From contig JAAETH010000595.1 of NCBI GenBank assembly GCA_024228575.1, forward strand, positions 1-64,000: a DNA stretch of 64,000 nucleotides. Direction: 5' to 3'. This DNA comes from Actinomycetes bacterium (GTDB lineage Bacteria > Actinomycetota > Acidimicrobiia > Acidimicrobiales > Poriferisodalaceae). A program made the translations under genes and the position numbers. Positions 1-64,000 of this stretch are shown one piece after another. The notes under the pieces are model-generated. The model saw only the letters and a program-made list of their open reading frames with translations, was not told where the DNA came from and did no database searches. Position 1 is the stretch's first letter. The number at the start of each line of letters is the position of its first letter.

Positions 1-602
1 GATCGAGCAACACATAGCCGTCGGAGCGATCGTTCGAGGCAGCGACTATCTCGATGCCTGCGATCCCGGCCATCGAACCCTGGAAGGTCATGCCGAAAGC
101 GAACACACCTCCGTCTCCTCCCATCATCGCGTATGCGCGCTGGCTCGGGCCCTCGACAGCAGCGGTGATCGGACGGTCGAGCGGGCGGCCCTGCAAGACA
201 CCGGGAATCGAGCCCGCAAAGTGGGCGTCCCCAAAGGCGAACACACCACCGTCATCATGAATGATCCGATAGCCGTACTCCGAAATCTGGATGGCCACCG
301 CTGTCGTGTTTCAGATCGCCGTGGTGTATTGCGGTTCCGTGCGCTGAGATCTCGCCGTTGGAGAGCAGTACCCAGAAGCCGTTGCCGTCGATCGTCGCGG
401 TGAGTGCTACGGCGGGCGACGTCACCGTGGGCGCATCACCCAGGTCGGGCGCTCCACCCAACTCGTGGACGATGCCCGACGACTCGAGGACCCAGCCGAC
501 CGGTTGCGAACCCGCGGCCGAAGTGCCCGACTGTGCGACGCCTACCAGCGACACGGCAAACACCGCCAGCGCAACAAGGTGGACCGCAAGGCGTCGAAGC
601 AT
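1..602 (-). pseudogene. Secreted GGVFAFG-repeat protein, frameshifted and cut by the window edge
   Basis: The gene starts at ATG 602-600 behind an AGAGGG ribosome site and opens with a clear signal peptide (LRRLAVHLVALAVFAVSLVG, then an Ala/Ser cleavage region). The mature part has imperfect modules of the type found in large secreted actinobacterial repeat proteins: one reads GFWVLLSNGEISAHGTA, and later ones contain DGGVFAFGDAHFAGS and DGGVFAFGMTFQGS. The first module ends at a TGA at 255-257, but the later modules continue in a shifted frame from about position 306 to the window edge. The shift lies near the AAAC of codons reading Leu-Lys-His and corresponds to one extra base. It is either a real disabling indel or an assembly error. 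The family is thought to act at the cell surface; no function is proven. Confidence 0.75.
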
Positions 603-629
603 GGAGATGTTCCCTCTGTAGAACCCGCA

Positions 630-646
630 CGTTACGTTTACGTTAC
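630..646 (-). promoter_or_regulatory. Short TAACG-type tandem repeat upstream of the secreted repeat protein
   Basis: Read on the minus strand this stretch is GTAACGTAAACGTAACG, three near-identical hexamer-spaced units about 30 bases upstream of the ATG at 602. The position fits a promoter or operator. No named regulator site is recognised. Confidence 0.3.
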
Positions 647-1258
647 AACTATCGTGGCTGGTTCGAAACCACTTGAGTAGATGGTGAGGGTTTCTGGCGC
701 TGCCGCTCGGCGCCGGCGAAGGAAGGGCCAATCAGGCGTGGAACCACACCTGTTGAGAACACGCGCTGGGCGGAGATCACCGCCGGCGTCGGCCTGTGTG
801 GCCGGCGCGCTGAACTCTCGACACCTTGCTTGAGTCTGGTCAGTCAGCCCGGCCAGTGACTCGACTCAGCTGGTAACCGTACCGTAGGAGCTGGCACTTC
901 CATGCTGCGTCTCAGCCTGATAGAGGACCGTGCCGGCGTCCGTGAGATCGGGAACGTCGAGTCGATGCAGCTCCGGCCGTACCCACGGCCTCGAGCCGGG
1001 CACACCACGGAACCGATGATCAGATATTCGAGACATGGAAGGTGTTCCTTTCGTACAAAACGCGCGTTATCTGAACGCTACTCGGTTTTCGGTTTGGCGG
1101 GGATGACTCTGCGATACGTATCCCGAACGTCTCGGGTGGTGGCTTCCAAGTTGAGTGTCTCCCCGCCGGTGAACCGGCGAGAGGTGACCCGCCGCAGGCG
1201 TGCGCGCCCATCAAGGCGGTTCTGCCATCCGACAAATCAGCGACGGAAGGAGCGACCC

Positions 1259-1369
1259 ATGCCCGTCATCGAAATCGATACTCCCAAAGCACGCTCACCG
1301 CCCCTGTTTGATCGACTCGGACACAAGCCCTGTCGCGCATCGAGGTGCCAATCCCACCGACTCGTCTAG
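1259..1369 (+). CDS. Possible small or decayed ORF starting MPVIEIDTPK
   Basis: An ATG at 1259 follows a strong GGAAGGAG ribosome site by eight bases and begins MPVIEIDTPKA. The frame closes after about 36 codons, and plausible coding text continues downstream only in other frames. The opening resembles tautomerase-superfamily N-termini, which start with Pro after Met, but the match is too short to assign. It could be a true 36-residue peptide or the 5' end of a frameshifted gene. No function is proposed. Confidence 0.25.
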   Translation: MPVIEIDTPKARSPPLFDRLGHKPCRASRCQSHRLV

Positions 1370-1788
1370 GAACGCAACCGGTGCCTCGACCGTGTCCTTG
1401 CTGGCCTTGTCGCAGCGGAGATCCGCGCCCAGGTCGGCGACGGCGACGGGCAAGGCGGAGCAGTGGCACAAGGCGGCGGTGAAGACGATGCCCTCAAACC
1501 GGCCGAATCCAAGACGTCCCCGCTGGGACGCCAACGACCCGCTAGGTCGCCCCATCAGGCGACATCTTCGTCGCCGTTGCTACCAGGTCGCGAACGTCGG
1601 CGACACCGTCGAGATCTCCGCACGCGGCCCGATCATCTGAGCGAGCCCACGAAGTGTGACCGCACACGAGCAAAGCGCATTCGCCAACGCCGGAGGTCGA
1701 CCCTCACGGTCCAGCAACAGCGGATGGTCACCGTGCCCGATCGTCAATTTCGAGAGGCTCCACCAGATGGTGAGGACTTGTTTGGAGG

Positions 1789-4311
1789 TCAGCCGTAGAC
1801 GACGAGGCGGCGTTGCTGATCGACACCGACGAGGTACCCGTCGTGGATCAGGATCTCCTGGCTGGATTCAAAGACCTCTTCGTCGACCAGCTTCCAGAGC
1901 TCAGCGCCGGTCGCGATGTCGTAGGCGGCGAGCCCACCGTTGGACGTTCCATTGCCGTAGACGACACCTTCACCGATGGCGATGGCGCCCGAGATGAGGG
2001 GGCCATCCCACCGGGTCGACCACACCAGATCGCCGGTTGCAATATCGACTGCACGCATGTCGAGCGAGTGCGTGAAGACGAATCCGTCGGCGTGGGCGAG
2101 CCGCAGATCGGAATCGGGGTCCGACCACAACTGTTCACCGTTTGCCAGATCGAAGGCACGCAGTCTCGAATCGCGAAGCACGAGAACACCATCGACGGCA
2201 AGAGCCTCGTTCGGCGAGATGTCTCCGGTCAGTTCGGCTGACCACCGCTCCGCGCCGGTGGCGCTCTCGAGCACGAAGACGCCACCGTCCACGACCACGG
2301 TCACCGCGCCGGCATCCACGATGACGGGCAGCGCCGACTGTTCCGCAGTGTTTGGCCAGTGCCACAGGACTTCACCAGAGTCGAGATCGATCGCAAAGAG
2401 GTCGTTCGTCCAGGTTCCGTCATCGAATCCGGAGTAGACGACATAGAGCCGGCCGTCGACCACGGTGGGAGCCTGAGGGGAGATCTCGATTGCCTCCGAC
2501 GGAGGAGTGAGCCGGTACAACTCCTCGGTCCCCGTCGCACGATCGACAGCGACCACGTCGAACGCGTCGACGTAGAACAAACCGTCCTCGCTTATGGCTG
2601 GGGTTCGAGAACCAAAGCTGGTCTCGCGGACCCAGATGTCTTCGCCAGTGGCAAGGTCGACGGCCCTTACCGTTTCATCCTGGAACGAGGCGTACATCAC
2701 CCCGTCGACGGCAACGGGGTCGCCACCGACCAGATCGGAAGATCGCCAGATGACAGAAGGCAGAGTCGTGGGCCCCGGGGACCGCCAATTGTCGGTGCGG
2801 CCCGGGTCGGCGTGAGCCCCGGTGACCCAAGAATCCGAACGGCCTGGCGCCACCGGCTCCTCGACAACATCGACCTCTGAGGTTGGGGCGATCGTGTCGG
2901 TAACCCCAACATCGCCAACGGTCTCGTCGGGTTGAACCGAGGTGGTGGCCGAAACAGCCGCTTCGGTGGTGGGCGGTGCCGCAGCCGTTGTGGACGAGGC
3001 GGACCCGTCGCCTCCACCCGTCGCCAGAACGATTCCGACGACGATGATGGCGACCACGGCAAGGCCCGCCCCGATGAGGGCAAACGGGGGGCCCTTCGGA
3101 TCGCCCGCTGCGGGCTGCTCGAATGGAGTCGAGGCAGACTTGACCCGTGCCTCGCTTGACGGCGATGGCACCGACACGGTGGCCGTTTCGGATCCGGGGC
3201 TGGCCTCTGCCGCTACCGGTGCGACCGCCTCCACATCCCTGGCCGGGCGTAACGAATCGAGACCCAGGAGAGCAGCACCAAGAGCGACCGAGTTCTTCGA
3301 GTGCGCATCGGCGGTGATCGGAAGACCGGTCTCAGAACCGACGACCTCAGCAACGAGAGGAACCCTGCTCGAACCGCCCACCAACAACACAGCCGACAGA
3401 TCATCGAGAGTCACCCCCGCACTATCGACGGCCTGGCGGACAGAGATCAGCGTGTCACGAATCGAAGGACGAACAAGATCCTCGAACTCGCTCCTGGTCA
3501 GACGCACCTGAAGACTCACACCGCCCAGCTCGACCAACAAGTGGGTCGACGTGTCCGAACTCAGAGCCTCCTTGGCGCTGCGCGCCTCGTCTCGAAGCCT
3601 CGCCATGGCAGCCAACGTCGCCGGATCGCTCGGATCGAGAGCGGCCAGATCGACACCCGCAGACCGCAAGACAAAGCTGACCACAACCTCATCGAGATCG
3701 ATCCCACCAAGACGTTCGATACCCGTCGCCTCGCCGACCACCTCAAACCCGCCGACCCCGCGCCGCAGAACCACCGAATCGAACGTGCCGCCACCAAAGT
3801 CGTAGACAACGACCATGTCGCCCACCTCGATACGAGCCTGATGGGCATACCACGACGCTGCCGCGGTCGGCTCGTCGAAATAGGCTGCGTCGGCACGCCC
3901 CGCGCGCTTGCCGACATCTCGAAGCAGCTCTTGTTTGTAGGGACCCCAGTTCGCCGGATATGTGATGGCCACCGCAGCAGGAGGTTCACCGCGCTCGCTC
4001 GTCGCCTTGTCGATGATGTTCTTGGCCAAATAGGCCATCAGCTGCTGACTCTGGTGCGGTTGCCCATCGAGCAGGATTGGAGTGGTATCACCAAACCTGC
4101 GCTTGAACTCGCGACCGACCGACGTGGGGTGGGTCACCGCCCTGCGCTGAGCAGCCTGCCCGATCACGGGTTCGTCACCAGCAGAGATGGCAATCACCGA
4201 AGGAATGACCACCGACGCGTGCTCGAGCGGCATCATCTCGGCCCGACCATCAAGAGTCGCTATCGCCGCGGCCGAGTACGTAGTACCCAAATCGATACCA
4301 AGCGCGTACAC
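1789..4311 (-). CDS. Hsp70-like ATPase fused to a membrane segment and PQQ-type beta-propeller
   Basis: 840 residues, GTG start. The N-terminal 355 residues form a complete Hsp70/actin-fold ATPase: phosphate-1 motif GIDLGTTYSA (5-14), phosphate-2 motif DFGGGTFD (171-178) and adenosine motif VGGSSRVP (311-318). There is no Hsp70 peptide-binding domain. After a Ser/Pro linker comes one membrane helix (about 409-431), then a Ser/Thr/Pro linker, and from about 505 to the end seven or so PQQ-like blades marked by repeats such as AVDLATGEDIW, AIDLDSGEVLW and AYDIATGAELW. The predicted topology puts the ATPase in the cytoplasm and the propeller outside. It is 66 bases downstream of a Thr-rich membrane protein gene and probably in the same transcript. 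A sensory or envelope quality-control role is inference. Confidence 0.85.
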   Translation of the reverse strand: MYALGIDLGTTYSAAAIATLDGRAEMMPLEHASVVIPSVIAISAGDEPVIGQAAQRRAVTHPTSVGREFKRRFGDTTPILLDGQPHQSQQLMAYLAKNIIDKATSERGEPPAAVAITYPANWGPYKQELLRDVGKRAGRADAAYFDEPTAAASWYAHQARIEVGDMVVVYDFGGGTFDSVVLRRGVGGFEVVGEATGIERLGGIDLDEVVVSFVLRSAGVDLAALDPSDPATLAAMARLRDEARSAKEALSSDTSTHLLVELGGVSLQVRLTRSEFEDLVRPSIRDTLISVRQAVDSAGVTLDDLSAVLLVGGSSRVPLVAEVVGSETGLPITADAHSKNSVALGAALLGLDSLRPARDVEAVAPVAAEASPGSETATVSVPSPSSEARVKSASTPFEQPAAGDPKGPPFALIGAGLAVVAIIVVGIVLATGGGDGSASSTTAAAPPTTEAAVSATTSVQPDETVGDVGVTDTIAPTSEVDVVEEPVAPGRSDSWVTGAHADPGRTDNWRSPGPTTLPSVIWRSSDLVGGDPVAVDGVMYASFQDETVRAVDLATGEDIWVRETSFGSRTPAISEDGLFYVDAFDVVAVDRATGTEELYRLTPPSEAIEISPQAPTVVDGRLYVVYSGFDDGTWTNDLFAIDLDSGEVLWHWPNTAEQSALPVIVDAGAVTVVVDGGVFVLESATGAERWSAELTGDISPNEALAVDGVLVLRDSRLRAFDLANGEQLWSDPDSDLRLAHADGFVFTHSLDMRAVDIATGDLVWSTRWDGPLISGAIAIGEGVVYGNGTSNGGLAAYDIATGAELWKLVDEEVFESSQEILIHDGYLVGVDQQRRLVVYG

Positions 4312-4377
4312 GACACCCCCCCCAGAACGTTCACTTGAGACCCTAGTGCGAGTTCGGACAACGAACCCCAGGAGTGA

Positions 4378-4875
4378 TCAGCCTTCAGGCTCGAACACCA
4401 CCACAGGCACCGTGCCCAGAGTCAGAGGCGGATCGGGCGAAACCACCTCCTCGACCACCACCGTGCCAAGTGTCATATCGGGCTCGACCCGGCTCGACGG
4501 AGTAGTCCCAATCGTGGCAACCACCTCGGTGGTAGAAGCTGCGACAGTGATCGGAGGCACCGTCGTCGACGCGACGCTTGTCGTGACCGTCGTCGACGCA
4601 GTCGCTTCACCGGTTGACGGTGTCGGCACAGAGGTGACCAACGCGGGTGGCTGCGTCGCTGTTGTGGCCACGGTCGTCGACGACTCGACAGGCTGATCGA
4701 TAGCCGGGGCCACAGGATCCGGCGCATTACTCTGCGCCGACTCAGCGACGGCAAAAGCCAGCAAGGAAGCCAACAAGACGGCACCCGCCACAGCGACAAC
4801 CAGCCTGGTGCCGACCAGTCCCGATGACTCGCGCCGCCTGTCACCGCGGGTTGAATTGTGATCCGAAACGTTCAT
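4378..4875 (-). CDS. Single-pass membrane protein with Ser/Thr/Pro/Val-rich outer region
   Basis: 165 residues. A short basic N-terminus is followed by one membrane helix (about residues 23-45, LVVAVAGAVLLASLLAFAVA). The remaining 120 residues are low complexity, rich in Thr, Ser, Val and Pro, and probably extended outside the cell. There is no recognised domain. It lies directly upstream of the Hsp70-PQQ fusion on the same strand, which suggests the two products work together. Similar Thr-rich linkers occur in the partner. It starts at ATG 4875-4873, divergent from the M3 peptidase, so 4876-5015 must hold both promoters. Confidence 0.65.
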   Translation of the reverse strand: MNVSDHNSTRGDRRRESSGLVGTRLVVAVAGAVLLASLLAFAVAESAQSNAPDPVAPAIDQPVESSTTVATTATQPPALVTSVPTPSTGEATASTTVTTSVASTTVPPITVAASTTEVVATIGTTPSSRVEPDMTLGTVVVEEVVSPDPPLTLGTVPVVVFEPEG

Positions 4876-5015
4876 CTCACCCAGCCGCCGTACGCCCGCA
4901 CACGCACTCTTGCACAGTCGTGATGTAAACGCCAGGGTGCGTCCGATCCACGACCGCGGATAGTGTCGACAACCGATGCGAACCCGGTACCGGACCAGCT
5001 GAACAGAGCGAGCGA

Positions 5016-6815
5016 GTGAACGACGCCCAGGAAGCGCCGAGATGGAGGCTGGACCAGATCTACACCTCGCTCGACGACCGCTCGTTCAGCGCCGACACCG
5101 AGAGCGTCGCCACAGACATCGGCCGCATCGGAGTCTGGTTCGACAAGCACCGGATCGGTGGCGGCACACCAGAAGAAACCACTGCGGAGTCGGCGGCCCT
5201 GGTCGTGTCTGCGATCGAACGACTGGAGCACGTGTTCAAGACCCAACGACGCGCGAGAGCCTTCGTGCACGCCCTGGTGAGCACCGACGCGACCGACGGA
5301 AAGGCAGCCACCGAACAGGTGCATCTAGTCGCCCTCTCGGGATCGTTGAGCAACCTGGCAGGACGCCTGGACGCCTTCATCGGCCGACACAACATCGACG
5401 ATCTGATCCATCTCGACCCAAGACTCGGCGACTACCGCCACACACTCGCCAAGGCCTCGACCATCGCCGGCCACCGAATGACCGACGACGAGGAAGCGCT
5501 CGCCCTGGAACTCGGACTCGATGGAGCGGTCGCGTGGCGGCAGATGCGAGACGAGATAGCCGCTCGTATTCCGGTCAGCGTCGCTGCTGCGATCTCGTCG
5601 ACGATCTCGATGCCTCAGGCAAGGTCACTGGCCTCGGATCCCAGAGCCGAGGTGCGCGACGCGGCGTTGGCGGCCGAGCTGGAGGCCTGGGAAACAAACG
5701 AAGTCCCGATGGCCGCTGCGCTCAACGCCTTCGTCGGTGCCCAGGCAAAACTCAATCGTCGACGCGGCTGGCCAGACGACCTGGCACCGGCCCTGTTCGA
5801 AAACGGAATCGATCGCGAAGCCCTGGAAGCGATGAACGCCGCGGTTGTGGGTCACCTTCCTCATTTCAGGCGGTTCTGTGCGGCAAAAGCTCGGGCTCTC
5901 GATCGCGGCCCCAAACTGAATTGGGCAGACCTAGTAGCACCACTCGGAGATAGCCGAGAAATCTCATGGAGCAGTGCCGTCAGCACCATTCGCGAGACAT
6001 TCCACCGGTTCTCCCCCGAGTTGGGAAGCCTCGTGGATCGAGCGACGAACGAGGGTTGGATCGACGGTGAGATTCGAGACGGCAAACGAGATGGGGCCTT
6101 CTGTGTGCCCGTCGAAGGAGACGTCTCGAGGATTCTGTTGAACTTCAACCACAGCCACGGTGCCGTCCAGACGCTCGCCCACGAACTGGGCCACACATTT
6201 CACAACACCCAACTGGCCGATCGCACCGAGTTCCAGCGACGCACACCGCGGGCGCTGGCCGAGACCGCATCGATCCTCTGCGAGACGATCATCACCGACT
6301 CACTGCTCGACGACAGCGACGAACAAGACGAATTCGCCCTATTGAACACCGACCTGTCGGCCGCCACCCAGATCGTCGTCGACATTCACTCGAGGTATCT
6401 GTTCGAACGCGATCTGTACGAACTGCGCAAGGACCGGACGGTGCGAGCAGCCGAGATGTGTGAGCTGATGATCGTTGCCCAAGCGTCGTCCTACGGAGAC
6501 GCCATCGCCGATCACCATCGCTACATGTGGGCGGTCAAGCCTCACTACTTCTCGCCGTTCTACAACACCCCGTACACCTTTGGCCTGCTGTTTGCCCTTG
6601 GTCTCGTGAAGGTGCGGCGGGACGATCCCGAAAGATTCATCGACCGCTACACCAGCCTGTTGTCGCGCACCGCCATGGCACCGGTTGCCCAGCTCGCAAC
6701 CGAGTTCAGTATCGACCTCTCGGACGAAGGCTTCTGGGAAGCGGGCCTGGGGCGGCTGGTGACACGAATCGACCGCTTCGTTCACCTGGCCGGCGGGTCT
6801 CCACACCCTCGGTAG
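5016..6815 (+). CDS. M3 family oligoendopeptidase (PepF/thimet type)
   Basis: 599 residues, the usual length of PepF-like M3 metallopeptidases, which cut short peptides in the cytoplasm. The zinc motif HELGH is at residues 389-393, with the third ligand expected in the downstream segment ALAETASILCE. The N-terminal helical half opens with WRLDQIYTSLDD, typical of PepF-type members. It starts at GTG 5016 and ends at TAG 6813-6815, 24 bases from the stop of the convergent YhaN-like gene. A role in peptide recycling follows from the family; the exact substrate is unknown. Confidence 0.88.
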   Translation: MNDAQEAPRWRLDQIYTSLDDRSFSADTESVATDIGRIGVWFDKHRIGGGTPEETTAESAALVVSAIERLEHVFKTQRRARAFVHALVSTDATDGKAATEQVHLVALSGSLSNLAGRLDAFIGRHNIDDLIHLDPRLGDYRHTLAKASTIAGHRMTDDEEALALELGLDGAVAWRQMRDEIAARIPVSVAAAISSTISMPQARSLASDPRAEVRDAALAAELEAWETNEVPMAAALNAFVGAQAKLNRRRGWPDDLAPALFENGIDREALEAMNAAVVGHLPHFRRFCAAKARALDRGPKLNWADLVAPLGDSREISWSSAVSTIRETFHRFSPELGSLVDRATNEGWIDGEIRDGKRDGAFCVPVEGDVSRILLNFNHSHGAVQTLAHELGHTFHNTQLADRTEFQRRTPRALAETASILCETIITDSLLDDSDEQDEFALLNTDLSAATQIVVDIHSRYLFERDLYELRKDRTVRAAEMCELMIVAQASSYGDAIADHHRYMWAVKPHYFSPFYNTPYTFGLLFALGLVKVRRDDPERFIDRYTSLLSRTAMAPVAQLATEFSIDLSDEGFWEAGLGRLVTRIDRFVHLAGGSPHPR

Positions 6816-6816
6816 G

Positions 6817-6837
6817 GTCGGCCCAAAGGCCGCCGAC
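6817..6837. terminator. Hairpin between convergent genes
   Basis: GTCGGC at 6817-6822 pairs with GCCGAC at 6832-6837, with further short pairing inside. It fills the 23-base gap between the stop codons of the M3 peptidase and the YhaN-like gene. It has no long T tail in either direction, so its use as a two-way terminator is likely but unproven. Confidence 0.45.
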
Positions 6838-6838
6838 G

Positions 6839-9529
6839 TCAGCTCGTGGGTGCCAGCTCGATTAGGCGGTCGCCCTCGCTCAGATTCGACCGGGCCCAAT
6901 CTCGGACCGATGTCTCCTGGGTGAAGAGCACGATCTGGCGCTCGTGCGACGCATTGTGCAGAAGTGAGAGAAGGGCTCGCGTCCGTTCCTCGTCGGCATG
7001 CACGGTGGCGTCGTCGATGATGAACGGGCATGACTCGTTGGGGGCGGTGAGCACCTTGACCATGGCCAAGCGCAACAACAGGAACACCTGCTCTGTGGTG
7101 CCGTGGGACAACGCCCCGGCGGAGAGGTAGCGGCCCGCTCGATCGCGGACCGTGACCTCGAGGGCTTCGGGATCTACCAACGCCTCGACGTAGCGCCCCT
7201 CGGTGACCTCGGCGATGTGTTGCGTCACCCCGCGGGCCACAAGTGGGGCAACCCTGCGAAAGGCATCGGCCTCGGCGCTCGCCAGGTGTGCTGTGGTGAG
7301 ATCGAGAACCTCGGACAGTCGGCGGACCCGCTCGACCTCACGCTCGGCCTCGGACACGGCCGCCTCGGCGGCCGCAACGTCAACACCGTTTGTGTCGACG
7401 GAGTTGAGTCGACCGCTCAGTTCGGAACGGTGTTTCTCGGCTTCTGTCAACAGGTGGTTCAGATGGGGAACCGTCGACGGTTGACCCACGTCGTCAGACA
7501 CTTGCTCGGACCCGTGGCTAGCCAGAAACGAGCCAGCCTCATCTGCCTGAGCGGCAACCTCGTCGAACGTCCTGTCGGCGAGGAGGATCTGCAGGCGTTG
7601 CCTGGCCGCCATGTGTTCGGAGTTGTGCTTCTGTTCGGAACGAAGCTCTGAGAGAAGTTCGCGACCCAGCTGTCCCAGATCGTCGAAATCGTCGACGGGC
7701 GCCGCCGGACGGATTGCCCTGATGGCTTCGGCCAACTCGGCGCACAAGTGCGCCACGTCTGCTCCGCGCTGCTGTTCGCGCAGGCGTTCTCGTCTTTGCT
7801 CGAGCAGCAACGGAAGTTTGCGTCTGGCGTCGGCGCTTCGGGCGTTTGTTTCAACCCCACCTCGGTAGCGGCCCAGAGCTTCATCGAGATCGACGACCGA
7901 GATGCCTTGATCGATGAGCGACGATGTGAGTCGTTCACACGCGGCGTCGTGTTCTAGTTGAAGTTGGCTGGATTGCTCCAGCCAGCGTTCTCGCACTGCG
8001 TCTGCGGCTGATCGCGCAATACTCAGCTGGCGAATCGACGCCGGGTCGGCTACGAAACCCCGACGGCCGAGCCAGTCGTTGGCCTCGTTCACATCGTGGT
8101 GGTGCTCGAGAACCTGTTCTCGATGCTGGGCAAGAGCGGCCTCGATGGCCTCGACTTCTTCGGTGTCGTCGGCCGTTGTCCCGAGAAGACCACCAGCGGC
8201 CGCTGCAGCAGCCACCACAAATGCGGCCACGGCCACCGCATTCGACCCGAAGAGTACGAGCACCAGGCCCACGACCGCAGCCAGAGAACCAAACGCGAGA
8301 AGAGCGGTTCTTCGCATTCGGTGCTGGCGCTGGTAGGAACGAGACTCCTGAGCCACCTCGAGGGCAGCCACCAAACCCATATCGCGCGGCTCGGGAGTGC
8401 GGGCCAAGACCGCTCGGTGTTCAGCTTCGTCGAGGGTCGACACGTCGGCACCCACGACCGGCGGCGGCTCGGATAGTCCGTCGAGTGCAGCCCTGAGGCG
8501 GTCGACCTGGTCGGCCGCGTCAACCACCGACGGGTGCTCAGTGGTGGGACCCGTTGGTTCGGGTGGCATTGCGGTGATCGCGGTCTCGATCTCGTCGAGG
8601 GTCGGACCATCGAATTGCCCCGACCGATCGACGGCATCCCAACGGATGACAAGACCGGCGAGGATGTCGATGTCGGTGTCGGACGTGAGGTCGTCGGTGT
8701 TGTCGGAACCGTCGACAGAACATGCCAACAGCTCTATCTGCCCGAAATCGTCGAGGATCTTGTGGGCTTCGACACGACGCACACGCTGGACGGCGTTGTC
8801 GTGATCGGCTCTGGCCTGATCGACGCGACTCGACGCCTGGTCGACCTCGGCCAGCAGTGCTTGATAGTCGCCGTGGGCACGAGTTGTCGCGTCGAGCCGG
8901 CCGCTGGCTCGATCGTGAGCCTCGATTGCCCTTCGAAGGGGCTTGACCGCATTGGCGCGATCCTGGCCGACAGCCTCCTTCTTGAACGCCGTGATCGCGT
9001 CGATGGCCCGGGCGGCCGTGACCTCACCCCCAAGGGTTGAGGCGGCGCGTTGCATGAGCTCGCGAATGCCATCCGGATCGTCGACGACTGCACCGATGTC
9101 GGCCTGCTTCACACACGCTGTGGCAAGGAATGACGAACGATCGAGCCCCAACCACACCGCTGCGTCGGGGGAACCGTCGTGAACGATGTCGTCGTCCACC
9201 GGGCGTCCGAGCTGGGCGTCGATGACGTCGCTGTGTTTGTTCGCCAGGTCGTGGGCGAGACGGATGGAGCGGCCATCGTCGAGGTCGACTATGGCACTGA
9301 CCGACCAGCGATCGCCGTCCCAAGGTTCGTGGCGCCGGCGGAAGCCTTCGTCCTTTTGAGCGGCTCCGCGACCCCGACGCCGACCACACAGTGCCGCATA
9401 AAGAGCGGCATGCCAAGACGACTTGGCCGCTTCGTTGGGACCCCAGATCACGTTGAGGCCACCGGAGAGGTCGAGCTCTTCGTCGACGAGGGGTCCGAAC
9501 GCCTCCGCAGTCACCCGGTTGAATCTCAT
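6839..9529 (-). CDS. YhaN/SbcC-like AAA ATPase with central membrane hairpin
   Basis: 896 residues. The N-terminus is an SMC/Rad50-like ATPase head with Walker A GPNEAAKS (30-37). The usual GPNEAGKST has lost a Gly and ends in Ser-Ser, but the Lys is kept. Long coiled-coil regions flank a central hydrophobic pair (about 405-450, AVVGLVLVLFGSNAVAVAAF), as in Bacillus YhaN. The C-terminus has the LSHGTTEQ signature and the Walker B region FIIDDATVHADEERT. It overlaps the nuclease gene upstream by four bases (ATGA), so the two are translated together. The family partners an Mre11/SbcD-type nuclease in DNA end processing; membrane tethering is inferred from the hydrophobic hairpin. Confidence 0.85.
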   Translation of the reverse strand: MRFNRVTAEAFGPLVDEELDLSGGLNVIWGPNEAAKSSWHAALYAALCGRRRGRGAAQKDEGFRRRHEPWDGDRWSVSAIVDLDDGRSIRLAHDLANKHSDVIDAQLGRPVDDDIVHDGSPDAAVWLGLDRSSFLATACVKQADIGAVVDDPDGIRELMQRAASTLGGEVTAARAIDAITAFKKEAVGQDRANAVKPLRRAIEAHDRASGRLDATTRAHGDYQALLAEVDQASSRVDQARADHDNAVQRVRRVEAHKILDDFGQIELLACSVDGSDNTDDLTSDTDIDILAGLVIRWDAVDRSGQFDGPTLDEIETAITAMPPEPTGPTTEHPSVVDAADQVDRLRAALDGLSEPPPVVGADVSTLDEAEHRAVLARTPEPRDMGLVAALEVAQESRSYQRQHRMRRTALLAFGSLAAVVGLVLVLFGSNAVAVAAFVVAAAAAAGGLLGTTADDTEEVEAIEAALAQHREQVLEHHHDVNEANDWLGRRGFVADPASIRQLSIARSAADAVRERWLEQSSQLQLEHDAACERLTSSLIDQGISVVDLDEALGRYRGGVETNARSADARRKLPLLLEQRRERLREQQRGADVAHLCAELAEAIRAIRPAAPVDDFDDLGQLGRELLSELRSEQKHNSEHMAARQRLQILLADRTFDEVAAQADEAGSFLASHGSEQVSDDVGQPSTVPHLNHLLTEAEKHRSELSGRLNSVDTNGVDVAAAEAAVSEAEREVERVRRLSEVLDLTTAHLASAEADAFRRVAPLVARGVTQHIAEVTEGRYVEALVDPEALEVTVRDRAGRYLSAGALSHGTTEQVFLLLRLAMVKVLTAPNESCPFIIDDATVHADEERTRALLSLLHNASHERQIVLFTQETSVRDWARSNLSEGDRLIELAPTS

Positions 9530-10707
9530 GACGCGACGTCCAGGTCTCGTCGCCCGTCGAGTGCTCGCAGCCCCGTGGCGAGAACTGCGTATCGGGTTTC
9601 GTCATCGATGGTGGGGTCTTCGAGAACGGCTCTGACGAACTGGCCTCGGACCGACGCCTCACCCCGGAGAGTTGTCAGGTCGAGGGCTTGGCGCAGCTTC
9701 GATCGCCGGACCACAGCGTGATCGACGCTGGCTCCGACCGCCGACAGCAGATCGGAATCGACGAGCTCGATCGATTGCTCCACCTCGCCGGTGAGGTTCA
9801 ACCTGATCAGACCCTCGAGGTGACCAGTTCGGGCGGCCACGACATCTCGGATGGCCGAGGCGTCGAGGCACCCTGAAACGTCGATCTCGATGTCGTGCAT
9901 GGAACGCTGCGAGAGGTCCCGCCACTGTCGATCGATGCCACCGACGGCATCGATGTGAAGAACCACGGCTCCCCCATCGCCCGGCTCTCCGAACGCGAGT
10001 GGTGCCGGATTGCCTGGATAGGTGTGGTGGATGGCCTCGCGCCGACGGTGGAAGTGACCCACCACAGCATGATCGAGCCCGGCGTTCGGGATCTGACGCG
10101 CTTCGAACGGTGCGTGAGGTTGTTTGGAACTGCCGGAGTGTTCTGGTTCTTCAATCGAGAAGCCGGCCTTCTCCGACCCATGGAACAAGGCGAGGTTGAA
10201 CCCGTGACGGTCGATGTGAAAGCCGTCGAGGAAGTTGCCGGTACCAGAGGGCTGGTGATGTGCGGCACCCCAGACGGTGGTGGGCCCGACATCGAATGGC
10301 TCGAGCTCGCGTCCATCGAAGATGTGAACGTGATCTTCGAACGCAGCCGTCGCCCAGACGCTGGAAGCTGCAAGCCAGTCGTGGTTGCCGGGCGAGACGA
10401 GCACTTGGGTCTCGCAGCCGTTGAGAACGCGAGCGATGAACCGTGCGGTGTCTGGCGTGACGCGCTCGTGTTCATAGATGTCGCCGGCCAACAGCAGCGC
10501 ATCGGCCTGCACTTCGGCGGCGACAGCAACGGCGGCTGACAGGACATCGCGAAGATCGTTTCGGCGCATGCGAGAGACCGCTTCGGGAGCCCAGGCGAAG
10601 GGGGTGTCGAGGTGCACGTCGCCCAGGGCGACGAAGGTCGCCTCGTCCTCGAGTTGTGGCGGTGGAGAATCGTCGAGGCCGGGCGCCGACCGTTCGTCTT
10701 GTTGCAT
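9526..10707 (-). CDS. SbcD/YhaO-like metallophosphoesterase, DNA repair nuclease
   Basis: About 393 residues from ATG 10707. An upstream TTG at 10725 is possible but has no ribosome site. The calcineurin-type phosphoesterase motifs appear in order: GDVHLDTP, LLLAGDIYEHE, SPGNHDW and VVGHFHRRRE, the two-metal centre of Mre11/SbcD nucleases. The C-terminal part is the less conserved cap region that contacts the ATPase. The stop overlaps the start of the YhaN-like gene. The pair is expected to resect or clear DNA ends; which ends and when is not shown by the sequence. Confidence 0.87.
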   Translation of the reverse strand: MQQDERSAPGLDDSPPPQLEDEATFVALGDVHLDTPFAWAPEAVSRMRRNDLRDVLSAAVAVAAEVQADALLLAGDIYEHERVTPDTARFIARVLNGCETQVLVSPGNHDWLAASSVWATAAFEDHVHIFDGRELEPFDVGPTTVWGAAHHQPSGTGNFLDGFHIDRHGFNLALFHGSEKAGFSIEEPEHSGSSKQPHAPFEARQIPNAGLDHAVVGHFHRRREAIHHTYPGNPAPLAFGEPGDGGAVVLHIDAVGGIDRQWRDLSQRSMHDIEIDVSGCLDASAIRDVVAARTGHLEGLIRLNLTGEVEQSIELVDSDLLSAVGASVDHAVVRRSKLRQALDLTTLRGEASVRGQFVRAVLEDPTIDDETRYAVLATGLRALDGRRDLDVAS

Positions 10708-10802
10708 TGCCTCGCAACGTAGCAACAGGGTGCGACACTTTGGTGCCTTCGACCCAAGACAACTTCACGAAGCCGGGACGATGGTCTGCGGAGGCTTGTG
10801 TT

Positions 10803-12116
10803 TCAGCCGCCCGCGCCGAGCAGTTCGCCGAGACGCACCTCGACCTCTGACCGGTCCTCACCTCTCATGAATCCGATCGAGACCTCTCGTCCGATGTCGC
10901 TCTTGCGCACTGCGTCAACAAGCTCCGCTGCACTCTGGACCTCTCGACCCTCGAAGCGAACGATCACGTCGCCCACCTCGATTCCGGCCGCGTCGGCAGC
11001 TTCACCAGCGGTCACATCCAACACCACGGCTCCTCCATCGGTGCTGACGGCAAAGTCGTCGCGCTCGGCGGCGGAGATATTGCGAACGTCGAGGACCTGG
11101 ACTCCGAGAAGGGGCCTGGTCGGCACAATGCCATGAACAAGAGAGTCGATGACGGGTCTGGCGTGATTGATGGCGATGGCGAAGCCAATCCCCTCGGCGT
11201 CCCCGGCGATGGCGGTCGAGATCCCGATGACCTCACCTTCGGCGTTGACCAGTGGCCCGCCCGAGTTGCCCGGGTTGATAGCTGCGTCGGTCTGGATGAC
11301 GTTCGTCAGGCGCGCCGACTCGGTGGGAACGGTTCGGTTCAGAGCCGACACGATGCCGGTCGTGACGGTCGGCCCACCAGCCAGGCCGAGAGCATTCCCG
11401 ATGGCCAGAACCGGATCGCCGACGGCTATCCCATCACTGGATCCCAACCGTGCCGGCACGGCGGGCTCTTCCATGTCGATTCTGACGACGGCCAGGTCGC
11501 GAGTCGGATCGGCTCCGAGCAATTCCGCTTCGTAGACCCTTCCGTCGCTCAGCTCCGCCGTGATGACATCGGCGTCCTCGACCACGTGGGCGTTGGTGAC
11601 AACGGTTCCCGTGGTGTCGATGAAGAACCCTGTGCCTGCGCCGACACCGCTGATGCCCTCAGCACCGATCGAGATGCGCACAACGGCGGGTTCGATCTGG
11701 GTCAGCACTTCCTTGACGTCGAGTGATGCGGCGGGCTCGGGAGTTACCCATCTGTCGACGGCGATGGCGACGAAGGCCGCCACGATGCCGCCGATCACGG
11801 CACCGAGCACGATCCCATTCACGAACCCACCCCTGCGTCGATACTGCCCGACAGGATCAGAATCGTCGGGTTCGTTCTCAACGTCGGGGTCCGGATCAGG
11901 ATCCGCCGGAATGATCGTGTCATCCGCGCTCACCTCGCCATCGTCTGGCGCCGATGACCGGTCGCTCAAGGGGACCGTCGACTCATCCGTGACTACCGCC
12001 GTGAACCGCTGGAATGGCTCGACAACCGGCCTCTCGATATCGCTGTTCTCGCCGTTCTCGGGCGTTTCGCCCACTGCCGGAACCTCGCTCGATCCCGTCC
12101 GCTCACCGTTCGACAT
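10803..12116 (-). CDS. HtrA/DegP-type serine protease with PDZ domain, membrane anchored
   Basis: 437 residues. An acidic, disordered cytoplasmic N-terminus (1-95) is followed by one membrane helix (98-120), then a trypsin-like protease with the triad His177 (VVTNAHVV), Asp207 (TRDLAVV) and Ser285 (NPGNSGGPL). A single PDZ domain occupies the last 100 residues, beginning near PLLGVQVLDV. The layout matches the membrane-anchored HtrA proteases of actinobacteria, which degrade misfolded proteins outside the membrane. It sits five bases downstream of a Ser/Thr-rich membrane protein gene, probably in one operon. Confidence 0.92.
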   Translation of the reverse strand: MSNGERTGSSEVPAVGETPENGENSDIERPVVEPFQRFTAVVTDESTVPLSDRSSAPDDGEVSADDTIIPADPDPDPDVENEPDDSDPVGQYRRRGGFVNGIVLGAVIGGIVAAFVAIAVDRWVTPEPAASLDVKEVLTQIEPAVVRISIGAEGISGVGAGTGFFIDTTGTVVTNAHVVEDADVITAELSDGRVYEAELLGADPTRDLAVVRIDMEEPAVPARLGSSDGIAVGDPVLAIGNALGLAGGPTVTTGIVSALNRTVPTESARLTNVIQTDAAINPGNSGGPLVNAEGEVIGISTAIAGDAEGIGFAIAINHARPVIDSLVHGIVPTRPLLGVQVLDVRNISAAERDDFAVSTDGGAVVLDVTAGEAADAAGIEVGDVIVRFEGREVQSAAELVDAVRKSDIGREVSIGFMRGEDRSEVEVRLGELLGAGG

Positions 12117-12121
12117 CTCGC

Positions 12122-12793
12122 TCAGCGGCGCAGCCGCAGCAGCGCCAGAGCGAACACGGAGATTCCAAAGTTCGCCGAGATCAGCATCATCCAGGGCACC
12201 GAATTGGAATCGCGGGTTCCGACCTGTCCGACCAGCGGGCTCATGACCACATCGGTCCCCCGCGTCGAACCCGACATCTCAGGCGCGGACATCAGGACGT
12301 CGAGGCCATCACCCGCGACTGCCGAGGAGCTTTCGTCGAGAGAGACCTCGGCCGCCGTCGTCGCCGGCGATTGCCCGTCGCCCAACGATTCCTCAGGCTG
12401 GGTTGTTGTCTGCACGGCGCCGGTATCGACGGTCGTGGTCACCTGCGTACCTTCGCCGGACGTCGTCGGTGTCGAGTCGGCGGAGGGAGCTGCCGTCGAC
12501 ACCGGCGGCGTGCCGGCGATCCCGACTTCTCCACCGGTGCCCGCGCTGGTGGGAGTCGGTCCCTCTAGGACCGAGACGAGTTCACCGGGCGCAGTGAGCA
12601 CCACACCGTCATCAACTGTTTCTGTCGTCGAGGAGGATTCTTGGATCTCGGAGGAGCCGTCTTGGGCTCCGGCATCGGATACGCCGACAACCGCTGAGTC
12701 CCGGGGGCCGACCAAGGCGACCGCGGCAACGGTCGCCAGCAGTCCGGCCAGCAGGGCGAGAAGCCGTGGATGTCGCACCGTGGTCTCGATCAC
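12122..12793 (-). CDS. Exported Thr/Ser-rich protein with N- and C-terminal membrane segments
   Basis: 223 residues, no recognised domain. A signal-like hydrophobic stretch (about 10-30, LLALLAGLLATVAAVALVG) is followed by a 150-residue low-complexity region rich in Thr, Ser, Gly and acidic residues. The C-terminus has a second membrane helix (WMMLISANFGISVFALALL) with a basic tail (RLRR). The bulk is probably outside the cell, held by one or both ends. It is immediately upstream of htrA on the same strand, with a five-base gap, so a function with or as a client of that protease is plausible. Confidence 0.6.
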   Translation of the reverse strand: MIETTVRHPRLLALLAGLLATVAAVALVGPRDSAVVGVSDAGAQDGSSEIQESSSTTETVDDGVVLTAPGELVSVLEGPTPTSAGTGGEVGIAGTPPVSTAAPSADSTPTTSGEGTQVTTTVDTGAVQTTTQPEESLGDGQSPATTAAEVSLDESSSAVAGDGLDVLMSAPEMSGSTRGTDVVMSPLVGQVGTRDSNSVPWMMLISANFGISVFALALLRLRR

Positions 12794-12823
12794 CCGTCTC
12801 CATCGGACGGACGATCACCGATT

Positions 12824-13876
12824 TCAAGGGCGAAGCAGCTCCAATGCGCGGGTGGCCAGATCCTCGACCTGGAGCCGGAAGTACTCGGTGTCTGCCTCAG
12901 AATCGCCCATCACACCCCCCAGGTAGCGCTTCAGCACACCTTCAACAATGGCCGCGAGTCTCCAGAAGGAGAAGGCCCTGTAGTAGTCGATCGCTGACAC
13001 ATCTCTCCGGGTCAGTTCCGCGTAGTGCGCCAGCAGGTGTTCGCGCTCACCAAAACCTCCGGCCAGCGTCGGGGCGCTGGAGCTCGCCTGCGTCTCGCCC
13101 GGAGCGACCCAGTTGTTCATCAGGTAGCCGACATCGGCGAGAGGATCACCAAGAGTGCAGAGCTCCCAGTCGAGGACAGCACACACCTTGCCCCGACCCA
13201 CGATCATGTTTCCAAGCCTGTAGTCGCCATGAACGATTGCCGAGCCGACCTGTTCGGGCATCTCCGCGGCGAGCAGGGCCTGGACGTCCTCCATGGCCTG
13301 AAGGTCGCGGGTCTTCGACTGCTCCCACTGACGGCTCCAGCGCCTGAGTTGCCTGCCCAGATAGTCTTCGCGTTTGCCCAGGTCGCCGAGGCCGACGTCG
13401 TCTGGTTCGATGCTGTGAAGCTGGGCGAGTACCTCGATGACGTCGACGCCGAGCGATGCTCGTTCGATCTCGTCGACCTCTGCTGCCTCTTCATCGGAGT
13501 GCAGGACGGGGCCGTCGACATGGACCATCACGTAGAACGGTGCCCCGTTCACCTCGATGTCGGTGCATAGTCCAACCGCCCTGGGGACGGGCATCGACGT
13601 GCTTCCCACACCGGTGATGATCCTGTGCTCTCGTTCCATGTCGTGGGCGGTGGCGAGCACCTGGCCAAGCGGAGGGCGCCGCAGGACGAGTCGCGGACCC
13701 TCAGCCGGCCGAACGCTGAACGTCAGGTTCGAATGTCCACCCGCGATGAGGTCGAACCCATAGGGACCCACACATCCCTCGACGTTCTCGTCGAGCCATT
13801 TCGTAACCCGCTCTGCGTCGATTCCACTGGGTACGGGGTTGTCGGTCACAGTTCCTCGCAGTTGGAGAGGCGGCAC
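12824..13876 (-). CDS. APH-like phosphotransferase (ACAD10/11 kinase-domain family)
   Basis: About 340-350 residues. It has the aminoglycoside-phosphotransferase fold: ATP-binding segment GGHSNLTFSV and LVLRRPP near the start, catalytic loop VHGDYRLGNMIV and metal site VLDWELCTLGDP. This subfamily resembles the kinase domain fused to acyl-CoA dehydrogenase in ACAD10/11, which phosphorylates 4-hydroxy fatty acyl groups, so it is more likely a lipid enzyme than a resistance gene. The neighbouring 3-hydroxyacyl-CoA dehydrogenase supports that. Start is uncertain: the first 10 residues are atypical and GTG near 13849 (TDNPVPSG) is a good alternative. Confidence 0.82.
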   Translation of the reverse strand: MPPLQLRGTVTDNPVPSGIDAERVTKWLDENVEGCVGPYGFDLIAGGHSNLTFSVRPAEGPRLVLRRPPLGQVLATAHDMEREHRIITGVGSTSMPVPRAVGLCTDIEVNGAPFYVMVHVDGPVLHSDEEAAEVDEIERASLGVDVIEVLAQLHSIEPDDVGLGDLGKREDYLGRQLRRWSRQWEQSKTRDLQAMEDVQALLAAEMPEQVGSAIVHGDYRLGNMIVGRGKVCAVLDWELCTLGDPLADVGYLMNNWVAPGETQASSSAPTLAGGFGEREHLLAHYAELTRRDVSAIDYYRAFSFWRLAAIVEGVLKRYLGGVMGDSEADTEYFRLQVEDLATRALELLRP

Positions 13877-13933
13877 CAGACCACTCGGCCTGGCGGGTAC
13901 GTGGCAAACCGTCTAGCAGCTCGGGATAGGGGT

Positions 13934-14551
13934 TCACATTCTGAGGCCGAGAGCCATGAGCTGACGTCGAACAGACGCCGCCCCTTCGAACAACTCGGCC
14001 CGCCAGCCACACACCCTGGCGGCGTCGACGTTGACCTGCGAGTCATCGGTGAACCAGAGGCCATCTGGAGCATGCCCGAACCGGTCCGAGACCGTTCGGT
14101 ATATCTCGGGCTCGGGTTTGACGGTCCCTTCCTCGCCGCTGACCACGTGCCCATCGAACCAGTCGAGCCACCCGAACCGGGCCCTCGCGATCGGGAAGGT
14201 CTCGCCGGACCAGTTGGTCAATGCGTAGACAGGTACCTGACCTCTCAGATCGTCGAGAAGCGAGACCATGTCACAGTTGACATCGCCAAGGCTGTCGGTC
14301 CAGTTCGTCTTGAAAGCGGCGACGAGATCGGCGCACGATGGATGGGCAGCCGCGACTTCGGCCAGGACATCGTCGAAACGTTCGCCGCGGTCCAGCCTGA
14401 GGTTCACGTCGACCGTCAGAACCGAGTCGAGGAAGTCGCGCCTGCGTTCCGCGTCGGAGATGAGCGTCTCGTACAGACGTTCGCGGCTCCATTCGACGAA
14501 CACATTGCCGAGATCGAACACGACCGCTTCGAGTGGGGCAATCGATGTCAC
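13934..14551 (-). CDS. HAD hydrolase, YihX-like
   Basis: 205 residues from GTG 14551, whose GTGA overlaps the stop of the upstream dehydrogenase. Motif I reads VVFDLGNVFVEW: it has the nucleophile Asp but Gly-Asn instead of the second Asp, as in the YihX group of sugar-phosphate phosphatases. Motif II is YALTNWS, motif III includes VKPEPEIY, and motif IV is FTDDSQVNVDAA. The likely activity is hydrolysis of a small phosphorylated metabolite in the cytoplasm; the substrate cannot be read from sequence. Translational coupling to the hydroxyacyl-CoA dehydrogenase is clear. Confidence 0.82.
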   Translation of the reverse strand: MTSIAPLEAVVFDLGNVFVEWSRERLYETLISDAERRRDFLDSVLTVDVNLRLDRGERFDDVLAEVAAAHPSCADLVAAFKTNWTDSLGDVNCDMVSLLDDLRGQVPVYALTNWSGETFPIARARFGWLDWFDGHVVSGEEGTVKPEPEIYRTVSDRFGHAPDGLWFTDDSQVNVDAARVCGWRAELFEGAASVRRQLMALGLRM

Positions 14552-15408
14552 CGGTTGTAAACGAAGAAACCACGTCCGCTCTTGCGTCCGAGAAGCCCCG
14601 CGTCGCACATACGCGACAACAGCGGAGGTGGGGCGTAGAGCTGTTCCTTGAACTCCTCGTACAACGATTCGGCAACCGCCATGGTGGTGTCGAGTCCGAT
14701 CAGGTCGGTGAGCGCCAGAGGACCCATCGGATGATTACACCCGAGCACCATCCCAGCGTCGATGTCCTCCGCACTGGCAAATCCAGACTCCATCATCCTG
14801 ATAGCCGACAACAAGTAGGGGATGAGCAGGGCGTTGACGACGAACCCGGCGCGGTCCTGCGAGTCGATCACCCGCTTCCCCAGAACCCCGGTGGCGAAAT
14901 CGCGGCATCTCTGGACGGTCTCGTCGCTTGTGAGCAGGGACGAAACCAGCTCGATGAGACCCATGACCGGCACCGGATTGAAGAAGTGGACCCCGACCAC
15001 TTGCTGGGGATTGGCAGTTGCCATGGCCAGCTTCATGATGGGAATCGAGGACGTGTTTGATGCGAGCACAGCGCCGGGGACCGAGACGGCATCGCTCAGC
15101 TGCTCGAAGATGGCGACCTTCACGGCCTCATCCTCGAGGACGGCCTCGACGACAAGATCGCGATCCTCCATGGCCCCGAGTGAGTCGACGAACGTGAGGT
15201 TCGCCATCGTGGAAGCCATCTCGTCCTCGGTCAGCTTCTCTGCCCTGACCGCCCTGCCGAGAGACTTCTCGATTCGGGCGGCACCCGCCTGAAGGGCCTC
15301 GGATGAAGACTCGGCGACGATTACATCTCGTCCGGCCTTGGCGCAGACCTCGGCGATCCCCGATCCCATGAGCCCACAACCGACAACACCAATCTTGCTA
15401 AACGACAT
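14548..15408 (-). CDS. hbd: 3-hydroxybutyryl-CoA dehydrogenase
   Basis: 286 residues, full length for the single-function enzyme that oxidises 3-hydroxyacyl-CoA with NAD(P). The N-terminal Rossmann motif is VVGCGLMGSGIAEVCA (8-23). Family landmarks include SNTSSIPI, the catalytic His in VGVHFFNPVPVM, and DRAGFVVNALL before the C-terminal helical domain, where GRKSGRGFFVY closes the protein. It is the first gene of a run with the HAD and APH-like genes, fitting short-chain or branched fatty acid breakdown or butyryl metabolism. Mycobacterial FadB2 is the closest characterised type by memory. Confidence 0.93.
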   Translation of the reverse strand: MSFSKIGVVGCGLMGSGIAEVCAKAGRDVIVAESSSEALQAGAARIEKSLGRAVRAEKLTEDEMASTMANLTFVDSLGAMEDRDLVVEAVLEDEAVKVAIFEQLSDAVSVPGAVLASNTSSIPIMKLAMATANPQQVVGVHFFNPVPVMGLIELVSSLLTSDETVQRCRDFATGVLGKRVIDSQDRAGFVVNALLIPYLLSAIRMMESGFASAEDIDAGMVLGCNHPMGPLALTDLIGLDTTMAVAESLYEEFKEQLYAPPPLLSRMCDAGLLGRKSGRGFFVYNR

Positions 15409-15705
15409 GGACCAAGCTCATCACAGATTTCGGCGGCCCGCTGCCGATCGTTCCCACAATCTGACCGAGTGACCTGGCGAGACCATCCTCGCTCTCGTCA
15501 TCGCAAGCCCCCTCCCAAGACTCCTGGCCCGACGCCACGGAGCCGCGCAGATGGAGAGGAGCGAAAGCGACCACCGGATCGGAGGCGGGGCCGAACGGCT
15601 CGGTGAGCGCAGCGAACGGGGCGTGGGCGATGACCCCGGACAACCTTCGACCGCACCTATCCGCTAGTCCCCAAATGCCCCCGGTTGGGCACAGGATCTC
15701 AACCG
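15409..15705. other. Intergenic stretch with no supported gene
   Basis: This gap separates the stop of the cyclase/ATPase regulator from the start of hbd on the same strand. A minus-strand open frame crosses it but overlaps both neighbours and has no start codon with a ribosome site. The hbd promoter is expected here; no clear -35/-10 pair stands out. Confidence 0.4.
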
Positions 15706-18700
15706 TCAGGTGCTGCGATTCATCGCCGGCATGGACCGTCCGGCGGCTGTCGGGTCGGGCCCATTCGTAGCGAGCGCTAGGTGGAAAAGATTCTCCCACC
15801 CGGTCAGCGCTACCCCTAGAGCATCCATGTGACTATCTGCTTCCGCCCTGGCCTCGGACGCGTCGGCGTGACCGAGAGTCTCGTATGCGATAGCACGGCC
15901 GAGCCGCACCACCGCCTGGGACAGTCGTGACTCGGTAGCGTCGATGATGACAACCGCCTCGTCGAACGCTTCGACAACCCGATCGGTTGCCCCATCACGA
16001 GCGAACGCCAGGGCCCTGGCCAGGTTTGCCGATCGATGGTCGAGATACGTGGCGCGCGTCGAAGCCCGCACGGTATCGGCGCTCTCGATGGCTTCTCGAG
16101 TGTCGCCATTACAGACAGCTGCCAACGCGTGAATACACTCGTGGTATGGGCCGCGCGGGCCCGCGTCGTCGAGCACCCGGAGAATCGCACTGGCCTCGCC
16201 GGCCCGACCGAGCTGCAGTTCGACGACAGCCCTTGTGACCATCCGATCGATGCTGCCCAAGATGATGGGACCCTCCGGGTCATCGTCGACGAGGTCGAGC
16301 TCTTCCTTGGATCGCTCGGCCAGGCCGAGCTGAGCCAGAGCGGCACCGGCAACCATGTGGCAGAAGTCGACTTGTGGTGCCCCTGGTTCGGACTCCGCCA
16401 GTTTGAGCGCCTCGTCGATGGACCTGCGGCTCTCGTCGAGATTGCCCAGGGCTGCGTGGGCGCGCGTCAGGGTCGCCAGCCCCTGGACCTCCCCAAAGAC
16501 CGAATCGCTGTCGCTAAGAACAGCGACCGCCTCACGGGCTGAATCGACGGCCTTGCGACATTCGCCGCGCCACAGTGCGATGGTCGCCAGCAACAACCGC
16601 ATCATCGACTCGCCGAAACGATCACCTCGTTTGATGGCCTCCTCGAGCACCATCGTTGCGGTCGCCTCGGCTTCGGAGCTCTCGCCACCGTGGAACATGA
16701 GAAAGGCCCAGAGTCCAAGAGCCCAGCCAAGCCCACCGGCATCGTCGTTTTGGGTGAACAGCTCTATTGCCCGATCGATGCGTTGATTCGCCTCGTCGAT
16801 TCGACCACTCTCGAATGAGAGCCAGGCCAGATTCTGTTGACACCAAGCTTCGCCGGTCGAGTCGCCGAGTGCCATGAACACGTGGAGCGCTTCGGAGAAG
16901 TCGTTTTCAGCCTGGGCTCTGTCGCCGAGAGCCATATGCGCCATACCGCGCAGCCGCAGGGCCTCGGCCACTTCAGCGGGATCGTCGAGTTCTCGCCACA
17001 GTTCGATGGCTTCGTCGAGCAGGAACTCGCCCTCGTGAGGATTGCCGGCCAGGGTCGCTGCCTCGCCCAACAGTGTCGTGGACGCGGCCGCGGTGCGACC
17101 ATCACCATGCAGTTCGGCCACCCGCCTGGCCTCGAGAGCGTCGGCCTCTGCTCCGGCGAGTTCGCGCAGTCCAACCCTCGCTCGAGCGCGTCCAACAGCC
17201 AGCTCTGCCCTGCGCGGGTCATCGTCATCGGTGAGGCCGAGGCCCTGGGCGTACATACGACCGGCGATGAGAAACGCGTCTCGAGCGCTCGCGCGCGAGC
17301 CAGCCTCCAGAAGGTACGAGATCGCTGTGTCGACGATGTCGTCGGGCAAACCCGGAACACCCGACATCTCGACATGAAGGTAGGCGGCGGCGCTGAAATG
17401 CCTGGCGATGGCCGAAACCTCGCCAGCGCGGTGGGTGTCATCGCGATGTGACTCGAGCCACTCGGCGATGTCGAGGTGGCTGAGTGCCCTGGACGTCTTG
17501 GTGAGAGTCGAATACGCGAGGTCGCGCACCACGTCGGATCGAAAGACCCAACGATCCGCCTCGATTGCGAACACGTCCTTGTCGACCAGCCTTCCGAAGG
17601 TGTGTTCGGGCTTCTCACTACCGGCTCGCGTTGCCAACATCAGTAGTGCGTACACGGGGCCTGATCGGCCCACGACCGCCGCGTCGTCGACCATCGAGCG
17701 CTCGTCTGGATCGAGGGCGTCGAGGCGAGCGGCCACCAGCCCTCGCAACGTATCGGGGAGTTGCTTGAGACGGTGTGTGAGGTCTCGCCTGGTGGCACCC
17801 TCAGCGCCCCGCAGCAACGCCGTCAGTTCCTCGAGGAAGAACGGATTTCCTCCACTGCGTTCGTAGAGGGCATCGACCAACGCCCCGTCGACATCGCCGC
17901 CCAACAGAGATCGGACCAACTCGTCCGACGAGCTCTTCGAAAGGGGTCCGAGGTTGATGACGGTGGTGTTGTGCCGACCTGGGGGCACCACCCACCGATC
18001 CTCGTCGACCATCCATCGGGCCGTGGTCAAGACGATGAACCGCGAGTGGGTGAGGGCCACCAGAAGCCCTTCGAGCAACTCGAGGAGGCGCTTGTCGGCC
18101 CAGTGGATGTCGCCGAGGGTGACGAGCACCGGGCGCCGTTCGGCGACGGACGAGAAGATCGTCGATAGGCCAACCCTCAGCTCCTCGCGCAGTCTGGACG
18201 GTTCGAACGTGTCGATCGGTGTCTCGTATCCGAGGATGAACATCGCCGCGTTGATGGCCTGGTCGAGACCCGGGTCGTTGTCGGAAACTCCGAGAAGCTG
18301 GCGAAGCACCATCGTGAGACGCTGCCTCGCAGCCTGCAGCGAATCGCCGGCATCGATCTCGAATGCCGCGGCGAGCGCCTCACCGATCGGCCTGTATGGA
18401 TTGGGCTCTCCGTATGGCAACACCCGCCCCTCGAGAACCAGGGCATCGTGACGCTCTTCGCAGTCCGAGGCGATCTCCTCTGCGAGCCTGGTCTTGCCCA
18501 GACCGGTCTCGCCCGCGATCAGCAACAGGTGCGCTCGACCGCGCTCGACCGAAGCGTCGATCGCAGCCGCGAGGTGGCTCAGCTCGGGCGAACGACCGAC
18601 CAGCGGAGCATTGACGGCCTTGCGGAGACGACCGGGCGGTCTCAGTTCACCGACGGCAACACAAGCTTCGATCTCCTCGTCGCGCCCCCTGACCTTGAAA

Positions 18701-19266
18701 CTGCCGCGAGGGGCATAGTCGATCGCGTCGAGGGTGGCATCGCGGGTGGTCGGGCCGACCAGCACCTCTCCGGGTTCAGCCATCGACTCGAGGCGTGAGG
18801 CGAGATTCACCGTGTCGCCCATTGCGGTGTAGTCGCCACCGGCACTGATGGCACCAACCAATACCTCGCCCGTGTTGATGCCGACCCGCATCTTGACTTC
18901 GACCCCCACCTCGGAGGTCACATCGACCAGGCTGCGCTGCATACGAAGGGCAGCCCTGACAGCACGTTCGGCATCGTCCTCGTGTGCCTTTGGAGCGCCG
19001 AAGAGTGCAACTACCGCGTCTCCGACGATCTTGTCGACCGTGCCGCCAAAGGCTGTGACATCGGCGACCAGACGTCTGAAGCAGCGGTCGATCAAGTGTT
19101 TGACGAACTCGGGATCTTCACCTTCGGACAGTGCTGTGAAGCCGACCAGATCGGCGAACAGAACCGTGACAACACGGCGCTCCTCGGAGAGCACGAGCAG
19201 GTGTCCACACGAGGGGCAGAAACGCGCGCCATCTGGCACGGGTGACCCGCAGGACGGACAAGGCAT
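15706..19266 (-). CDS. Zinc-ribbon adenylate/guanylate cyclase with AAA ATPase and TPR regulator domains
   Basis: 1186 residues. It opens with a zinc ribbon (CPSC and CPSC within residues 3-20). A class III nucleotide cyclase domain follows (about 30-205), with both metal aspartates (VLFADLVGFTAL and VGDAVVALFG) and the late Asn/Arg site GDTVNLASRLE. Then comes a STAND/AAA ATPase (Walker A GETGLGKT near 250) and, from about 620, a long TPR-like helical array. This matches the large actinobacterial cyclase-ATPase signalling proteins. It should make cAMP or cGMP under control of the ATPase/TPR part; the ligand is unknown. A Crp-type regulator lies at 58718 in the same window. Confidence 0.88.
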   Translation of the reverse strand: MPCPSCGSPVPDGARFCPSCGHLLVLSEERRVVTVLFADLVGFTALSEGEDPEFVKHLIDRCFRRLVADVTAFGGTVDKIVGDAVVALFGAPKAHEDDAERAVRAALRMQRSLVDVTSEVGVEVKMRVGINTGEVLVGAISAGGDYTAMGDTVNLASRLESMAEPGEVLVGPTTRDATLDAIDYAPRGSFKVRGRDEEIEACVAVGELRPPGRLRKAVNAPLVGRSPELSHLAAAIDASVERGRAHLLLIAGETGLGKTRLAEEIASDCEERHDALVLEGRVLPYGEPNPYRPIGEALAAAFEIDAGDSLQAARQRLTMVLRQLLGVSDNDPGLDQAINAAMFILGYETPIDTFEPSRLREELRVGLSTIFSSVAERRPVLVTLGDIHWADKRLLELLEGLLVALTHSRFIVLTTARWMVDEDRWVVPPGRHNTTVINLGPLSKSSSDELVRSLLGGDVDGALVDALYERSGGNPFFLEELTALLRGAEGATRRDLTHRLKQLPDTLRGLVAARLDALDPDERSMVDDAAVVGRSGPVYALLMLATRAGSEKPEHTFGRLVDKDVFAIEADRWVFRSDVVRDLAYSTLTKTSRALSHLDIAEWLESHRDDTHRAGEVSAIARHFSAAAYLHVEMSGVPGLPDDIVDTAISYLLEAGSRASARDAFLIAGRMYAQGLGLTDDDDPRRAELAVGRARARVGLRELAGAEADALEARRVAELHGDGRTAAASTTLLGEAATLAGNPHEGEFLLDEAIELWRELDDPAEVAEALRLRGMAHMALGDRAQAENDFSEALHVFMALGDSTGEAWCQQNLAWLSFESGRIDEANQRIDRAIELFTQNDDAGGLGWALGLWAFLMFHGGESSEAEATATMVLEEAIKRGDRFGESMMRLLLATIALWRGECRKAVDSAREAVAVLSDSDSVFGEVQGLATLTRAHAALGNLDESRRSIDEALKLAESEPGAPQVDFCHMVAGAALAQLGLAERSKEELDLVDDDPEGPIILGSIDRMVTRAVVELQLGRAGEASAILRVLDDAGPRGPYHECIHALAAVCNGDTREAIESADTVRASTRATYLDHRSANLARALAFARDGATDRVVEAFDEAVVIIDATESRLSQAVVRLGRAIAYETLGHADASEARAEADSHMDALGVALTGWENLFHLALATNGPDPTAAGRSMPAMNRST

Positions 19267-19372
19267 GACATCCAGTCTAGGGACCCATGTTCATCCCGGT
19301 CGGGCGAATCTGACCGCGACCGGCGCTAGCGTGAACACGCGGTTCCGAACCCCCTCCCCCCTGGAGCAGACG

Positions 19373-20125
19373 ATGACCATGATCGATGAAGCCCAAACGC
19401 GTGTTTCTGCGGCACGCGCCTTCGGCGCCACCAAGACCTACGGTTTCGGCGACACCGCCGTTACCGCAATCGAAGCCATCGACGTCGAGTTCTACGCGGG
19501 CGAGTTCACCGCTGTGATGGGTCCATCCGGCTCGGGCAAGTCGACGCTGATGCATTGCATGGCTGGGCTCGACGATCTGACCACCGGCTCGGTCTTCATC
19601 GATCAGACCGAGCTCGGCCCACTGTCGCGTCGCCAGCTCACCCTTCTTCGCCGCGACAACGTCGGCTTCATCTTCCAGGCGTTCAACCTGGTTCCGACCT
19701 TGACGGCGCGAGAAAACATCACCTTGCCCCAGCTTCTCGCCGGGTCCGCCGTCGATGAAGAGTGGCTGATGAAGGTCGTCGAACAAGTCGAGCTGGCCGA
19801 CAGGCTGTCTCACCGGCCGAGCGAACTGTCGGGAGGCCAGCAACAACGCGTCGCCGTAGCCCGGACCCTCGCCAGCAGGCCGTTCATCATCTTCGCGGAC
19901 GAGCCGACCGGCAATCTCGACAGCAAGAGCGGGCAGCAGATCCTCGAGTTCATGCGCTCCGCCGTCGACGAACACGGCCAGACGATCGTCATGGTCACCC
20001 ACGACCCCAACGCAGCTGCCTACGCCGACCGCGTGGTCTTCCTCGGCGACGGTCGCATCGTGGACGACATCGCCGACCCGACCGCAGATCTCGTCATCGA
20101 CCGCATCCGGTCATTGGACGTCTGA
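19373..20125 (+). CDS. ABC transporter ATP-binding protein, MacB/LolD type
   Basis: 250 residues from ATG 19373, eight bases after a GGAG ribosome site. Walker A is GPSGSGKST, the signature is LSGGQQQRVA and Walker B is FIIFADEPTGNLD, the pattern of the MacB/LolD/FtsE-like subfamily. The frame is open upstream but those codons overlap the divergent cyclase gene and look non-coding. The gene is followed three bases later by its permease, so the two form one transporter that drives mechanical export or membrane remodelling rather than import. Confidence 0.93.
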   Translation: MTMIDEAQTRVSAARAFGATKTYGFGDTAVTAIEAIDVEFYAGEFTAVMGPSGSGKSTLMHCMAGLDDLTTGSVFIDQTELGPLSRRQLTLLRRDNVGFIFQAFNLVPTLTARENITLPQLLAGSAVDEEWLMKVVEQVELADRLSHRPSELSGGQQQRVAVARTLASRPFIIFADEPTGNLDSKSGQQILEFMRSAVDEHGQTIVMVTHDPNAAAYADRVVFLGDGRIVDDIADPTADLVIDRIRSLDV

Positions 20126-20128
20126 GCG

Positions 20129-22678
20129 ATGCTGCGAATCACCCTCAAAGGAATCCGCGGACACTTCATCCGCTTCCTGCTCACCACGCTCGCCGTGCTT
20201 CTCGGTGTGAGCTTCGTGGTGGCCAGCGCTGTACTGCGCGACGGCCTCAAGGGAACCTTCAATCAACTCTTCGACGAGATCTACTCCGACGTCGACGTCG
20301 AGGTTCGTGGAGTGGTCGAGTTCTCCGAGAGCGACTTCGAGGCCGCTCCCCTCTTCGATGAATCACTCCTGAGCGAGATCGAGAGTGTCGACGGCGTCGC
20401 CGAGACCGCCTCCGGTATCGGGTTCACGGGCATCATCCCGATCGATCCCGATGGTGACCCGCTGCCGCTGCAAGGGGCCCCGATCCTTGCTCTCAACTGG
20501 ACCGATTCACAGCTGTCGCCCGTCGATCTCGTCGATGGCAGCCATCCCGGGCGAGGCCAGATGGTCATGGACATCGACACCATCGACCGCCACTCATTCG
20601 TGATCGGCGAGACCTACGAGGTCATCTTCCCGAATGGGCCCACCAGCCTAGAGCTGAGCGGCTCGTTGCGCTTTGGCGATAGCAACGCCCTCGTCGGTGC
20701 TGTACTCGTCGCGTACGACCTCGACGAGTTGCGCGAACTGACCGACACCACGGGCCAACTCCAGACCATCTCGGTCGCGGCCGGTGACGGTGTCGATCCA
20801 GATGCCCTGGTCGAGCGCATCCAGAACGTCCTGCCATCGAACGTCGAGGCTGTCACGGGTGAGACCGTCGTGCAGGAGGGCCAGGACGACTTCGGCCAGA
20901 TCATCGACATCATCGGCTGGTTCTTCACCGGCTTCGCCCTCGTGGCGTTGCTGGTGGCCGCATTCCTGATCACCAACATCTTCCACATCACCATCGGCCA
21001 ACGCCTGCGCGAGCTGGCGCTACTGAGAGCGATCGGCGCCACGACGACACAGATCCGAACGTCGGTGCTGACCGAGGCATTGACCATCGGCCTGGTGGCT
21101 TCCCTGCTCGGCATCGGGGGAGGGGCGGCCTTTGCGGTCGCTGTCCGGTGGCTGATGAACGCGGCAGGCTTCACCCTGCCATCGTTCTCCGTCATCATCA
21201 GCGTCGCCACCGTGATCACAGCCATAACCATCGGTATGGGTGTGACGCTGCTGGCTTCGCTGATGCCGGCATTCCAGGCCGGCCGCGTGCCGCCAGCCGC
21301 CGCTGTACAAGAGGGCTTCCGCGTCGAAGGACGCCCACGGGCAAGGTTGATTCTGGGGGCCATACTGACCGCCATCGGCGTCCTCTTGATCGCCAACGGA
21401 CTTCTCGGCAACGTCTCGGGATCAGGCATCGCCGTCGCCCTCGGATTTGGTTCAACCCTCGTGTTCATCGGGGTCACGACGCTGAGTCCGCTGTTCGCCG
21501 CACCGGTCATACGCACCATCGGCGCTCCACTGCAGAAACTCCCATTCCTGGGTGTCTCGGGCCAGCTCGCACGCCAGAACAGCGCTCGTTCTGCTCGCAG
21601 CACCGCAGCCGCAGCCGGCGCACTGATGATCGGTCTCGCTCTGACGGTCGGGGCATCGGTCTTCGGCGAGTCACTGAAGCGCACCATCAAGGACATCCTC
21701 GGTGAGGCGATCAGCGCCGACTACATCGCCCAGCCCGAGTCGTTCGGCAGCGGTGGCTTCGGCGTCGGGTTCGCGGAGCAACTGCGCGAACTGGACGAAC
21801 TCGATCGGGTGGCCGCTTTCCGCTACGGCAACATCCGGGTGAACGGCGACGTCGAAGGGGTGATGGGCACCAACCTCGACCAGCTCGACGGCATGGTCGA
21901 CCCTGGTGTCATCGCCGGGTCGCTCAGCGACACAGGTCCCGGGTCGGTCTTGATTCACGAGGACGAAGCCGAAACGTTGGCGGTTGGCGTCGGCGACGAG
22001 GTCACCGTCGAATTTGCATCCGGGGCACAGGCGATGCTCACGGTGTCAGCCGTCTACACAGAGGCCCAGGTCCTCGACAGCCACAAATGGGTCATCGACC
22101 TGGCGTTGTGGGACCAACACTTCGCTCTCGACTCCGATCTCTACGTCATGGCGCGTTCCGCCGCCGGCGTGGATGCCGAAACGGCCCGCGCCGCCATCGA
22201 AGGTGCTGCATCGGATTTCCCACAGATCAAGATCGAGGACAGGTCGGAGTTCATCGCCAGCAGCGAGTCGAGCGTCGATGGCATGTTGATCGCCATCAAC
22301 GTCATGCTGTTGTTCGCTTTCCTCATCGCGATCCTAGGAATCATGATCACCATGACGCTCATGGTGTTCGAGCGGACACGAGAGATCGGAATGCTGCGCG
22401 CCGTGGGAATGACGGGCAACCAGGTCTGGTCGATGGTGCTGTGGGAGGCGATCCTGATCGCCGTGTTCGGAGCCCTGCTGGGAACCGTTCTCGGTCTCGG
22501 GTTTGGCTGGGCCGCTGTCAGTGCGCTGCCCGACTCGTTCATCAGTTCGTTCGGGATCCCCTGGACCTTGCTGCCGATCTACCTGGTCGTCGCCGGTATA
22601 GGTGGACTATTCGCGGGCCTGTTCCCCGCATGGCGGGCCAGCCGCATGAACGTGCTCGAAGCGGTCGGTCACCTGTAG
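20129..22678 (+). CDS. FtsX-like/MacB-type ABC permease
   Basis: 849 residues with two FtsX permease units. A first membrane helix near residues 10-35 is followed by a large outer domain, then a three-helix group at about 265-420, a further block at about 425-475, a second outer domain, and a final three-helix group ending near 840. The closing segment FPAWRASRMNVLEAVGHL is typical of this family. It starts three bases after the ATPase gene. Members export lipoproteins, peptides or drugs, or regulate cell wall enzymes; no substrate can be inferred here. Confidence 0.92.
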   Translation: MLRITLKGIRGHFIRFLLTTLAVLLGVSFVVASAVLRDGLKGTFNQLFDEIYSDVDVEVRGVVEFSESDFEAAPLFDESLLSEIESVDGVAETASGIGFTGIIPIDPDGDPLPLQGAPILALNWTDSQLSPVDLVDGSHPGRGQMVMDIDTIDRHSFVIGETYEVIFPNGPTSLELSGSLRFGDSNALVGAVLVAYDLDELRELTDTTGQLQTISVAAGDGVDPDALVERIQNVLPSNVEAVTGETVVQEGQDDFGQIIDIIGWFFTGFALVALLVAAFLITNIFHITIGQRLRELALLRAIGATTTQIRTSVLTEALTIGLVASLLGIGGGAAFAVAVRWLMNAAGFTLPSFSVIISVATVITAITIGMGVTLLASLMPAFQAGRVPPAAAVQEGFRVEGRPRARLILGAILTAIGVLLIANGLLGNVSGSGIAVALGFGSTLVFIGVTTLSPLFAAPVIRTIGAPLQKLPFLGVSGQLARQNSARSARSTAAAAGALMIGLALTVGASVFGESLKRTIKDILGEAISADYIAQPESFGSGGFGVGFAEQLRELDELDRVAAFRYGNIRVNGDVEGVMGTNLDQLDGMVDPGVIAGSLSDTGPGSVLIHEDEAETLAVGVGDEVTVEFASGAQAMLTVSAVYTEAQVLDSHKWVIDLALWDQHFALDSDLYVMARSAAGVDAETARAAIEGAASDFPQIKIEDRSEFIASSESSVDGMLIAINVMLLFAFLIAILGIMITMTLMVFERTREIGMLRAVGMTGNQVWSMVLWEAILIAVFGALLGTVLGLGFGWAAVSALPDSFISSFGIPWTLLPIYLVVAGIGGLFAGLFPAWRASRMNVLEAVGHL

Positions 22679-22703
22679 ACGAGTTGCCGTATTCGACGGG
22701 CCG

Positions 22704-23486
22704 TCACCGCTCGGGTGTCGGCTGACAGCGAGGGCACCAGTAGCTGACACGCACGATGTCGTCACCGTGTTCGGCCGACGCTATGCGGCTGTGGCAACGC
22801 GGACATCCCCGTCCCCTTCTGCCGTACACCGCGAGTCCTCCCCGGTAGGTATTGCGTCGCCAGTCGCCGAGGTTGTGACGCAGTAGCTTCGCCGCCATCT
22901 CGTAGAGAACCCGACGCTGGTCGTCGCCGATCGAAGTCAGTGGAGCGAACGGGCTTTGCCGGCAGAACCACAGTGTCTCGCTCTTGTAGACGTTGCCAAT
23001 CCCGGCAGCGACGGTCTGGTCGAGCAACACATCGGCCAGTTGCCGGCTTTGGCCGGTCGATGCCAGGCGGAGAACAACATCGTCGAAGTCACAGTCGGGA
23101 ACACATAGATCGGGCCCAATCTGCTGCCATGGGCGAACGCCCGGTTCGGCCGGGTGATAGAGCGCGACGGTCGGGGCCGAGAAACAGACCGCAACGGCAT
23201 CGGCAACCTGCACCAGCGCACGCATGGCGCCTGCCTCGCGTCGCCATCGCTGACCGGGCTCGTATAGGTGCCACTCGCCTGTCATCTGCAGATGAGTGTG
23301 GAGAACGACCCCGTCGTCGAAGGTGATGAGCAGGTGTTTGCCCGCGGCTTCGACACTCTCGACTGCCACTCCGGGTCTGGGGCCCTTCCTACGATTCCGA
23401 TGCACTCGCAGATCGGTGACCAACTCGCCCACCAGAGCAGGCCTGAGCTGGGCAGCGTGATTCCACAGCGAGTCGCCCTCAGGCAC
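22704..23486 (-). CDS. nei: Formamidopyrimidine-DNA glycosylase/endonuclease VIII family (Nei)
   Basis: About 260 residues from GTG 23486. After Met removal the N-terminus is Pro-Glu-Gly-Asp (PEGDSLW), giving the catalytic proline and glutamate of the Fpg/Nei family. The helix-two-turn-helix region (DQTVAAGIGNVYKSE) and a C-terminal zinc finger (CPRC ... CPRC) complete the enzyme, which removes oxidised bases and nicks the abasic site. Its start lies inside the last codons of lhr with an eight-base overlap. The lhr-nei pairing is also seen in Mycobacterium (Rv3296-Rv3297), which supports a joint repair role. Confidence 0.93.
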   Translation of the reverse strand: MPEGDSLWNHAAQLRPALVGELVTDLRVHRNRRKGPRPGVAVESVEAAGKHLLITFDDGVVLHTHLQMTGEWHLYEPGQRWRREAGAMRALVQVADAVAVCFSAPTVALYHPAEPGVRPWQQIGPDLCVPDCDFDDVVLRLASTGQSRQLADVLLDQTVAAGIGNVYKSETLWFCRQSPFAPLTSIGDDQRRVLYEMAAKLLRHNLGDWRRNTYRGGLAVYGRRGRGCPRCHSRIASAEHGDDIVRVSYWCPRCQPTPER

Positions 23487-26400
23487 GATAGGTGGGGCCC
23501 TTGTAGCCGGCAGAGAACTCGTCGGCCAACAGCATGTCGGCGATCGGGTGGCCGTGTGACGGCTCACCATCGATCTTGGCTATCTGAAGCCCGTTCACAC
23601 GTCCGCTGTCGACCAGTGATCTGAGCGGAGCGATCCACAGGACCGACTTCTGAGCGGTCTGTTCGAAAGTAGCCAGCGATCTTCCGCCACGTTCGACAAA
23701 AAGAACAGGGGTGCCGTCGACCAGGATCAGGTAGGTGCCCGCTGTTCTCGATGGCCTTCCCCGAGATTCGGGCCAGGGCAATGTTGCTCCATATGGCTGA
23801 GCCGGATCGACGGCCGACAACACGTCGATCTGGGCAGGGTCGGGCGCCTCGCGGAACTCTCGGAGACGGTCGACGGCACCCGAGGCAGCAAATTGGGCGC
23901 CACCAAGACCCTCGACGAAATAGCCCCTCCTGACCTGGCCGCGCTCCTCGAGGGCACGTAGTACGGGGTAGATTCCGGCGAAACCACCAACAACACCGTC
24001 GGCGAGGGCTCCTTCGCGGGTCAACACACCGTGGCGTTCGATCAGCTGGAGAGCCCTCAGGTGCGACTTCTCGGTAGCCGTCGGTTGGGGCACGAACAGG
24101 GCTTGTGTAGACGACCACCTACCCGCCGCCGACGGTGGGCCGATGCGTCTGAGTTGTCCTGGCCGCGGGCGGCCTCTGCGGGTCGACGTCCGACGTGAGG
24201 AGCCCGAAGCCAGGAGGGCTCGAACGGGCGCGAAAGTGTCGTTGGTGACCTCGCCGGACCAGACGAGATCCCAGAGTGCCTCGAGTACCGAGGCTTCGTC
24301 GGCAACACCGGCCGAGGCCAACAGCTCTGGCCAGAACGAAGCTCCTCGTCGGGTGAGCTGCTCACGGAGAGCGTCTTGGATCGGCCCGCCGGGTGCGTCG
24401 GTCGGCTGGTCGAGCAGCAGGGCGGCCTGCTCTCTGAACACCAATCTGATCCGTCCATCCGAGGAGCCCAGGCCGCCGGCCCCCGCCCACACGACCGCAC
24501 CCGACGCCAACAGCGAGTCGAGCGCGGCCGGTGAGTAGTCGCGGACTCGCGAGGCAAGAACATCGGACTCGAGTACCGACGCAGGAATTGCCGCCCCCTG
24601 AAGCTGAACGAGTGTGTCCCCCAGAGCGTCGGGTCCTCTTCTGGGCCTGTCGAGACCATGCCACCGAGTCACGAACCGGGCAAAGGCCTCGGCGTCGACA
24701 GGCTCGACTTCGCGTCGAAGCGCAGCCAGTGAACGTCGGCGCAGAGAACGCAGCACATCGACGTCGCACCACTCGCGTTCGCGACCATCGGGCCTGAACT
24801 CGCCGTGTGTCAGTCTGCCCAACGCGGCTACGCGAACAATGGCACTACGGGCACGATCGACCGGCACTCCGAGTCGTCTGGCGGGTTCAGACACAAGAAA
24901 CGGGCCATGGGTACGAGCCCACCTGGCCATGAGGTCGGCGAGTGGGTCACCCACCGACTCGGTGAATGCGGCAGGTAGCCCGATGGGCAGTGCACAGCCG
25001 ACGGCGTCGCGGTATCGGCCTGCATCTTCGGCCGCGATGAACCGCACCTCACCTCCGATCGAGATCTGGACCACCCGACGGTGTTCGATCAGGTCGCGGA
25101 TGGCGGGCTCGGGCTCAAATGTGGAGCGAGCCCCCAACTCGTCGAGGGTCAGATCGCCGAGGAGGCGGAGCAGGTCGGTCAATTCGTCGCCATCGCGTGC
25201 CATGCGGCCCTCGACCAACCGCTGCAACTCCAGCTCGAGGTCGGCCAGCACACCCGGATCGATCAGCTCTCGCAGCTCTTCTGCACCGAGCAAGTCGCGC
25301 AATAGGTCGCGGTCGAGAGCCAGGGCTGTCGCCCGCCTCTCGGCCAGCGGCGCGTCGCCGTCGTACATGAAGGTGGCGATCCAGTTGAACAACAGCGACT
25401 GGGCCATCGGCGAGGCATGTTCGGTGTCGACTGAGACGAGCCGAATCTTGCGCCTGTGCAGATCGGCGAGAAGTTCGCGAAGTGCCGGGACGTCAAACAC
25501 CTCTTGCAGGCATTCGCGCGACGTCTCCAGCAACATCGGGAACGACGGGTATCTCGCCGCCACCTGAAGCAGGTTCGCCGCCCGCTGACGTTGCTGCCAC
25601 AGTGGGGTTCGCTGGCCGGGTCGGCGGCGCGGCAACAACAGGGCCCTTCCGGCAATCTCGCGGAATCGCGAGGCGAACATGGCCGTACCGGGAAGCTGAG
25701 CGACGATCAGGTCCTCGATCTCGTCCGGAGCGATGAGCAGGATGTCGTCGGGAAGCCGGTCCTCGCTCTCGGGCAGCCGAAGGACGATTCCATCGTCGGT
25801 CCACATGGTGTCCACCGCCATGTCGAAACGTTCCTCGAGTTTCGACTGCACCGCCACGGCCCAGGGGGCATGAACCCTCGCCCCGAACGGCGTCAAGATG
25901 CAGACGCGCCAGTCGCCGATCTCGTCGCGAAAGCGCTCGACGACGATGGTGCGATCGTCTGGCACCACACCGGTGGCGTGGCGCTGATCGGCCAGGAACG
26001 CGACGAGGTTGGCAGCGGCGCGCCGGTCGAGATCGTTGTTGTCGTCCAATCGGGCAAACGTCTCGTCGAGGCCGCCTTCGGCAATGGCCACTTCGACGTC
26101 GGCCGGAAGTTCGTCGATGATCGATCTGGTGAACGCTCCGATGGCCTGCCCCAGCTCGAGCGGGCGACCCGGTCCGTCGCCGTGCCAGAAGGGCATCTTT
26201 CCAGGCTGGCCGGGCGCCGGGCTCACGACCACACGGTCCGGCGTGATCTCCTCGATGCGCCACGTGCTGGCACCCAGAAGAAAGGTCTCGCCCACCCTGC
26301 TCTCGTAGACCATCTCCTCGTCGAGCTCGCCGACACGTTTTCCGTCGGTCAGGAACACCCCGTAGAGGCCCCGGTCGGGGATGGTGCCCGCATTGGTGAC

Positions 26401-28077
26401 GGCCAGGCGGCCCGCACCCTGCCTGGCCCTCACCACCCCGGCAACCCGATCCCAGACGATTCGTGGCTTGAGCTCGGCGAAGTCGTCGCTGGGGTAGCGG
26501 CCAGACAACATGTCGAGAACCGACTCGAAGACCTCGTCGCTCAGGTCGCGGTAGGGGGCAGCTCGGCGAACGAGCGTCAGCAACTCGTCGGTGGCACGAT
26601 CCTCCATCGCACAGATGGCCACAACCTGCTGGGCGAGCACATCGAGAGGGTTACGAGGGTAGTGAGTACGTTCGATGAGCCCATTGCGCATCCGCTCGAC
26701 CACCACAGCGGCTTCGAGCAGGTCACTGCGGTGTTTTGGAAAGATCTTTCCCCGGCTCGGAGCTCCGACCTGATGGCCCGCACGGCCGATGCGTTGAAGA
26801 CCCGACGACACCGATCCGGGCGACTCGACCTGGATGACCAGATCGACGGCCCCCATGTCGATGCCCAACTCGAGCGAACTGGTCGCAACGAGGGCGCGGA
26901 GCCGGCCCGACTTGAGTTCGTCCTCGATCTGGAGTCGCTGCTCGCGACTGAGTGAACCGTGGTGTGCCTTGACCAACTCCTCGCCCTCGGCGATGGACGA
27001 ACCCTCGTAGGTGTCGCCCCGGTTCAATCCGGCCGTGTGCAATTCGTTGAGCCGGCTGGCCAGCCGTTCGGCCAGCCGCCGCGCGTTCACGAAGATGATC
27101 GTCGACCGGTGATCGAGGATCAGCTCGAGTAGTCGAGGATGGATTGCCGGCCAGATCGAGTTCTGCGGAGACTCGGGCTGCAACTCGGCGCCCCTGGCCG
27201 GTTCGGCCATGTCGTCGACCGGGACGATGACCTCGATGTCGAGCTGCTTGGTCGAACCGACATCGACCACCGCAACATCGCGAGGTTTGCCCGCAACGCT
27301 GCCGCCAAGGAATTGTGCTATCTCGTCCAGAGGCCGCTGGGTCGCGGACAGGCCGATGCGCTGGGGCGCCTTGGCACTGATCTCGTCGAGGCGTTCGAGC
27401 GACACCGCAAGATGTGTCCCACGTTTGGTCGCTGCGACCGAGTGGATCTCGTCGATTATGACGTACTGGACATTTCGGAGGCTTTCGCGAGCCTTCGAAG
27501 TGAGCATCAGGAACAACGATTCGGGCGTCGTGATGAGGATGTCGGGCGGGCGGGTGACGAGGCGACGCCGTTCGTTCGGCGGCGTGTCGCCGGTGCGGAT
27601 GCCAACCGTCGGTTCGTGGACGGACTCGCCCGTTCGTTCGGCAGCGAGGGCGACACCACGCAATGGTGATCTGAGGTTCTTCTCGACGTCGACCGCCAGG
27701 GCCCGAAGAGGTGAGATGTACAGCACCCGGCACCGTTCGCCCTTGTCGGGAACCGGGTCGGTCATGATGCGATCGATCGCCCACAAGAACGCAGCAAGCG
27801 TCTTGCCAGAGCCTGTCGGCGCGAGGATCAGCGAGTGTTTGCCCTGCGATATTGCGCTCCAACCCTCGGTCTGAGCGTTCGTGGGCGCGGCGAACGTCGT
27901 GTCGAACCACTCGCGAACCACGGGCGAGAAACGATCGAGTACTTCTGCCGGCACCTCGATCAGCCTATTGAGACGCTGGGACAGCCACCCCGCCGAACCT
28001 GCTGCAGAGCTCGGCTCGAACACGGTGCGCCCCACACGGGTTTCACCAGGCCGAGCGTCCGTGGGCGCCCTAAACAC
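23479..28077 (-). CDS. lhr: Lhr-type ATP-dependent DNA helicase
   Basis: 1532 residues, the length of actinobacterial Lhr. The SF2 core begins near residue 47 with DRFSPVVREWFDTTF; Walker A APTGSGKT is at 86-93, motif II is IIDEIHSV, and the helicase C domain contains ATSSLELGIDMG and QRIGRAGHQ. A winged-helix and the large C-terminal Lhr domain follow. It tracks 3'-5' on single-stranded DNA and is mitomycin-C inducible in mycobacteria. Three GTG starts are possible (28077, 28035, 27954); the family core and the 14-base gap to the divergent gene favour a downstream one. It is coupled to nei. Confidence 0.95.
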   Translation of the reverse strand: MFRAPTDARPGETRVGRTVFEPSSAAGSAGWLSQRLNRLIEVPAEVLDRFSPVVREWFDTTFAAPTNAQTEGWSAISQGKHSLILAPTGSGKTLAAFLWAIDRIMTDPVPDKGERCRVLYISPLRALAVDVEKNLRSPLRGVALAAERTGESVHEPTVGIRTGDTPPNERRRLVTRPPDILITTPESLFLMLTSKARESLRNVQYVIIDEIHSVAATKRGTHLAVSLERLDEISAKAPQRIGLSATQRPLDEIAQFLGGSVAGKPRDVAVVDVGSTKQLDIEVIVPVDDMAEPARGAELQPESPQNSIWPAIHPRLLELILDHRSTIIFVNARRLAERLASRLNELHTAGLNRGDTYEGSSIAEGEELVKAHHGSLSREQRLQIEDELKSGRLRALVATSSLELGIDMGAVDLVIQVESPGSVSSGLQRIGRAGHQVGAPSRGKIFPKHRSDLLEAAVVVERMRNGLIERTHYPRNPLDVLAQQVVAICAMEDRATDELLTLVRRAAPYRDLSDEVFESVLDMLSGRYPSDDFAELKPRIVWDRVAGVVRARQGAGRLAVTNAGTIPDRGLYGVFLTDGKRVGELDEEMVYESRVGETFLLGASTWRIEEITPDRVVVSPAPGQPGKMPFWHGDGPGRPLELGQAIGAFTRSIIDELPADVEVAIAEGGLDETFARLDDNNDLDRRAAANLVAFLADQRHATGVVPDDRTIVVERFRDEIGDWRVCILTPFGARVHAPWAVAVQSKLEERFDMAVDTMWTDDGIVLRLPESEDRLPDDILLIAPDEIEDLIVAQLPGTAMFASRFREIAGRALLLPRRRPGQRTPLWQQRQRAANLLQVAARYPSFPMLLETSRECLQEVFDVPALRELLADLHRRKIRLVSVDTEHASPMAQSLLFNWIATFMYDGDAPLAERRATALALDRDLLRDLLGAEELRELIDPGVLADLELELQRLVEGRMARDGDELTDLLRLLGDLTLDELGARSTFEPEPAIRDLIEHRRVVQISIGGEVRFIAAEDAGRYRDAVGCALPIGLPAAFTESVGDPLADLMARWARTHGPFLVSEPARRLGVPVDRARSAIVRVAALGRLTHGEFRPDGREREWCDVDVLRSLRRRSLAALRREVEPVDAEAFARFVTRWHGLDRPRRGPDALGDTLVQLQGAAIPASVLESDVLASRVRDYSPAALDSLLASGAVVWAGAGGLGSSDGRIRLVFREQAALLLDQPTDAPGGPIQDALREQLTRRGASFWPELLASAGVADEASVLEALWDLVWSGEVTNDTFAPVRALLASGSSRRTSTRRGRPRPGQLRRIGPPSAAGRWSSTQALFVPQPTATEKSHLRALQLIERHGVLTREGALADGVVGGFAGIYPVLRALEERGQVRRGYFVEGLGGAQFAASGAVDRLREFREAPDPAQIDVLSAVDPAQPYGATLPWPESRGRPSRTAGTYLILVDGTPVLFVERGGRSLATFEQTAQKSVLWIAPLRSLVDSGRVNGLQIAKIDGEPSHGHPIADMLLADEFSAGYKGPTYRA

Positions 28078-28091
28078 GACAGTATTGGGCG

Positions 28092-28883
28092 ATGATCGAT
28101 GTCCGAACTCAGTTCGCCCACCTGCACACCGCCGAAGGTGTCTTCGCGATCCCCAATCCCTGGGACATAGGCTCTGCCAAGATCCTTGAGGCTCTCGGGT
28201 TCAAGGCGCTCGCCACAACCAGTTCGGGGTTCGCCGGCGCACTCGGGGTCCACGATCAGGAGACGACCCTCGACCAGCTGGTCGACCACGTAGCCGACCT
28301 GACCGCAGCGGTAGCGATACCCATCAACGTCGACGCCGAGTTCTGCTTCGCCGACTCACCGTCGGGGATCGTCGAGACCATCGAACGTCTGGCGACGGCC
28401 GGCGCAGCGGGAATATCCATAGAGGACTTCGACCCGAGGACGGAGGCGATCATCGACATCAACACGGCGACGAATCGCGTCGCTGCCGCCACCGCCGCAG
28501 CCAGGCGACACGACATCTTGTTGACGGCACGGGCCGAGAACCACATCTACGGCATCGACGACATCGACGACACGACCGCCCGACTCGAGGCCTTCCGCGA
28601 CGCCGGCGCCGACGTTGTGTACGCCCCGGGTGTGATCCGCCCCGAGGATCTCCGCCGTGTGGTCGACGTCGGACTCCCGGTCAACGCTCTCGCCCTGCCG
28701 GGGGCACCCTCGATCGCCGAGATGGGCGAGCTGGGAGTTCGGCGGGTCTCGACCGGTGGAGCACTTGTGTGGGCTGCGTACGGAGCGTTGGCCCGCGCCG
28801 GGCGAGAGCTACTCGACGCCGGTACGTACGGTTACTTCAACGAAGCTCTGTCCGTCGCCGACAGAAGCGCCTTCGACTCGTAG
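28092..28883 (+). CDS. Isocitrate lyase/PEP mutase family enzyme
   Basis: 263 residues, a single TIM barrel of the ICL/PEPM superfamily. Landmarks are the N-terminal IPNPWDIGSAKILEALGF, the loop TTSSGFAGALG, the metal site INVDAEFCFAD and ISIEDFDPRTEA. The lyase-type KKCGH loop is absent, so it is not a true isocitrate lyase; C-C or C-P bond cleavage or oxaloacetate decarboxylase-like activity on a small 2-keto or 2-hydroxy acid is typical of such short members. The ATG is only 14 bases from the longest lhr start, so its promoter must overlap the lhr 5' region. Confidence 0.85.
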   Translation: MIDVRTQFAHLHTAEGVFAIPNPWDIGSAKILEALGFKALATTSSGFAGALGVHDQETTLDQLVDHVADLTAAVAIPINVDAEFCFADSPSGIVETIERLATAGAAGISIEDFDPRTEAIIDINTATNRVAAATAAARRHDILLTARAENHIYGIDDIDDTTARLEAFRDAGADVVYAPGVIRPEDLRRVVDVGLPVNALALPGAPSIAEMGELGVRRVSTGGALVWAAYGALARAGRELLDAGTYGYFNEALSVADRSAFDS

Positions 28884-28926
28884 AGCCGATTTGGGTGCCG
28901 TGGCCCGTTGCTTCCAAGATGTGACG

Positions 28927-29733
28927 ATGTCCTCGGAGATCGACCTGGATCACGTCGCCATCGCGTCCGAAAGCGGATGGGACAACGTCGACCGATACGC
29001 CGGAGATCTCGGCGGCAGATGGGCGGGCGGCGGCCTGTCATTGGGCTTCCACTTCTGCCAGATAACGTTCGCGAACGACGTACGGATCGAGATCCTCGAA
29101 CCCCGCGACGTGCACGAGTTCGACTTCCTCCGATGATTTCTCGACCGCAACGGTCCCGGGCCACACCACATCACTTTTAGGGTCCCGCTCCTCGACGATG
29201 CGATCTCCAGAGCCATCGAAGACGGCTACCGAGTGGTCGGGGTCAATCGCGAAGACGACAACTGGCAAGAAGCATTCATTCACCCGAAGAGTTCACACGG
29301 CATCGTCGTACAGATGGCCCAGCAAGGCGGGAACGGCGAGGGAGAGTCCGTTTTCTCCGAAGCCGAGGCTCACCCGGAAGGTCGGTCTGGAAAGACGGCC
29401 TCACTCGAACGACTGGTGCATCTGGTCGCAGACCTCAACAGCGCAGAGGCGATGTTCGCCGACGTCCTTGGGGGGACCGTTGTGGGCGAGGGATCCGAGC
29501 AACTCGGTCCATATCGAGACCTGACCTGGCCCGGTCCTGCCCGTTTGCGCCTGGTCAACCCGACCGAGCCGGCCGCGGCCGCATGGATGGGGCCCCGAGC
29601 AGGTCGGCTCCATCACTTTCGCTTCAGCGGAACCGAGGGCGTCGATGTGACGGGTGCCGTCGGCCGGAACGACGGAACCAGAGAGGTCAGGCCAGAGAAC
29701 AACCTCGGCGTCAGGCTGGTTCTGGCACCCTGA
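28927..29733 (+). pseudogene. VOC/glyoxalase-family gene with one in-frame TGA
   Basis: ATG 28927 (or GTG 28921) opens a vicinal-oxygen-chelate protein beginning IDLDHVAIASES. The frame hits TGA at 29134-29136 after EPRDVHEFDFLR, then continues in the same frame without interruption to 29733. In this family the stop position would be Arg, giving FLRRFLDRNGPGPHH, so a single CGA-to-TGA change explains it. The downstream part finishes the first VOC domain (HHITFRV) and carries a second, diverged one (LERLVHLVADLNSAEAMF). The sequence is otherwise intact, pointing to a very recent nonsense mutation, a sequencing error, or stop readthrough. Confidence 0.8.
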
Positions 29734-29768
29734 TGGCGAACCGGGTCGGCGCCCGATGATCGAGGTTG

Positions 29769-31931
29769 TCAGAACAGGGTCAGTGGCCCACTCGGATCGC
29801 TCGCGGGTTCCACGAGCCCGCCCAATGGCTCTGGAAGCTCCTCTGAATGGACCACTGCAAGGCGTTTCGTCGAACGGGTGAGCGCTACATAGAGGGCCCG
29901 CAGCCCCTGCGGCTGCTCGGCGACGATACGACCCGGCTCGACCACCACCGAACCGTCGAGCTCGAGGCCCTTGACCAGGGTGACCGGTACCAGCGCGAGC
30001 TCGGGATGAAGCGAGCCGGTGACGTTGCGAGAAGCGTTGGTCGCCCGGCCGTACTCGACTCCCGAAGCCGCCAGCCGGCGGTCGAGCTCGTCGATCAGAG
30101 AATCTGGGGCGATGATGGCGACGCTTCCCCCATCGAGCACGCTGAGCTCGTCTAGGGCCGCTGCTATGGCGCCGTCGAGCAAGCGGTGTGGATCGACTCG
30201 CTCGATGGTCGGCTCGGCGCCCTTCTCCCTCACAGCCGTGGGTGGACTCAGATCCGGGGCTGCAACGGCTAGCACCTTGAGAGCGAGCCGAAGGTTCGGC
30301 GCGGGAATTCGATAGCTGAGCGTCAGATCGCGAATGCGGGGTTCAAGGCGCCCGGTCGGCAGGAGATCGAGCACCTCGCCCCACGAAGAGGAGGCTCCCG
30401 GAGCGGTGGCCTGGGCAATGTCTCCGACGATGGTGAACGATCCGTTGAGCGACCGGCGGGCGACCATACGAAGCGCCATCGGGCTGTGGTCCTGGGCCTC
30501 GTCGATGACGATGTGCCCGTAGGTGCGGACCTCTTCTTCGTCCTTGTTCGCGGGCAGAGTGCCAAGGCGAGAGTGGGCCTCGTCGAGCACCGCCACGTCA
30601 GCGTCGGCCCACACATAGTCGGTGAGGCTGTCGCCGCGCTCACGGTGCAGTTCGGCAACCGTCGAGTCGAGTTCGATCTCGTCGAACTGCGGGAACCCTG
30701 CAGCGAGCGCAGACCGGAGGAGCGCCTTTGAGCCGAAGAGGTCTCTCAACAGCTGATGCGGGGTCAGCACCGGCCAAATCCACTCGAGCGCCTCCTTGAC
30801 GTCGCGATCGCGAAACAATCGCGATCGAACGACCTCGGGATCGGGCTTGGAGCGATGGCTGTCTGCCAATCGTCTGAAGACCTCGTTCTCGACAAAGGTC
30901 CTGGCGCGGTTGTGGTTCCTGAAGCGACGACGAGCCTCGGAGACAATCTGGGCAGAATCGGCAATCGACAGCCTGAGGCGGACAACACCGAAGGGAACCA
31001 CGACGGATTCGCGAAGCCTCCTCTGGCGATCGCGAACCGCCCGGCGAACGACCTCGATCATCGCTAGGTCGCCCTTGATGCGTGCCTGCTCGGGGGCGTC
31101 GGAGAGACGCACACGAGTGTCGGGGAAGAGATCGGCGATGAGGTCGGCAAGAACCGACAAATGAACGCCGGCCTCGCCGAGCGATGGAAGGACGCGTTCG
31201 ATATAACGCAGGAACAACCGGTTCGGGCCGAGGACGAGCACACCCTGGCCCTCGAGGGGAAACCGGTGGGTGTAGAGAAGGTAGGCGGCACGGTGCAGCG
31301 CAACGACCGTCTTGCCAGTTCCCGGACCGCCCTGGACGATGACCGTGCCCTTGAGCTCGTCACGGATGATCTTGTCTTGCTCGCCCTGGATCGTGGCCAC
31401 GATGTCTCGCAGCTGACCACTGCGGTTCTGTTCGAGCGCAGCGACGAGAGCGCCGTGACCCTGGTACGTGTCGTCGAGACGGTCGAGGTCGAAGAGCTCG
31501 TCCTCCATGTCGAGCAGCTGGCGGCCGCGAGTGACGAAATGGCGCCGCAGGATCAGTCCCATGGCTTCGCGGCCGGTGGCCCGATAGAACGGCTCGGCGA
31601 CCGGGGCTCTCCAGTCGACAACCACGGGCTCCTGATGTTCGTCGGCCACGGCGAGTCGCCCGATGTGGAACACCTCTTCATCGACGGTGTCGACCCTGCC
31701 GAACACCAGCGATGCCGATCCGAGCTCGAGCTGGCTCAGGCGGGTGTGGATCTGCTCTTCGATGACATCGCGTTCATAGCGCGCCTGGGTGGTGCCTCCG
31801 CGACCGACCTCGACCATGCTGCGAAGTTTTGTCGCCCTCGAGCGAGCAGCATCGAGACACGCGTAGGCGTGATCGATGTAGGCCTGTTCGGCTACCAATT
31901 CGGGGTGTTCGCTCACAAAGCCTCGCTCCAC
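29769..31931 (-). CDS. HelD-type UvrD-like helicase/RNA polymerase-associated ATPase
   Basis: 720 residues. The N-terminal coiled coil and the segment VVVDWRAPVAEPFYRAT are characteristic of HelD, followed by an IQGEQDKIIR Q-motif, Walker A GGPGTGKT (201-208), Walker B HIVIDEAQDHSP and C-terminal motifs ending with LRALYVALTRSTKRLAVVH. HelD proteins pull stalled RNA polymerase off DNA and in some actinobacteria protect against rifampicin. I see no Pro-Glu-Asn tripeptide of the rifampicin-protecting HelR type. The ORF starts at GTG 31931, but GTG 31916 has a better ribosome site (GCGAGG). Confidence 0.85.
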   Translation of the reverse strand: MERGFVSEHPELVAEQAYIDHAYACLDAARSRATKLRSMVEVGRGGTTQARYERDVIEEQIHTRLSQLELGSASLVFGRVDTVDEEVFHIGRLAVADEHQEPVVVDWRAPVAEPFYRATGREAMGLILRRHFVTRGRQLLDMEDELFDLDRLDDTYQGHGALVAALEQNRSGQLRDIVATIQGEQDKIIRDELKGTVIVQGGPGTGKTVVALHRAAYLLYTHRFPLEGQGVLVLGPNRLFLRYIERVLPSLGEAGVHLSVLADLIADLFPDTRVRLSDAPEQARIKGDLAMIEVVRRAVRDRQRRLRESVVVPFGVVRLRLSIADSAQIVSEARRRFRNHNRARTFVENEVFRRLADSHRSKPDPEVVRSRLFRDRDVKEALEWIWPVLTPHQLLRDLFGSKALLRSALAAGFPQFDEIELDSTVAELHRERGDSLTDYVWADADVAVLDEAHSRLGTLPANKDEEEVRTYGHIVIDEAQDHSPMALRMVARRSLNGSFTIVGDIAQATAPGASSSWGEVLDLLPTGRLEPRIRDLTLSYRIPAPNLRLALKVLAVAAPDLSPPTAVREKGAEPTIERVDPHRLLDGAIAAALDELSVLDGGSVAIIAPDSLIDELDRRLAASGVEYGRATNASRNVTGSLHPELALVPVTLVKGLELDGSVVVEPGRIVAEQPQGLRALYVALTRSTKRLAVVHSEELPEPLGGLVEPASDPSGPLTLF

Positions 31932-32199
31932 CGAGTCACAGCAGGTCCAGCTAGGGTGAGCCCTTCGGGCTCGGACACATCTCGCCTACGGCGAAACGTT
32001 CACCAAGGCTGAATACTGACTCACGCTCCTAGGGGACCATCAAGGCTATCCAGTCGACCGATGAGCACCACACCGTGAGCCCAAAGCCACCGATCGGCTG
32101 TAGCGTCACGTAGGTTCCTTGGCCCTCCCGCACAAGGCCGAGCGCTGACCAGAGTTCGGACGCCTCCAGCAAGACGACGCAAGACGACGAAGGTGCGAG

Positions 32200-33270
32200 A
32201 TGCTCCCCTCCGACCATCCGATCCACAAACTCGCCGACAGCGACTACCTGAGGGCTTGTCGAAGCGAAACCCACGATCGGGTACCCGTGTGGTTCCAGCG
32301 CCAGGCCGGTCGTAGCCTGCCCGAGTATCACGCCATCAGGGGTCCGGGCAGCATCCTCCAGACCCTCCGGAACCCCGAGATCAGCGCCGAGATAACCCTT
32401 CAGCCCGTGCGCCGATACGGCGTCGACGCGGCGATTCTTTATTCCGACATCGTCGTACCGGCCGAGTGCATCGGGTTCGGGGTCGATGTGGTTCCCGGAG
32501 TTGGGCCGGTCATCGAGGCGCCCTTCCGGTCGGCCTCGGACCTCGAACGACTGCGTCCGCTCGACCCGGACAACGACACGGCTCACGTGCTGAAGACGAT
32601 CGAGATTCTCGTTCGGGAACTCACCATCCCATTGATCGGGTTCGCAGGTGCGCCCTTCACGCTCGCTTCCTACTTGATCGAGGGTCGACCCAGCCGCGAC
32701 TACGCCAACACGAAGGCACTGATGCTGAATGACCCTGGTCTCTGGCACCAGCTGATGGAACGCCTGAGCGACCTGGCCATCGTCTCGATCCGTTCCCAGG
32801 TGCTGGCCGGCGCTTGCGCCGTCCAGCTGTTCGATAGCTGGGCTGGTGCTCTTGCACCCGCCGACTACCGCGAGTTCGTCCTCCCTCACAGCAGCAGGGT
32901 GTTCGCAGAACTCGAGGACTTCGGGGTTCCGCGGGCTCACTTCGGCGTCGGAACCGGCGAACTCCTCTCCATGTTCGCCGAAGCCGGCGCGGACGTCGTC
33001 GGAGTCGACTGGCGAATCCCTCTCGACGAGGCGCGACGCCGCACCGGGGGTGAGGTAGCCCTTCAGGGCAATCTCGACCCGGCCGTCTGCCTCGCCGAAT
33101 GGCCAAACGTCTCAGAGCACGTACGGCGGGTGCTCGCCGCAAACGACGGGCACCCGGGTCACATCTTCAATCTGGGCCACGGAGTCCTTCCCGCAACCGA
33201 CCCGGCAATCCTCGAACAGGTCGTCGCTCTCGTCCACGAGGAAGGGTCGGTCGGAGCGGGCGATGACTAG
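32200..33270 (+). CDS. hemE: Uroporphyrinogen decarboxylase
   Basis: 356 residues, standard length. It removes four carboxyl groups from uroporphyrinogen III to give coproporphyrinogen III. The substrate-binding motif PVWFQRQAGRSLPEY (28-42) carries the conserved Arg residues, and the family signature GFAGAPFTLASYLIEG is near 147. The end contains GNLDPAV and LGHGVLPATD, also typical. It starts at ATG 32200 and overlaps hemY by eight bases, so the two are translationally coupled. Together with ChdC at 47592 it fits the coproporphyrin-dependent haem pathway. Confidence 0.96.
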   Translation: MLPSDHPIHKLADSDYLRACRSETHDRVPVWFQRQAGRSLPEYHAIRGPGSILQTLRNPEISAEITLQPVRRYGVDAAILYSDIVVPAECIGFGVDVVPGVGPVIEAPFRSASDLERLRPLDPDNDTAHVLKTIEILVRELTIPLIGFAGAPFTLASYLIEGRPSRDYANTKALMLNDPGLWHQLMERLSDLAIVSIRSQVLAGACAVQLFDSWAGALAPADYREFVLPHSSRVFAELEDFGVPRAHFGVGTGELLSMFAEAGADVVGVDWRIPLDEARRRTGGEVALQGNLDPAVCLAEWPNVSEHVRRVLAANDGHPGHIFNLGHGVLPATDPAILEQVVALVHEEGSVGAGDD

Positions 33271-34657
33271 TCGGAGAGTGGTCGTTGTCGGTGGTGGCAT
33301 CACCGGCCTGACGACCGCCTACCGGCTGACGACCCTCGACCCGTCACTCGAGATCACGGTTCTCGAGTCGCTCAACCGTCTCGGGGGAATGATCAGGACG
33401 GGCAAGTTCGCCGGATCCAGCGTTGACGAGGGCGCCGATTCCTTTCTTGCTCGTATTCCCGAGGCGACCGACCTGTGCAGGGAGCTCGGCATCGACAACC
33501 GGCTCATCAGCCCCTCGGTCGACGGCGCCACCGTCTACAGCCGGGGGAAGATCCGCCGGATCCCCGACGAGCTCGCCCTGGGAGTTCCAACCAGCTTCTT
33601 CCAACTCGCGAGATCGGGAATCGTCTCATTGGGTGGAGCCATTCGAGCGGGCATGGACCTGTTCAAGCCCGACGATTGGCCAGGACAGGACGAGTCGGTA
33701 GGAGACCTGATCAGCCGTCGGCTGGGGGCCGAGGTCGCCCAACGGCTCGTCGATCCACTGATCGGAGGGATCAACGCCAGCGACACCTACGAGCTGAGCG
33801 CCCGCATGGCGACCCCCACGATCGCCCACGTGGCCAGGCGGAACCGCAGCCTCATCCGGGGTATGCGTTCGTTTCACGACAGGACAAGACACGTCTCGGG
33901 TCAGCCCGCATTCCACAGCTTCGCTGGCGGGATGTCAGTTCTTGTCGATCGGCTGGAGGCAGCGCTCGACACTGTCGACCTGAAGATGTCGGCCCCGGCC
34001 CATTCGATCTCCGCTCAAGGCGACACCTACACAGTCCACTCCGACGCGGGCGACATCTCCGCTGAGTCAATCGTGCTGGCCTGTCCCGCGTCTACGTCGG
34101 CAAGCTCGTTGGCCGGGATCTCACCCAACGCCGCAGAACTCCTCGGTCGCATCACCTACGCGTCGGTGGCCGTCACCACGGTGTCGCTGCGGTCGACCGA
34201 CATCGCCCACCCGTTGGAGGGTGCCGGTCTCTTGATCCCCCGGCCGGAGGGGATGCTCACAACAGCGGTCACATGGGGTCACCTCAAGTGGCCTCATTGG
34301 TCGGAGGATCCCGATCGCGCCGTATTGCGCATCTCGTCGGGTCGCCACGGCGACGACCGGGCTATGCAGCTCGACGACGACGAGTTGGTCGAGGCTCTCA
34401 GCGCGGAACTGGGCGACTTGCTCGAGATCTCAGGACCGATCCTCGAGTGGAAGGTCACCCGCTGGCCTAACTCGCTGCCGCAGTACCCGCCCGGCCATGG
34501 CGACCGTGTCACAGCCATCGAGGCAACCCTCAGACGCGATGCTCCACGAGTGTTCGTCACCGGTGCCTCCTACCGTGGAGTCGGTATCCCCGCGTGTATA
34601 GATCAGGCGAACGATGCGGCCCAGGCCGTCATCGACGCGATCGGTCCCAGAGAATGA
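33263..34657 (+). CDS. hemY: Protoporphyrinogen/coproporphyrinogen III oxidase, HemY type
   Basis: 464 residues. The FAD-binding motif VVVVGGGITGLTTAYRL opens the protein, followed by LESLNRLGGMIRT and the VDEGADSF segment. The C-terminal FAD contact is near YRGVGIPACIDQA. In actinobacteria this enzyme (also called CgoX) oxidises coproporphyrinogen III to coproporphyrin III, and the ChdC homologue at 47592 supports that assignment. Its ATG lies in the hemE stop and its own TGA overlaps the ATG of the Lnt homologue, so the three genes form one operon. Confidence 0.94.
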   Translation: MTSRRVVVVGGGITGLTTAYRLTTLDPSLEITVLESLNRLGGMIRTGKFAGSSVDEGADSFLARIPEATDLCRELGIDNRLISPSVDGATVYSRGKIRRIPDELALGVPTSFFQLARSGIVSLGGAIRAGMDLFKPDDWPGQDESVGDLISRRLGAEVAQRLVDPLIGGINASDTYELSARMATPTIAHVARRNRSLIRGMRSFHDRTRHVSGQPAFHSFAGGMSVLVDRLEAALDTVDLKMSAPAHSISAQGDTYTVHSDAGDISAESIVLACPASTSASSLAGISPNAAELLGRITYASVAVTTVSLRSTDIAHPLEGAGLLIPRPEGMLTTAVTWGHLKWPHWSEDPDRAVLRISSGRHGDDRAMQLDDDELVEALSAELGDLLEISGPILEWKVTRWPNSLPQYPPGHGDRVTAIEATLRRDAPRVFVTGASYRGVGIPACIDQANDAAQAVIDAIGPRE

Positions 34658-36150
34658 CCTCACCCACCGCGGACGATCCCCCGGCAACCGGTGGACGCCT
34701 GCGCCGACTCGCACCGCGCCTGCGCATGGTCGCAGCCGGTGTCCTGGCAGCGTTTGCCCTCGGCCCGTGGGGCTGGTGGCCATTGGCGATCATCGGGATG
34801 GCTATGACCTTCGACTCGGTCAACCAGCCGATCGGACGACGCGAGCGCTTCGTTCGTGTTTGGTGGTTCATGCTCGGCTACTACGTACTCGGCGTCGCCT
34901 TCATCATCGATCTCACCATTCCCGGATACCTCATAGCCGTACCGGTGCTGGCAGCGGTCATGGCCGCCCCACACAACATCGCTGGCCCCGCGGCCACCCG
35001 CGGAATGGGGTTTGTCGCTGCGATCGTCGTCGGGGAGGCCTGGCGATGGGCCTTCCCGTTCGGCGGTGTTCCCATGGGCGGGTTCGCACTCGGCCAGGTG
35101 AACGGCCCACTGCTGCCGGTTGCCAGCACCCTCGGCGCCCTCGGCGTGGTGGCCGTCGCCGCCACGCTCGCTGTTGGGGTCGCCCACACCTACAGGCGCC
35201 GACCCCGACAGGCCGGCATCCACCTCATTGTTGTGGGCCTGGCACTGGTATTGGCTCATGTCGACGCCGACACGACGCCGAACGGCAGCTTCACAGCGTC
35301 ATCGGTGCAAGGTGGTGGCTCGCTCGGCACCAATGCCGAGACCAGCGATCAGGCTCCCGTATTCACGCGCCACCTCGAAGCGACCAGCGAAGCTCCAAAT
35401 GGATCGGTCGTCCTCTGGCCCGAGTCTGCGGTCATCGTCACCGGCGACTTCGCCCGGAGCAACAAGTTCGAGCGGCTGGCCGAGCTGGCCGTCGAGAAGG
35501 ACCTGACCCTCATCGTCGGAGTCACCCAGAAACACGACAGAACCTTCGACAACCTGGCCGTGGTCATCTCTCCGACAGGCCACATCGTCGACGAGTACCA
35601 GAAGGTTCACCTCGTCCCGTTCGGCGAGTATGTCCCTTTCAGGTCCTTCATCGCCAAGTTCGCGGACCTGTCGCTGATACCCCGAGATGCCGCTCCGGGG
35701 AAGGGCGCCGGGTTCCTGCAAACACCGAATGGGCCCGCAGCGGTGGGCATCTCGGTCGAGATCTATTTCCCAGAGCGCATCCGCAGCGGCATCGTCGAAG
35801 GTGGCGAGTTCATCGTCAACCCGACCCTTGCCTCGTCGTATCGCACCACCCATGTTCCCGAGCAGTCGCTGGCATCAGCCCGGCTTCGCGCCGTCGAGAG
35901 CGGACGTTGGGTCCTCCAGTCGTCGACCACCGGCTACACGGCGATCGTCGACAACACCGGCAAGGTGATAGGTCGCAGCGGACTGAAGGAAAAGGCGATC
36001 ATCACGGCCGACGTCGAGAAACGAATCGGCGACACCTGGGCCACGCGGTTGGGAAAACACCCCATCACCCTCGTGTCCCTGATCACGCTAGCTGCGCTGG
36101 CACTGTTGCACCCTCGAAACAACGCGGCCCGGGTCAAGCCTCGAGAATGA
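34654..36150 (+). CDS. Apolipoprotein N-acyltransferase homologue with Ser at the catalytic Cys position
   Basis: 498 residues from ATG 34654, which overlaps the hemY stop. Several N-terminal membrane helices (from MVAAGVLAAFALGPWGWWPL) precede a nitrilase-fold outer domain and a last helix (LITLAALALL). Of the expected Lnt triad, Glu257 (LWPESAV) and Lys317 (YQKVHLVPFGEYVP) are present, but the nucleophile position is Ser367 in VGISVEIYFPE instead of Cys in the usual ICYE. The spacings (60 and 50) match E. coli E267-K335-C387. It may be a non-acylating relative, use Ser, or act on another substrate. Confidence 0.85.
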   Translation: MTSPTADDPPATGGRLRRLAPRLRMVAAGVLAAFALGPWGWWPLAIIGMAMTFDSVNQPIGRRERFVRVWWFMLGYYVLGVAFIIDLTIPGYLIAVPVLAAVMAAPHNIAGPAATRGMGFVAAIVVGEAWRWAFPFGGVPMGGFALGQVNGPLLPVASTLGALGVVAVAATLAVGVAHTYRRRPRQAGIHLIVVGLALVLAHVDADTTPNGSFTASSVQGGGSLGTNAETSDQAPVFTRHLEATSEAPNGSVVLWPESAVIVTGDFARSNKFERLAELAVEKDLTLIVGVTQKHDRTFDNLAVVISPTGHIVDEYQKVHLVPFGEYVPFRSFIAKFADLSLIPRDAAPGKGAGFLQTPNGPAAVGISVEIYFPERIRSGIVEGGEFIVNPTLASSYRTTHVPEQSLASARLRAVESGRWVLQSSTTGYTAIVDNTGKVIGRSGLKEKAIITADVEKRIGDTWATRLGKHPITLVSLITLAALALLHPRNNAARVKPRE

Positions 36151-36571
36151 TCGTGACCGGGCCGTCGTTCTCGATGTTGACGGTCATTTCGGCCCTGAAC
36201 CGTCCAGTGGCGACCTCGACGCCCAGATCGGTCAAACGATCCACCACGGCCTCCACCAGAGGTTCGGCCACTGCGGCAGGGGCGGCACCACCCCAACCCG
36301 GACGCCTACCACGCGTCGTATCTGCGTAGAGGGTGAACTGGCTGACCACCAACACCGATCCTCCGACATCGACCAACGACTGGTTCATCACGCCTTCGTC
36401 GTCGTCGAAGATCCTCAGGTTGACCATACGATCGGCGAGCTTGTGGGCCACCTCGACGGTGTCGTCGTGGGTAGCACCAACCAGCACACACAAGCCAGGT
36501 CCTATCTCGCCCACACATTCGCCGTCGACATCGACCGACGCCGTCTTGACCCGTTGCAGCACACTTCGCAC
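36134..36571 (-). CDS. dtd: D-aminoacyl-tRNA deacylase
   Basis: 145 residues from GTG 36571 (the ORF is open further upstream, but the family begins at VRSVLQRVKTASV). It hydrolyses D-aminoacyl-tRNA and so keeps D-residues out of proteins. Both family signatures are visible: SQFTLYADTTRGRRPGW, and the cross-subunit GP motif in NDGPVT near the C-terminus. The stop overlaps the 3' end of the Lnt homologue by 17 bases on the opposite strand. It is transcribed alone, divergent from the GT4 gene. Confidence 0.93.
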   Translation of the reverse strand: MRSVLQRVKTASVDVDGECVGEIGPGLCVLVGATHDDTVEVAHKLADRMVNLRIFDDDEGVMNQSLVDVGGSVLVVSQFTLYADTTRGRRPGWGGAAPAAVAEPLVEAVVDRLTDLGVEVATGRFRAEMTVNIENDGPVTIILEA

Positions 36572-36690
36572 GGGAATGAAGCTAGCGGCCGCGCCGCAAC
36601 AATAGAACCAGGACAAAGGCCGATAACATGTCTCGGCGCCATCCGGCCGGCCGGTAGTGGGCGCCAGCGGCGCGAGGAGACAGCAAGACG

Positions 36691-37956
36691 ATGAACAACA
36701 AGCGCCCTCTCCGCATCGCTCTGCTCACGTACAGAGGCCACCCCTACACCGGGGGCCAGGGTGTTTATGTGCGACACCTTGCCCGCGAGCTGAAGAGCCT
36801 GGGTCATCACGTGACGGTAGTCAGCGGGCCTCCCTATCCGATCCTCGACGAGGGAATCGAATTGGTCGAGCTGCCGAGCCTCGACCTGTACCGGATGCCC
36901 GATCCGTTCAGATTCCCCAAGTTCAGCGAGTACGACGACTGGATCGACGTCCTCGAGTACGCCATCACGGCATTCGCTACGTTCGCCGAACCCCTGACGT
37001 TCAGCCTTCGCGCCGCCCGATACCTGAAACACCGTCTCGACGACTTCGATCTGGTCCACGACAACCAGTGCCTCGGCTACGGCATCCTCCAGATCCAGGA
37101 CATGGGGATGCCCGTCCTCGAGACGATCCACCACCCCATCACCGTCGATCGCCGCATCGAAACCGAACATGCACCCACCCGCTGGAAGCGGCTCACCAAG
37201 GACCGCTTCTATGCATTCACCACCATGCAGAGCCACGTTGCCCAGCGACTCCCGCGCGTCGTGACGGTCTCGAGCAACTCCTATGACGACATCGTCACCG
37301 GACACGGCGTCGACCCCAATCGCCTTCACATAGTCCACGTCGGTGTCGATCCCGATCACTTCAAGCCGATTCCGGGTATCGAGCCCGTGCCCGGCCGCAT
37401 CATGACAACAGCATCGGCCGATGTGGCGATGAAGGGCCTGGCCTTCCTGCTCGAGGCGCTCGCCAAGTTGCGCGTGGACATGCCCGAAGCCCATCTCACG
37501 ATCATCGGCAGACCCAAATACGACAGCCGGGCCACGCGCACGATCACCGAACTCGGTCTCGGCGACCACATCGAGTTCGTGTCTGGCGTCAGCGACGATC
37601 GCATCGTCGAGCTGTACAGCGAAGCGCAGGTGGCGGTTGTCCCGTCCCTGTACGAGGGTTTCTCACTCCCGGCCATCGAAGCCATGTCTTGTGGTGTTCC
37701 CCTCGTCGCCTCGACCGGGGGTGCCTTGCCAGAGGTCGTCGGAGCCGATGGTGAAACAGCCATCCATGTCGAACCGGGCAACACCGAAGATCTCGTCGCC
37801 AAGGTCGGGCATGTCCTGCGCAATCCCGACCTGCGCTCGACGATCGGTCAAGCGGGACGCCAGCGGGTGGTCGACAACTACTCGTGGCGTATCACCGCCG
37901 AGCGCACCGTCGCCGAATACCGCGCCCTGCTCGACGAATTGGGAACCCGCAGATGA
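36691..37956 (+). CDS. GT4-family glycosyltransferase
   Basis: 421 residues with a GT-B fold. The N-terminal domain starts IALLTYRGHPYTGGQGVYV, with the donor-fold Gly loop GGQG. The C-terminal domain has IVHVGVDPDHF, the nucleotide-sugar site EGFSLPAIEAMSCGVPLVAS with its E-x7-E pair, and GGALPEVV. It transfers a sugar from an NDP donor to an unknown acceptor. A GAGGAG ribosome site precedes ATG 36691. It heads a plus-strand run with a methyltransferase and a toroid protein, so the product may be a methylated glycoside or glycolipid. Confidence 0.9.
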   Translation: MNNKRPLRIALLTYRGHPYTGGQGVYVRHLARELKSLGHHVTVVSGPPYPILDEGIELVELPSLDLYRMPDPFRFPKFSEYDDWIDVLEYAITAFATFAEPLTFSLRAARYLKHRLDDFDLVHDNQCLGYGILQIQDMGMPVLETIHHPITVDRRIETEHAPTRWKRLTKDRFYAFTTMQSHVAQRLPRVVTVSSNSYDDIVTGHGVDPNRLHIVHVGVDPDHFKPIPGIEPVPGRIMTTASADVAMKGLAFLLEALAKLRVDMPEAHLTIIGRPKYDSRATRTITELGLGDHIEFVSGVSDDRIVELYSEAQVAVVPSLYEGFSLPAIEAMSCGVPLVASTGGALPEVVGADGETAIHVEPGNTEDLVAKVGHVLRNPDLRSTIGQAGRQRVVDNYSWRITAERTVAEYRALLDELGTRR

Positions 37957-37975
37957 ACGACCCGAGACGAACCTC

Positions 37976-38737
37976 ATGTTGACCGTCGACTTCGACAGGC
38001 TCAGCGTCGAACCCGGACATCGAGTTCTCGACATGGGCGCAGGCGCAGGACGCCACGCCTTCGAGGCACTCCGACGGGGCGCCACCATCGTCGCCTTCGA
38101 CTACAGCTTCCCCGAACTCAAAACGTGTATGGGCACCTACTTCGCCATGCTCCAGAAGAGCGAGATTCCCGAGGGAGGCATCGGAACCGCTGTCAGGGGA
38201 ACGGCTCTCGATCTGCCGTTCCCAGATGGGTCCTTCGATCGGATCATTGCCTCCGAGGTTCTCGAACACATCGACGACGACGGCAGGGCAGCGGCCGAGT
38301 TGTTCCGAGTGCTCTCGCCTGGGGGTCGCATCGCTGTGACGGTCCCCTCGTGGTTCCCCGAGCAGATCTGCTGGAAGCTCTCCGACGAGTACCACGCACC
38401 CAAGTCGGTCGGCGGCCACGTCCGAATCTACAAGGCCTCCGATGTCGCCGACCTGTTGGGCGACACTGGCTTCGAACTTCACGGCCATCACAGAGCCCAC
38501 GCTCTTCACTCGCCCTACTGGTGGCTCAAGTGTGCTGTCGGACCGACCAACAACAACAATCCGTTGGTCAAGAAATACCTGAAACTCCTCGAGTGGGACA
38601 TCGTCGAAGCTCCCCGCTCGACGAGACTCGCCGATCGAATTCTCAACCCGATATTTGGAAAGAGCATCGTCCACTACGCCGCCAAACGAAGCGCCGCCGA
38701 GACGGCACAGGCCGGAGCCAACCATGCAGCAGCCTGA
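37976..38737 (+). CDS. Class I SAM-dependent methyltransferase
   Basis: 253 residues from ATG 37976 (the frame is open upstream, but those codons lie in the end of the GT4 gene). The SAM site is VLDMGAGAGRHAFEAL near the start, with the acidic motif IVAFDYSFPEL, motif II/III LPFPDGSFDRIIASEVLEH and LSPGGRIAVTVPSW. It is a type-11 methyltransferase. It overlaps the next gene by 14 bases and lies 19 bases after the GT4 gene, so the three are almost certainly one transcript. The methyl acceptor is not known. Confidence 0.88.
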   Translation: MLTVDFDRLSVEPGHRVLDMGAGAGRHAFEALRRGATIVAFDYSFPELKTCMGTYFAMLQKSEIPEGGIGTAVRGTALDLPFPDGSFDRIIASEVLEHIDDDGRAAAELFRVLSPGGRIAVTVPSWFPEQICWKLSDEYHAPKSVGGHVRIYKASDVADLLGDTGFELHGHHRAHALHSPYWWLKCAVGPTNNNNPLVKKYLKLLEWDIVEAPRSTRLADRILNPIFGKSIVHYAAKRSAAETAQAGANHAAA

Positions 38738-39755
38738 GCACACCAGCACGCTCTCGATGGCAGACATAGAGGCAACTGCAGACTCCATCATCGCCGATCA
38801 GCAACCAAATGGCTTGATCCTCTGGTTCCCGGGAGGCCACGCAGACCCGTGGAACCACGTCGAAGCCGCGATGGCACTCGATGTGGCCGGCAGGCACACC
38901 GAGGCCGAAGCGGCCTATCAATGGCTGGCTGACGAACAAAAGCCGGACGGCTGGTGGCATCACTACTACCTGGCCGACGGCATCGAAGACGCCAAGATCG
39001 ACACCAACGTCTGCGCCTATGTAGCGACCGGAGTGTGGCACCACTGGCTCATCACCGGCGACACCGGCTTCCTCGAGACCATGTGGCCGGTCGTCGAACG
39101 AGCTGTCGACTTCGTTCTGGGCATGCAGCGCGCCGACGGCTCGATCGTCTGGGCACGTCACGTCGACGGCACACCATGGTCGTATGCGCTCCTGACCGGC
39201 TCCTCGTCGATCTACCACTCGCTCGGTTGTGCTCTGCGACTCGCCGAGACCATGGATGTCGACAGAACCGACTGGGAGTTCTCGGCGGTGCAGCTGGCCC
39301 ACGCCATCGCTCACCACCCCGACGCGTTCGAACCCAAGGAACGCTGGGCGATGGACTGGTACTACCCCGTATTGGCCGGGGCCCTGACGGGGGACGCTGC
39401 AAGGGAACACCTCGCCAAAGGTCGACCGACCTTCATCATGGAGCAGGGCGGCATCCGTTGCGTTTCGGACCAACCGTGGGTCACCGCAGCCGAGACATGT
39501 GAGTGTGCGATGGCCTACCTGGTCGCTGGCGAGCGCGACGAAGCGGTCGAGTTGTTCAACTCGATCCAGGTTCTTCGAGACGACGACGGCGCCTACTTCA
39601 CCGGCATCGTGTACCCCGACAACGTCAACTTCCCCGACCACGAACGTTCGACCTACACCAGCGCAGCCGTCATCCTCGCAGCCGACGCTCTCGACGACAT
39701 CACCGCCGCAGCAGGTGTCTTCCGCAACGAGGACCTGCCCGACCTCTCTAGCTGA
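38724..39755 (+). CDS. Alpha/alpha-toroid protein (prenyltransferase/six-hairpin glycosidase-like)
   Basis: 343 residues from ATG 38724. Aromatic- and His-rich helical repeats (GLILWFPGGHADPWNHVEA, QKPDGWWHHYYLADG, GVWHHWLITGDTGFL, QRADGSIVW) give an alpha/alpha-barrel pattern that databases often label prenyltransferase or squalene-cyclase-like. There is no DxDD cyclase motif, so a glycoside hydrolase or epimerase-type toroid is equally possible. It is the third gene of the GT4/methyltransferase run; its ORF closes seven bases into the opposing methyltransferase gene. No reaction can be assigned from sequence alone. Confidence 0.7.
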   Translation: MQQPEHTSTLSMADIEATADSIIADQQPNGLILWFPGGHADPWNHVEAAMALDVAGRHTEAEAAYQWLADEQKPDGWWHHYYLADGIEDAKIDTNVCAYVATGVWHHWLITGDTGFLETMWPVVERAVDFVLGMQRADGSIVWARHVDGTPWSYALLTGSSSIYHSLGCALRLAETMDVDRTDWEFSAVQLAHAIAHHPDAFEPKERWAMDWYYPVLAGALTGDAAREHLAKGRPTFIMEQGGIRCVSDQPWVTAAETCECAMAYLVAGERDEAVELFNSIQVLRDDDGAYFTGIVYPDNVNFPDHERSTYTSAAVILAADALDDITAAAGVFRNEDLPDLSS

Positions 39756-40383
39756 CGCGCCGCAACAGGCGCAGCGAACCGACGGTCTCCAGGTCCTCGA
39801 ACATCTCCGATTCAAGAGCGCGGCAGTAGATCTCGTAGGGCGGACGGCCGCCATCTGCGGGGTCCGGGAACACGTCGTGGATGGCGAGCACTCCTCCTGT
39901 GGCCACGTGTGGAGCCCAGAGGTCGTAGTCGGCGTGGGCGGGAATCGGGCCGTGCCCGCCATCGATGAACACGAGCGATGCTCGCGAATTCCAACTGGCT
40001 CCCACGACCGCCGCGTCGCCGACGACTCCGACGATCACGTCGTGAAGAGACAACTCGTCGACGAGACGTCGGAACTCGGGCAACGAGTTGATCCGACCGG
40101 TGCCGTCGACCAACGATGAATCGTGATTGTCCCAGCCCGTCTGCATCTCTTCGGAACCGCGGTGATGATCGATGGTGAACAGCACTGTCTGGCTGAGCCG
40201 TGCGCCGGCGGCAAGAAAGACCGCCGATTTGCCGCAGTAGGTGCCGATCTCAACGATCGGTTCGGGCCCGGCGCGCGCTGCGGCACGATACAACGCAAGA
40301 CCTTCCGCTTCTGGCATGAAACCCTTCGCCTGCCGGCCGGCCGCCAGTAGAGCACTATCCATCGGGGGTGGTGACACGCTCAT
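39748..40383 (-). CDS. Class I SAM-dependent methyltransferase, O-methyltransferase-like
   Basis: 211 residues from ATG 40383. The SAM motif is IVEIGTYCGKSAVFLAAGA, followed by FTIDHHRGSEEMQ and the acidic metal-like site LVFIDGGHG; IHDVFPDP is a further family landmark. This resembles the cephalosporin hydroxylase/O-methyltransferase group (Methyltransf_24). It converges on the toroid gene with an eight-base overlap and is transcribed with the GtrA gene two bases upstream. The five genes from 36691 to 40886 appear to form one functional cluster on both strands. Confidence 0.85.
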   Translation of the reverse strand: MSVSPPPMDSALLAAGRQAKGFMPEAEGLALYRAAARAGPEPIVEIGTYCGKSAVFLAAGARLSQTVLFTIDHHRGSEEMQTGWDNHDSSLVDGTGRINSLPEFRRLVDELSLHDVIVGVVGDAAVVGASWNSRASLVFIDGGHGPIPAHADYDLWAPHVATGGVLAIHDVFPDPADGGRPPYEIYCRALESEMFEDLETVGSLRLLRRVS

Positions 40384-40385
40384 GT

Positions 40386-40886
40386 TCAGACCGTGACCCT
40401 TCTGCCGGGTGCAACCTCGTCGCCATCGCGAAACAGATACCGCTCGAGCAGCACAAACTTGCCGAGCCACAACACACCCCACCCGAGGAGGTTCGCAGCC
40501 ATGACAGCCAGAATCTGCCCCCAAACGGCGCTGGCAACTGCCACGAGGCCCGTCGAGACTGCGAGACCGAGCAGGGTGTAGCTCCAGAACGGCACGATCT
40601 CGCGCGATACCGAATGCTGGCCCTTCTTGCCCCAGACCCATCGGCGGTTGAGCAAGAAGACAGGGAGTGCCGCCAGCGTGGTTGCGACGATGTTGGCAAG
40701 CACTGCGGCCCAGTCGAGACCGCCCGCGAACAACAATAGAAGCGCCTGCGTGATGACGACCCCGACGACGGACACCCCCGCGAAACGCACGAGTCGTCCA
40801 CGCAGACGCCAGGCTTTGGCAACAACTTCGGTCACGGACACAGACGACGATTCTACGGGGTTGTCAGCGTAGGCTGGCCGCGACAA
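40386..40886 (-). CDS. GtrA-family membrane protein
   Basis: Up to 166 residues with four predicted membrane helices: FAGVSVVGVVITQALLLLFAG, ANIVATTLAALPVFLLN, PFWSYTLLGLAVSTGLVAVA and ILAVMAANLLGWGVLWLG. The conserved NRRWVW follows helix two. GtrA proteins are linked to moving lipid-bound sugars across the membrane. A TTG begins the longest frame; GTG codons near residue 15-17 (SVSVTEVV) are reasonable alternatives. It is followed by the second methyltransferase of the cluster, supporting a surface glycolipid or polysaccharide role for the group. Confidence 0.85.
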   Translation of the reverse strand: MSRPAYADNPVESSSVSVTEVVAKAWRLRGRLVRFAGVSVVGVVITQALLLLFAGGLDWAAVLANIVATTLAALPVFLLNRRWVWGKKGQHSVSREIVPFWSYTLLGLAVSTGLVAVASAVWGQILAVMAANLLGWGVLWLGKFVLLERYLFRDGDEVAPGRRVTV

Positions 40887-40925
40887 TCAGTCATCGACGC
40901 CACCGACCGAACGCGGAGCAATACC

Positions 40926-41795
40926 ATGAGCGCACTGGACGATCTGGTAGAGCTGCTTGCCCTCGAACCAATCGAGGTCAATGTGTTCCGTGGCGTGAGC
41001 CCCGACGAGAACCGCCAGCGAGTTTTTGGCGGCCAGGTCGCAGGGCAGGCCCTCATGGCCGCCATCCGGACCATCGACTCCGGTATCGGCGTTCACAGTT
41101 TGCATTCGTATTTCCTGCGGCCGGGCGATCCGACTACCCCGATCCTGTACGAAGTCGACCGCATTCGCGACGGCAAGTCCTTCGCCACCCGCCGAGTTGT
41201 TGCCATCCAGCACGGGCGGGCCATCTTCAACCTCCAGGCCTCGTTCCATCGCCAGGAAGAAGGTCTCGAGTTCCAGATCGATCCACCCGATGTTCCCGGC
41301 CCAGAGTCATTGCCCGACTTCGCCACCCGCATGGAGCCGGTCAAGGACAAACTCGGCGAGTGGTATCACCGGCCACGACCGATCGACAGCCGTTGGGTCC
41401 ACGCCCATCCGATCGAGCGGGGACCCAACACACCGACCACTGACCGGATGCAGGTCTGGTTCAGGGCCGACGGTGAGCTACCCGACGATCCAGCCGTCCA
41501 TCAGTGTGTTGTGGCGTACGCAAGCGACATGACGCTGCTCGACACCGCCCTGTTGCCCCACGGCCTCAGCTGGAACGATGAACTCATGATGGCCAGCCTC
41601 GACCATGCGATGTGGTTTCACCGGCCGTTTCGGGCAGATCAGTGGCTGCTGTTCGACCACAGCACGCCATCGTCGGGTGGTGCCCGCGGCTTGGCGAGGG
41701 GAGAGATCTACACGGCGCACGGCGAGCTCGTCATCTCGGTGATGCAAGAAGGCCTCATGCGCCCGCATCGCCAGAAGGTCAACCCAGACGCCTGA
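40926..41795 (+). CDS. tesB: Acyl-CoA thioesterase II
   Basis: 289 residues with a double hot-dog fold, typical TesB length. The first half contains RVFGGQVAGQALMAA and SLHSYFLRPGD; the second half has the HGLSWN and SLDHAMWFHRPF segments ending with RGLARGEIY. It hydrolyses acyl-CoA to free acid and CoA. ATG 40926 is used, 37 bases from the divergent GtrA start, so promoters overlap. It is probably a single-gene transcript in fatty acid metabolism, not part of the sugar cluster. Confidence 0.93.
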   Translation: MSALDDLVELLALEPIEVNVFRGVSPDENRQRVFGGQVAGQALMAAIRTIDSGIGVHSLHSYFLRPGDPTTPILYEVDRIRDGKSFATRRVVAIQHGRAIFNLQASFHRQEEGLEFQIDPPDVPGPESLPDFATRMEPVKDKLGEWYHRPRPIDSRWVHAHPIERGPNTPTTDRMQVWFRADGELPDDPAVHQCVVAYASDMTLLDTALLPHGLSWNDELMMASLDHAMWFHRPFRADQWLLFDHSTPSSGGARGLARGEIYTAHGELVISVMQEGLMRPHRQKVNPDA

Positions 41796-41877
41796 GGGGC
41801 AGCGCGAATAGGTCAGTTGCCATCGCGTCGAGACCGCCCCACCACCCCAGAACTAGACGAGCAAGCTCGCCACCTGT

Positions 41878-42318
41878 TCATGATGGTGGGTCGTATCGGT
41901 ACACATTGGTCTCCCTCTCCGCAAAACCGAGGCGCCGGTACAGGCGATTGGCCGCCTCACGGCTGGGGCGCGAGGTGAGATCGACCGTCTTTGCACCGAG
42001 CCCCGAGGCGATCTCGATCGCCGCGAGGTTCAGGGTGGCTCCGACGCCCTTGCCCCGAGCAGCGTCGTCGACGACAACGTCCTCAATCCAAGCCCTGACC
42101 CCAGTCGGAATCGGGAAAACAACCAGGGTCATGCTGCCCACGATCGTGCCGGCGTCACGGGCGAGCAACAGGGTGCAGGCATCGTGGTCAACGATGTTCT
42201 GGAGGGTCTCTGCATCGGGCGGCGGAGCCGAGCGCGACAGCTGAGGTATCAACCGGGCGAACGCCTCGACCACCTCATCGTCGGCTACCTCGCAGATCTC
42301 GACCTCGACGTCGCTCAT
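41878..42318 (-). CDS. GNAT-family acetyltransferase
   Basis: 146 residues with the GNAT acetyl-CoA motif VVVDDAARGKGVGATLNLAA (R-G-K-G-V-G). The segment GTIVGSMTLVVFPIPTG and the C-terminal LYRRLGFAE are standard for the family. The protein acetylates an amine on a small molecule or protein; the substrate is unknown. It is divergent from the PAC2 gene with 150 bases between and converges with tesB. Confidence 0.85.
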   Translation of the reverse strand: MSDVEVEICEVADDEVVEAFARLIPQLSRSAPPPDAETLQNIVDHDACTLLLARDAGTIVGSMTLVVFPIPTGVRAWIEDVVVDDAARGKGVGATLNLAAIEIASGLGAKTVDLTSRPSREAANRLYRRLGFAERETNVYRYDPPS

Positions 42319-42468
42319 GGCTACCTCCGCTCGAGTTCCAGCCTACGTTGAACCCCTCGAGCTCTGGCACCTTCGGGCACGAGCGAAACGTTCGCGACCG
42401 CCCGATTCCGACCCACATACCACTGGGTGAAGTGAACACTTGTCGGCTTGCGCCGCTAGCGTTAGCTC

Positions 42469-43341
42469 ATGGATCACGTCATCTGGCGCGAGCGACCCGA
42501 CCTGGTCAATCCGCTTCTGGTCTTGGCCTTCGACGGATGGAACGATGCCGGCGATGCGGCTACGACAGCCGTCGATTACCTGATCAGCCGATACGACCAT
42601 CACACCCTGGCGACGATCGACCCCGAGCACTTCTTCGACTTCGGCTCGGCTCGTCCCCTCATCCAGCTCGACGACGAGCGAGGACGCGTTCTCGAATGGC
42701 CCACCATCGAGTTCGGATGGCTGACCCTCGACGACGGAACAGACATCGTCACGCTCCGCGGGCCCGAGCCGCGGTTGCGTTGGCGAACCCTGTGCGAACA
42801 GATCGCGGCGGTCGCCCGCGAGTTGGGGGTCGAACGGGTCATCTCGCTCGGCGCCCTGCTCGCCGAGGTGCACCACACATCTGCGATCTCGGTCATGGGC
42901 ACGAGCGCCGACGACGAATTGGTGACCCGATTCAACCTTCGCCGCCCCTCCTACACCGGACCGACCGGCATCGTCGGGGTCATCCATACGGTCCTCGCCG
43001 AGGTTGGCATTCCGGCGATGTCCCTGTGGGCATCTGTTCCCACCTATGTCCCCAACGCCACCTCACCCAAGGCTGCCCACGCCCTTCTGACAGAGCTGGT
43101 CGAAACCTTGGGGCTGCATCTGGAAGCCAACGATCTGTCGCGTGCCGCAAGCACCTATGAACGCCAGATCGACGACCTGCTCGAGGCCGACGAGGATCTC
43201 GCAGAGTACGCAAGACAGATCCTGCTGGCCTCGGTCGACGATGACGAGAGCCACCCCGACGACATCTTGCCCGACCTCGACGATGTCGATGGTGATGGCC
43301 TCATCGAGGATCTCGAGCAATTCCTGCGCGACCAGGGCTGA
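42469..43341 (+). CDS. PAC2 family (proteasome assembly chaperone-like) protein
   Basis: 290 residues. The N-terminal LLVLAFDGWNDAGDAATTAV and the central motif VISLGALLAEVHHT, RPSYTGPTGIVGVIH and MSLWASVPTYVPNATSPKA are hallmarks of the actinobacterial PAC2 family. These proteins resemble archaeal/eukaryotic 20S proteasome assembly factors, but no bacterial function is firmly known. The C-terminus is acidic (DDDESHPDDILPDLDDVD). The gene stands alone; no proteasome gene is in the window. Confidence 0.88.
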   Translation: MDHVIWRERPDLVNPLLVLAFDGWNDAGDAATTAVDYLISRYDHHTLATIDPEHFFDFGSARPLIQLDDERGRVLEWPTIEFGWLTLDDGTDIVTLRGPEPRLRWRTLCEQIAAVARELGVERVISLGALLAEVHHTSAISVMGTSADDELVTRFNLRRPSYTGPTGIVGVIHTVLAEVGIPAMSLWASVPTYVPNATSPKAAHALLTELVETLGLHLEANDLSRAASTYERQIDDLLEADEDLAEYARQILLASVDDDESHPDDILPDLDDVDGDGLIEDLEQFLRDQG

Positions 43342-43535
43342 CCACCCACCACAACAAGAACTGACCCATACGATTCAAGATCGATGGGCCTCGGGGAACC
43401 GAGCTGTGGAATCGTGCAGATCGAGTATTGCCCGGTGGAGGCATGTACCCGAGCCGCAGAGCCAGCCTGGCAGCCAGGGGCGTGATATTGGGGTCCATCG
43501 GCCGGACCCAAGGGTGCATGGGCGCCAACGGCCCG

Positions 43536-44618
43536 TCAGGCCAAGGTGCCGACGTTGTTCAGCTCGGCGAAGGCCTGCTCGAGACGATCGACGAACGCAA
43601 CTTCGCCGGCGCGTAGCCACGCACGAGGGTCGTAGTACTTCTTGTTCGGAGAGTCAGCACCGTCGGGATTCCCGAGCTGACCCTGCAGGTAGTTGTGATT
43701 GTCGGCCTCGTAGCCGCGCACGCCATCCCAGAACGCCCACTGAAGATCGGTGTCGATGTTCATCTTGATGACGCCGTAGCTGATCGCTTCCTCGATCTCA
43801 GCTGCGGTCGAACCCGACCCGCCGTGGAACACGAAGTTGACCGGCTTTTGCGATTCGGTCGAGTACTTCTCGTGTACGTGGGCCTGGGCGTCGCGCAGAA
43901 TCGATGGTGTCAGCTTGACATTGCCCGGTTTGTAGACGCCATGCACGTTTCCGAACGCAGCTGCGATGGTGAAGTTCGGCGACACCTCCGAGAGGCGCTC
44001 GTGGGCGTACGCGACCTCTTCGGGCTTCGAGTAGAGGTCGGATTCGTCGGCATCGGTGTTGTCGACGCCGTCCTCCTCGCCACCGGTGATACCCAGCTCG
44101 ATCTCCAGGGTCATCCCCATGGGTGCCATGCGCTTCAGATAGTCGACGCAGATGTCGAGGTTCTCCTCGATCGGCTCCTCGGACAGGTCGAGCATGTGTG
44201 AGCTGAACAGTGGCTCGCCGGTCGCCTCGAAGTGGCTCTCACCCTCATCGAGCAGGCCGGAGATCCACGGGAGTTTGCCCTTCGGGCAGTGATCTGTGTG
44301 CAAGATCACGCGAGCACCGTAGGCCGCCGCCATGGTCTGAACATGCCTTGCGCCCGCCACCGAGCCGAGGATGGAAGCCCTGGACGACTCGACGGGGACA
44401 CTCTTGCCCCCGACGAAGGCAGCGCCACTGGTCGAAAACTGAACGATGACCGGGCTGTTGAGCTTCCCCGCTGTCTCAAGAACAGAGTTGATCGAGCTCG
44501 AGCCAATACAATTCGCAGCGGGAAGAGCAAAACCCTGGTCCTTTGCCAGAGCGAAGACCTCCGACACTGCATTGCCGGTCAACACACCCGCGGGAAAGTC
44601 ATTTCTCAGCTCTGTCAT
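43536..44618 (-). CDS. fbaA: Class II fructose-bisphosphate aldolase
   Basis: 360 residues. It splits fructose 1,6-bisphosphate in glycolysis and runs the reverse step in gluconeogenesis. Zinc ligand and catalytic segments are visible: VILHTDHCPKGKL, LEIELGITGGEEDG, and the substrate loops VFHGGSGST and KMNIDTDLQWA. The length and motifs match the class IIA enzymes found in actinobacteria. It follows the NUDIX gene by 30 bases and the acyl-CoA dehydrogenase further upstream on the same strand, so part of its transcription may read through from there. Confidence 0.95.
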   Translation of the reverse strand: MTELRNDFPAGVLTGNAVSEVFALAKDQGFALPAANCIGSSSINSVLETAGKLNSPVIVQFSTSGAAFVGGKSVPVESSRASILGSVAGARHVQTMAAAYGARVILHTDHCPKGKLPWISGLLDEGESHFEATGEPLFSSHMLDLSEEPIEENLDICVDYLKRMAPMGMTLEIELGITGGEEDGVDNTDADESDLYSKPEEVAYAHERLSEVSPNFTIAAAFGNVHGVYKPGNVKLTPSILRDAQAHVHEKYSTESQKPVNFVFHGGSGSTAAEIEEAISYGVIKMNIDTDLQWAFWDGVRGYEADNHNYLQGQLGNPDGADSPNKKYYDPRAWLRAGEVAFVDRLEQAFAELNNVGTLA

Positions 44619-44648
44619 GTGTGCGATGGTACGCCAGCCGAGAAACGA

Positions 44649-45320
44649 TTACTCGTCCCAGGGTGCTCGACGCGGCGCATCGAAGGAGGTTTCGAACACA
44701 TTGCCGCCGATGGCTGAAAAGGCCTCGTCGGCCCACCGTTCGGCACCAGCGGTCGGCTCCGGCAAGCCATCGCGAGGAAACCATCCACATCCGCTGGTTT
44801 CGAGTGGATGTGGGTCGATCTCGCCGCCGACCGCGCGGCACAAGAACACGATCGAAACCAGTGGGATCTTGGTGAAACCACGCCTCATCCCGTCGAGGAC
44901 GGTCAGCACGCGGACAACCTCACACTGGATGCCGGTCTCCTCGAAGACCTCCTTCACGGCCACCTCGGATGGCGAGTACCCGACATCGGCCCAGCCGGTC
45001 GGGAACAACCACACCCCGCTGTCGGCGCGCTGCACGAGCAAGATCTCACCTTGTTCGTTGCCCACGATGGCGCCAACGGTCACCTTCGGAGTCACATATC
45101 CCGAAACACCGGATCCGACGGACTTCATCCACTCAACAACAAGACCATCGGGATCTGGATCACCGATAGCCGCCGAGCGAATCTCGGCGGCTATCTTCAG
45201 TACCTCTTCGAATCGTTCGCGCTCGTAGAGGTTGTCGGTGAAGCCCAACCCGGTCCTGGCGATGGCTCCCAGGGATTCGCCCCAGATCGCCAGATCCTGC
45301 GATGTAGCCGGCTTCGTCAC
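44649..45320 (-). CDS. NUDIX hydrolase with N-terminal helical domain
   Basis: 223 residues from GTG 45320, seven bases after the stop region of the acyl-CoA dehydrogenase. An N-terminal helical segment (LAIWGESLGAIARTGLGFT) is followed by a NUDIX fold from about residue 80. The NUDIX box reads GWADVGYSPSEVAVKEVFEE: the metal-binding EVFEETG end is intact, while the first Glu position is Tyr, as in other members of this subgroup. It hydrolyses a nucleoside diphosphate derivative, perhaps ADP-ribose or CoA-like. The exact substrate is unassigned. Confidence 0.85.
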   Translation of the reverse strand: MTKPATSQDLAIWGESLGAIARTGLGFTDNLYERERFEEVLKIAAEIRSAAIGDPDPDGLVVEWMKSVGSGVSGYVTPKVTVGAIVGNEQGEILLVQRADSGVWLFPTGWADVGYSPSEVAVKEVFEETGIQCEVVRVLTVLDGMRRGFTKIPLVSIVFLCRAVGGEIDPHPLETSGCGWFPRDGLPEPTAGAERWADEAFSAIGGNVFETSFDAPRRAPWDE

Positions 45321-45324
45321 AGGC

Positions 45325-47091
45325 TCAGAATCGCTCGGCGGCCACTGCGTAGAGCGGGTCTGCACCTGCTGTGCACGCGGCGACCATCGATGCTGTTCTC
45401 GGGAGGAACTGACCACAATAGAACCGCGCCGAAGCGATCTTGTCGCTCAGGAAGTCTGTGTCGCCAGCGCCATCGTCGAGCAAACGCTGGGCTGCGACGG
45501 CGCTCATGACGTGCACCCAGCCGGCAGCCGCTGTGCCTGTCAGAGCAAGGTACGGCGTGGCGCCGGCCGCGACATCGTTCGGCGCGGCGCCGGCCATCCA
45601 GGTGGCGACCGTCTCGACATCACCGATTGCGGCGTCGAGGGCAATGCCCAGATCTGTGAGCGGGCCACCGTCGGTTGAGCGTGCCACGCTGGACATATCG
45701 TCGAGCAAGGAGCGCATCGCATTGCCGCCGTCGAGGGGCAGCTTGCGGAATACGAGGTCGAGGGCCTGGATTCCGTTGGTTCCTTCGTAGATGGGCAGGA
45801 TGCGTGAATCGCGCCAATACTGGGGCGCACCCGTCTCCTCGATGTAGCCCATGCCTCCATGGACCTGGATGCCGATGGAGGTCACCTCGACGCCAGAATC
45901 GGTTCCCCAACCCTTGGACAAGGGCGTCAACAATGCCGCCCTCGAAGCGGCGGCAGCAGCTTCGTCGCCAGTTCCGTTCGTCGAGCGATCCATCGCCTCG
46001 GCATTCAGGTACATGAGCCCGCGCATGGCCTCGACATGTGAACGCATGGTCATCAACATCCGCCGGACATCGGCGTGCTCCACGATCGCAGCGCCTGCAT
46101 CTGCACCGATCGGGCGGCCCTGCTTGCGTTCGCGCGCGTAGCCGGCTGCAAGCTGCATGGCGCTCTCGGCGACGGCCAGACCCTGGATGCCGACCGACAG
46201 CCGCGCATTGTTCATCATCGTGAACATGTAGCGCATGCCCTGGTTCTCATCACCGATGAGATACCCGGTGGCGCCGCCTTCGTCGCCGAACGACATGACA
46301 CACGTCGGCGATGCGTGGATACCTACCTTGTGTTCGGTCGACACGACACTGACGTCGTTCCGCTCGCCGAGCGAACCGTCGGCGTTGACCAAAAACTTGG
46401 GGACGATGAAACACGAAATGCCCTTTGTACCAACCGGTGCATCGGGTGTTCGGGCGAGAACGAGATGGATGATGTTCTCGGCCATTTCATGCTCGCCGAA
46501 GGTGATGAAGATCTTGTTGCCCGTGATCCGGTACGTGCCGTCGCCAGCGGGAACCGCTTTCGCGGCCAGAGCACCGACGTCGCTGCCCGCGTTGGGTTCG
46601 GTCAGGTTCATCGTGCCCGTCCACTCGCCCGACACCAGCTTGTGCAGATAGGTCTCCTTCTGCTCCTCGCTGGCGTGATGCATCAACATGTCGACAGAGC
46701 CCTGTGTCAACAGAGGGCACAGCGCAAACGACATGTTCGCCGAATGGACCATCTCCTGAACGGTGACGCCCAGTGTCCAGGGAAGCCCCCCTCCTCCATA
46801 AGCAGGATCGAAGGCGATGCCATTCCAGCCGTTCTCGACGAACATCGAATAGGCCTCGGAGAACCCATCAGCGATGACGACCGTGTTTCCTTCGACCCTC
46901 GCGGGCTGGGTGTCGCCAGAGCGATTCAACGGTTCCAGCTGCTCTGCGCAGAACCGCCCGGCCTCGTCGAGCAAGCCCTCAACCGTGTCGATGTCGAGCT
47001 CCTCGAAGCCGTCGAGCTGGGCCAGGTCGGTGATTCCAACAAGGTGCTCGAGCACGAACACCATGTCCTGCACCGGTGGACGGTACGCCAT
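45325..47091 (-). CDS. Acyl-CoA dehydrogenase, FadE5-like
   Basis: 588 residues from ATG 47091 behind a perfect AGGAGG. It is the long form: usual acyl-CoA dehydrogenase domains (GTMNLTEPNAGSDVGAL for FAD and substrate, KVGIHASPTCVMSF) followed by a C-terminal extension of about 150 residues. The catalytic Glu is in the PIYEGTNGIQALDLVF segment, as in the FadE5/VLCAD-like group. It introduces the trans-2 double bond in beta-oxidation of a broad chain range. It is the first gene of a run with the NUDIX and aldolase genes. Confidence 0.93.
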   Translation of the reverse strand: MAYRPPVQDMVFVLEHLVGITDLAQLDGFEELDIDTVEGLLDEAGRFCAEQLEPLNRSGDTQPARVEGNTVVIADGFSEAYSMFVENGWNGIAFDPAYGGGGLPWTLGVTVQEMVHSANMSFALCPLLTQGSVDMLMHHASEEQKETYLHKLVSGEWTGTMNLTEPNAGSDVGALAAKAVPAGDGTYRITGNKIFITFGEHEMAENIIHLVLARTPDAPVGTKGISCFIVPKFLVNADGSLGERNDVSVVSTEHKVGIHASPTCVMSFGDEGGATGYLIGDENQGMRYMFTMMNNARLSVGIQGLAVAESAMQLAAGYARERKQGRPIGADAGAAIVEHADVRRMLMTMRSHVEAMRGLMYLNAEAMDRSTNGTGDEAAAAASRAALLTPLSKGWGTDSGVEVTSIGIQVHGGMGYIEETGAPQYWRDSRILPIYEGTNGIQALDLVFRKLPLDGGNAMRSLLDDMSSVARSTDGGPLTDLGIALDAAIGDVETVATWMAGAAPNDVAAGATPYLALTGTAAAGWVHVMSAVAAQRLLDDGAGDTDFLSDKIASARFYCGQFLPRTASMVAACTAGADPLYAVAAERF

Positions 47092-47170
47092 GACAAACCT
47101 CCTGACCCACAAGGTTATTGCCCGTGTCAGCCATGCCACACCTCACGGGGGGTTCCTGCTGGCACAATTG

Positions 47171-47581
47171 ATGGCCATGCCCGATCTCAACATCTCAAAG
47201 CTCGGCGATGTGGCCTCCGACGGTCCCGGTTTGCGCAAGGCGGTCATGACCGTACGCCTCGTCATCGGTGGACTCGGCTTGTTGACGCCGCGACTGTTCG
47301 CTCGCCTGTTCGGCCTCGACGTCACAAAGGGATCGGCGATCTCGCCGCTGATGCGTCTGTTCGCGGTACGCGAAGCCCTGATGGCATACCAGCTGTATCA
47401 AGCACCCGACGAGGAGCTCGAGGAGGTCCTGCGACAGGGAATTCTCGTCGACGGCATCGATCTCGCCACGGCCCTAGCCGCTTTTGGTCGCGGCGACATC
47501 GGGGTACGGACCTTCCTGATGACCGCGTCGGCCGCCAGCGCAGTGGGCGCGGCCGGCTATCTGGCGCGTCCCGACAAGTAG
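47171..47581 (+). CDS. Small membrane protein, DUF4267-like
   Basis: 136 residues from ATG 47171 (a second ATG at 47177 is equally good). It contains a hydrophobic segment near 30-47 (VIGGLGLLTPRLFARLFGL), the conserved-looking MRLFAVREALMAYQLY, and two C-terminal helices including LMTASAASAVGAAGYL. The pattern resembles DUF4267-type integral proteins of unknown role. It is divergent from the acyl-CoA dehydrogenase (80 bases between starts) and converges on chdC. Confidence 0.65.
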   Translation: MAMPDLNISKLGDVASDGPGLRKAVMTVRLVIGGLGLLTPRLFARLFGLDVTKGSAISPLMRLFAVREALMAYQLYQAPDEELEEVLRQGILVDGIDLATALAAFGRGDIGVRTFLMTASAASAVGAAGYLARPDK

Positions 47582-47591
47582 GAGCCTGGCC

Positions 47592-48299
47592 CTAGGGAAT
47601 GACCCGTTCGACGACGGTTCTGACGTCGTCGATGAGACCTGTGTAGAACGGACCGAAGTCGCCGTAGATCGCAGATGCTTCGTCAAACCGCAAGGTGTAG
47701 ACGACCGCCTTGAGGTCGTCGAGACTGACCCCGAACAAGGTCACACCCCACTCGTAGTCGTCGACGCCGCTCGAACCCGTGACGAGTTGAATGATCCGCC
47801 CGGCGAAATTGCGCCCCGACGTTCCGTGTTCGTACATCAGCTCGGTGCGCTTGTCGAAGTCGAGGGCGTACCAGTTGGCGTGTCCTTCGCGTTTCCTCGA
47901 CATCGGGTAGAAACAAACGAGGTTCTTACCGTGGGGGGGAAGCTGTGGGTAGAGCCGTGCCTGTTTCACTGCGTCGGGTACACCAGCCGCGTACTCGGAC
48001 AGCTCGGTCATCGAAACATAGCTGTCGACGATGTCGAGACCCGCCCGCTGCAGCCCGGTCTGGACTCGCCGCAGACGCCACAGGTCGGGTCCCAAGAGCA
48101 GGAACCCCACGTCTGCCTTGTGCCCGAATACGGCAAAGGTGATGACCTGATGGTCGTCGTCGCACGCTTCCTTGACCACGTTGACGATGGCCTGACCATC
48201 GGTACCGGGCCGGACCTTGGCGAAGAGGTGGATCACACCCCAACCGATCGATGTGGTGAGGTAGCCGGGTTGGGATTGGATGTTTGGCTCTTCGCTCAT
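47592..48299 (-). CDS. chdC: Coproheme decarboxylase (HemQ/chlorite dismutase family)
   Basis: 235 residues, standard for actinobacterial ChdC. The motif CFYPMSRKREGHANWY contains the substrate Tyr region, and the proximal His lies in MYEHGTSGRNFAG. The enzyme turns coproheme into haem b with peroxide, the last step of the coproporphyrin-dependent pathway. With hemE and hemY/cgoX at 32200-34657 this marks that pathway. It lies 21 bases downstream of fdhD in the same orientation. Confidence 0.94.
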   Translation of the reverse strand: MSEEPNIQSQPGYLTTSIGWGVIHLFAKVRPGTDGQAIVNVVKEACDDDHQVITFAVFGHKADVGFLLLGPDLWRLRRVQTGLQRAGLDIVDSYVSMTELSEYAAGVPDAVKQARLYPQLPPHGKNLVCFYPMSRKREGHANWYALDFDKRTELMYEHGTSGRNFAGRIIQLVTGSSGVDDYEWGVTLFGVSLDDLKAVVYTLRFDEASAIYGDFGPFYTGLIDDVRTVVERVIP

Positions 48300-48320
48300 G
48301 ACGCTGAGGCTAACCGTCCG

Positions 48321-49115
48321 CTAGTCGGCAACAGCACCCACGTAGACGTTGAACGACGTACCCTTTGCGAACGCCAGCAGGTTCATTCCGGCAACCGTGG
48401 CGGTGCGAATGGCCAGGGCCGACGGCGCGCCGGATGCCACCACGGTGCCGATTCTTGCTGCCCAAGCCTTCTGGACCATCTCGTAGCTGGCCCTCGACGT
48501 CACACAAACGGCGTGATCGGCAATGTCGCCGGTGTTTTCGAGGCGGAGCTTCCCCGCGACCTTGTCGAGAGCGTTGTGCCGTCCGATATCTTCTCGAACG
48601 AACGACAAGGATCCCGCGCGTGTGGCAAGAGCGGCAGCGTGAGCCCCACCTGTGCGCTCGAACAGTTCCTGATGGAGCACCAGATCGTTCAGGACCTTCG
48701 GAAGGGTACTTCCTGGAAAAGGCGCCAGATCGACGAAGGGCACCAATCGATCCGACAGGGCGTCGAGCTGGTCGGTGCCACATACACCACACGCCGAATT
48801 GATAGGTCCAAGTCGCGGTTTGGGCTCGGGGCCGCGACCGTCGGTTTCGACGGTGACAACGTTGAACTCCGTAGCGGTGGCAGAACCCGAGCCACAGTAC
48901 CGAACCGTTCTGACCCGAGCGCCTTCGAGAAGCCCTTCGGCTTGGAGGAATCCGACCGCCAACTCAAAATCGTGGCCAGGGGTTCGCATCGTGGTGGCGA
49001 CCCTTTCACCATCGAGGCGAATCTCGAGAGGTTCCTCGACGACGACCTCGTCTGGTCGCCGTTCGGCAGAACTATCGCCGTGTTGACGCACCAACACCTT
49101 CGCCGTCCTCCGCAT
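48321..49115 (-). CDS. fdhD: Formate dehydrogenase accessory sulfurtransferase
   Basis: 264 residues. It carries the FdhD motif ACGVCGTDQLDAL with the two Cys that relay sulfur from IscS to the molybdenum cofactor of formate dehydrogenase. DFELAVGFLQAEGLL and FVREDIGRHNALDKVAG are further family marks. It starts at ATG 49115. No formate dehydrogenase structural gene is in the window, so the client lies elsewhere. It shares a transcript with chdC, an unusual pairing of two cofactor-maturation genes. Confidence 0.94.
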   Translation of the reverse strand: MRRTAKVLVRQHGDSSAERRPDEVVVEEPLEIRLDGERVATTMRTPGHDFELAVGFLQAEGLLEGARVRTVRYCGSGSATATEFNVVTVETDGRGPEPKPRLGPINSACGVCGTDQLDALSDRLVPFVDLAPFPGSTLPKVLNDLVLHQELFERTGGAHAAALATRAGSLSFVREDIGRHNALDKVAGKLRLENTGDIADHAVCVTSRASYEMVQKAWAARIGTVVASGAPSALAIRTATVAGMNLLAFAKGTSFNVYVGAVAD

Positions 49116-49177
49116 GCCGAGAGTCTAGAGAAGGAAAGGGACGGGGCACCTGCCCTAGGTACCTCTGCCACACAGCG

Positions 49178-49207
49178 AGGGGGCACCCGCCCAAGCGGGT
49201 GCCCCCT
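49178..49207 (-). terminator. Strong hairpin terminator after groEL
   Basis: A perfect 13-bp stem (AGGGGGCACCCGC with GCGGGTGCCCCCT) and a CCAA loop at 49191-49194. It stands 65 bases after the groEL stop and 63 bases before fdhD, so it should end groEL transcription. There is no long T-run, as is common in high-GC organisms. Confidence 0.75.
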
Positions 49208-49208
49208 C

Positions 49209-49260
49209 TGCGTTCCACAGGCACGCAGCCTGCAAATGCGTTCCACAGGCACGCAGCCTG
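49209..49260. repeat. Two exact 24-bp direct repeats containing small hairpins
   Basis: The 24-mer at 49209-49232 (starting TGCGTTCCACAGG) is repeated exactly at 49237-49260 with a 4-base spacer, a 28-base period. Each copy holds the small inverted repeat CAGGC-ACGCA-GCCTG. It lies between the groEL stop and the strong terminator, so the groEL mRNA would end in three consecutive hairpins. Confidence 0.85.
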
Positions 49261-49271
49261 GGCTGGACTGG

Positions 49272-51003
<1,732 letters not shown>

Positions 51004-51028
51004 TAAGCAAACCAGCCGCGACTTCGAA

Positions 51029-52063
51029 TCACAACCTCTCAGGTGGGAAATCAGCTGCGATCGAACGATCTGAAAGCACTTCTGTGGCGATCGTCTCGAC
51101 AAGCCCAACAACGCTGGCCATCGCTTCGCCCAACCCGAACCGACCACTCAACGAGATGACCTCGACCCCGTCGAGCAGACCTCGAGGCCAATCGCCATCG
51201 TCGACGGCCCCACAGATGACGAGAGCATCGATGCCCAGCTCGTCGGCCATCTCGAGAACACCGCCGACGACCTTGCCATCGAGCGACTGGTCGTCGACGA
51301 GTCCCTCGCCGGTGATGACCAGGTCGGCTCCGGCGATGCGATCCTCGAGTCCGACCTCGTCAGCCACGAGATCAAAGCCCGAACTGAGCCTGGCTCCGAC
51401 AGCGGCCAAACCTCCGGCGAGACCCCCCGCGGCTCCCGAGCCGTCCATGGATGCAACATCGATACCAAACTGATCGAAGTAGACCTGGGCCAGCCTCTCG
51501 AGTCGCCGCTCGAGCAGCTGAACCTGGGCAGGCGACGCACCCTTCTGGGGGCCGAATCGCGTCGCTGCGTCCAGGAAGCGCAACCTGACATCACATGCGA
51601 CCTCGATGGTTGCAGCCGAAATGCGCGCCAGAGGCTCCATGGCCCTCATCGCGCCGAGTCCACCATCGGTGCAAGCCGATCCACCGACGCCGACGATGAC
51701 CCGGCGGGCACCAGCTCCGATCGCCTCGGCGATCAGCTCGCCTGTGCCCGCGCTCGTGGCCGAGAGGGCATCGTTGCCTTCGGCTCCGCCGACCAGGGCA
51801 ATCCCCGAGGCCTCTGCCATCTCGATGACCGCACGACTGCCATCGGCTCGCCAACCAGCATCGACAGGATCACCAAGGGGGCCGGTCACCACAGCTCTGC
51901 GGTTTGAGCCGCCAAACACTTCGAGCAGGCCTTCGCCCCCGTCTGCCAGAGGAATCGGGTCACATGCCCAGCCGAGACTCCGGGCGGCACGGTCGACCGC
52001 CGCTGTCAGCTCGAGCGCGGTCGCCGACCCTCTGAACTTGTCGAACGCGGCGACGACCTTCAC
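51029..52063 (-). CDS. glxK: Glycerate kinase
   Basis: 344 residues from GTG 52063. The N-terminal VVAAFDKFRGSATALELTAA, the ATP-site DGGEGLLEVF, the loop VGVGGSACTDGGLGAM and the late motif VITGEGLVDDQSLDGK define the GckA/GlxK family. It phosphorylates D-glycerate, feeding it into glycolysis. It is divergent from the trehalose-phosphate synthase gene (58 bases between starts) and its stop is 26 bases from the CIRCE element, so it is transcribed towards groEL and possibly into it. Confidence 0.92.
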   Translation of the reverse strand: MKVVAAFDKFRGSATALELTAAVDRAARSLGWACDPIPLADGGEGLLEVFGGSNRRAVVTGPLGDPVDAGWRADGSRAVIEMAEASGIALVGGAEGNDALSATSAGTGELIAEAIGAGARRVIVGVGGSACTDGGLGAMRAMEPLARISAATIEVACDVRLRFLDAATRFGPQKGASPAQVQLLERRLERLAQVYFDQFGIDVASMDGSGAAGGLAGGLAAVGARLSSGFDLVADEVGLEDRIAGADLVITGEGLVDDQSLDGKVVGGVLEMADELGIDALVICGAVDDGDWPRGLLDGVEVISLSGRFGLGEAMASVVGLVETIATEVLSDRSIAADFPPERL

Positions 52064-52121
52064 GACGGACAGTCTCGCCGATGATCGTGGATCACAGCGA
52101 CCAGCGGTCCACAATTGTGAC

Positions 52122-53525
52122 ATGACAGGTCCCGGGCTGTTCGACCCATCCGCCCGCTTCGAGCGGTCCCTCGTGATCCTCAGCAACAGAGGTCCGGTCG
52201 CATTCGCCTTCGACGATGCCGGTCTGCCGGTCGCGCGAAAGACCGGAGGCGGACTGGCCAGCGGGGTCCGGCCGGCGCTGGCCAGGTCAGGCGGTCTCTG
52301 GATTTGTGCCCCGCTGAGCGATGCCGATCGATCTGTGGCCGCTTCGCTCGAGCGACCCATCAACAGCGACGGAACAGAGGTTGTGTTCGCCGATGTGCCG
52401 GAGGGCCTGCTCGACGCCGCGGTGGGACGGGTCGCCAACGAGTATCTGTGGTTCATCCACCACGGCATGTCCGACCTGGCCCTCACGCCCTCGAGCGATG
52501 ACTGGGATGCCTTCGCCCGGTACAACAAGACGATGGCCGAGGCCGTCGCCCGAAGCGCCCCCGAAGGGGCTGTCGTGGCGGTGCAGGATTATCATCTGCC
52601 GCTCGTCGCTGCGTCGCTCGCCGAGACTCGATCCGACCTCGCCACGGTCCACTTCAGCCATATCCCGTTTGCATCGCCAGAAGCGTGGCGAGAGGTCGAC
52701 ACCTCTCGACGTCGATCGATAGCGGCCGGGCTTGCCGCCCACGGCGGATGCGGCTTCCATGCGAAACGTTGGGCAGAACGATTTCTCTCCTGCTGCGAGC
52801 TCGACGGAATTGACCCTCCCGACACCTACGTGACGCAGCTCGCACCTGACATCGAGACAATGCGACAACACTCCCGGACAGCAGACGCCGAAATCGAACG
52901 CGCCCGTCTGAGGCAGACCCACGACGGCCGTCGGCTGATCATCAGAGTCGACCGGCTCGAACCGACAAAAAATCATCTTGCCGGATTTGATGCCTTCGCC
53001 GATCTTCTCGAGCGAAGACCCGACATGATCGACCGGGTCGTCATGGTTGCCTACGCCTATCCCTCGAGGTCGGGCCTCGACGTGTACCGGAAGCTGCGAG
53101 ACGACACCGTCGACAAGGTCGAGACGATCAACCGCCGCTTCGGCACCGATGCCTGGCAACCGATCGATCTGGACCTCGAGGACAACCTCGACGCTGCGGC
53201 CGCTGGGCTGACCCGATATGACGTTCTGCTGATCAACCCGGTCGAGGATGGGCTGAACCTGGTCGCCTTCGAAGGCGCAGCCCTCAACACCACGACCGGA
53301 GCAATCGTTCTCAGCCGAAACTGTGGTGCCCACGACGTGCTCGAAGGCTGCGTGGAATCGATCGACCCGACCGACGTAGCAGCGACATCGGTGGCCATCG
53401 AAAGAGCGCTCGAACTGCCTCCTCGCGAACGAAGCACGAGGGCAACCGAGGCGCGGCTGCGGGCCGAGGCTTTGTCACCAGAAGAATGGCTCGACTCGAT
53501 GTTGCGAGCAACCGTCAGCAATTGA
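52122..53525 (+). CDS. otsA: Trehalose-6-phosphate synthase-like glycosyltransferase (GT20)
   Basis: 467 residues from ATG 52122. GT20 landmarks: VILSNRGPVAF at the start, the donor loop KTGGGLASGV, VVAVQDYHLPLVA, HFSHIPFASPEAW, and the sugar-donor site IIRVDRLEPTKNH with NPVEDGLNLVAFEG. It joins glucose from UDP- or ADP-glucose to glucose 6-phosphate, or to a similar acceptor such as glycerol phosphate. The phosphatase needed for the second step is the convergent neighbour (11-base overlap), so the pair works as one pathway though not as one operon. Confidence 0.87.
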   Translation: MTGPGLFDPSARFERSLVILSNRGPVAFAFDDAGLPVARKTGGGLASGVRPALARSGGLWICAPLSDADRSVAASLERPINSDGTEVVFADVPEGLLDAAVGRVANEYLWFIHHGMSDLALTPSSDDWDAFARYNKTMAEAVARSAPEGAVVAVQDYHLPLVAASLAETRSDLATVHFSHIPFASPEAWREVDTSRRRSIAAGLAAHGGCGFHAKRWAERFLSCCELDGIDPPDTYVTQLAPDIETMRQHSRTADAEIERARLRQTHDGRRLIIRVDRLEPTKNHLAGFDAFADLLERRPDMIDRVVMVAYAYPSRSGLDVYRKLRDDTVDKVETINRRFGTDAWQPIDLDLEDNLDAAAAGLTRYDVLLINPVEDGLNLVAFEGAALNTTTGAIVLSRNCGAHDVLEGCVESIDPTDVAATSVAIERALELPPRERSTRATEARLRAEALSPEEWLDSMLRATVSN

Positions 53526-54255
53526 GGAACGCTACGACATCATCAGGGGAATCGAGGGTGAGGTCGGCAATGGCCGCGACCCTGCCGTCGAGCTCCGAAC
53601 TCTTCACGACGACCTTGAGGTGCGTGGTGTCTGGGCCGACCTCGTCGAGCGCCTCATAGGCAGGCAGGTCGCCGACATCGTCGCCGATCATGACAACTCC
53701 TCGAGCGAGTGGATCGAGTCTTTCGCGGACGGCAGATCCCTTGTCGAAGTTGATCGGGGGATGCAGCTCGATGCTTTGTTTTGCGGGGCGAGCTTCCAGA
53801 CCGGTGCGCTCGGCCGTCTCTCGAGCCCAACTCTCGATCTGCTCTGCCATCTCCGGGCGGCCGCGGAAGTGGACGGTGAGCGAAAGACCCTTGGCCTCGA
53901 CCATTCCCGGCTCGAACCGGACGGCTGCGGCCGCTGTAGTGGACCGTATTGCGGGGATCCAACGCTCGGCCTCTGGGTGGCGCACCGTCTCGCCGTACGC
54001 GTCCGACTCGAGCCCGTAGAGGCCGACCAGGTCGACACCGAGTCGGCCCAGATGGGTTCTCAGGAACACGACCGGCCTACCCGACACAACCGTCACACTG
54101 GCGCCGTCGTCGCGAAGCGCTGCAACCGCCCGGCCGACACCCTCGACCGGTCCAGCCTGGGAAGGAACGTCGACGATGTTCGACAACGTGCCATCAAAGT
54201 CGGTGAACACATGAACGCCCGTGAGGTCGTCGCCGAAGATCTTCCTTATGCCCAA
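53515..54255 (-). CDS. otsB: Trehalose-6-phosphate phosphatase
   Basis: About 246 residues, probably from TTG 54255; the frame is open further upstream but that part overlaps the LytR_C gene. It is a HAD-type OtsB: motif I FTDFDGTLSNI, motif II VVSGRP, the conserved IELHPPINFDKGSAV with Lys, and motif IV MIGDDVGDLPAYEAL. It removes phosphate from trehalose 6-phosphate made by the convergent synthase. Transcription comes from the LytR_C/DUF3263 side, so synthase and phosphatase are separately expressed. Confidence 0.87.
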   Translation of the reverse strand: MGIRKIFGDDLTGVHVFTDFDGTLSNIVDVPSQAGPVEGVGRAVAALRDDGASVTVVSGRPVVFLRTHLGRLGVDLVGLYGLESDAYGETVRHPEAERWIPAIRSTTAAAAVRFEPGMVEAKGLSLTVHFRGRPEMAEQIESWARETAERTGLEARPAKQSIELHPPINFDKGSAVRERLDPLARGVVMIGDDVGDLPAYEALDEVGPDTTHLKVVVKSSELDGRVAAIADLTLDSPDDVVAFLNC

Positions 54256-54283
54256 GGTGGTGTTTCGCCGATCGTTGTGACTG

Positions 54284-54958
54284 TCAGCCGGCGAGGTCGG
54301 TGCCGAGAAGAACGAGGAGGTGTGGGTCTTCGTACTCGGTCGCCAGCGCCTCGGGAGCGTCTGGCATCGCGAATACGCTGTCGTCTTCGAGCCCCAGCTC
54401 TGCGGCGAGCCTCCCGGCTTCGAGCAGGTACCCACTGGCGTGGTGGATCTTGGTCAATGCCAGGGTGCCGGCGTCGCTGGCCGAGTTGGTCGGCTTGAGC
54501 GTTTGATAACCGAGGGGCTTCAGTGCGTCGGTCCGAGTGCCGGCGGCACCCGAAACCGTCGTCGTGTTGACGACCTGCACACGAACCTGGGCATGTGGAA
54601 GCGGCTCGAAGATCGGGTCGCTCCCGTCGGCGGCCGTCGTGTCCGTTGTGCCCTCTACGACCGTGGGCTCGGGCACCGTCGCAGCGGTGGTATCGCTGAC
54701 GGAGTCGGCGGTATCGGTCGTCGTGTCCGCGGTCGTGTCCGCTGTTGTGTCGGGCGCAGCAACTTCGGTGGTCGGCGTCGCCGTGGTGGTCGTCGAATCG
54801 CTGCTTACCGCCGCGACCGTCGAATCGTCGACCGCCGTGCGGATCAGCAACACACCGATGACCACGGCGACAATTATCAAGACGATTCCTCTGGACATTG
54901 CTCCCCCGGCAGAGCGAACGAACGAGCTGTCGCGTGCTGCATGACGTCCGGCATTCAT
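54284..54958 (-). CDS. Membrane protein with LytR C-terminal domain (VirR-like)
   Basis: 224 residues. A short N-terminus is followed by one membrane helix (about 24-40, IVLIIVAVVIGVLLI), a 70-residue Thr/Asp/Ala-rich linker, and a LytR_C domain beginning VRVQVVNTTTVSGAAGT. LytR_C proteins bind cell wall or help with wall and vesicle integrity; mycobacterial VirR (Rv0431) is the studied example and also sits next to a DUF3263 gene. Here the start overlaps the DUF3263 stop by four bases (ATGA), so both are coupled. Confidence 0.85.
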   Translation of the reverse strand: MNAGRHAARDSSFVRSAGGAMSRGIVLIIVAVVIGVLLIRTAVDDSTVAAVSSDSTTTTATPTTEVAAPDTTADTTADTTTDTADSVSDTTAATVPEPTVVEGTTDTTAADGSDPIFEPLPHAQVRVQVVNTTTVSGAAGTRTDALKPLGYQTLKPTNSASDAGTLALTKIHHASGYLLEAGRLAAELGLEDDSVFAMPDAPEALATEYEDPHLLVLLGTDLAG

Positions 54959-55212
54959 GTTGGATCTCCTCCTGCTGCCCGCACGGTTGACCGCGCTGAT
55001 CTACGTCGATCTCGAGCCCGCTGCAGACGCCGAACAACCAGTGGGTCGTGGACAACTGCACATTCGCTGTCGATCAGTGTGTCGAGCGCGTCGACGTACT
55101 CGGCAGGGGTCAACAGGAAACGACGCGCAACCGCCTCGTCCTTGCTGCCGGGCTCGTTCCACCACGTGCGTTCGAACTCGAGAATCGCCTCGTCGCGGGG
55201 CGACAGTGTCAT
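54955..55212 (-). CDS. DUF3263 small protein
   Basis: 85 residues from ATG 55212. The body, EAILEFERTWWNEPGSKDEA and LLTPAEYVDALDTLID, is the DUF3263 family, followed by an Arg-rich tail. It is only 31 bases downstream of tRNA-Thr and overlaps the LytR_C gene by four bases. It resembles the mycobacterial neighbour of virR. The helical, basic make-up suggests a small DNA- or RNA-binding role, which is inference. Confidence 0.85.
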   Translation of the reverse strand: MTLSPRDEAILEFERTWWNEPGSKDEAVARRFLLTPAEYVDALDTLIDSECAVVHDPLVVRRLQRARDRRRSARSTVRAAGGDPT

Positions 55213-55242
55213 GTGATCTGCCTCTGATCGTCGGTTTCCGCG

Positions 55243-55315
55243 AGCCCGAGGTGGGAATCGAACCCACAACCCCCGCTTTACAAGAGCGGTGCTCTGGCCG
55301 TTGAGCTACTCGGGC
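55243..55315 (-). tRNA. tRNA-Thr (UGU anticodon)
   Basis: 73 bases read on the minus strand. The acceptor stem is GCCCGAG/CTCGGGC, D-stem GCTC/GAGC, anticodon stem CCGCT/AGCGG with loop CTTGTAA (anticodon UGU), and T-arm GTGGG-TTCGATT-CCCAC. CCA is not encoded. It decodes ACA, an uncommon codon in this GC-rich genome. Confidence 0.97.
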
Positions 55316-55341
55316 GCTCTCGAAGATGGTACGCCTCTCTG

Positions 55342-55386
55342 CAAACAAAACGGGGGCAGCTCCGAACCCTTTGAGTTCCGACCCCC
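55342..55386 (-). terminator. Terminator between rlmB and tRNA-Thr
   Basis: On the minus strand GGGGG (55386-55382) pairs with CCCCC (55356-55352), with GAAC/GTTC pairing inside, followed by GTTTTGTTTG. This is a factor-independent terminator placed after rlmB and before the tRNA gene. Confidence 0.75.
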
Positions 55387-55435
55387 TTTCGGCCGTCGTG
55401 AGAGGTTCGCCACCGGCGGCACCAAAGACAAGTTG

Positions 55436-56362
55436 CTACACCCGGCGTCGCACGACCTCGTAGCAAGCGACGGCCGCTGCGTTCGAGACATTGAGCGAGT
55501 CGAGCTGGCCGAACTGCGGAATCGAAACGAGCTCGTCGCAACGCTCGGAGACAAGGCGGCCCAAACCCGCACCCTCGGCACCGAGGACGATCGCTATCGG
55601 CCCGTCGAGCGCCGCTGTGGTCTGCCAAAGAGACCTGGGCGCTTCGGCGGTGAGACCGACCGACCACACGTCGTGCTCGGCCAGCGTCGAAATCGCTGTG
55701 GGTAAACCTCCGACGAGAGCGATCCGAAGATGTTCGACGGCCCCGGCCGCGGCCTTCACAGCCGCGGGGGTGAGACGCGCAGCGCGATGACGGGGAATGA
55801 CGATGCCGGTGGCGCCCGCGACCTCGGCCGTACGCAGGACCGCGCCGAGATTTCCCGGGTCGGTGATGCCGTCGAGAACAACAAGGAACGGTGTGCGTCC
55901 ATCCTGAGGCCGTGTCAGGAGCTCGAGATCGACCGGCTTGATCGGACGCGCTTCCGCGATCACGCCCTGAGGCGACTCGGTGCGGGCCATGTCGTCGAGC
56001 TTGCGGCGGTTCACCCGATTGACCGGAACCCGATCGTCGCTCGCAAGATCGAGAATCTCGGCGATGATTGCTGATTCCTCGATGTCGTCTGCCACGAACA
56101 GCTCGCGGACGTTGCGCCGTCCGACGCGAAGGGCCTCGACGACAGCGTTGCGGCCCTCGACCCTGTCGCCCCCCAAGTCGTCGGGATCGCGCTGACGCCC
56201 GCGAGGGCGCCCAGCTTCACGGTCCTGTGAATGATTGCCGCCGCTCCTGGGAGGGCCGCCGCGTCGGGGCTGCTGTGCCCGCTGACCCTTGGAGCCCGCG
56301 CCGCGACCCACCTTGGGTGATCGCTGACGACCCTTGCCCTGACCGCCTCGTTTGCCGCTCAT
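55436..56362 (-). CDS. rlmB: 23S rRNA (guanosine-2'-O)-methyltransferase
   Basis: 308 residues. A basic, disordered N-terminus (1-65, Arg/Gly-rich) precedes a substrate-binding domain (VEGRNAVVEALRVG) and a SpoU catalytic domain with the knot motifs LDGITDPGNLGAVLRTAE, IAIVLGAEGAGLGRL and LDSLNVSNAAAV. It methylates a ribose in 23S rRNA. Its start overlaps the ispF stop by four bases. The long basic tail is common in actinobacterial RlmB and likely contacts rRNA. Confidence 0.92.
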   Translation of the reverse strand: MSGKRGGQGKGRQRSPKVGRGAGSKGQRAQQPRRGGPPRSGGNHSQDREAGRPRGRQRDPDDLGGDRVEGRNAVVEALRVGRRNVRELFVADDIEESAIIAEILDLASDDRVPVNRVNRRKLDDMARTESPQGVIAEARPIKPVDLELLTRPQDGRTPFLVVLDGITDPGNLGAVLRTAEVAGATGIVIPRHRAARLTPAAVKAAAGAVEHLRIALVGGLPTAISTLAEHDVWSVGLTAEAPRSLWQTTAALDGPIAIVLGAEGAGLGRLVSERCDELVSIPQFGQLDSLNVSNAAAVACYEVVRRRV

Positions 56363-56844
56363 CGATGAGCCTCGCCTTCGATAAGGGCGACCGCCATGCA
56401 GACGATCGCCTCGCCCCGGCCCAGCGCACCAACACCCTCGGTCGTTCGGCCCTTGACACTGACCGGAGCACCGACGACCCCGCTGAGCCGGTCGGCCATC
56501 TCCGCTCGCCGGGGAGCCAGCTTCGGGGTATCTGCGACAACCGTGCAGTCGACGTTGACGGCCTTGTACCGGGCTTCGAGCACCAGCGCTACTGCTTGCT
56601 CGAGCAAGACGAGGCTATCGGCACCGGAGAACCGGTCGTCGGTATCTGGGAACTGTTGCCCGATGTCTCCGAGCCCGGCCGCGCCGAGAAGGGCATCGAT
56701 CACAGCGTGAGCGACAACGTCGGCGTCGCTGTGTCCGATCAGTCCCGGATGACCCTCGAAGTACACACCTCCGAGGACGAGGTGTCTGGCCGGGTCATCG
56801 CTCACCTGGTGGATGTCGTATCCGTGCCCAATTCGCAGATTCAT
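56359..56844 (-). CDS. ispF: 2-C-methyl-D-erythritol 2,4-cyclodiphosphate synthase
   Basis: 161 residues from ATG 56844, preceded by AGGAAG. It performs the cyclisation step of the MEP isoprenoid pathway. The zinc ligands are in IGHGYDIH (Asp10, His12) and the following LIGHSDADVVAHAV; the C-terminal segment GRTTEGVGALGRGE is typical. It follows ispD by 23 bases and overlaps rlmB, so ispD-ispF-rlmB is a single operon. Confidence 0.96.
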   Translation of the reverse strand: MNLRIGHGYDIHQVSDDPARHLVLGGVYFEGHPGLIGHSDADVVAHAVIDALLGAAGLGDIGQQFPDTDDRFSGADSLVLLEQAVALVLEARYKAVNVDCTVVADTPKLAPRRAEMADRLSGVVGAPVSVKGRTTEGVGALGRGEAIVCMAVALIEGEAHR

Positions 56845-56867
56845 CGTCTTCCTCGAGTTCGGGGTGG

Positions 56868-57512
56868 TCACCACGCGGCGCGTGCGACGACGAGGTCGTG
56901 TTCGGTTGTGATCTTTGCAGCTCTGAGTGAACCTTCGACGACCTTCACGGTTCCGCCCGCCAACTCGATCAGCGCTGCATCGTCGGTGGCGTCACCACCA
57001 TCGAGGTGTGCCCGACGCAACAAGTCGGCTCTAAAACCTTGGGGGGTCTGGACTGCGACCAGGACCGACCTGTCAGGTGTTCCCACGACGACATCGCCCG
57101 ACACCTCCTTGATGGTGTCGGCGACGGCCAGGCCCGGCACCACCGAATCGGCGCCTGCGCGGAGGGCCTCGATCACCCGAGCGAACACGCTGACGTCAGC
57201 GCCGGGCCTGGCCGCATCGTGGACCAGAACGAACTCGACTTCGTCGGGGACGGCGGCGAGGCCGCAGCGAACCGACGCGCTCCGGGTCGCTCCGCCCGCC
57301 ACGACGACGGCTTCGCGGCACAGCCCGGCGATCCGATCGTCGGACGTGACCACAACCACTTCCTCACACGATGCCCTGGCAGTGGCGACGGCGTGTTCGA
57401 CCACGGTCTTGCCATCGATCGACTCGAGCAACTTGGGGCGTCCGAAGCGGGTGCTGGCACCTGCTGCAACAACAATCGTCCAGACGGCACACCCGCCGCG
57501 TTGATGGGTCAT
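56868..57512 (-). CDS. ispD: 2-C-methyl-D-erythritol 4-phosphate cytidylyltransferase
   Basis: 214 residues. It joins CTP to methylerythritol phosphate in the MEP pathway. The nucleotide-binding loop is VVAAGASTRFGRPKLL, and FVLVHDAARPGAD and VQTPQGFRADLL are conserved catalytic or substrate segments. The short size (about 210) is normal for actinobacterial IspD. It lies 12 bases downstream of the PIN/TRAM gene. CarD, which often precedes ispD in other actinobacteria, is not here. Confidence 0.95.
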   Translation of the reverse strand: MTHQRGGCAVWTIVVAAGASTRFGRPKLLESIDGKTVVEHAVATARASCEEVVVVTSDDRIAGLCREAVVVAGGATRSASVRCGLAAVPDEVEFVLVHDAARPGADVSVFARVIEALRAGADSVVPGLAVADTIKEVSGDVVVGTPDRSVLVAVQTPQGFRADLLRRAHLDGGDATDDAALIELAGGTVKVVEGSLRAAKITTEHDLVVARAAW

Positions 57513-57524
57513 CCCACAAGGGTG

Positions 57525-58616
57525 TCAGGTCGAGCGGGTGGGCTCCAGAGAACTTTCGTGCAAGGCCAACGTCCCGAAGTGCATGGTCCCCTTCGCCGTA
57601 GGCACTGAGTGACTCACCCGCACGTCAACCCTCGATCCCAGGAGGACGGCAGCGTCCGTGACGACGACCATGGAGCCGTCCTCCCTGAAGCCAACACCCT
57701 GACCCGATTCCGACCCCTCACGGATCAGCTCGACGCTGATCACTTCACCGGGGACTGTTTCGTCGCGAAGGCCGGCGGCCAATCGAGACAAGAACAGGCA
57801 AGACACACCCTGCAACTCGGCCACCCTCGCCAGGGGCTGGTCGTTGGTGATGAGCCTGACATCGAGCCGGCGGCCGAGCGTGACGAGCTTCGCGTCGACA
57901 TGTGTGACCTCGGGGACCTCATCATCGATGACACGCAGCGAAACCGACGTTTCATTGTCGAGTACATCGAGAAGCTCGAGCGCCCTTCGGCCACGACGTC
58001 GCCTGGCGGGATCTTGGGCGTCGGCGATCGCCTGGATCTCGTCGAGCACAAACCGCGGCACCAAGAGGGTTCCCCTGATGAAGCCCGATCGAACGATCTC
58101 CAACATCCGCCCGTCCAGAACAGCGCTGGAATCGAGCAGGAGGGCATCACCCACCGTCGATTCGCCCAGGCGCCGCGAGGAGGACAAGCCGATGGGCGAA
58201 AGCCCGATCAGCGACCAGAATTCGGCACTTGCCCGAAGGCCGATCCGACCACCCATCGCCATGGCCAACCAGCTGGTCACGGCAGCGATGGGGCCACCAA
58301 ATCGCCAACCCAGCCCAACGACCGCTCCCGCTCCGGCGACAAGGCCGAGCAAGCCGCCGATCGCGGCGAACACCCCACCCGACAAGAGCTCTGGCGGAGA
58401 CCAGGGAAGTTTCATGTGCTCCATGCGATCGACCGAGCGCGACACACGACGGCCCAGGGTCCCGCCTATGACATAACCACTGCCCGCTCCGAGCGTGGCG
58501 CCGACAAACGGGGCCACTTCACCCTCGGCCCCCATGATTGCAACCTCGTGACCGGCGGCGGTTAGGAGCAGCACGATCAGCAGCCGAATTGTCTCGACGA
58601 ACACCACCGCTCCCAT
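57525..58616 (-). CDS. PIN and TRAM domain membrane protein
   Basis: 363 residues. Four or so N-terminal membrane segments (GAVVFVETIRLLIVLLLTAAG to about 135) are followed by a PIN nuclease domain with acidic sites in LLLDSSAVLDGRM, FVLDEIQAIAD, THVDAKLVTLG and LITNDQPLA, then a TRAM domain near the C-terminus (GEVISVELIREG). This is the YacL-like family, a putative membrane-held RNase. It is the first gene of the ispD-ispF-rlmB run. The start is GTG or ATG at 58616, 101 bases from the divergent Crp gene. Confidence 0.88.
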   Translation of the reverse strand: MGAVVFVETIRLLIVLLLTAAGHEVAIMGAEGEVAPFVGATLGAGSGYVIGGTLGRRVSRSVDRMEHMKLPWSPPELLSGGVFAAIGGLLGLVAGAGAVVGLGWRFGGPIAAVTSWLAMAMGGRIGLRASAEFWSLIGLSPIGLSSSRRLGESTVGDALLLDSSAVLDGRMLEIVRSGFIRGTLLVPRFVLDEIQAIADAQDPARRRRGRRALELLDVLDNETSVSLRVIDDEVPEVTHVDAKLVTLGRRLDVRLITNDQPLARVAELQGVSCLFLSRLAAGLRDETVPGEVISVELIREGSESGQGVGFREDGSMVVVTDAAVLLGSRVDVRVSHSVPTAKGTMHFGTLALHESSLEPTRST

Positions 58617-58717
58617 CTCTGCGTTCTCGACGTTCTCTCATCCATCGGCACATTCGAGCGATTCCTGACACGAAACGTGCGATCGGAACGGGGGTGGTGA
58701 CGCCTCGCACCATTACC

Positions 58718-59386
58718 ATGAAAGCGATGGACTCTCTCCAACTCCTACGGTCGGTCGACATGTTGTCGGCTCTGACCGACCCCGAACTCGACGGGCTTCT
58801 CGCCCATTCCTCGGAAGTTGACCTTCGAAGGGGCGAGGCCCTCTTTTGTGAGGACGACGAGGCCGACTGTCTCTTTGTACTCAAGAGTGGTCGCCTCGCG
58901 ATCGTGCGCGACTCCTTCGATGGCAGAGAGTCGGTCCTGGCCCTTTTGACGGGTGGCGATCTGGTTGGCGAGATGCCCCTTTTTGACAACGCCCCGCGCA
59001 GCGCCAAGGTGAAGGCCCTCGAAGCGACGGTACTCGTCCAGGTTCCCTATCAGCCTCTCAGAGAGATCTACACAGCACGGCCCGAGTTGTTGTGGGGCGC
59101 CGTGGCACTTCTCGCCGGTCGTCTGAGGATCATGGACGACGCCCTCGCCGACACCATGTTCCTCGACGTCGCGGGCCGCACGGCCAAGAAGCTCCTCGAG
59201 TTGTCGGGTGACCGCGACGAGTTCCAGCTCCCCGTCACTCAAGAAGAGCTATCCCAGATGGTCGGAGCCAGCCGCGAACGCGTGAACAAGGCCCTTTCTG
59301 CGTTCAACCGTTTGGGGTGGCTCAACCAGCGCGAGCGAACCTACGTCATCACGAACAGAGAAGCCCTCACCCAGCGATCTCTCTAG
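58718..59386 (+). CDS. Crp/Fnr-family transcription regulator
   Basis: 222 residues from ATG 58718 (ATG 58727 is also possible). The N-terminal cyclic-nucleotide-binding domain has LFCEDDEADCLFVLKSGRLAI and LVGEMPLFDNAPRSAKVKAL, with the Glu and Arg of the phosphate cassette (GEMPLFDNAPRSA). The C-terminal winged helix has the recognition helix TQEELSQMVGASRERVNKAL. It probably responds to cAMP, matching mycobacterial Crp in size. Its stop overlaps radA by 20 bases on the opposite strand. Confidence 0.92.
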   Translation: MKAMDSLQLLRSVDMLSALTDPELDGLLAHSSEVDLRRGEALFCEDDEADCLFVLKSGRLAIVRDSFDGRESVLALLTGGDLVGEMPLFDNAPRSAKVKALEATVLVQVPYQPLREIYTARPELLWGAVALLAGRLRIMDDALADTMFLDVAGRTAKKLLELSGDRDEFQLPVTQEELSQMVGASRERVNKALSAFNRLGWLNQRERTYVITNREALTQRSL

Positions 59387-60740
59387 CCCGGTCGACGCCG
59401 AACCCGAGTCGTCCGAGAGTCTCCTCGACCCCGATTGCACGACGCACGCGAAGGCCTCCCGGCGCCACGGGTGATCCCGAGGGAACGATGACCATCGAGA
59501 ACCCGAGGCGGGCTGCCTCCGCCAGGCGCCGATCTATCTCGGTCACCTGCCGAACCTCACCCCCGAGGCCGACCTCACCACACGCGATGATGTCGGGATC
59601 GATGGCCTCATCGAGAAACGCCGACACGACTGCAAGAGCGACTGGGAGGTCGGCGCCGGGCTCCGACACCTTCGCACCTCCAACGACGGAGACAAACACA
59701 TCGGCCTTGCCAAGCGCAATTCCGCAACGACGCTCGAGCACGGCCAGCAGCAACGACAGGCGTCGTTGGTCAAATCCCTGAACGACCCTCCGGGGCGAGG
59801 CGAGCGGTGTCTCGACGACCAGTGCCTGCACCTCGACGAGCAGCGGCCTGTTGCCCTCCATAACAGGGGCGACGATCGAACCGGGCACCCCCGGCCGGCG
59901 ATCGGCCAGAAACAACCTGCTCGGATCGTCCACCGACACCAGACCGGTCGGACCCATCTCGAAGACACCAAGCCCACGGGTTGAACCGAAACGGTGTTTG
60001 ACAGCCCTCAAGAAGCGCAGAGCGTGGTGCCGGTCGCCTTCGAAGGTCAGAACGGTGTCGACAACGTGCTCGAGCACGCGGGGCCCCGCCAGGTTTCCTT
60101 CCTTCGTCACGTGCCCGACAAGAACGATTGAGGTCGAAGTAGCCCTGGCTACTCTCACGAGACTTTGAGCAGCCTCGCGGACCTGGGTGACCGACCCCGA
60201 AGTTCCCGGTTGCGAAGGCTGGTAGACACTCTGGATCGAATCGACGATGACCACGTCGGGCCGGAGCTTGTCGATCTCGGCGATGATGTTGTGAACATCG
60301 ACCGCATCGGTGATGAAGACACCATCGGCCACCGAGCGCAGCCTCCCGGCCCGTTCGCGGACCTGGGCGACAGATTCCTCGGCCGAGACGTAGAGCACGA
60401 CCTTGTCGCCGCGAGCGATGGCACCGGCAGCCTGCACGAGCAGTGTCGACTTGCCGATGCCCGGTTCACCACCCAACAACGTGACCGATCCGGGCACCAG
60501 TCCCCCGCCGAGAACCGCGTCGAGTTGCTCGACACCTGTTGGGGCAAGCCGCTGGGGAGCAGCGTCGACATCGGCCAGAGCCACAGCCGGCGAAGCAGTC
60601 GCCGACATTGCCGAACGGCCGGAGCCCGCGCGTTCGACAAGGGTGTTCCACTCGCCGCAGCCAGGACACTGTCCGGCCCACTTGTGGGCGGACACCCCGC
60701 AGGACTGACACAGGAATGAGGAGTCGGTATGAGCCATCAC
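59367..60740 (-). CDS. radA: DNA repair protein RadA/Sms
   Basis: 457 residues (GTG 60740 or ATG 60737). A four-Cys zinc ribbon (Cys11, 14, 25, 28) precedes a RecA-like ATPase with Walker A GEPGIGKS (91-98) and the RadA motif KHRFG (KNRFG in E. coli). The C-terminal Lon-like domain is PVALAVVSAFLDEA. It drives branch migration in recombination. It is 51 bases downstream of the lipoprotein gene and probably transcribed with clpC. DisA, often adjacent to RadA in actinobacteria, is absent from this spot. Confidence 0.95.
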   Translation of the reverse strand: MMAHTDSSFLCQSCGVSAHKWAGQCPGCGEWNTLVERAGSGRSAMSATASPAVALADVDAAPQRLAPTGVEQLDAVLGGGLVPGSVTLLGGEPGIGKSTLLVQAAGAIARGDKVVLYVSAEESVAQVRERAGRLRSVADGVFITDAVDVHNIIAEIDKLRPDVVIVDSIQSVYQPSQPGTSGSVTQVREAAQSLVRVARATSTSIVLVGHVTKEGNLAGPRVLEHVVDTVLTFEGDRHHALRFLRAVKHRFGSTRGLGVFEMGPTGLVSVDDPSRLFLADRRPGVPGSIVAPVMEGNRPLLVEVQALVVETPLASPRRVVQGFDQRRLSLLLAVLERRCGIALGKADVFVSVVGGAKVSEPGADLPVALAVVSAFLDEAIDPDIIACGEVGLGGEVRQVTEIDRRLAEAARLGFSMVIVPSGSPVAPGGLRVRRAIGVEETLGRLGFGVDRAREIAG

Positions 60741-60791
60741 GACAGTGTCGCAACACGGTGTGACAGTCGCCTCGCCGCGGGCTGGCCTCGT

Positions 60792-61589
60792 TCAGATGGT
60801 CGGGGCGGGGTCTGTTGGGCGTTTGCGACGGCGGATCATCACCAGGACAGCGGCAACAACCGCGGCAGCCGCCCACGACAGGACTACCCAGCGCCAGGCC
60901 CGGTCGTATTCGCGACGGGCAGCGCCGGCCTCGTCCCTGGCATCGAGCACCTGCTGATCGATCGAGGTCGACTCGGCCACAGCCGTGACCACAGCTCCTG
61001 AAGCGAGGCTCACCGACGCGACCTCTGCATCTGAGGTCGGGACAACAGCACGCACGGTCACGGTCACGAGCTCGTCGAGATCTGTCCCAGCCAGGGTTTC
61101 GAGATCGGATGTCATCTCACCAAATGGTTGCCCATCGAAGAGCCCGACCAATTCGTCATCGCTGAAGTCGCCGACTCGAATCGATGGGGCCGCAGCGAGT
61201 TCGACTCGATAGTCGGTGCGAGCGATCGAGGGAACCACCTCAACAGCTGCGACCTCGAACAGGGTGCCCCCATCGAGATCGTCGACCAGAGCCGCCACCT
61301 GCTCGGGCACAACACCATCACGTCTGAGCCGCGCGGCGGCACCACCTTCGACGTTGTGGGGTTCGGTGACAACCCACCCCGAATCGACAACACCGGTCAA
61401 GTCGATGTCGCCCAGGTCGATATCGGCGACGACTTCGTCGTCCGCGAATGCCGTGAACACGATCGACGACGTGCCGTCGTCGGTCAGGTTCACCTCGAGC
61501 ATCAGGTCGATCCGACACCCGGTCAACAAGATCGACCCGACCAGAAGCAGGACGATGCGACTCGGTATCGCCAGGACGGCCGACCTCAC
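60792..61589 (-). CDS. LppM-like lipoprotein
   Basis: 265 residues from GTG 61589, which overlaps the clpC stop. The signal ends with the lipobox LLTGC (Cys near residue 25), so it is lipid-anchored outside. The mature domain resembles LppM (IDLMLEVNLTDDGTSSIVF), and a C-terminal membrane helix (WVVLSWAAAAVVAAVLVMI) with a basic tail gives a second anchor. LppM in mycobacteria is linked to surface lipid traffic in host cells; here the role is unknown. Confidence 0.85.
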   Translation of the reverse strand: MRSAVLAIPSRIVLLLVGSILLTGCRIDLMLEVNLTDDGTSSIVFTAFADDEVVADIDLGDIDLTGVVDSGWVVTEPHNVEGGAAARLRRDGVVPEQVAALVDDLDGGTLFEVAAVEVVPSIARTDYRVELAAAPSIRVGDFSDDELVGLFDGQPFGEMTSDLETLAGTDLDELVTVTVRAVVPTSDAEVASVSLASGAVVTAVAESTSIDQQVLDARDEAGAARREYDRAWRWVVLSWAAAAVVAAVLVMIRRRKRPTDPAPTI

Positions 61590-64000
61590 TCAGCGCCGGC
61601 GTCGGCCATCTCGATCTGAGGAGGCTCGAACCCTTCGATCGCGCTGAAGACGATCTCGTCGTTCTCCTCGTCAGCGTCGACGATGATGATGTTGCCGGCG
61701 TGGAACTCCTTGTAGAGGATGCGCTCGGAGAGAGCGTCCTCGACGAGGCGTTGAATCGCCCGGCGAAGTGGGCGTGCACCAAGAGTCGGGTCGTAGCCCT
61801 TGCGAGCCAGCATCGACTTCGCCGCATCGGTGATCTCGAGACCCAGACCCTGAGCTTCGAGCTGCTTGGCCGTGCGGGCGATCATCAGGTCGACAATCTG
61901 GGTGACCTCCTCGATCGAGAGCTCGTGGAACACGATGGTCTCGTCGATTCGGTTGAGGAACTCGGGGCGGAAGTGCTCCTTCAGAGCATCGTCGACCTTC
62001 TCCTTCATACGGGCGTAGCTGACCGCTTCGTCGACCTTGGAGAAACCAACGTTCACCTTGCGGAGATCGCGTGTGCCCAGGTTTGAGGTCATGATGAGCA
62101 CCGTGTTGCGGAAGTCGACCGAACGGCCCTGACTATCGGTCAGGCGCCCCTCCTCGAGGATCTGCAGCAGGGTGTTGAAGACATCGGGGTGAGCCTTCTC
62201 TACCTCGTCGAACAGCACCACCGAGAACGGCTTGCGTCGAACGGCCTCTGTGAGCTGGCCGCCCTCGTCGTAGCCGACGTAGCCCGGGGGCGAACCCACC
62301 AGACGGCTGACGGTGTGCTTCTCCATGTACTCGGACATGTCGAGGCTGATCAGCGAATCTTCGTCGCCGAACAAGAACTCGGACAGGGTCTTGGCAAGCT
62401 CGGTCTTGCCGACACCAGATGGGCCGAGGAAGATGAACGAGCCACCAGGGCGCTTCGGGTCCTTGAGACCCGCACGGGTACGCCGGACTGCCTGGCTGAC
62501 AGCCTTGATGGCGTCTTGTTGGCCAATGACCCGCTCGTGGAGGACATCCTCCATCTTCAACAGCTTCTGGGTCTCTTCTTCGGTGAGCTTGTAGACCGGG
62601 ATACCGGTCCAGATCGACAAGACCTCCGCGATCGCTTCCTCGTCGACCTCGTCGAAGAGGTCGACACCTTCGGCCTTGATCTGGGTCTCCAGCTCGGACT
62701 TCTGGTCGAGGAGCTGCTTCTCTTCGTCGCGAAGTGAGCCGGCGAGCTCGAAGTCCTGGTCTTCGACGGCCTGCTTCTTGCGCTCGACGACATCGGCGAT
62801 CTTGTTCTCGATCTCCTTGTAGTCGGGTGGGGTTTCCATTCGCTTGATACGAAGCCGCGATCCCGCCTCGTCGACCAGGTCGATGGCCTTGTCGGGAAGC
62901 TGACGATCGGAGATGTAGCGGTCGGCGAGGTTCGCCGCTGCAACGAGCGCCTGATCGGTGATGGTGACGCGATGGTGGGCCTCGTAACGATCGCGGACAC
63001 CCTTCAGGATTTCGATGGTGTCGGCGACCGATGGCTCTTCGACCTTGACCGGCTGGAAACGGCGCTCGAGCGCAGCATCCTTCTCGAGGTGTTTGCGGTA
63101 CTCGTCGAGGGTGGTGGCACCGATTGTCTGCAACTCGCCACGAGCCAGCATCGGCTTGAGGATCGAGGCCGCATCGATAGCACCTTCGGCGGCACCGGCA
63201 CCCACAAGGGTGTGAAGCTCGTCGATGAACAAGATGATGTCGCCGCGGGTTTTGATCTCTTTCAAGACCTTCTTGAGACGCTCCTCGAAATCGCCGCGGT
63301 AGCGCGAACCGGCCACGAGAGCGCCGAGATCGAGGGTGTAGAGATGTTTGTTCTTCAACGTCTCGGGGATGTCGCCCGACACGATGCGCTGGGCCAAACC
63401 CTCGACGATGGCCGTCTTGCCGACGCCGGGTTCGCCGACCAGCACCGGGTTGTTCTTGGTGCGACGAGACAGGACCTGCATGACACGTTCTGTCTCGCGG
63501 GCCCTGCCGATGACCGGATCGAGCGCCTTCTCACGGGCGAGCTGAGTCATGTTGACGCCGAACTGGTCGAGAACGACCGAGCCCGACTGGCTACCGGAAT
63601 CGCCGGCGTTGCTTCCCGTGGAGGCACCGGCAGTCTCCTTGCCGGACTGGCCAGAGCTTGCGGGGCCCGAGTAGCCAGACAACAGCTGGATCACCTGCTG
63701 GCGAACGCGCGACAGATCGGCTCCGAGCTTGACGAGAACCTGGGCAGCGACACCCTCGCCTTCACGAATCAGGCCGAGCAGGATGTGTTCTGTGCCGATG
63801 TAGTTGTGACCGAGCTGGAGAGCCTCGCGCAGCGACAGCTCGAGGACCTTCTTGGCGCGAGGGGTGAACGGGATGTGGCCAGAAGGTGAGGATCCGCCCT
63901 GTCCTATGATCTCTTCTACCTGACTGCGCACAGCCTCGAGCGAGATTCCGAGAGACTCGAGTGCCTTCGCGGCTACCCCTTCGCCCTCGTGGATGAGGCC
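61586..64000 (-). CDS. clpC: ATP-dependent Clp protease ATP-binding subunit ClpC (N-terminus beyond window)
   Basis: 804 residues are visible and the gene continues past 64000. In order: Clp_N repeats ([20 protein letters not shown], then [20 protein letters not shown]), first AAA module with Walker A GEPGVGKT, a UVR/coiled-coil linker ([15 protein letters not shown]), second AAA module with Walker A GPSGVGKT and [16 protein letters not shown]. It unfolds proteins for ClpP. The stop overlaps the lipoprotein start (GTGA), so clpC, lppM-like and radA form one transcript. Confidence 0.96.

Follow-up and report, generated by a model that had tools for sequence, protein, structure and literature searches.

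The nucleotide-binding domains (NBDs) of Hsp70 proteins are known as chaperone motors. The mycobacterial iniBAC genes are induced by isoniazid and ethambutol. Several described systems stand close to the gene reported here. IniA of M. smegmatis is a membrane-fission dynamin that cuts membranes in vitro (PMC6715688), and in the same species a dnaK-like gene adjoins iniR, as reported in the 2017 IniR paper (PMC5760070). MSMEG_0692/Rv0312, a Pro/Thr-rich, ATP-binding protein with one membrane helix, was identified together with FhaA, a protein of the envelope (PMC11898655). Kinases with PQQ, WD and NHL repeats have been described (PMC1262709). Finally, HSP70s lacking a substrate-binding domain accompany GTPases in the GAP1-N2 conflict systems, according to a portion of Kaur et al. 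2020 (PMC7159879).

Here we describe a gene whose predicted product joins an Hsp70-type NBD to an outer propeller through a single membrane helix, and the family of membrane Hsp70 proteins to which it belongs. The gene lies in the window, i.e., the whole stretch of 64,000 nucleotides that was analysed.

Domain plan of the window protein and its conservation

The features of the gene and of its upstream neighbour, with the evidence for each, are as follows.

1789..4311, minus strand: protein of Hsp70-type NBD, membrane helix and PQQ-propeller, 840 aa, GTG start (ORF, Pfam, ortholog, tree)
3262..4311, minus strand: Hsp70 NBD, residues 1-350, predicted cytoplasmic (Pfam, alignments, PDB sequence match, Foldseek)
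3082..3261, minus strand: disordered juxtamembrane segment, residues 351-410 (pLDDT mostly <40; codon comparison)
3016..3081, minus strand: single membrane helix, residues ~411-432 (hydropathy; helix 413-430 in the AlphaFold model)
2758..3015, minus strand: Thr/Ser/Pro-rich spacer, residues 433-518 (sequence; disordered in the model)
1792..2757, minus strand: eight-bladed PQQ/BamB-type propeller, residues 519-840 (Pfam, motif count, model strands)
4378..4875, minus strand: small Thr/Val-rich protein with one N-terminal membrane helix and the C-terminal motif TLGTVVVEEV...PPLTLGTVPVVVFEPEG (ORF; upstream of the window gene)

The Pfam HSP70 profile matches the window protein (E 4e-50) only up to profile position 378 of 599, where the ATPase domain ends, and a match to PQQ_2 (E 7e-30) has its best stretch at residues 639-836. 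Hydropathy gives one strong hydrophobic helix, at residues 411-429 (KD 2.97), with more positive charge on its N-terminal than on its C-terminal side; the predicted topology is N-in, C-out, with the propeller outside and the spacer presumably spanning the wall. In an AlphaFold model built from a 17-sequence alignment, the NBD mostly has pLDDT above 85-90, residues 358-517 are disordered with the sole exception of the helix 413-430, and the propeller (residues 520-840) is mostly at pLDDT 70-90. The NBD model matches Hsp70 NBDs in Foldseek, and its sequence matches DnaK 2v7y (E 3e-49). The natural solved chain nearest to the propeller is 7eq5, the propeller of a membrane-associated protein kinase (E 3e-10). 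The propeller carries seven AxDxxTGxxxW motifs and no cysteine, and manual grouping of the model strands yields eight blades, namely the seven motif blades and a last one closed by the N-terminal strand 520-524. An earlier note on this DNA had proposed one membrane helix and an outer propeller of about seven PQQ-type blades: the helix and the propeller agree with our data, the outer location as a prediction, and the blade count is raised to eight. We regard the anatomy described here as nearly certain.

The Hsp70 phosphate, connect and adenosine motifs and the catalytic positions are all intact in alignments of the window NBD; the earlier note had stated this for three nucleotide motifs. The equivalents of DnaK D8, E171, D194, T199 and D201 and the glycine loops are retained in 51-52 of the 52 family members collected in this study, and that of K70 in 51 of 52. 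A different pattern is seen at R151 and R167. Both are arginine in each of the 20 DnaKs compared, their equivalents in the window protein are Q127 and A143, and in the family arginine is found at the first position in 8 of 52 members and is replaced at the second in most. An interdomain linker of the DVLLL type is absent from the window protein when aligned with the DnaK of the same genome, and the end of the Pfam match at 378/599 leaves no substrate-binding domain (SBD) or lid, so that the peptide-binding domain is missing, as claimed before. In addition, the strand that bears the J-domain face in DnaK is altered (FDSVVLRRGVGGFEV in the window protein versus FDVSILEIGDGVFEV in DnaK). The retention of the catalytic residues together with the loss of R151/R167 and of the linker suggests that the nucleotide machinery has been conserved and the chaperone coupling has not.

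A full-length ortholog is encoded in a sister genome of the same genus (G001), with 60% identity over residues 1-831, where the G001 contig ends, and the HtrA-like, SbcD-like, SbcC-like and Thr-rich genes surround both copies. Identity between the orthologs is 71% in the NBD, 57% in the propeller and 28.8% in the juxtamembrane segment. Values of dN and dS (NG86; dS near saturation) are 0.20 and 3.0 for the NBD and 0.34 and 1.7 for the propeller, and in both domains the third codon position is the most changed and the second the least. Because a full-length ortholog exists in conserved surroundings and dN is well below dS in both domains, the gene is no chance fusion; the same observations rule out an assembly error, the other doubt raised in the earlier note, and support a conserved architecture. 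As judged from this substitution pattern, the window gene is under selection.

The Thr-rich gene at 4378..4875 probably belongs to the same operon. Its ortholog (L040:5736-6263, 52% identity) occupies the same position in the sister genome, so the membrane neighbour described previously is real; its supposed dedication to the Hsp70 protein is weakened by a homolog with the same C-terminal motif (PPVTIGTVPVSVFEG) at L222:1375-1950 (plus strand) in genome G009, where an Hsp70 search found DnaK only. The other genes flanking the window gene encode an M3 peptidase and an SbcC-like ATPase (Pfam) and an SbcD-like phosphoesterase and an HtrA-like protease (by eye). A secreted Ser/Thr-rich protein is encoded behind the HtrA-like gene (12122-12793, minus strand), and positions 15706-19266 (minus strand) encode a protein of 1186 aa that starts, by eye, with a zinc ribbon followed by an adenylate-cyclase-like domain. 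At the contig edge (1-731, minus strand), a secreted repeat protein is spread over two overlapping frames, reflecting a frameshift or an assembly error. Its portion at 255-731 was considered as a partner, a similar gene being found after the PASTA paralog, and was rejected, the repeats having 150 matches in the genome.

Family members, their outer domains and their dynamin neighbours

The earlier note had treated the protein as a single different machine. Our data indicate that the window gene is one member of a membrane Hsp70 family of many architectures. The family profile is an HMM made from 16 NBDs, and membership was assigned at more than 260 bits together with a place in the non-DnaK clade. 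Members score 400-571 bits (the window protein 506), a related sister branch 266-306, and DnaKs and other Hsp70s at most 243. A profile scan of genome contigs returned mostly DnaK, and six family or sister-branch loci (L056-L060 and L068) come from it. The tree places the DnaKs in a single clade (support 100/100); within the other clade, the window protein is paired with its G001 ortholog. Plasmid-borne members were rejected, since the plasmid matches were DnaK or generic 'Hsp70 family' proteins with identity of at most 35%.

Four paralogs with an NBD and a helix are present in the genome of the window, the window gene and C310, C509 and C483, and their ectodomains differ. Across the family, the NBD is followed by propellers of the PQQ, NHL/YVTN and TolB types or by PASTA, RCC1, FGE-sulfatase, GH99, BON or Septum_form domains; some members have an ectodomain without a Pfam match, or no recognisable ectodomain. 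The PQQ propeller is carried by the window protein, its G001 ortholog and, independently, L183, which has no clear membrane helix after its NBD; the two members with FHA domains (L049 and L050) lack a membrane helix altogether. The distance from the NBD end to the helix is ~60 residues in the window protein and ~44-223 across members, with little sequence conservation, and such variation in length favours a tether over a lever. Three tandem members at L045:4509-12265 (minus strand), two of them with FGE-sulfatase-type ectodomains, adjoin a large repeat protein. At L268:7801-9864 (plus strand), directly after two dynamins, an Hsp70-like NBD is joined to WD40-like repeats (by eye) with no membrane helix, a cytoplasmic version of the propeller protein.

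Twelve members share an ectodomain of ~110 residues, here named HVHF, in which three His and two Cys are invariant and which possibly binds metal. Its model is a confident beta-sandwich (pLDDT 88). HVHF is not represented in Pfam, and a known fold was rejected, since PDB gave no confident match but only weak, Ig/FnIII-like ones. Two of its copies, and the cluster of the window's genome in which one of them lies, are as follows; ten more copies are found in the alignment.

L194:705-1058, minus strand: HVHF copy (alignment)
L053:8162-8566, plus strand: HVHF copy (alignment)
L053:6617-13998: C310 cluster in the window's genome, Hsp70 / STAND-LuxR regulator / two dynamins, resembling IniR-iniAC

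The core copy of the family has two dynamin-like GTPases of the IniA/IniC type around it, and IniB-like and IniR-like genes are frequent there as well. Of the two dynamins, the IniA-type one is similar in sequence to IniA of M. smegmatis (E 2e-109). The neighbours of core copies include STAND/LuxR regulators resembling IniR and proteins with an IniB N-terminal domain (NF038175), the latter with E down to 6e-9, below the curated cut-off. A dynamin is found within the fetched flanks of 30 of the 52 members, many of the contigs being short, and at 0 of 20 DnaK loci (262 kb) of the same class. Among the 247 genomes of the class, 20 encode a protein of the family or its sister branch that scores above 260 bits and 19 an IniC-type dynamin, and all 19 belong to the 20 genomes with a family Hsp70; in the twentieth (G080), the other dynamin of the pair adjoins the Hsp70 gene on a 4-kb contig. 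The hypergeometric probability of this co-occurrence is 1.7e-27, a value that ignores relatedness; the 19 genomes represent 19 genera. In a sample of the phylum, 20 genomes have the dynamins, and in 19 of these a non-DnaK Hsp70 is encoded no more than ~5 kb from them. Overall, the association of the family with dynamins is highly probable.

No dynamin, IniB-like or IniR-like gene is present in the 1.8 kb downstream of the window gene, up to the contig edge, or in the 7.7 kb upstream of it, and the only IniC-type dynamin of the genome is at C310, next to the HVHF-type paralog. The window gene is thus a satellite paralog with a new outer domain, outside the dynamin locus, and its own dynamin link runs only via C310 and the family.

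Several genomes of the phylum with the dynamin pair gave no strong family match at first. A relaxed search of these genomes found divergent non-DnaK Hsp70-like proteins next to dynamins, often next to an IniR-like gene, and in one such genome the IniA closely resembles that of M. smegmatis (596 residues aligned, 1045 bits). Degenerate one-helix Hsp70-like proteins, sometimes in two copies, are found by IniR and IniA/IniC dynamins at L260, L261, L263, L264, L265 and L270. From position and domain plan, we infer that these mycobacteria-type loci represent the family of Rv0312 and of the M. smegmatis dnaK-like gene. Most of the mycobacteria-type NBDs are without residues equivalent to K70, E171 and T199, a loss that suggests that these proteins are probably poor or dead ATPases. 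Since key ATPase residues have been lost in them, a nucleotide switch cannot be a requirement for every family member.

Proposed function and alternative explanations

The window protein may be a single-pass membrane receptor or tether in which an Hsp70-type NBD takes the place of a kinase as the cytoplasmic module. Its gene would be a satellite of the dynamin-linked Hsp70 family of iniBAC-like envelope-stress loci, one that arose by duplication and took on a different ectodomain. The propeller would bind a wall or envelope component outside, and ligand binding would cluster or position the protein via its flexible tethers. The NBD, open or closed depending on ATP or ADP, would dock or gate cytoplasmic partners, the likeliest being the two dynamins of the C310 cluster in its own genome; protein folding would play no part. 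A sensor role of the propeller is supported by its closest natural solved relative, 7eq5, being the propeller of a membrane-associated kinase. The earlier note had suggested that the ATPase could drive or read the state of the propeller, and the second half of that idea is the best option left. Taken as a whole, this reading, a receptor or tether with an NBD nucleotide switch for cytoplasmic partners, has in our opinion an even chance of being correct.

Its main rival is an envelope scaffold that ties a cytoplasmic complex to the wall, with the NBD as a protein adaptor and a nucleotide cycle of little or no importance. Such a role would explain why mycobacteria-type members keep the plan yet are without the K70, E171 and T199 equivalents, and it fits both the finding of MSMEG_0692/Rv0312 with FhaA (PMC11898655) and the FHA domains of two family members. 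However, outside the mycobacteria-type group, all or almost all of the 52 members that were collected retain the catalytic residues unchanged, the window protein included, which implies selection for nucleotide handling. We consider the scaffold unlikely as an account of the window protein.

The homology of the NBD to Hsp70 would also agree with a membrane-tethered chaperone for nascent or exported envelope proteins. This is quite improbable, given a protein with no SBD, DVLLL-type linker or R151/R167 pair and with an altered J-domain-face strand; DnaJ or GrpE genes were not noticed in the flanks examined by eye.

By analogy with the PQQ-activated transmembrane kinases, the protein might be a PQQ-responsive sensor, and the closest natural solved relative of its propeller is indeed a PQQ-annotated kinase ectodomain (7eq5/7dxn). 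Yet the blade motif is a signature of the fold that is also found in BamB. BamB has the same motif and makes no use of PQQ. Moreover, the window protein falls outside the PQQ-dependent dehydrogenases, with a quinoprotein dehydrogenase score of 58 bits against a cut-off of 480 (NCBIfam) and a propeller without cysteine, hence without the cysteine pair of a vicinal disulfide. PQQ was rejected as the ligand, nothing beyond the fold speaking for it, and a PQQ sensor is scarcely to be expected.

The other half of the idea in the earlier note, a machine that hydrolyses ATP in the cell so as to move or open the propeller outside, draws on the presence of an intact ATPase and a propeller on one chain. 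It is very improbable, as a disordered segment (~60 residues here, ~44-223 in others) and a single helix transmit force poorly. This segment is unconstrained in length and sequence, with the 28.8% identity between orthologs given above, and the ectodomain is freely swapped in the family.

Finally, a component of a GTPase-centred conflict or suicide system, which in the portion of PMC7159879 mentioned above can include an HSP70 without peptide-binding domain, would match the pairing of the family with GTPases and STAND ATPases and its patchy distribution, but is highly unlikely, as the partners are IniA/IniC dynamins and IniB/IniR-like proteins, not GAP1-N2, tubulin, GrpE or FNIII-DnaJ, as GAP1-N2 GTPase, GrpE and FNIII-DnaJ are absent from the flanks of the window gene, and as iniBAC responds to envelope damage (PMC5760070).

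Returning to the receptor or tether with a nucleotide switch, we tentatively extend it to a class of bacterial transmembrane receptors. In these the Hsp70 fold would be the cytoplasmic module, ectodomains would be exchanged as in receptor kinases, and dynamin-like fission proteins would be controlled upon envelope damage; mycobacterial iniBAC would be a member of the class with an overlooked Hsp70-like component. A membrane-anchored Hsp70 domain that has been uncoupled from substrate binding and carries exchangeable outer domains would amount to a receptor design, and the dynamin association would provide a first candidate for the regulation of bacterial dynamins and for the sensing of envelope damage by iniBAC.

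Comparison with known systems

This receptor-like Hsp70 family, in which ectodomains are exchanged, appears to be undescribed, as does its connection with dynamins. A literature search, with most subscription papers outside it, brought up neither the family nor an Hsp70-dynamin link; the NBD and the propeller are known as components, and earlier work mentions Hsp70s near GTPases or iniR that are truncated or dnaK-like.

The window protein has the NBD fold, nucleotide motifs and catalytic residues in common with DnaK and other Hsp70s (PF00012). In contrast to DnaK, it is without SBD-beta/alpha, linker and R151/R167, is anchored in the membrane and falls into a separate clade. With BamB and other PQQ_2 proteins it shares the eight-bladed fold, but it scores 79.7 bits against the BamB equivalog cut-off of 285.2, has no lipoprotein signal and carries its propeller after an internal membrane helix.

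In its overall plan, the protein is similar to the transmembrane Ser/Thr kinases with PQQ, NHL and PASTA ectodomains (AfsK, PknB and PknD types), which likewise combine a cytoplasmic nucleotide-using module, one helix and a swappable outer sensor. The likeness is closest to the kinases 7eq5/7dxn, in which a PQQ-type propeller, the nearest natural solved relative of that in the window protein, follows one membrane helix. Unlike them, the window protein has an Hsp70 NBD and no kinase match in Pfam, and phosphotransfer is not expected.

The HSP70 of the GAP1-N2 system also has an NBD without peptide-binding domain and GTPases near it. Its GTPases and neighbours are different, and the same portion of PMC7159879 reports no membrane ectodomain for it.

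The mycobacteria-type loci, which probably correspond to the M. smegmatis dnaK-like gene and MSMEG_0692/Rv0312, resemble the window gene in encoding one helix and an Hsp70-like N-terminal half, and are located by iniR/iniBAC or ~30 kb away; they differ in having a low-complexity tail in place of the propeller and degenerate ATPase motifs. The iniBAC/IniR system as described names an Hsp70 member only in one sentence, on M. smegmatis, and the window gene lies outside such a locus, whereas the core copy of the family is surrounded, as in that system, by IniA/IniC-type dynamins and by IniB-like and IniR-like genes.
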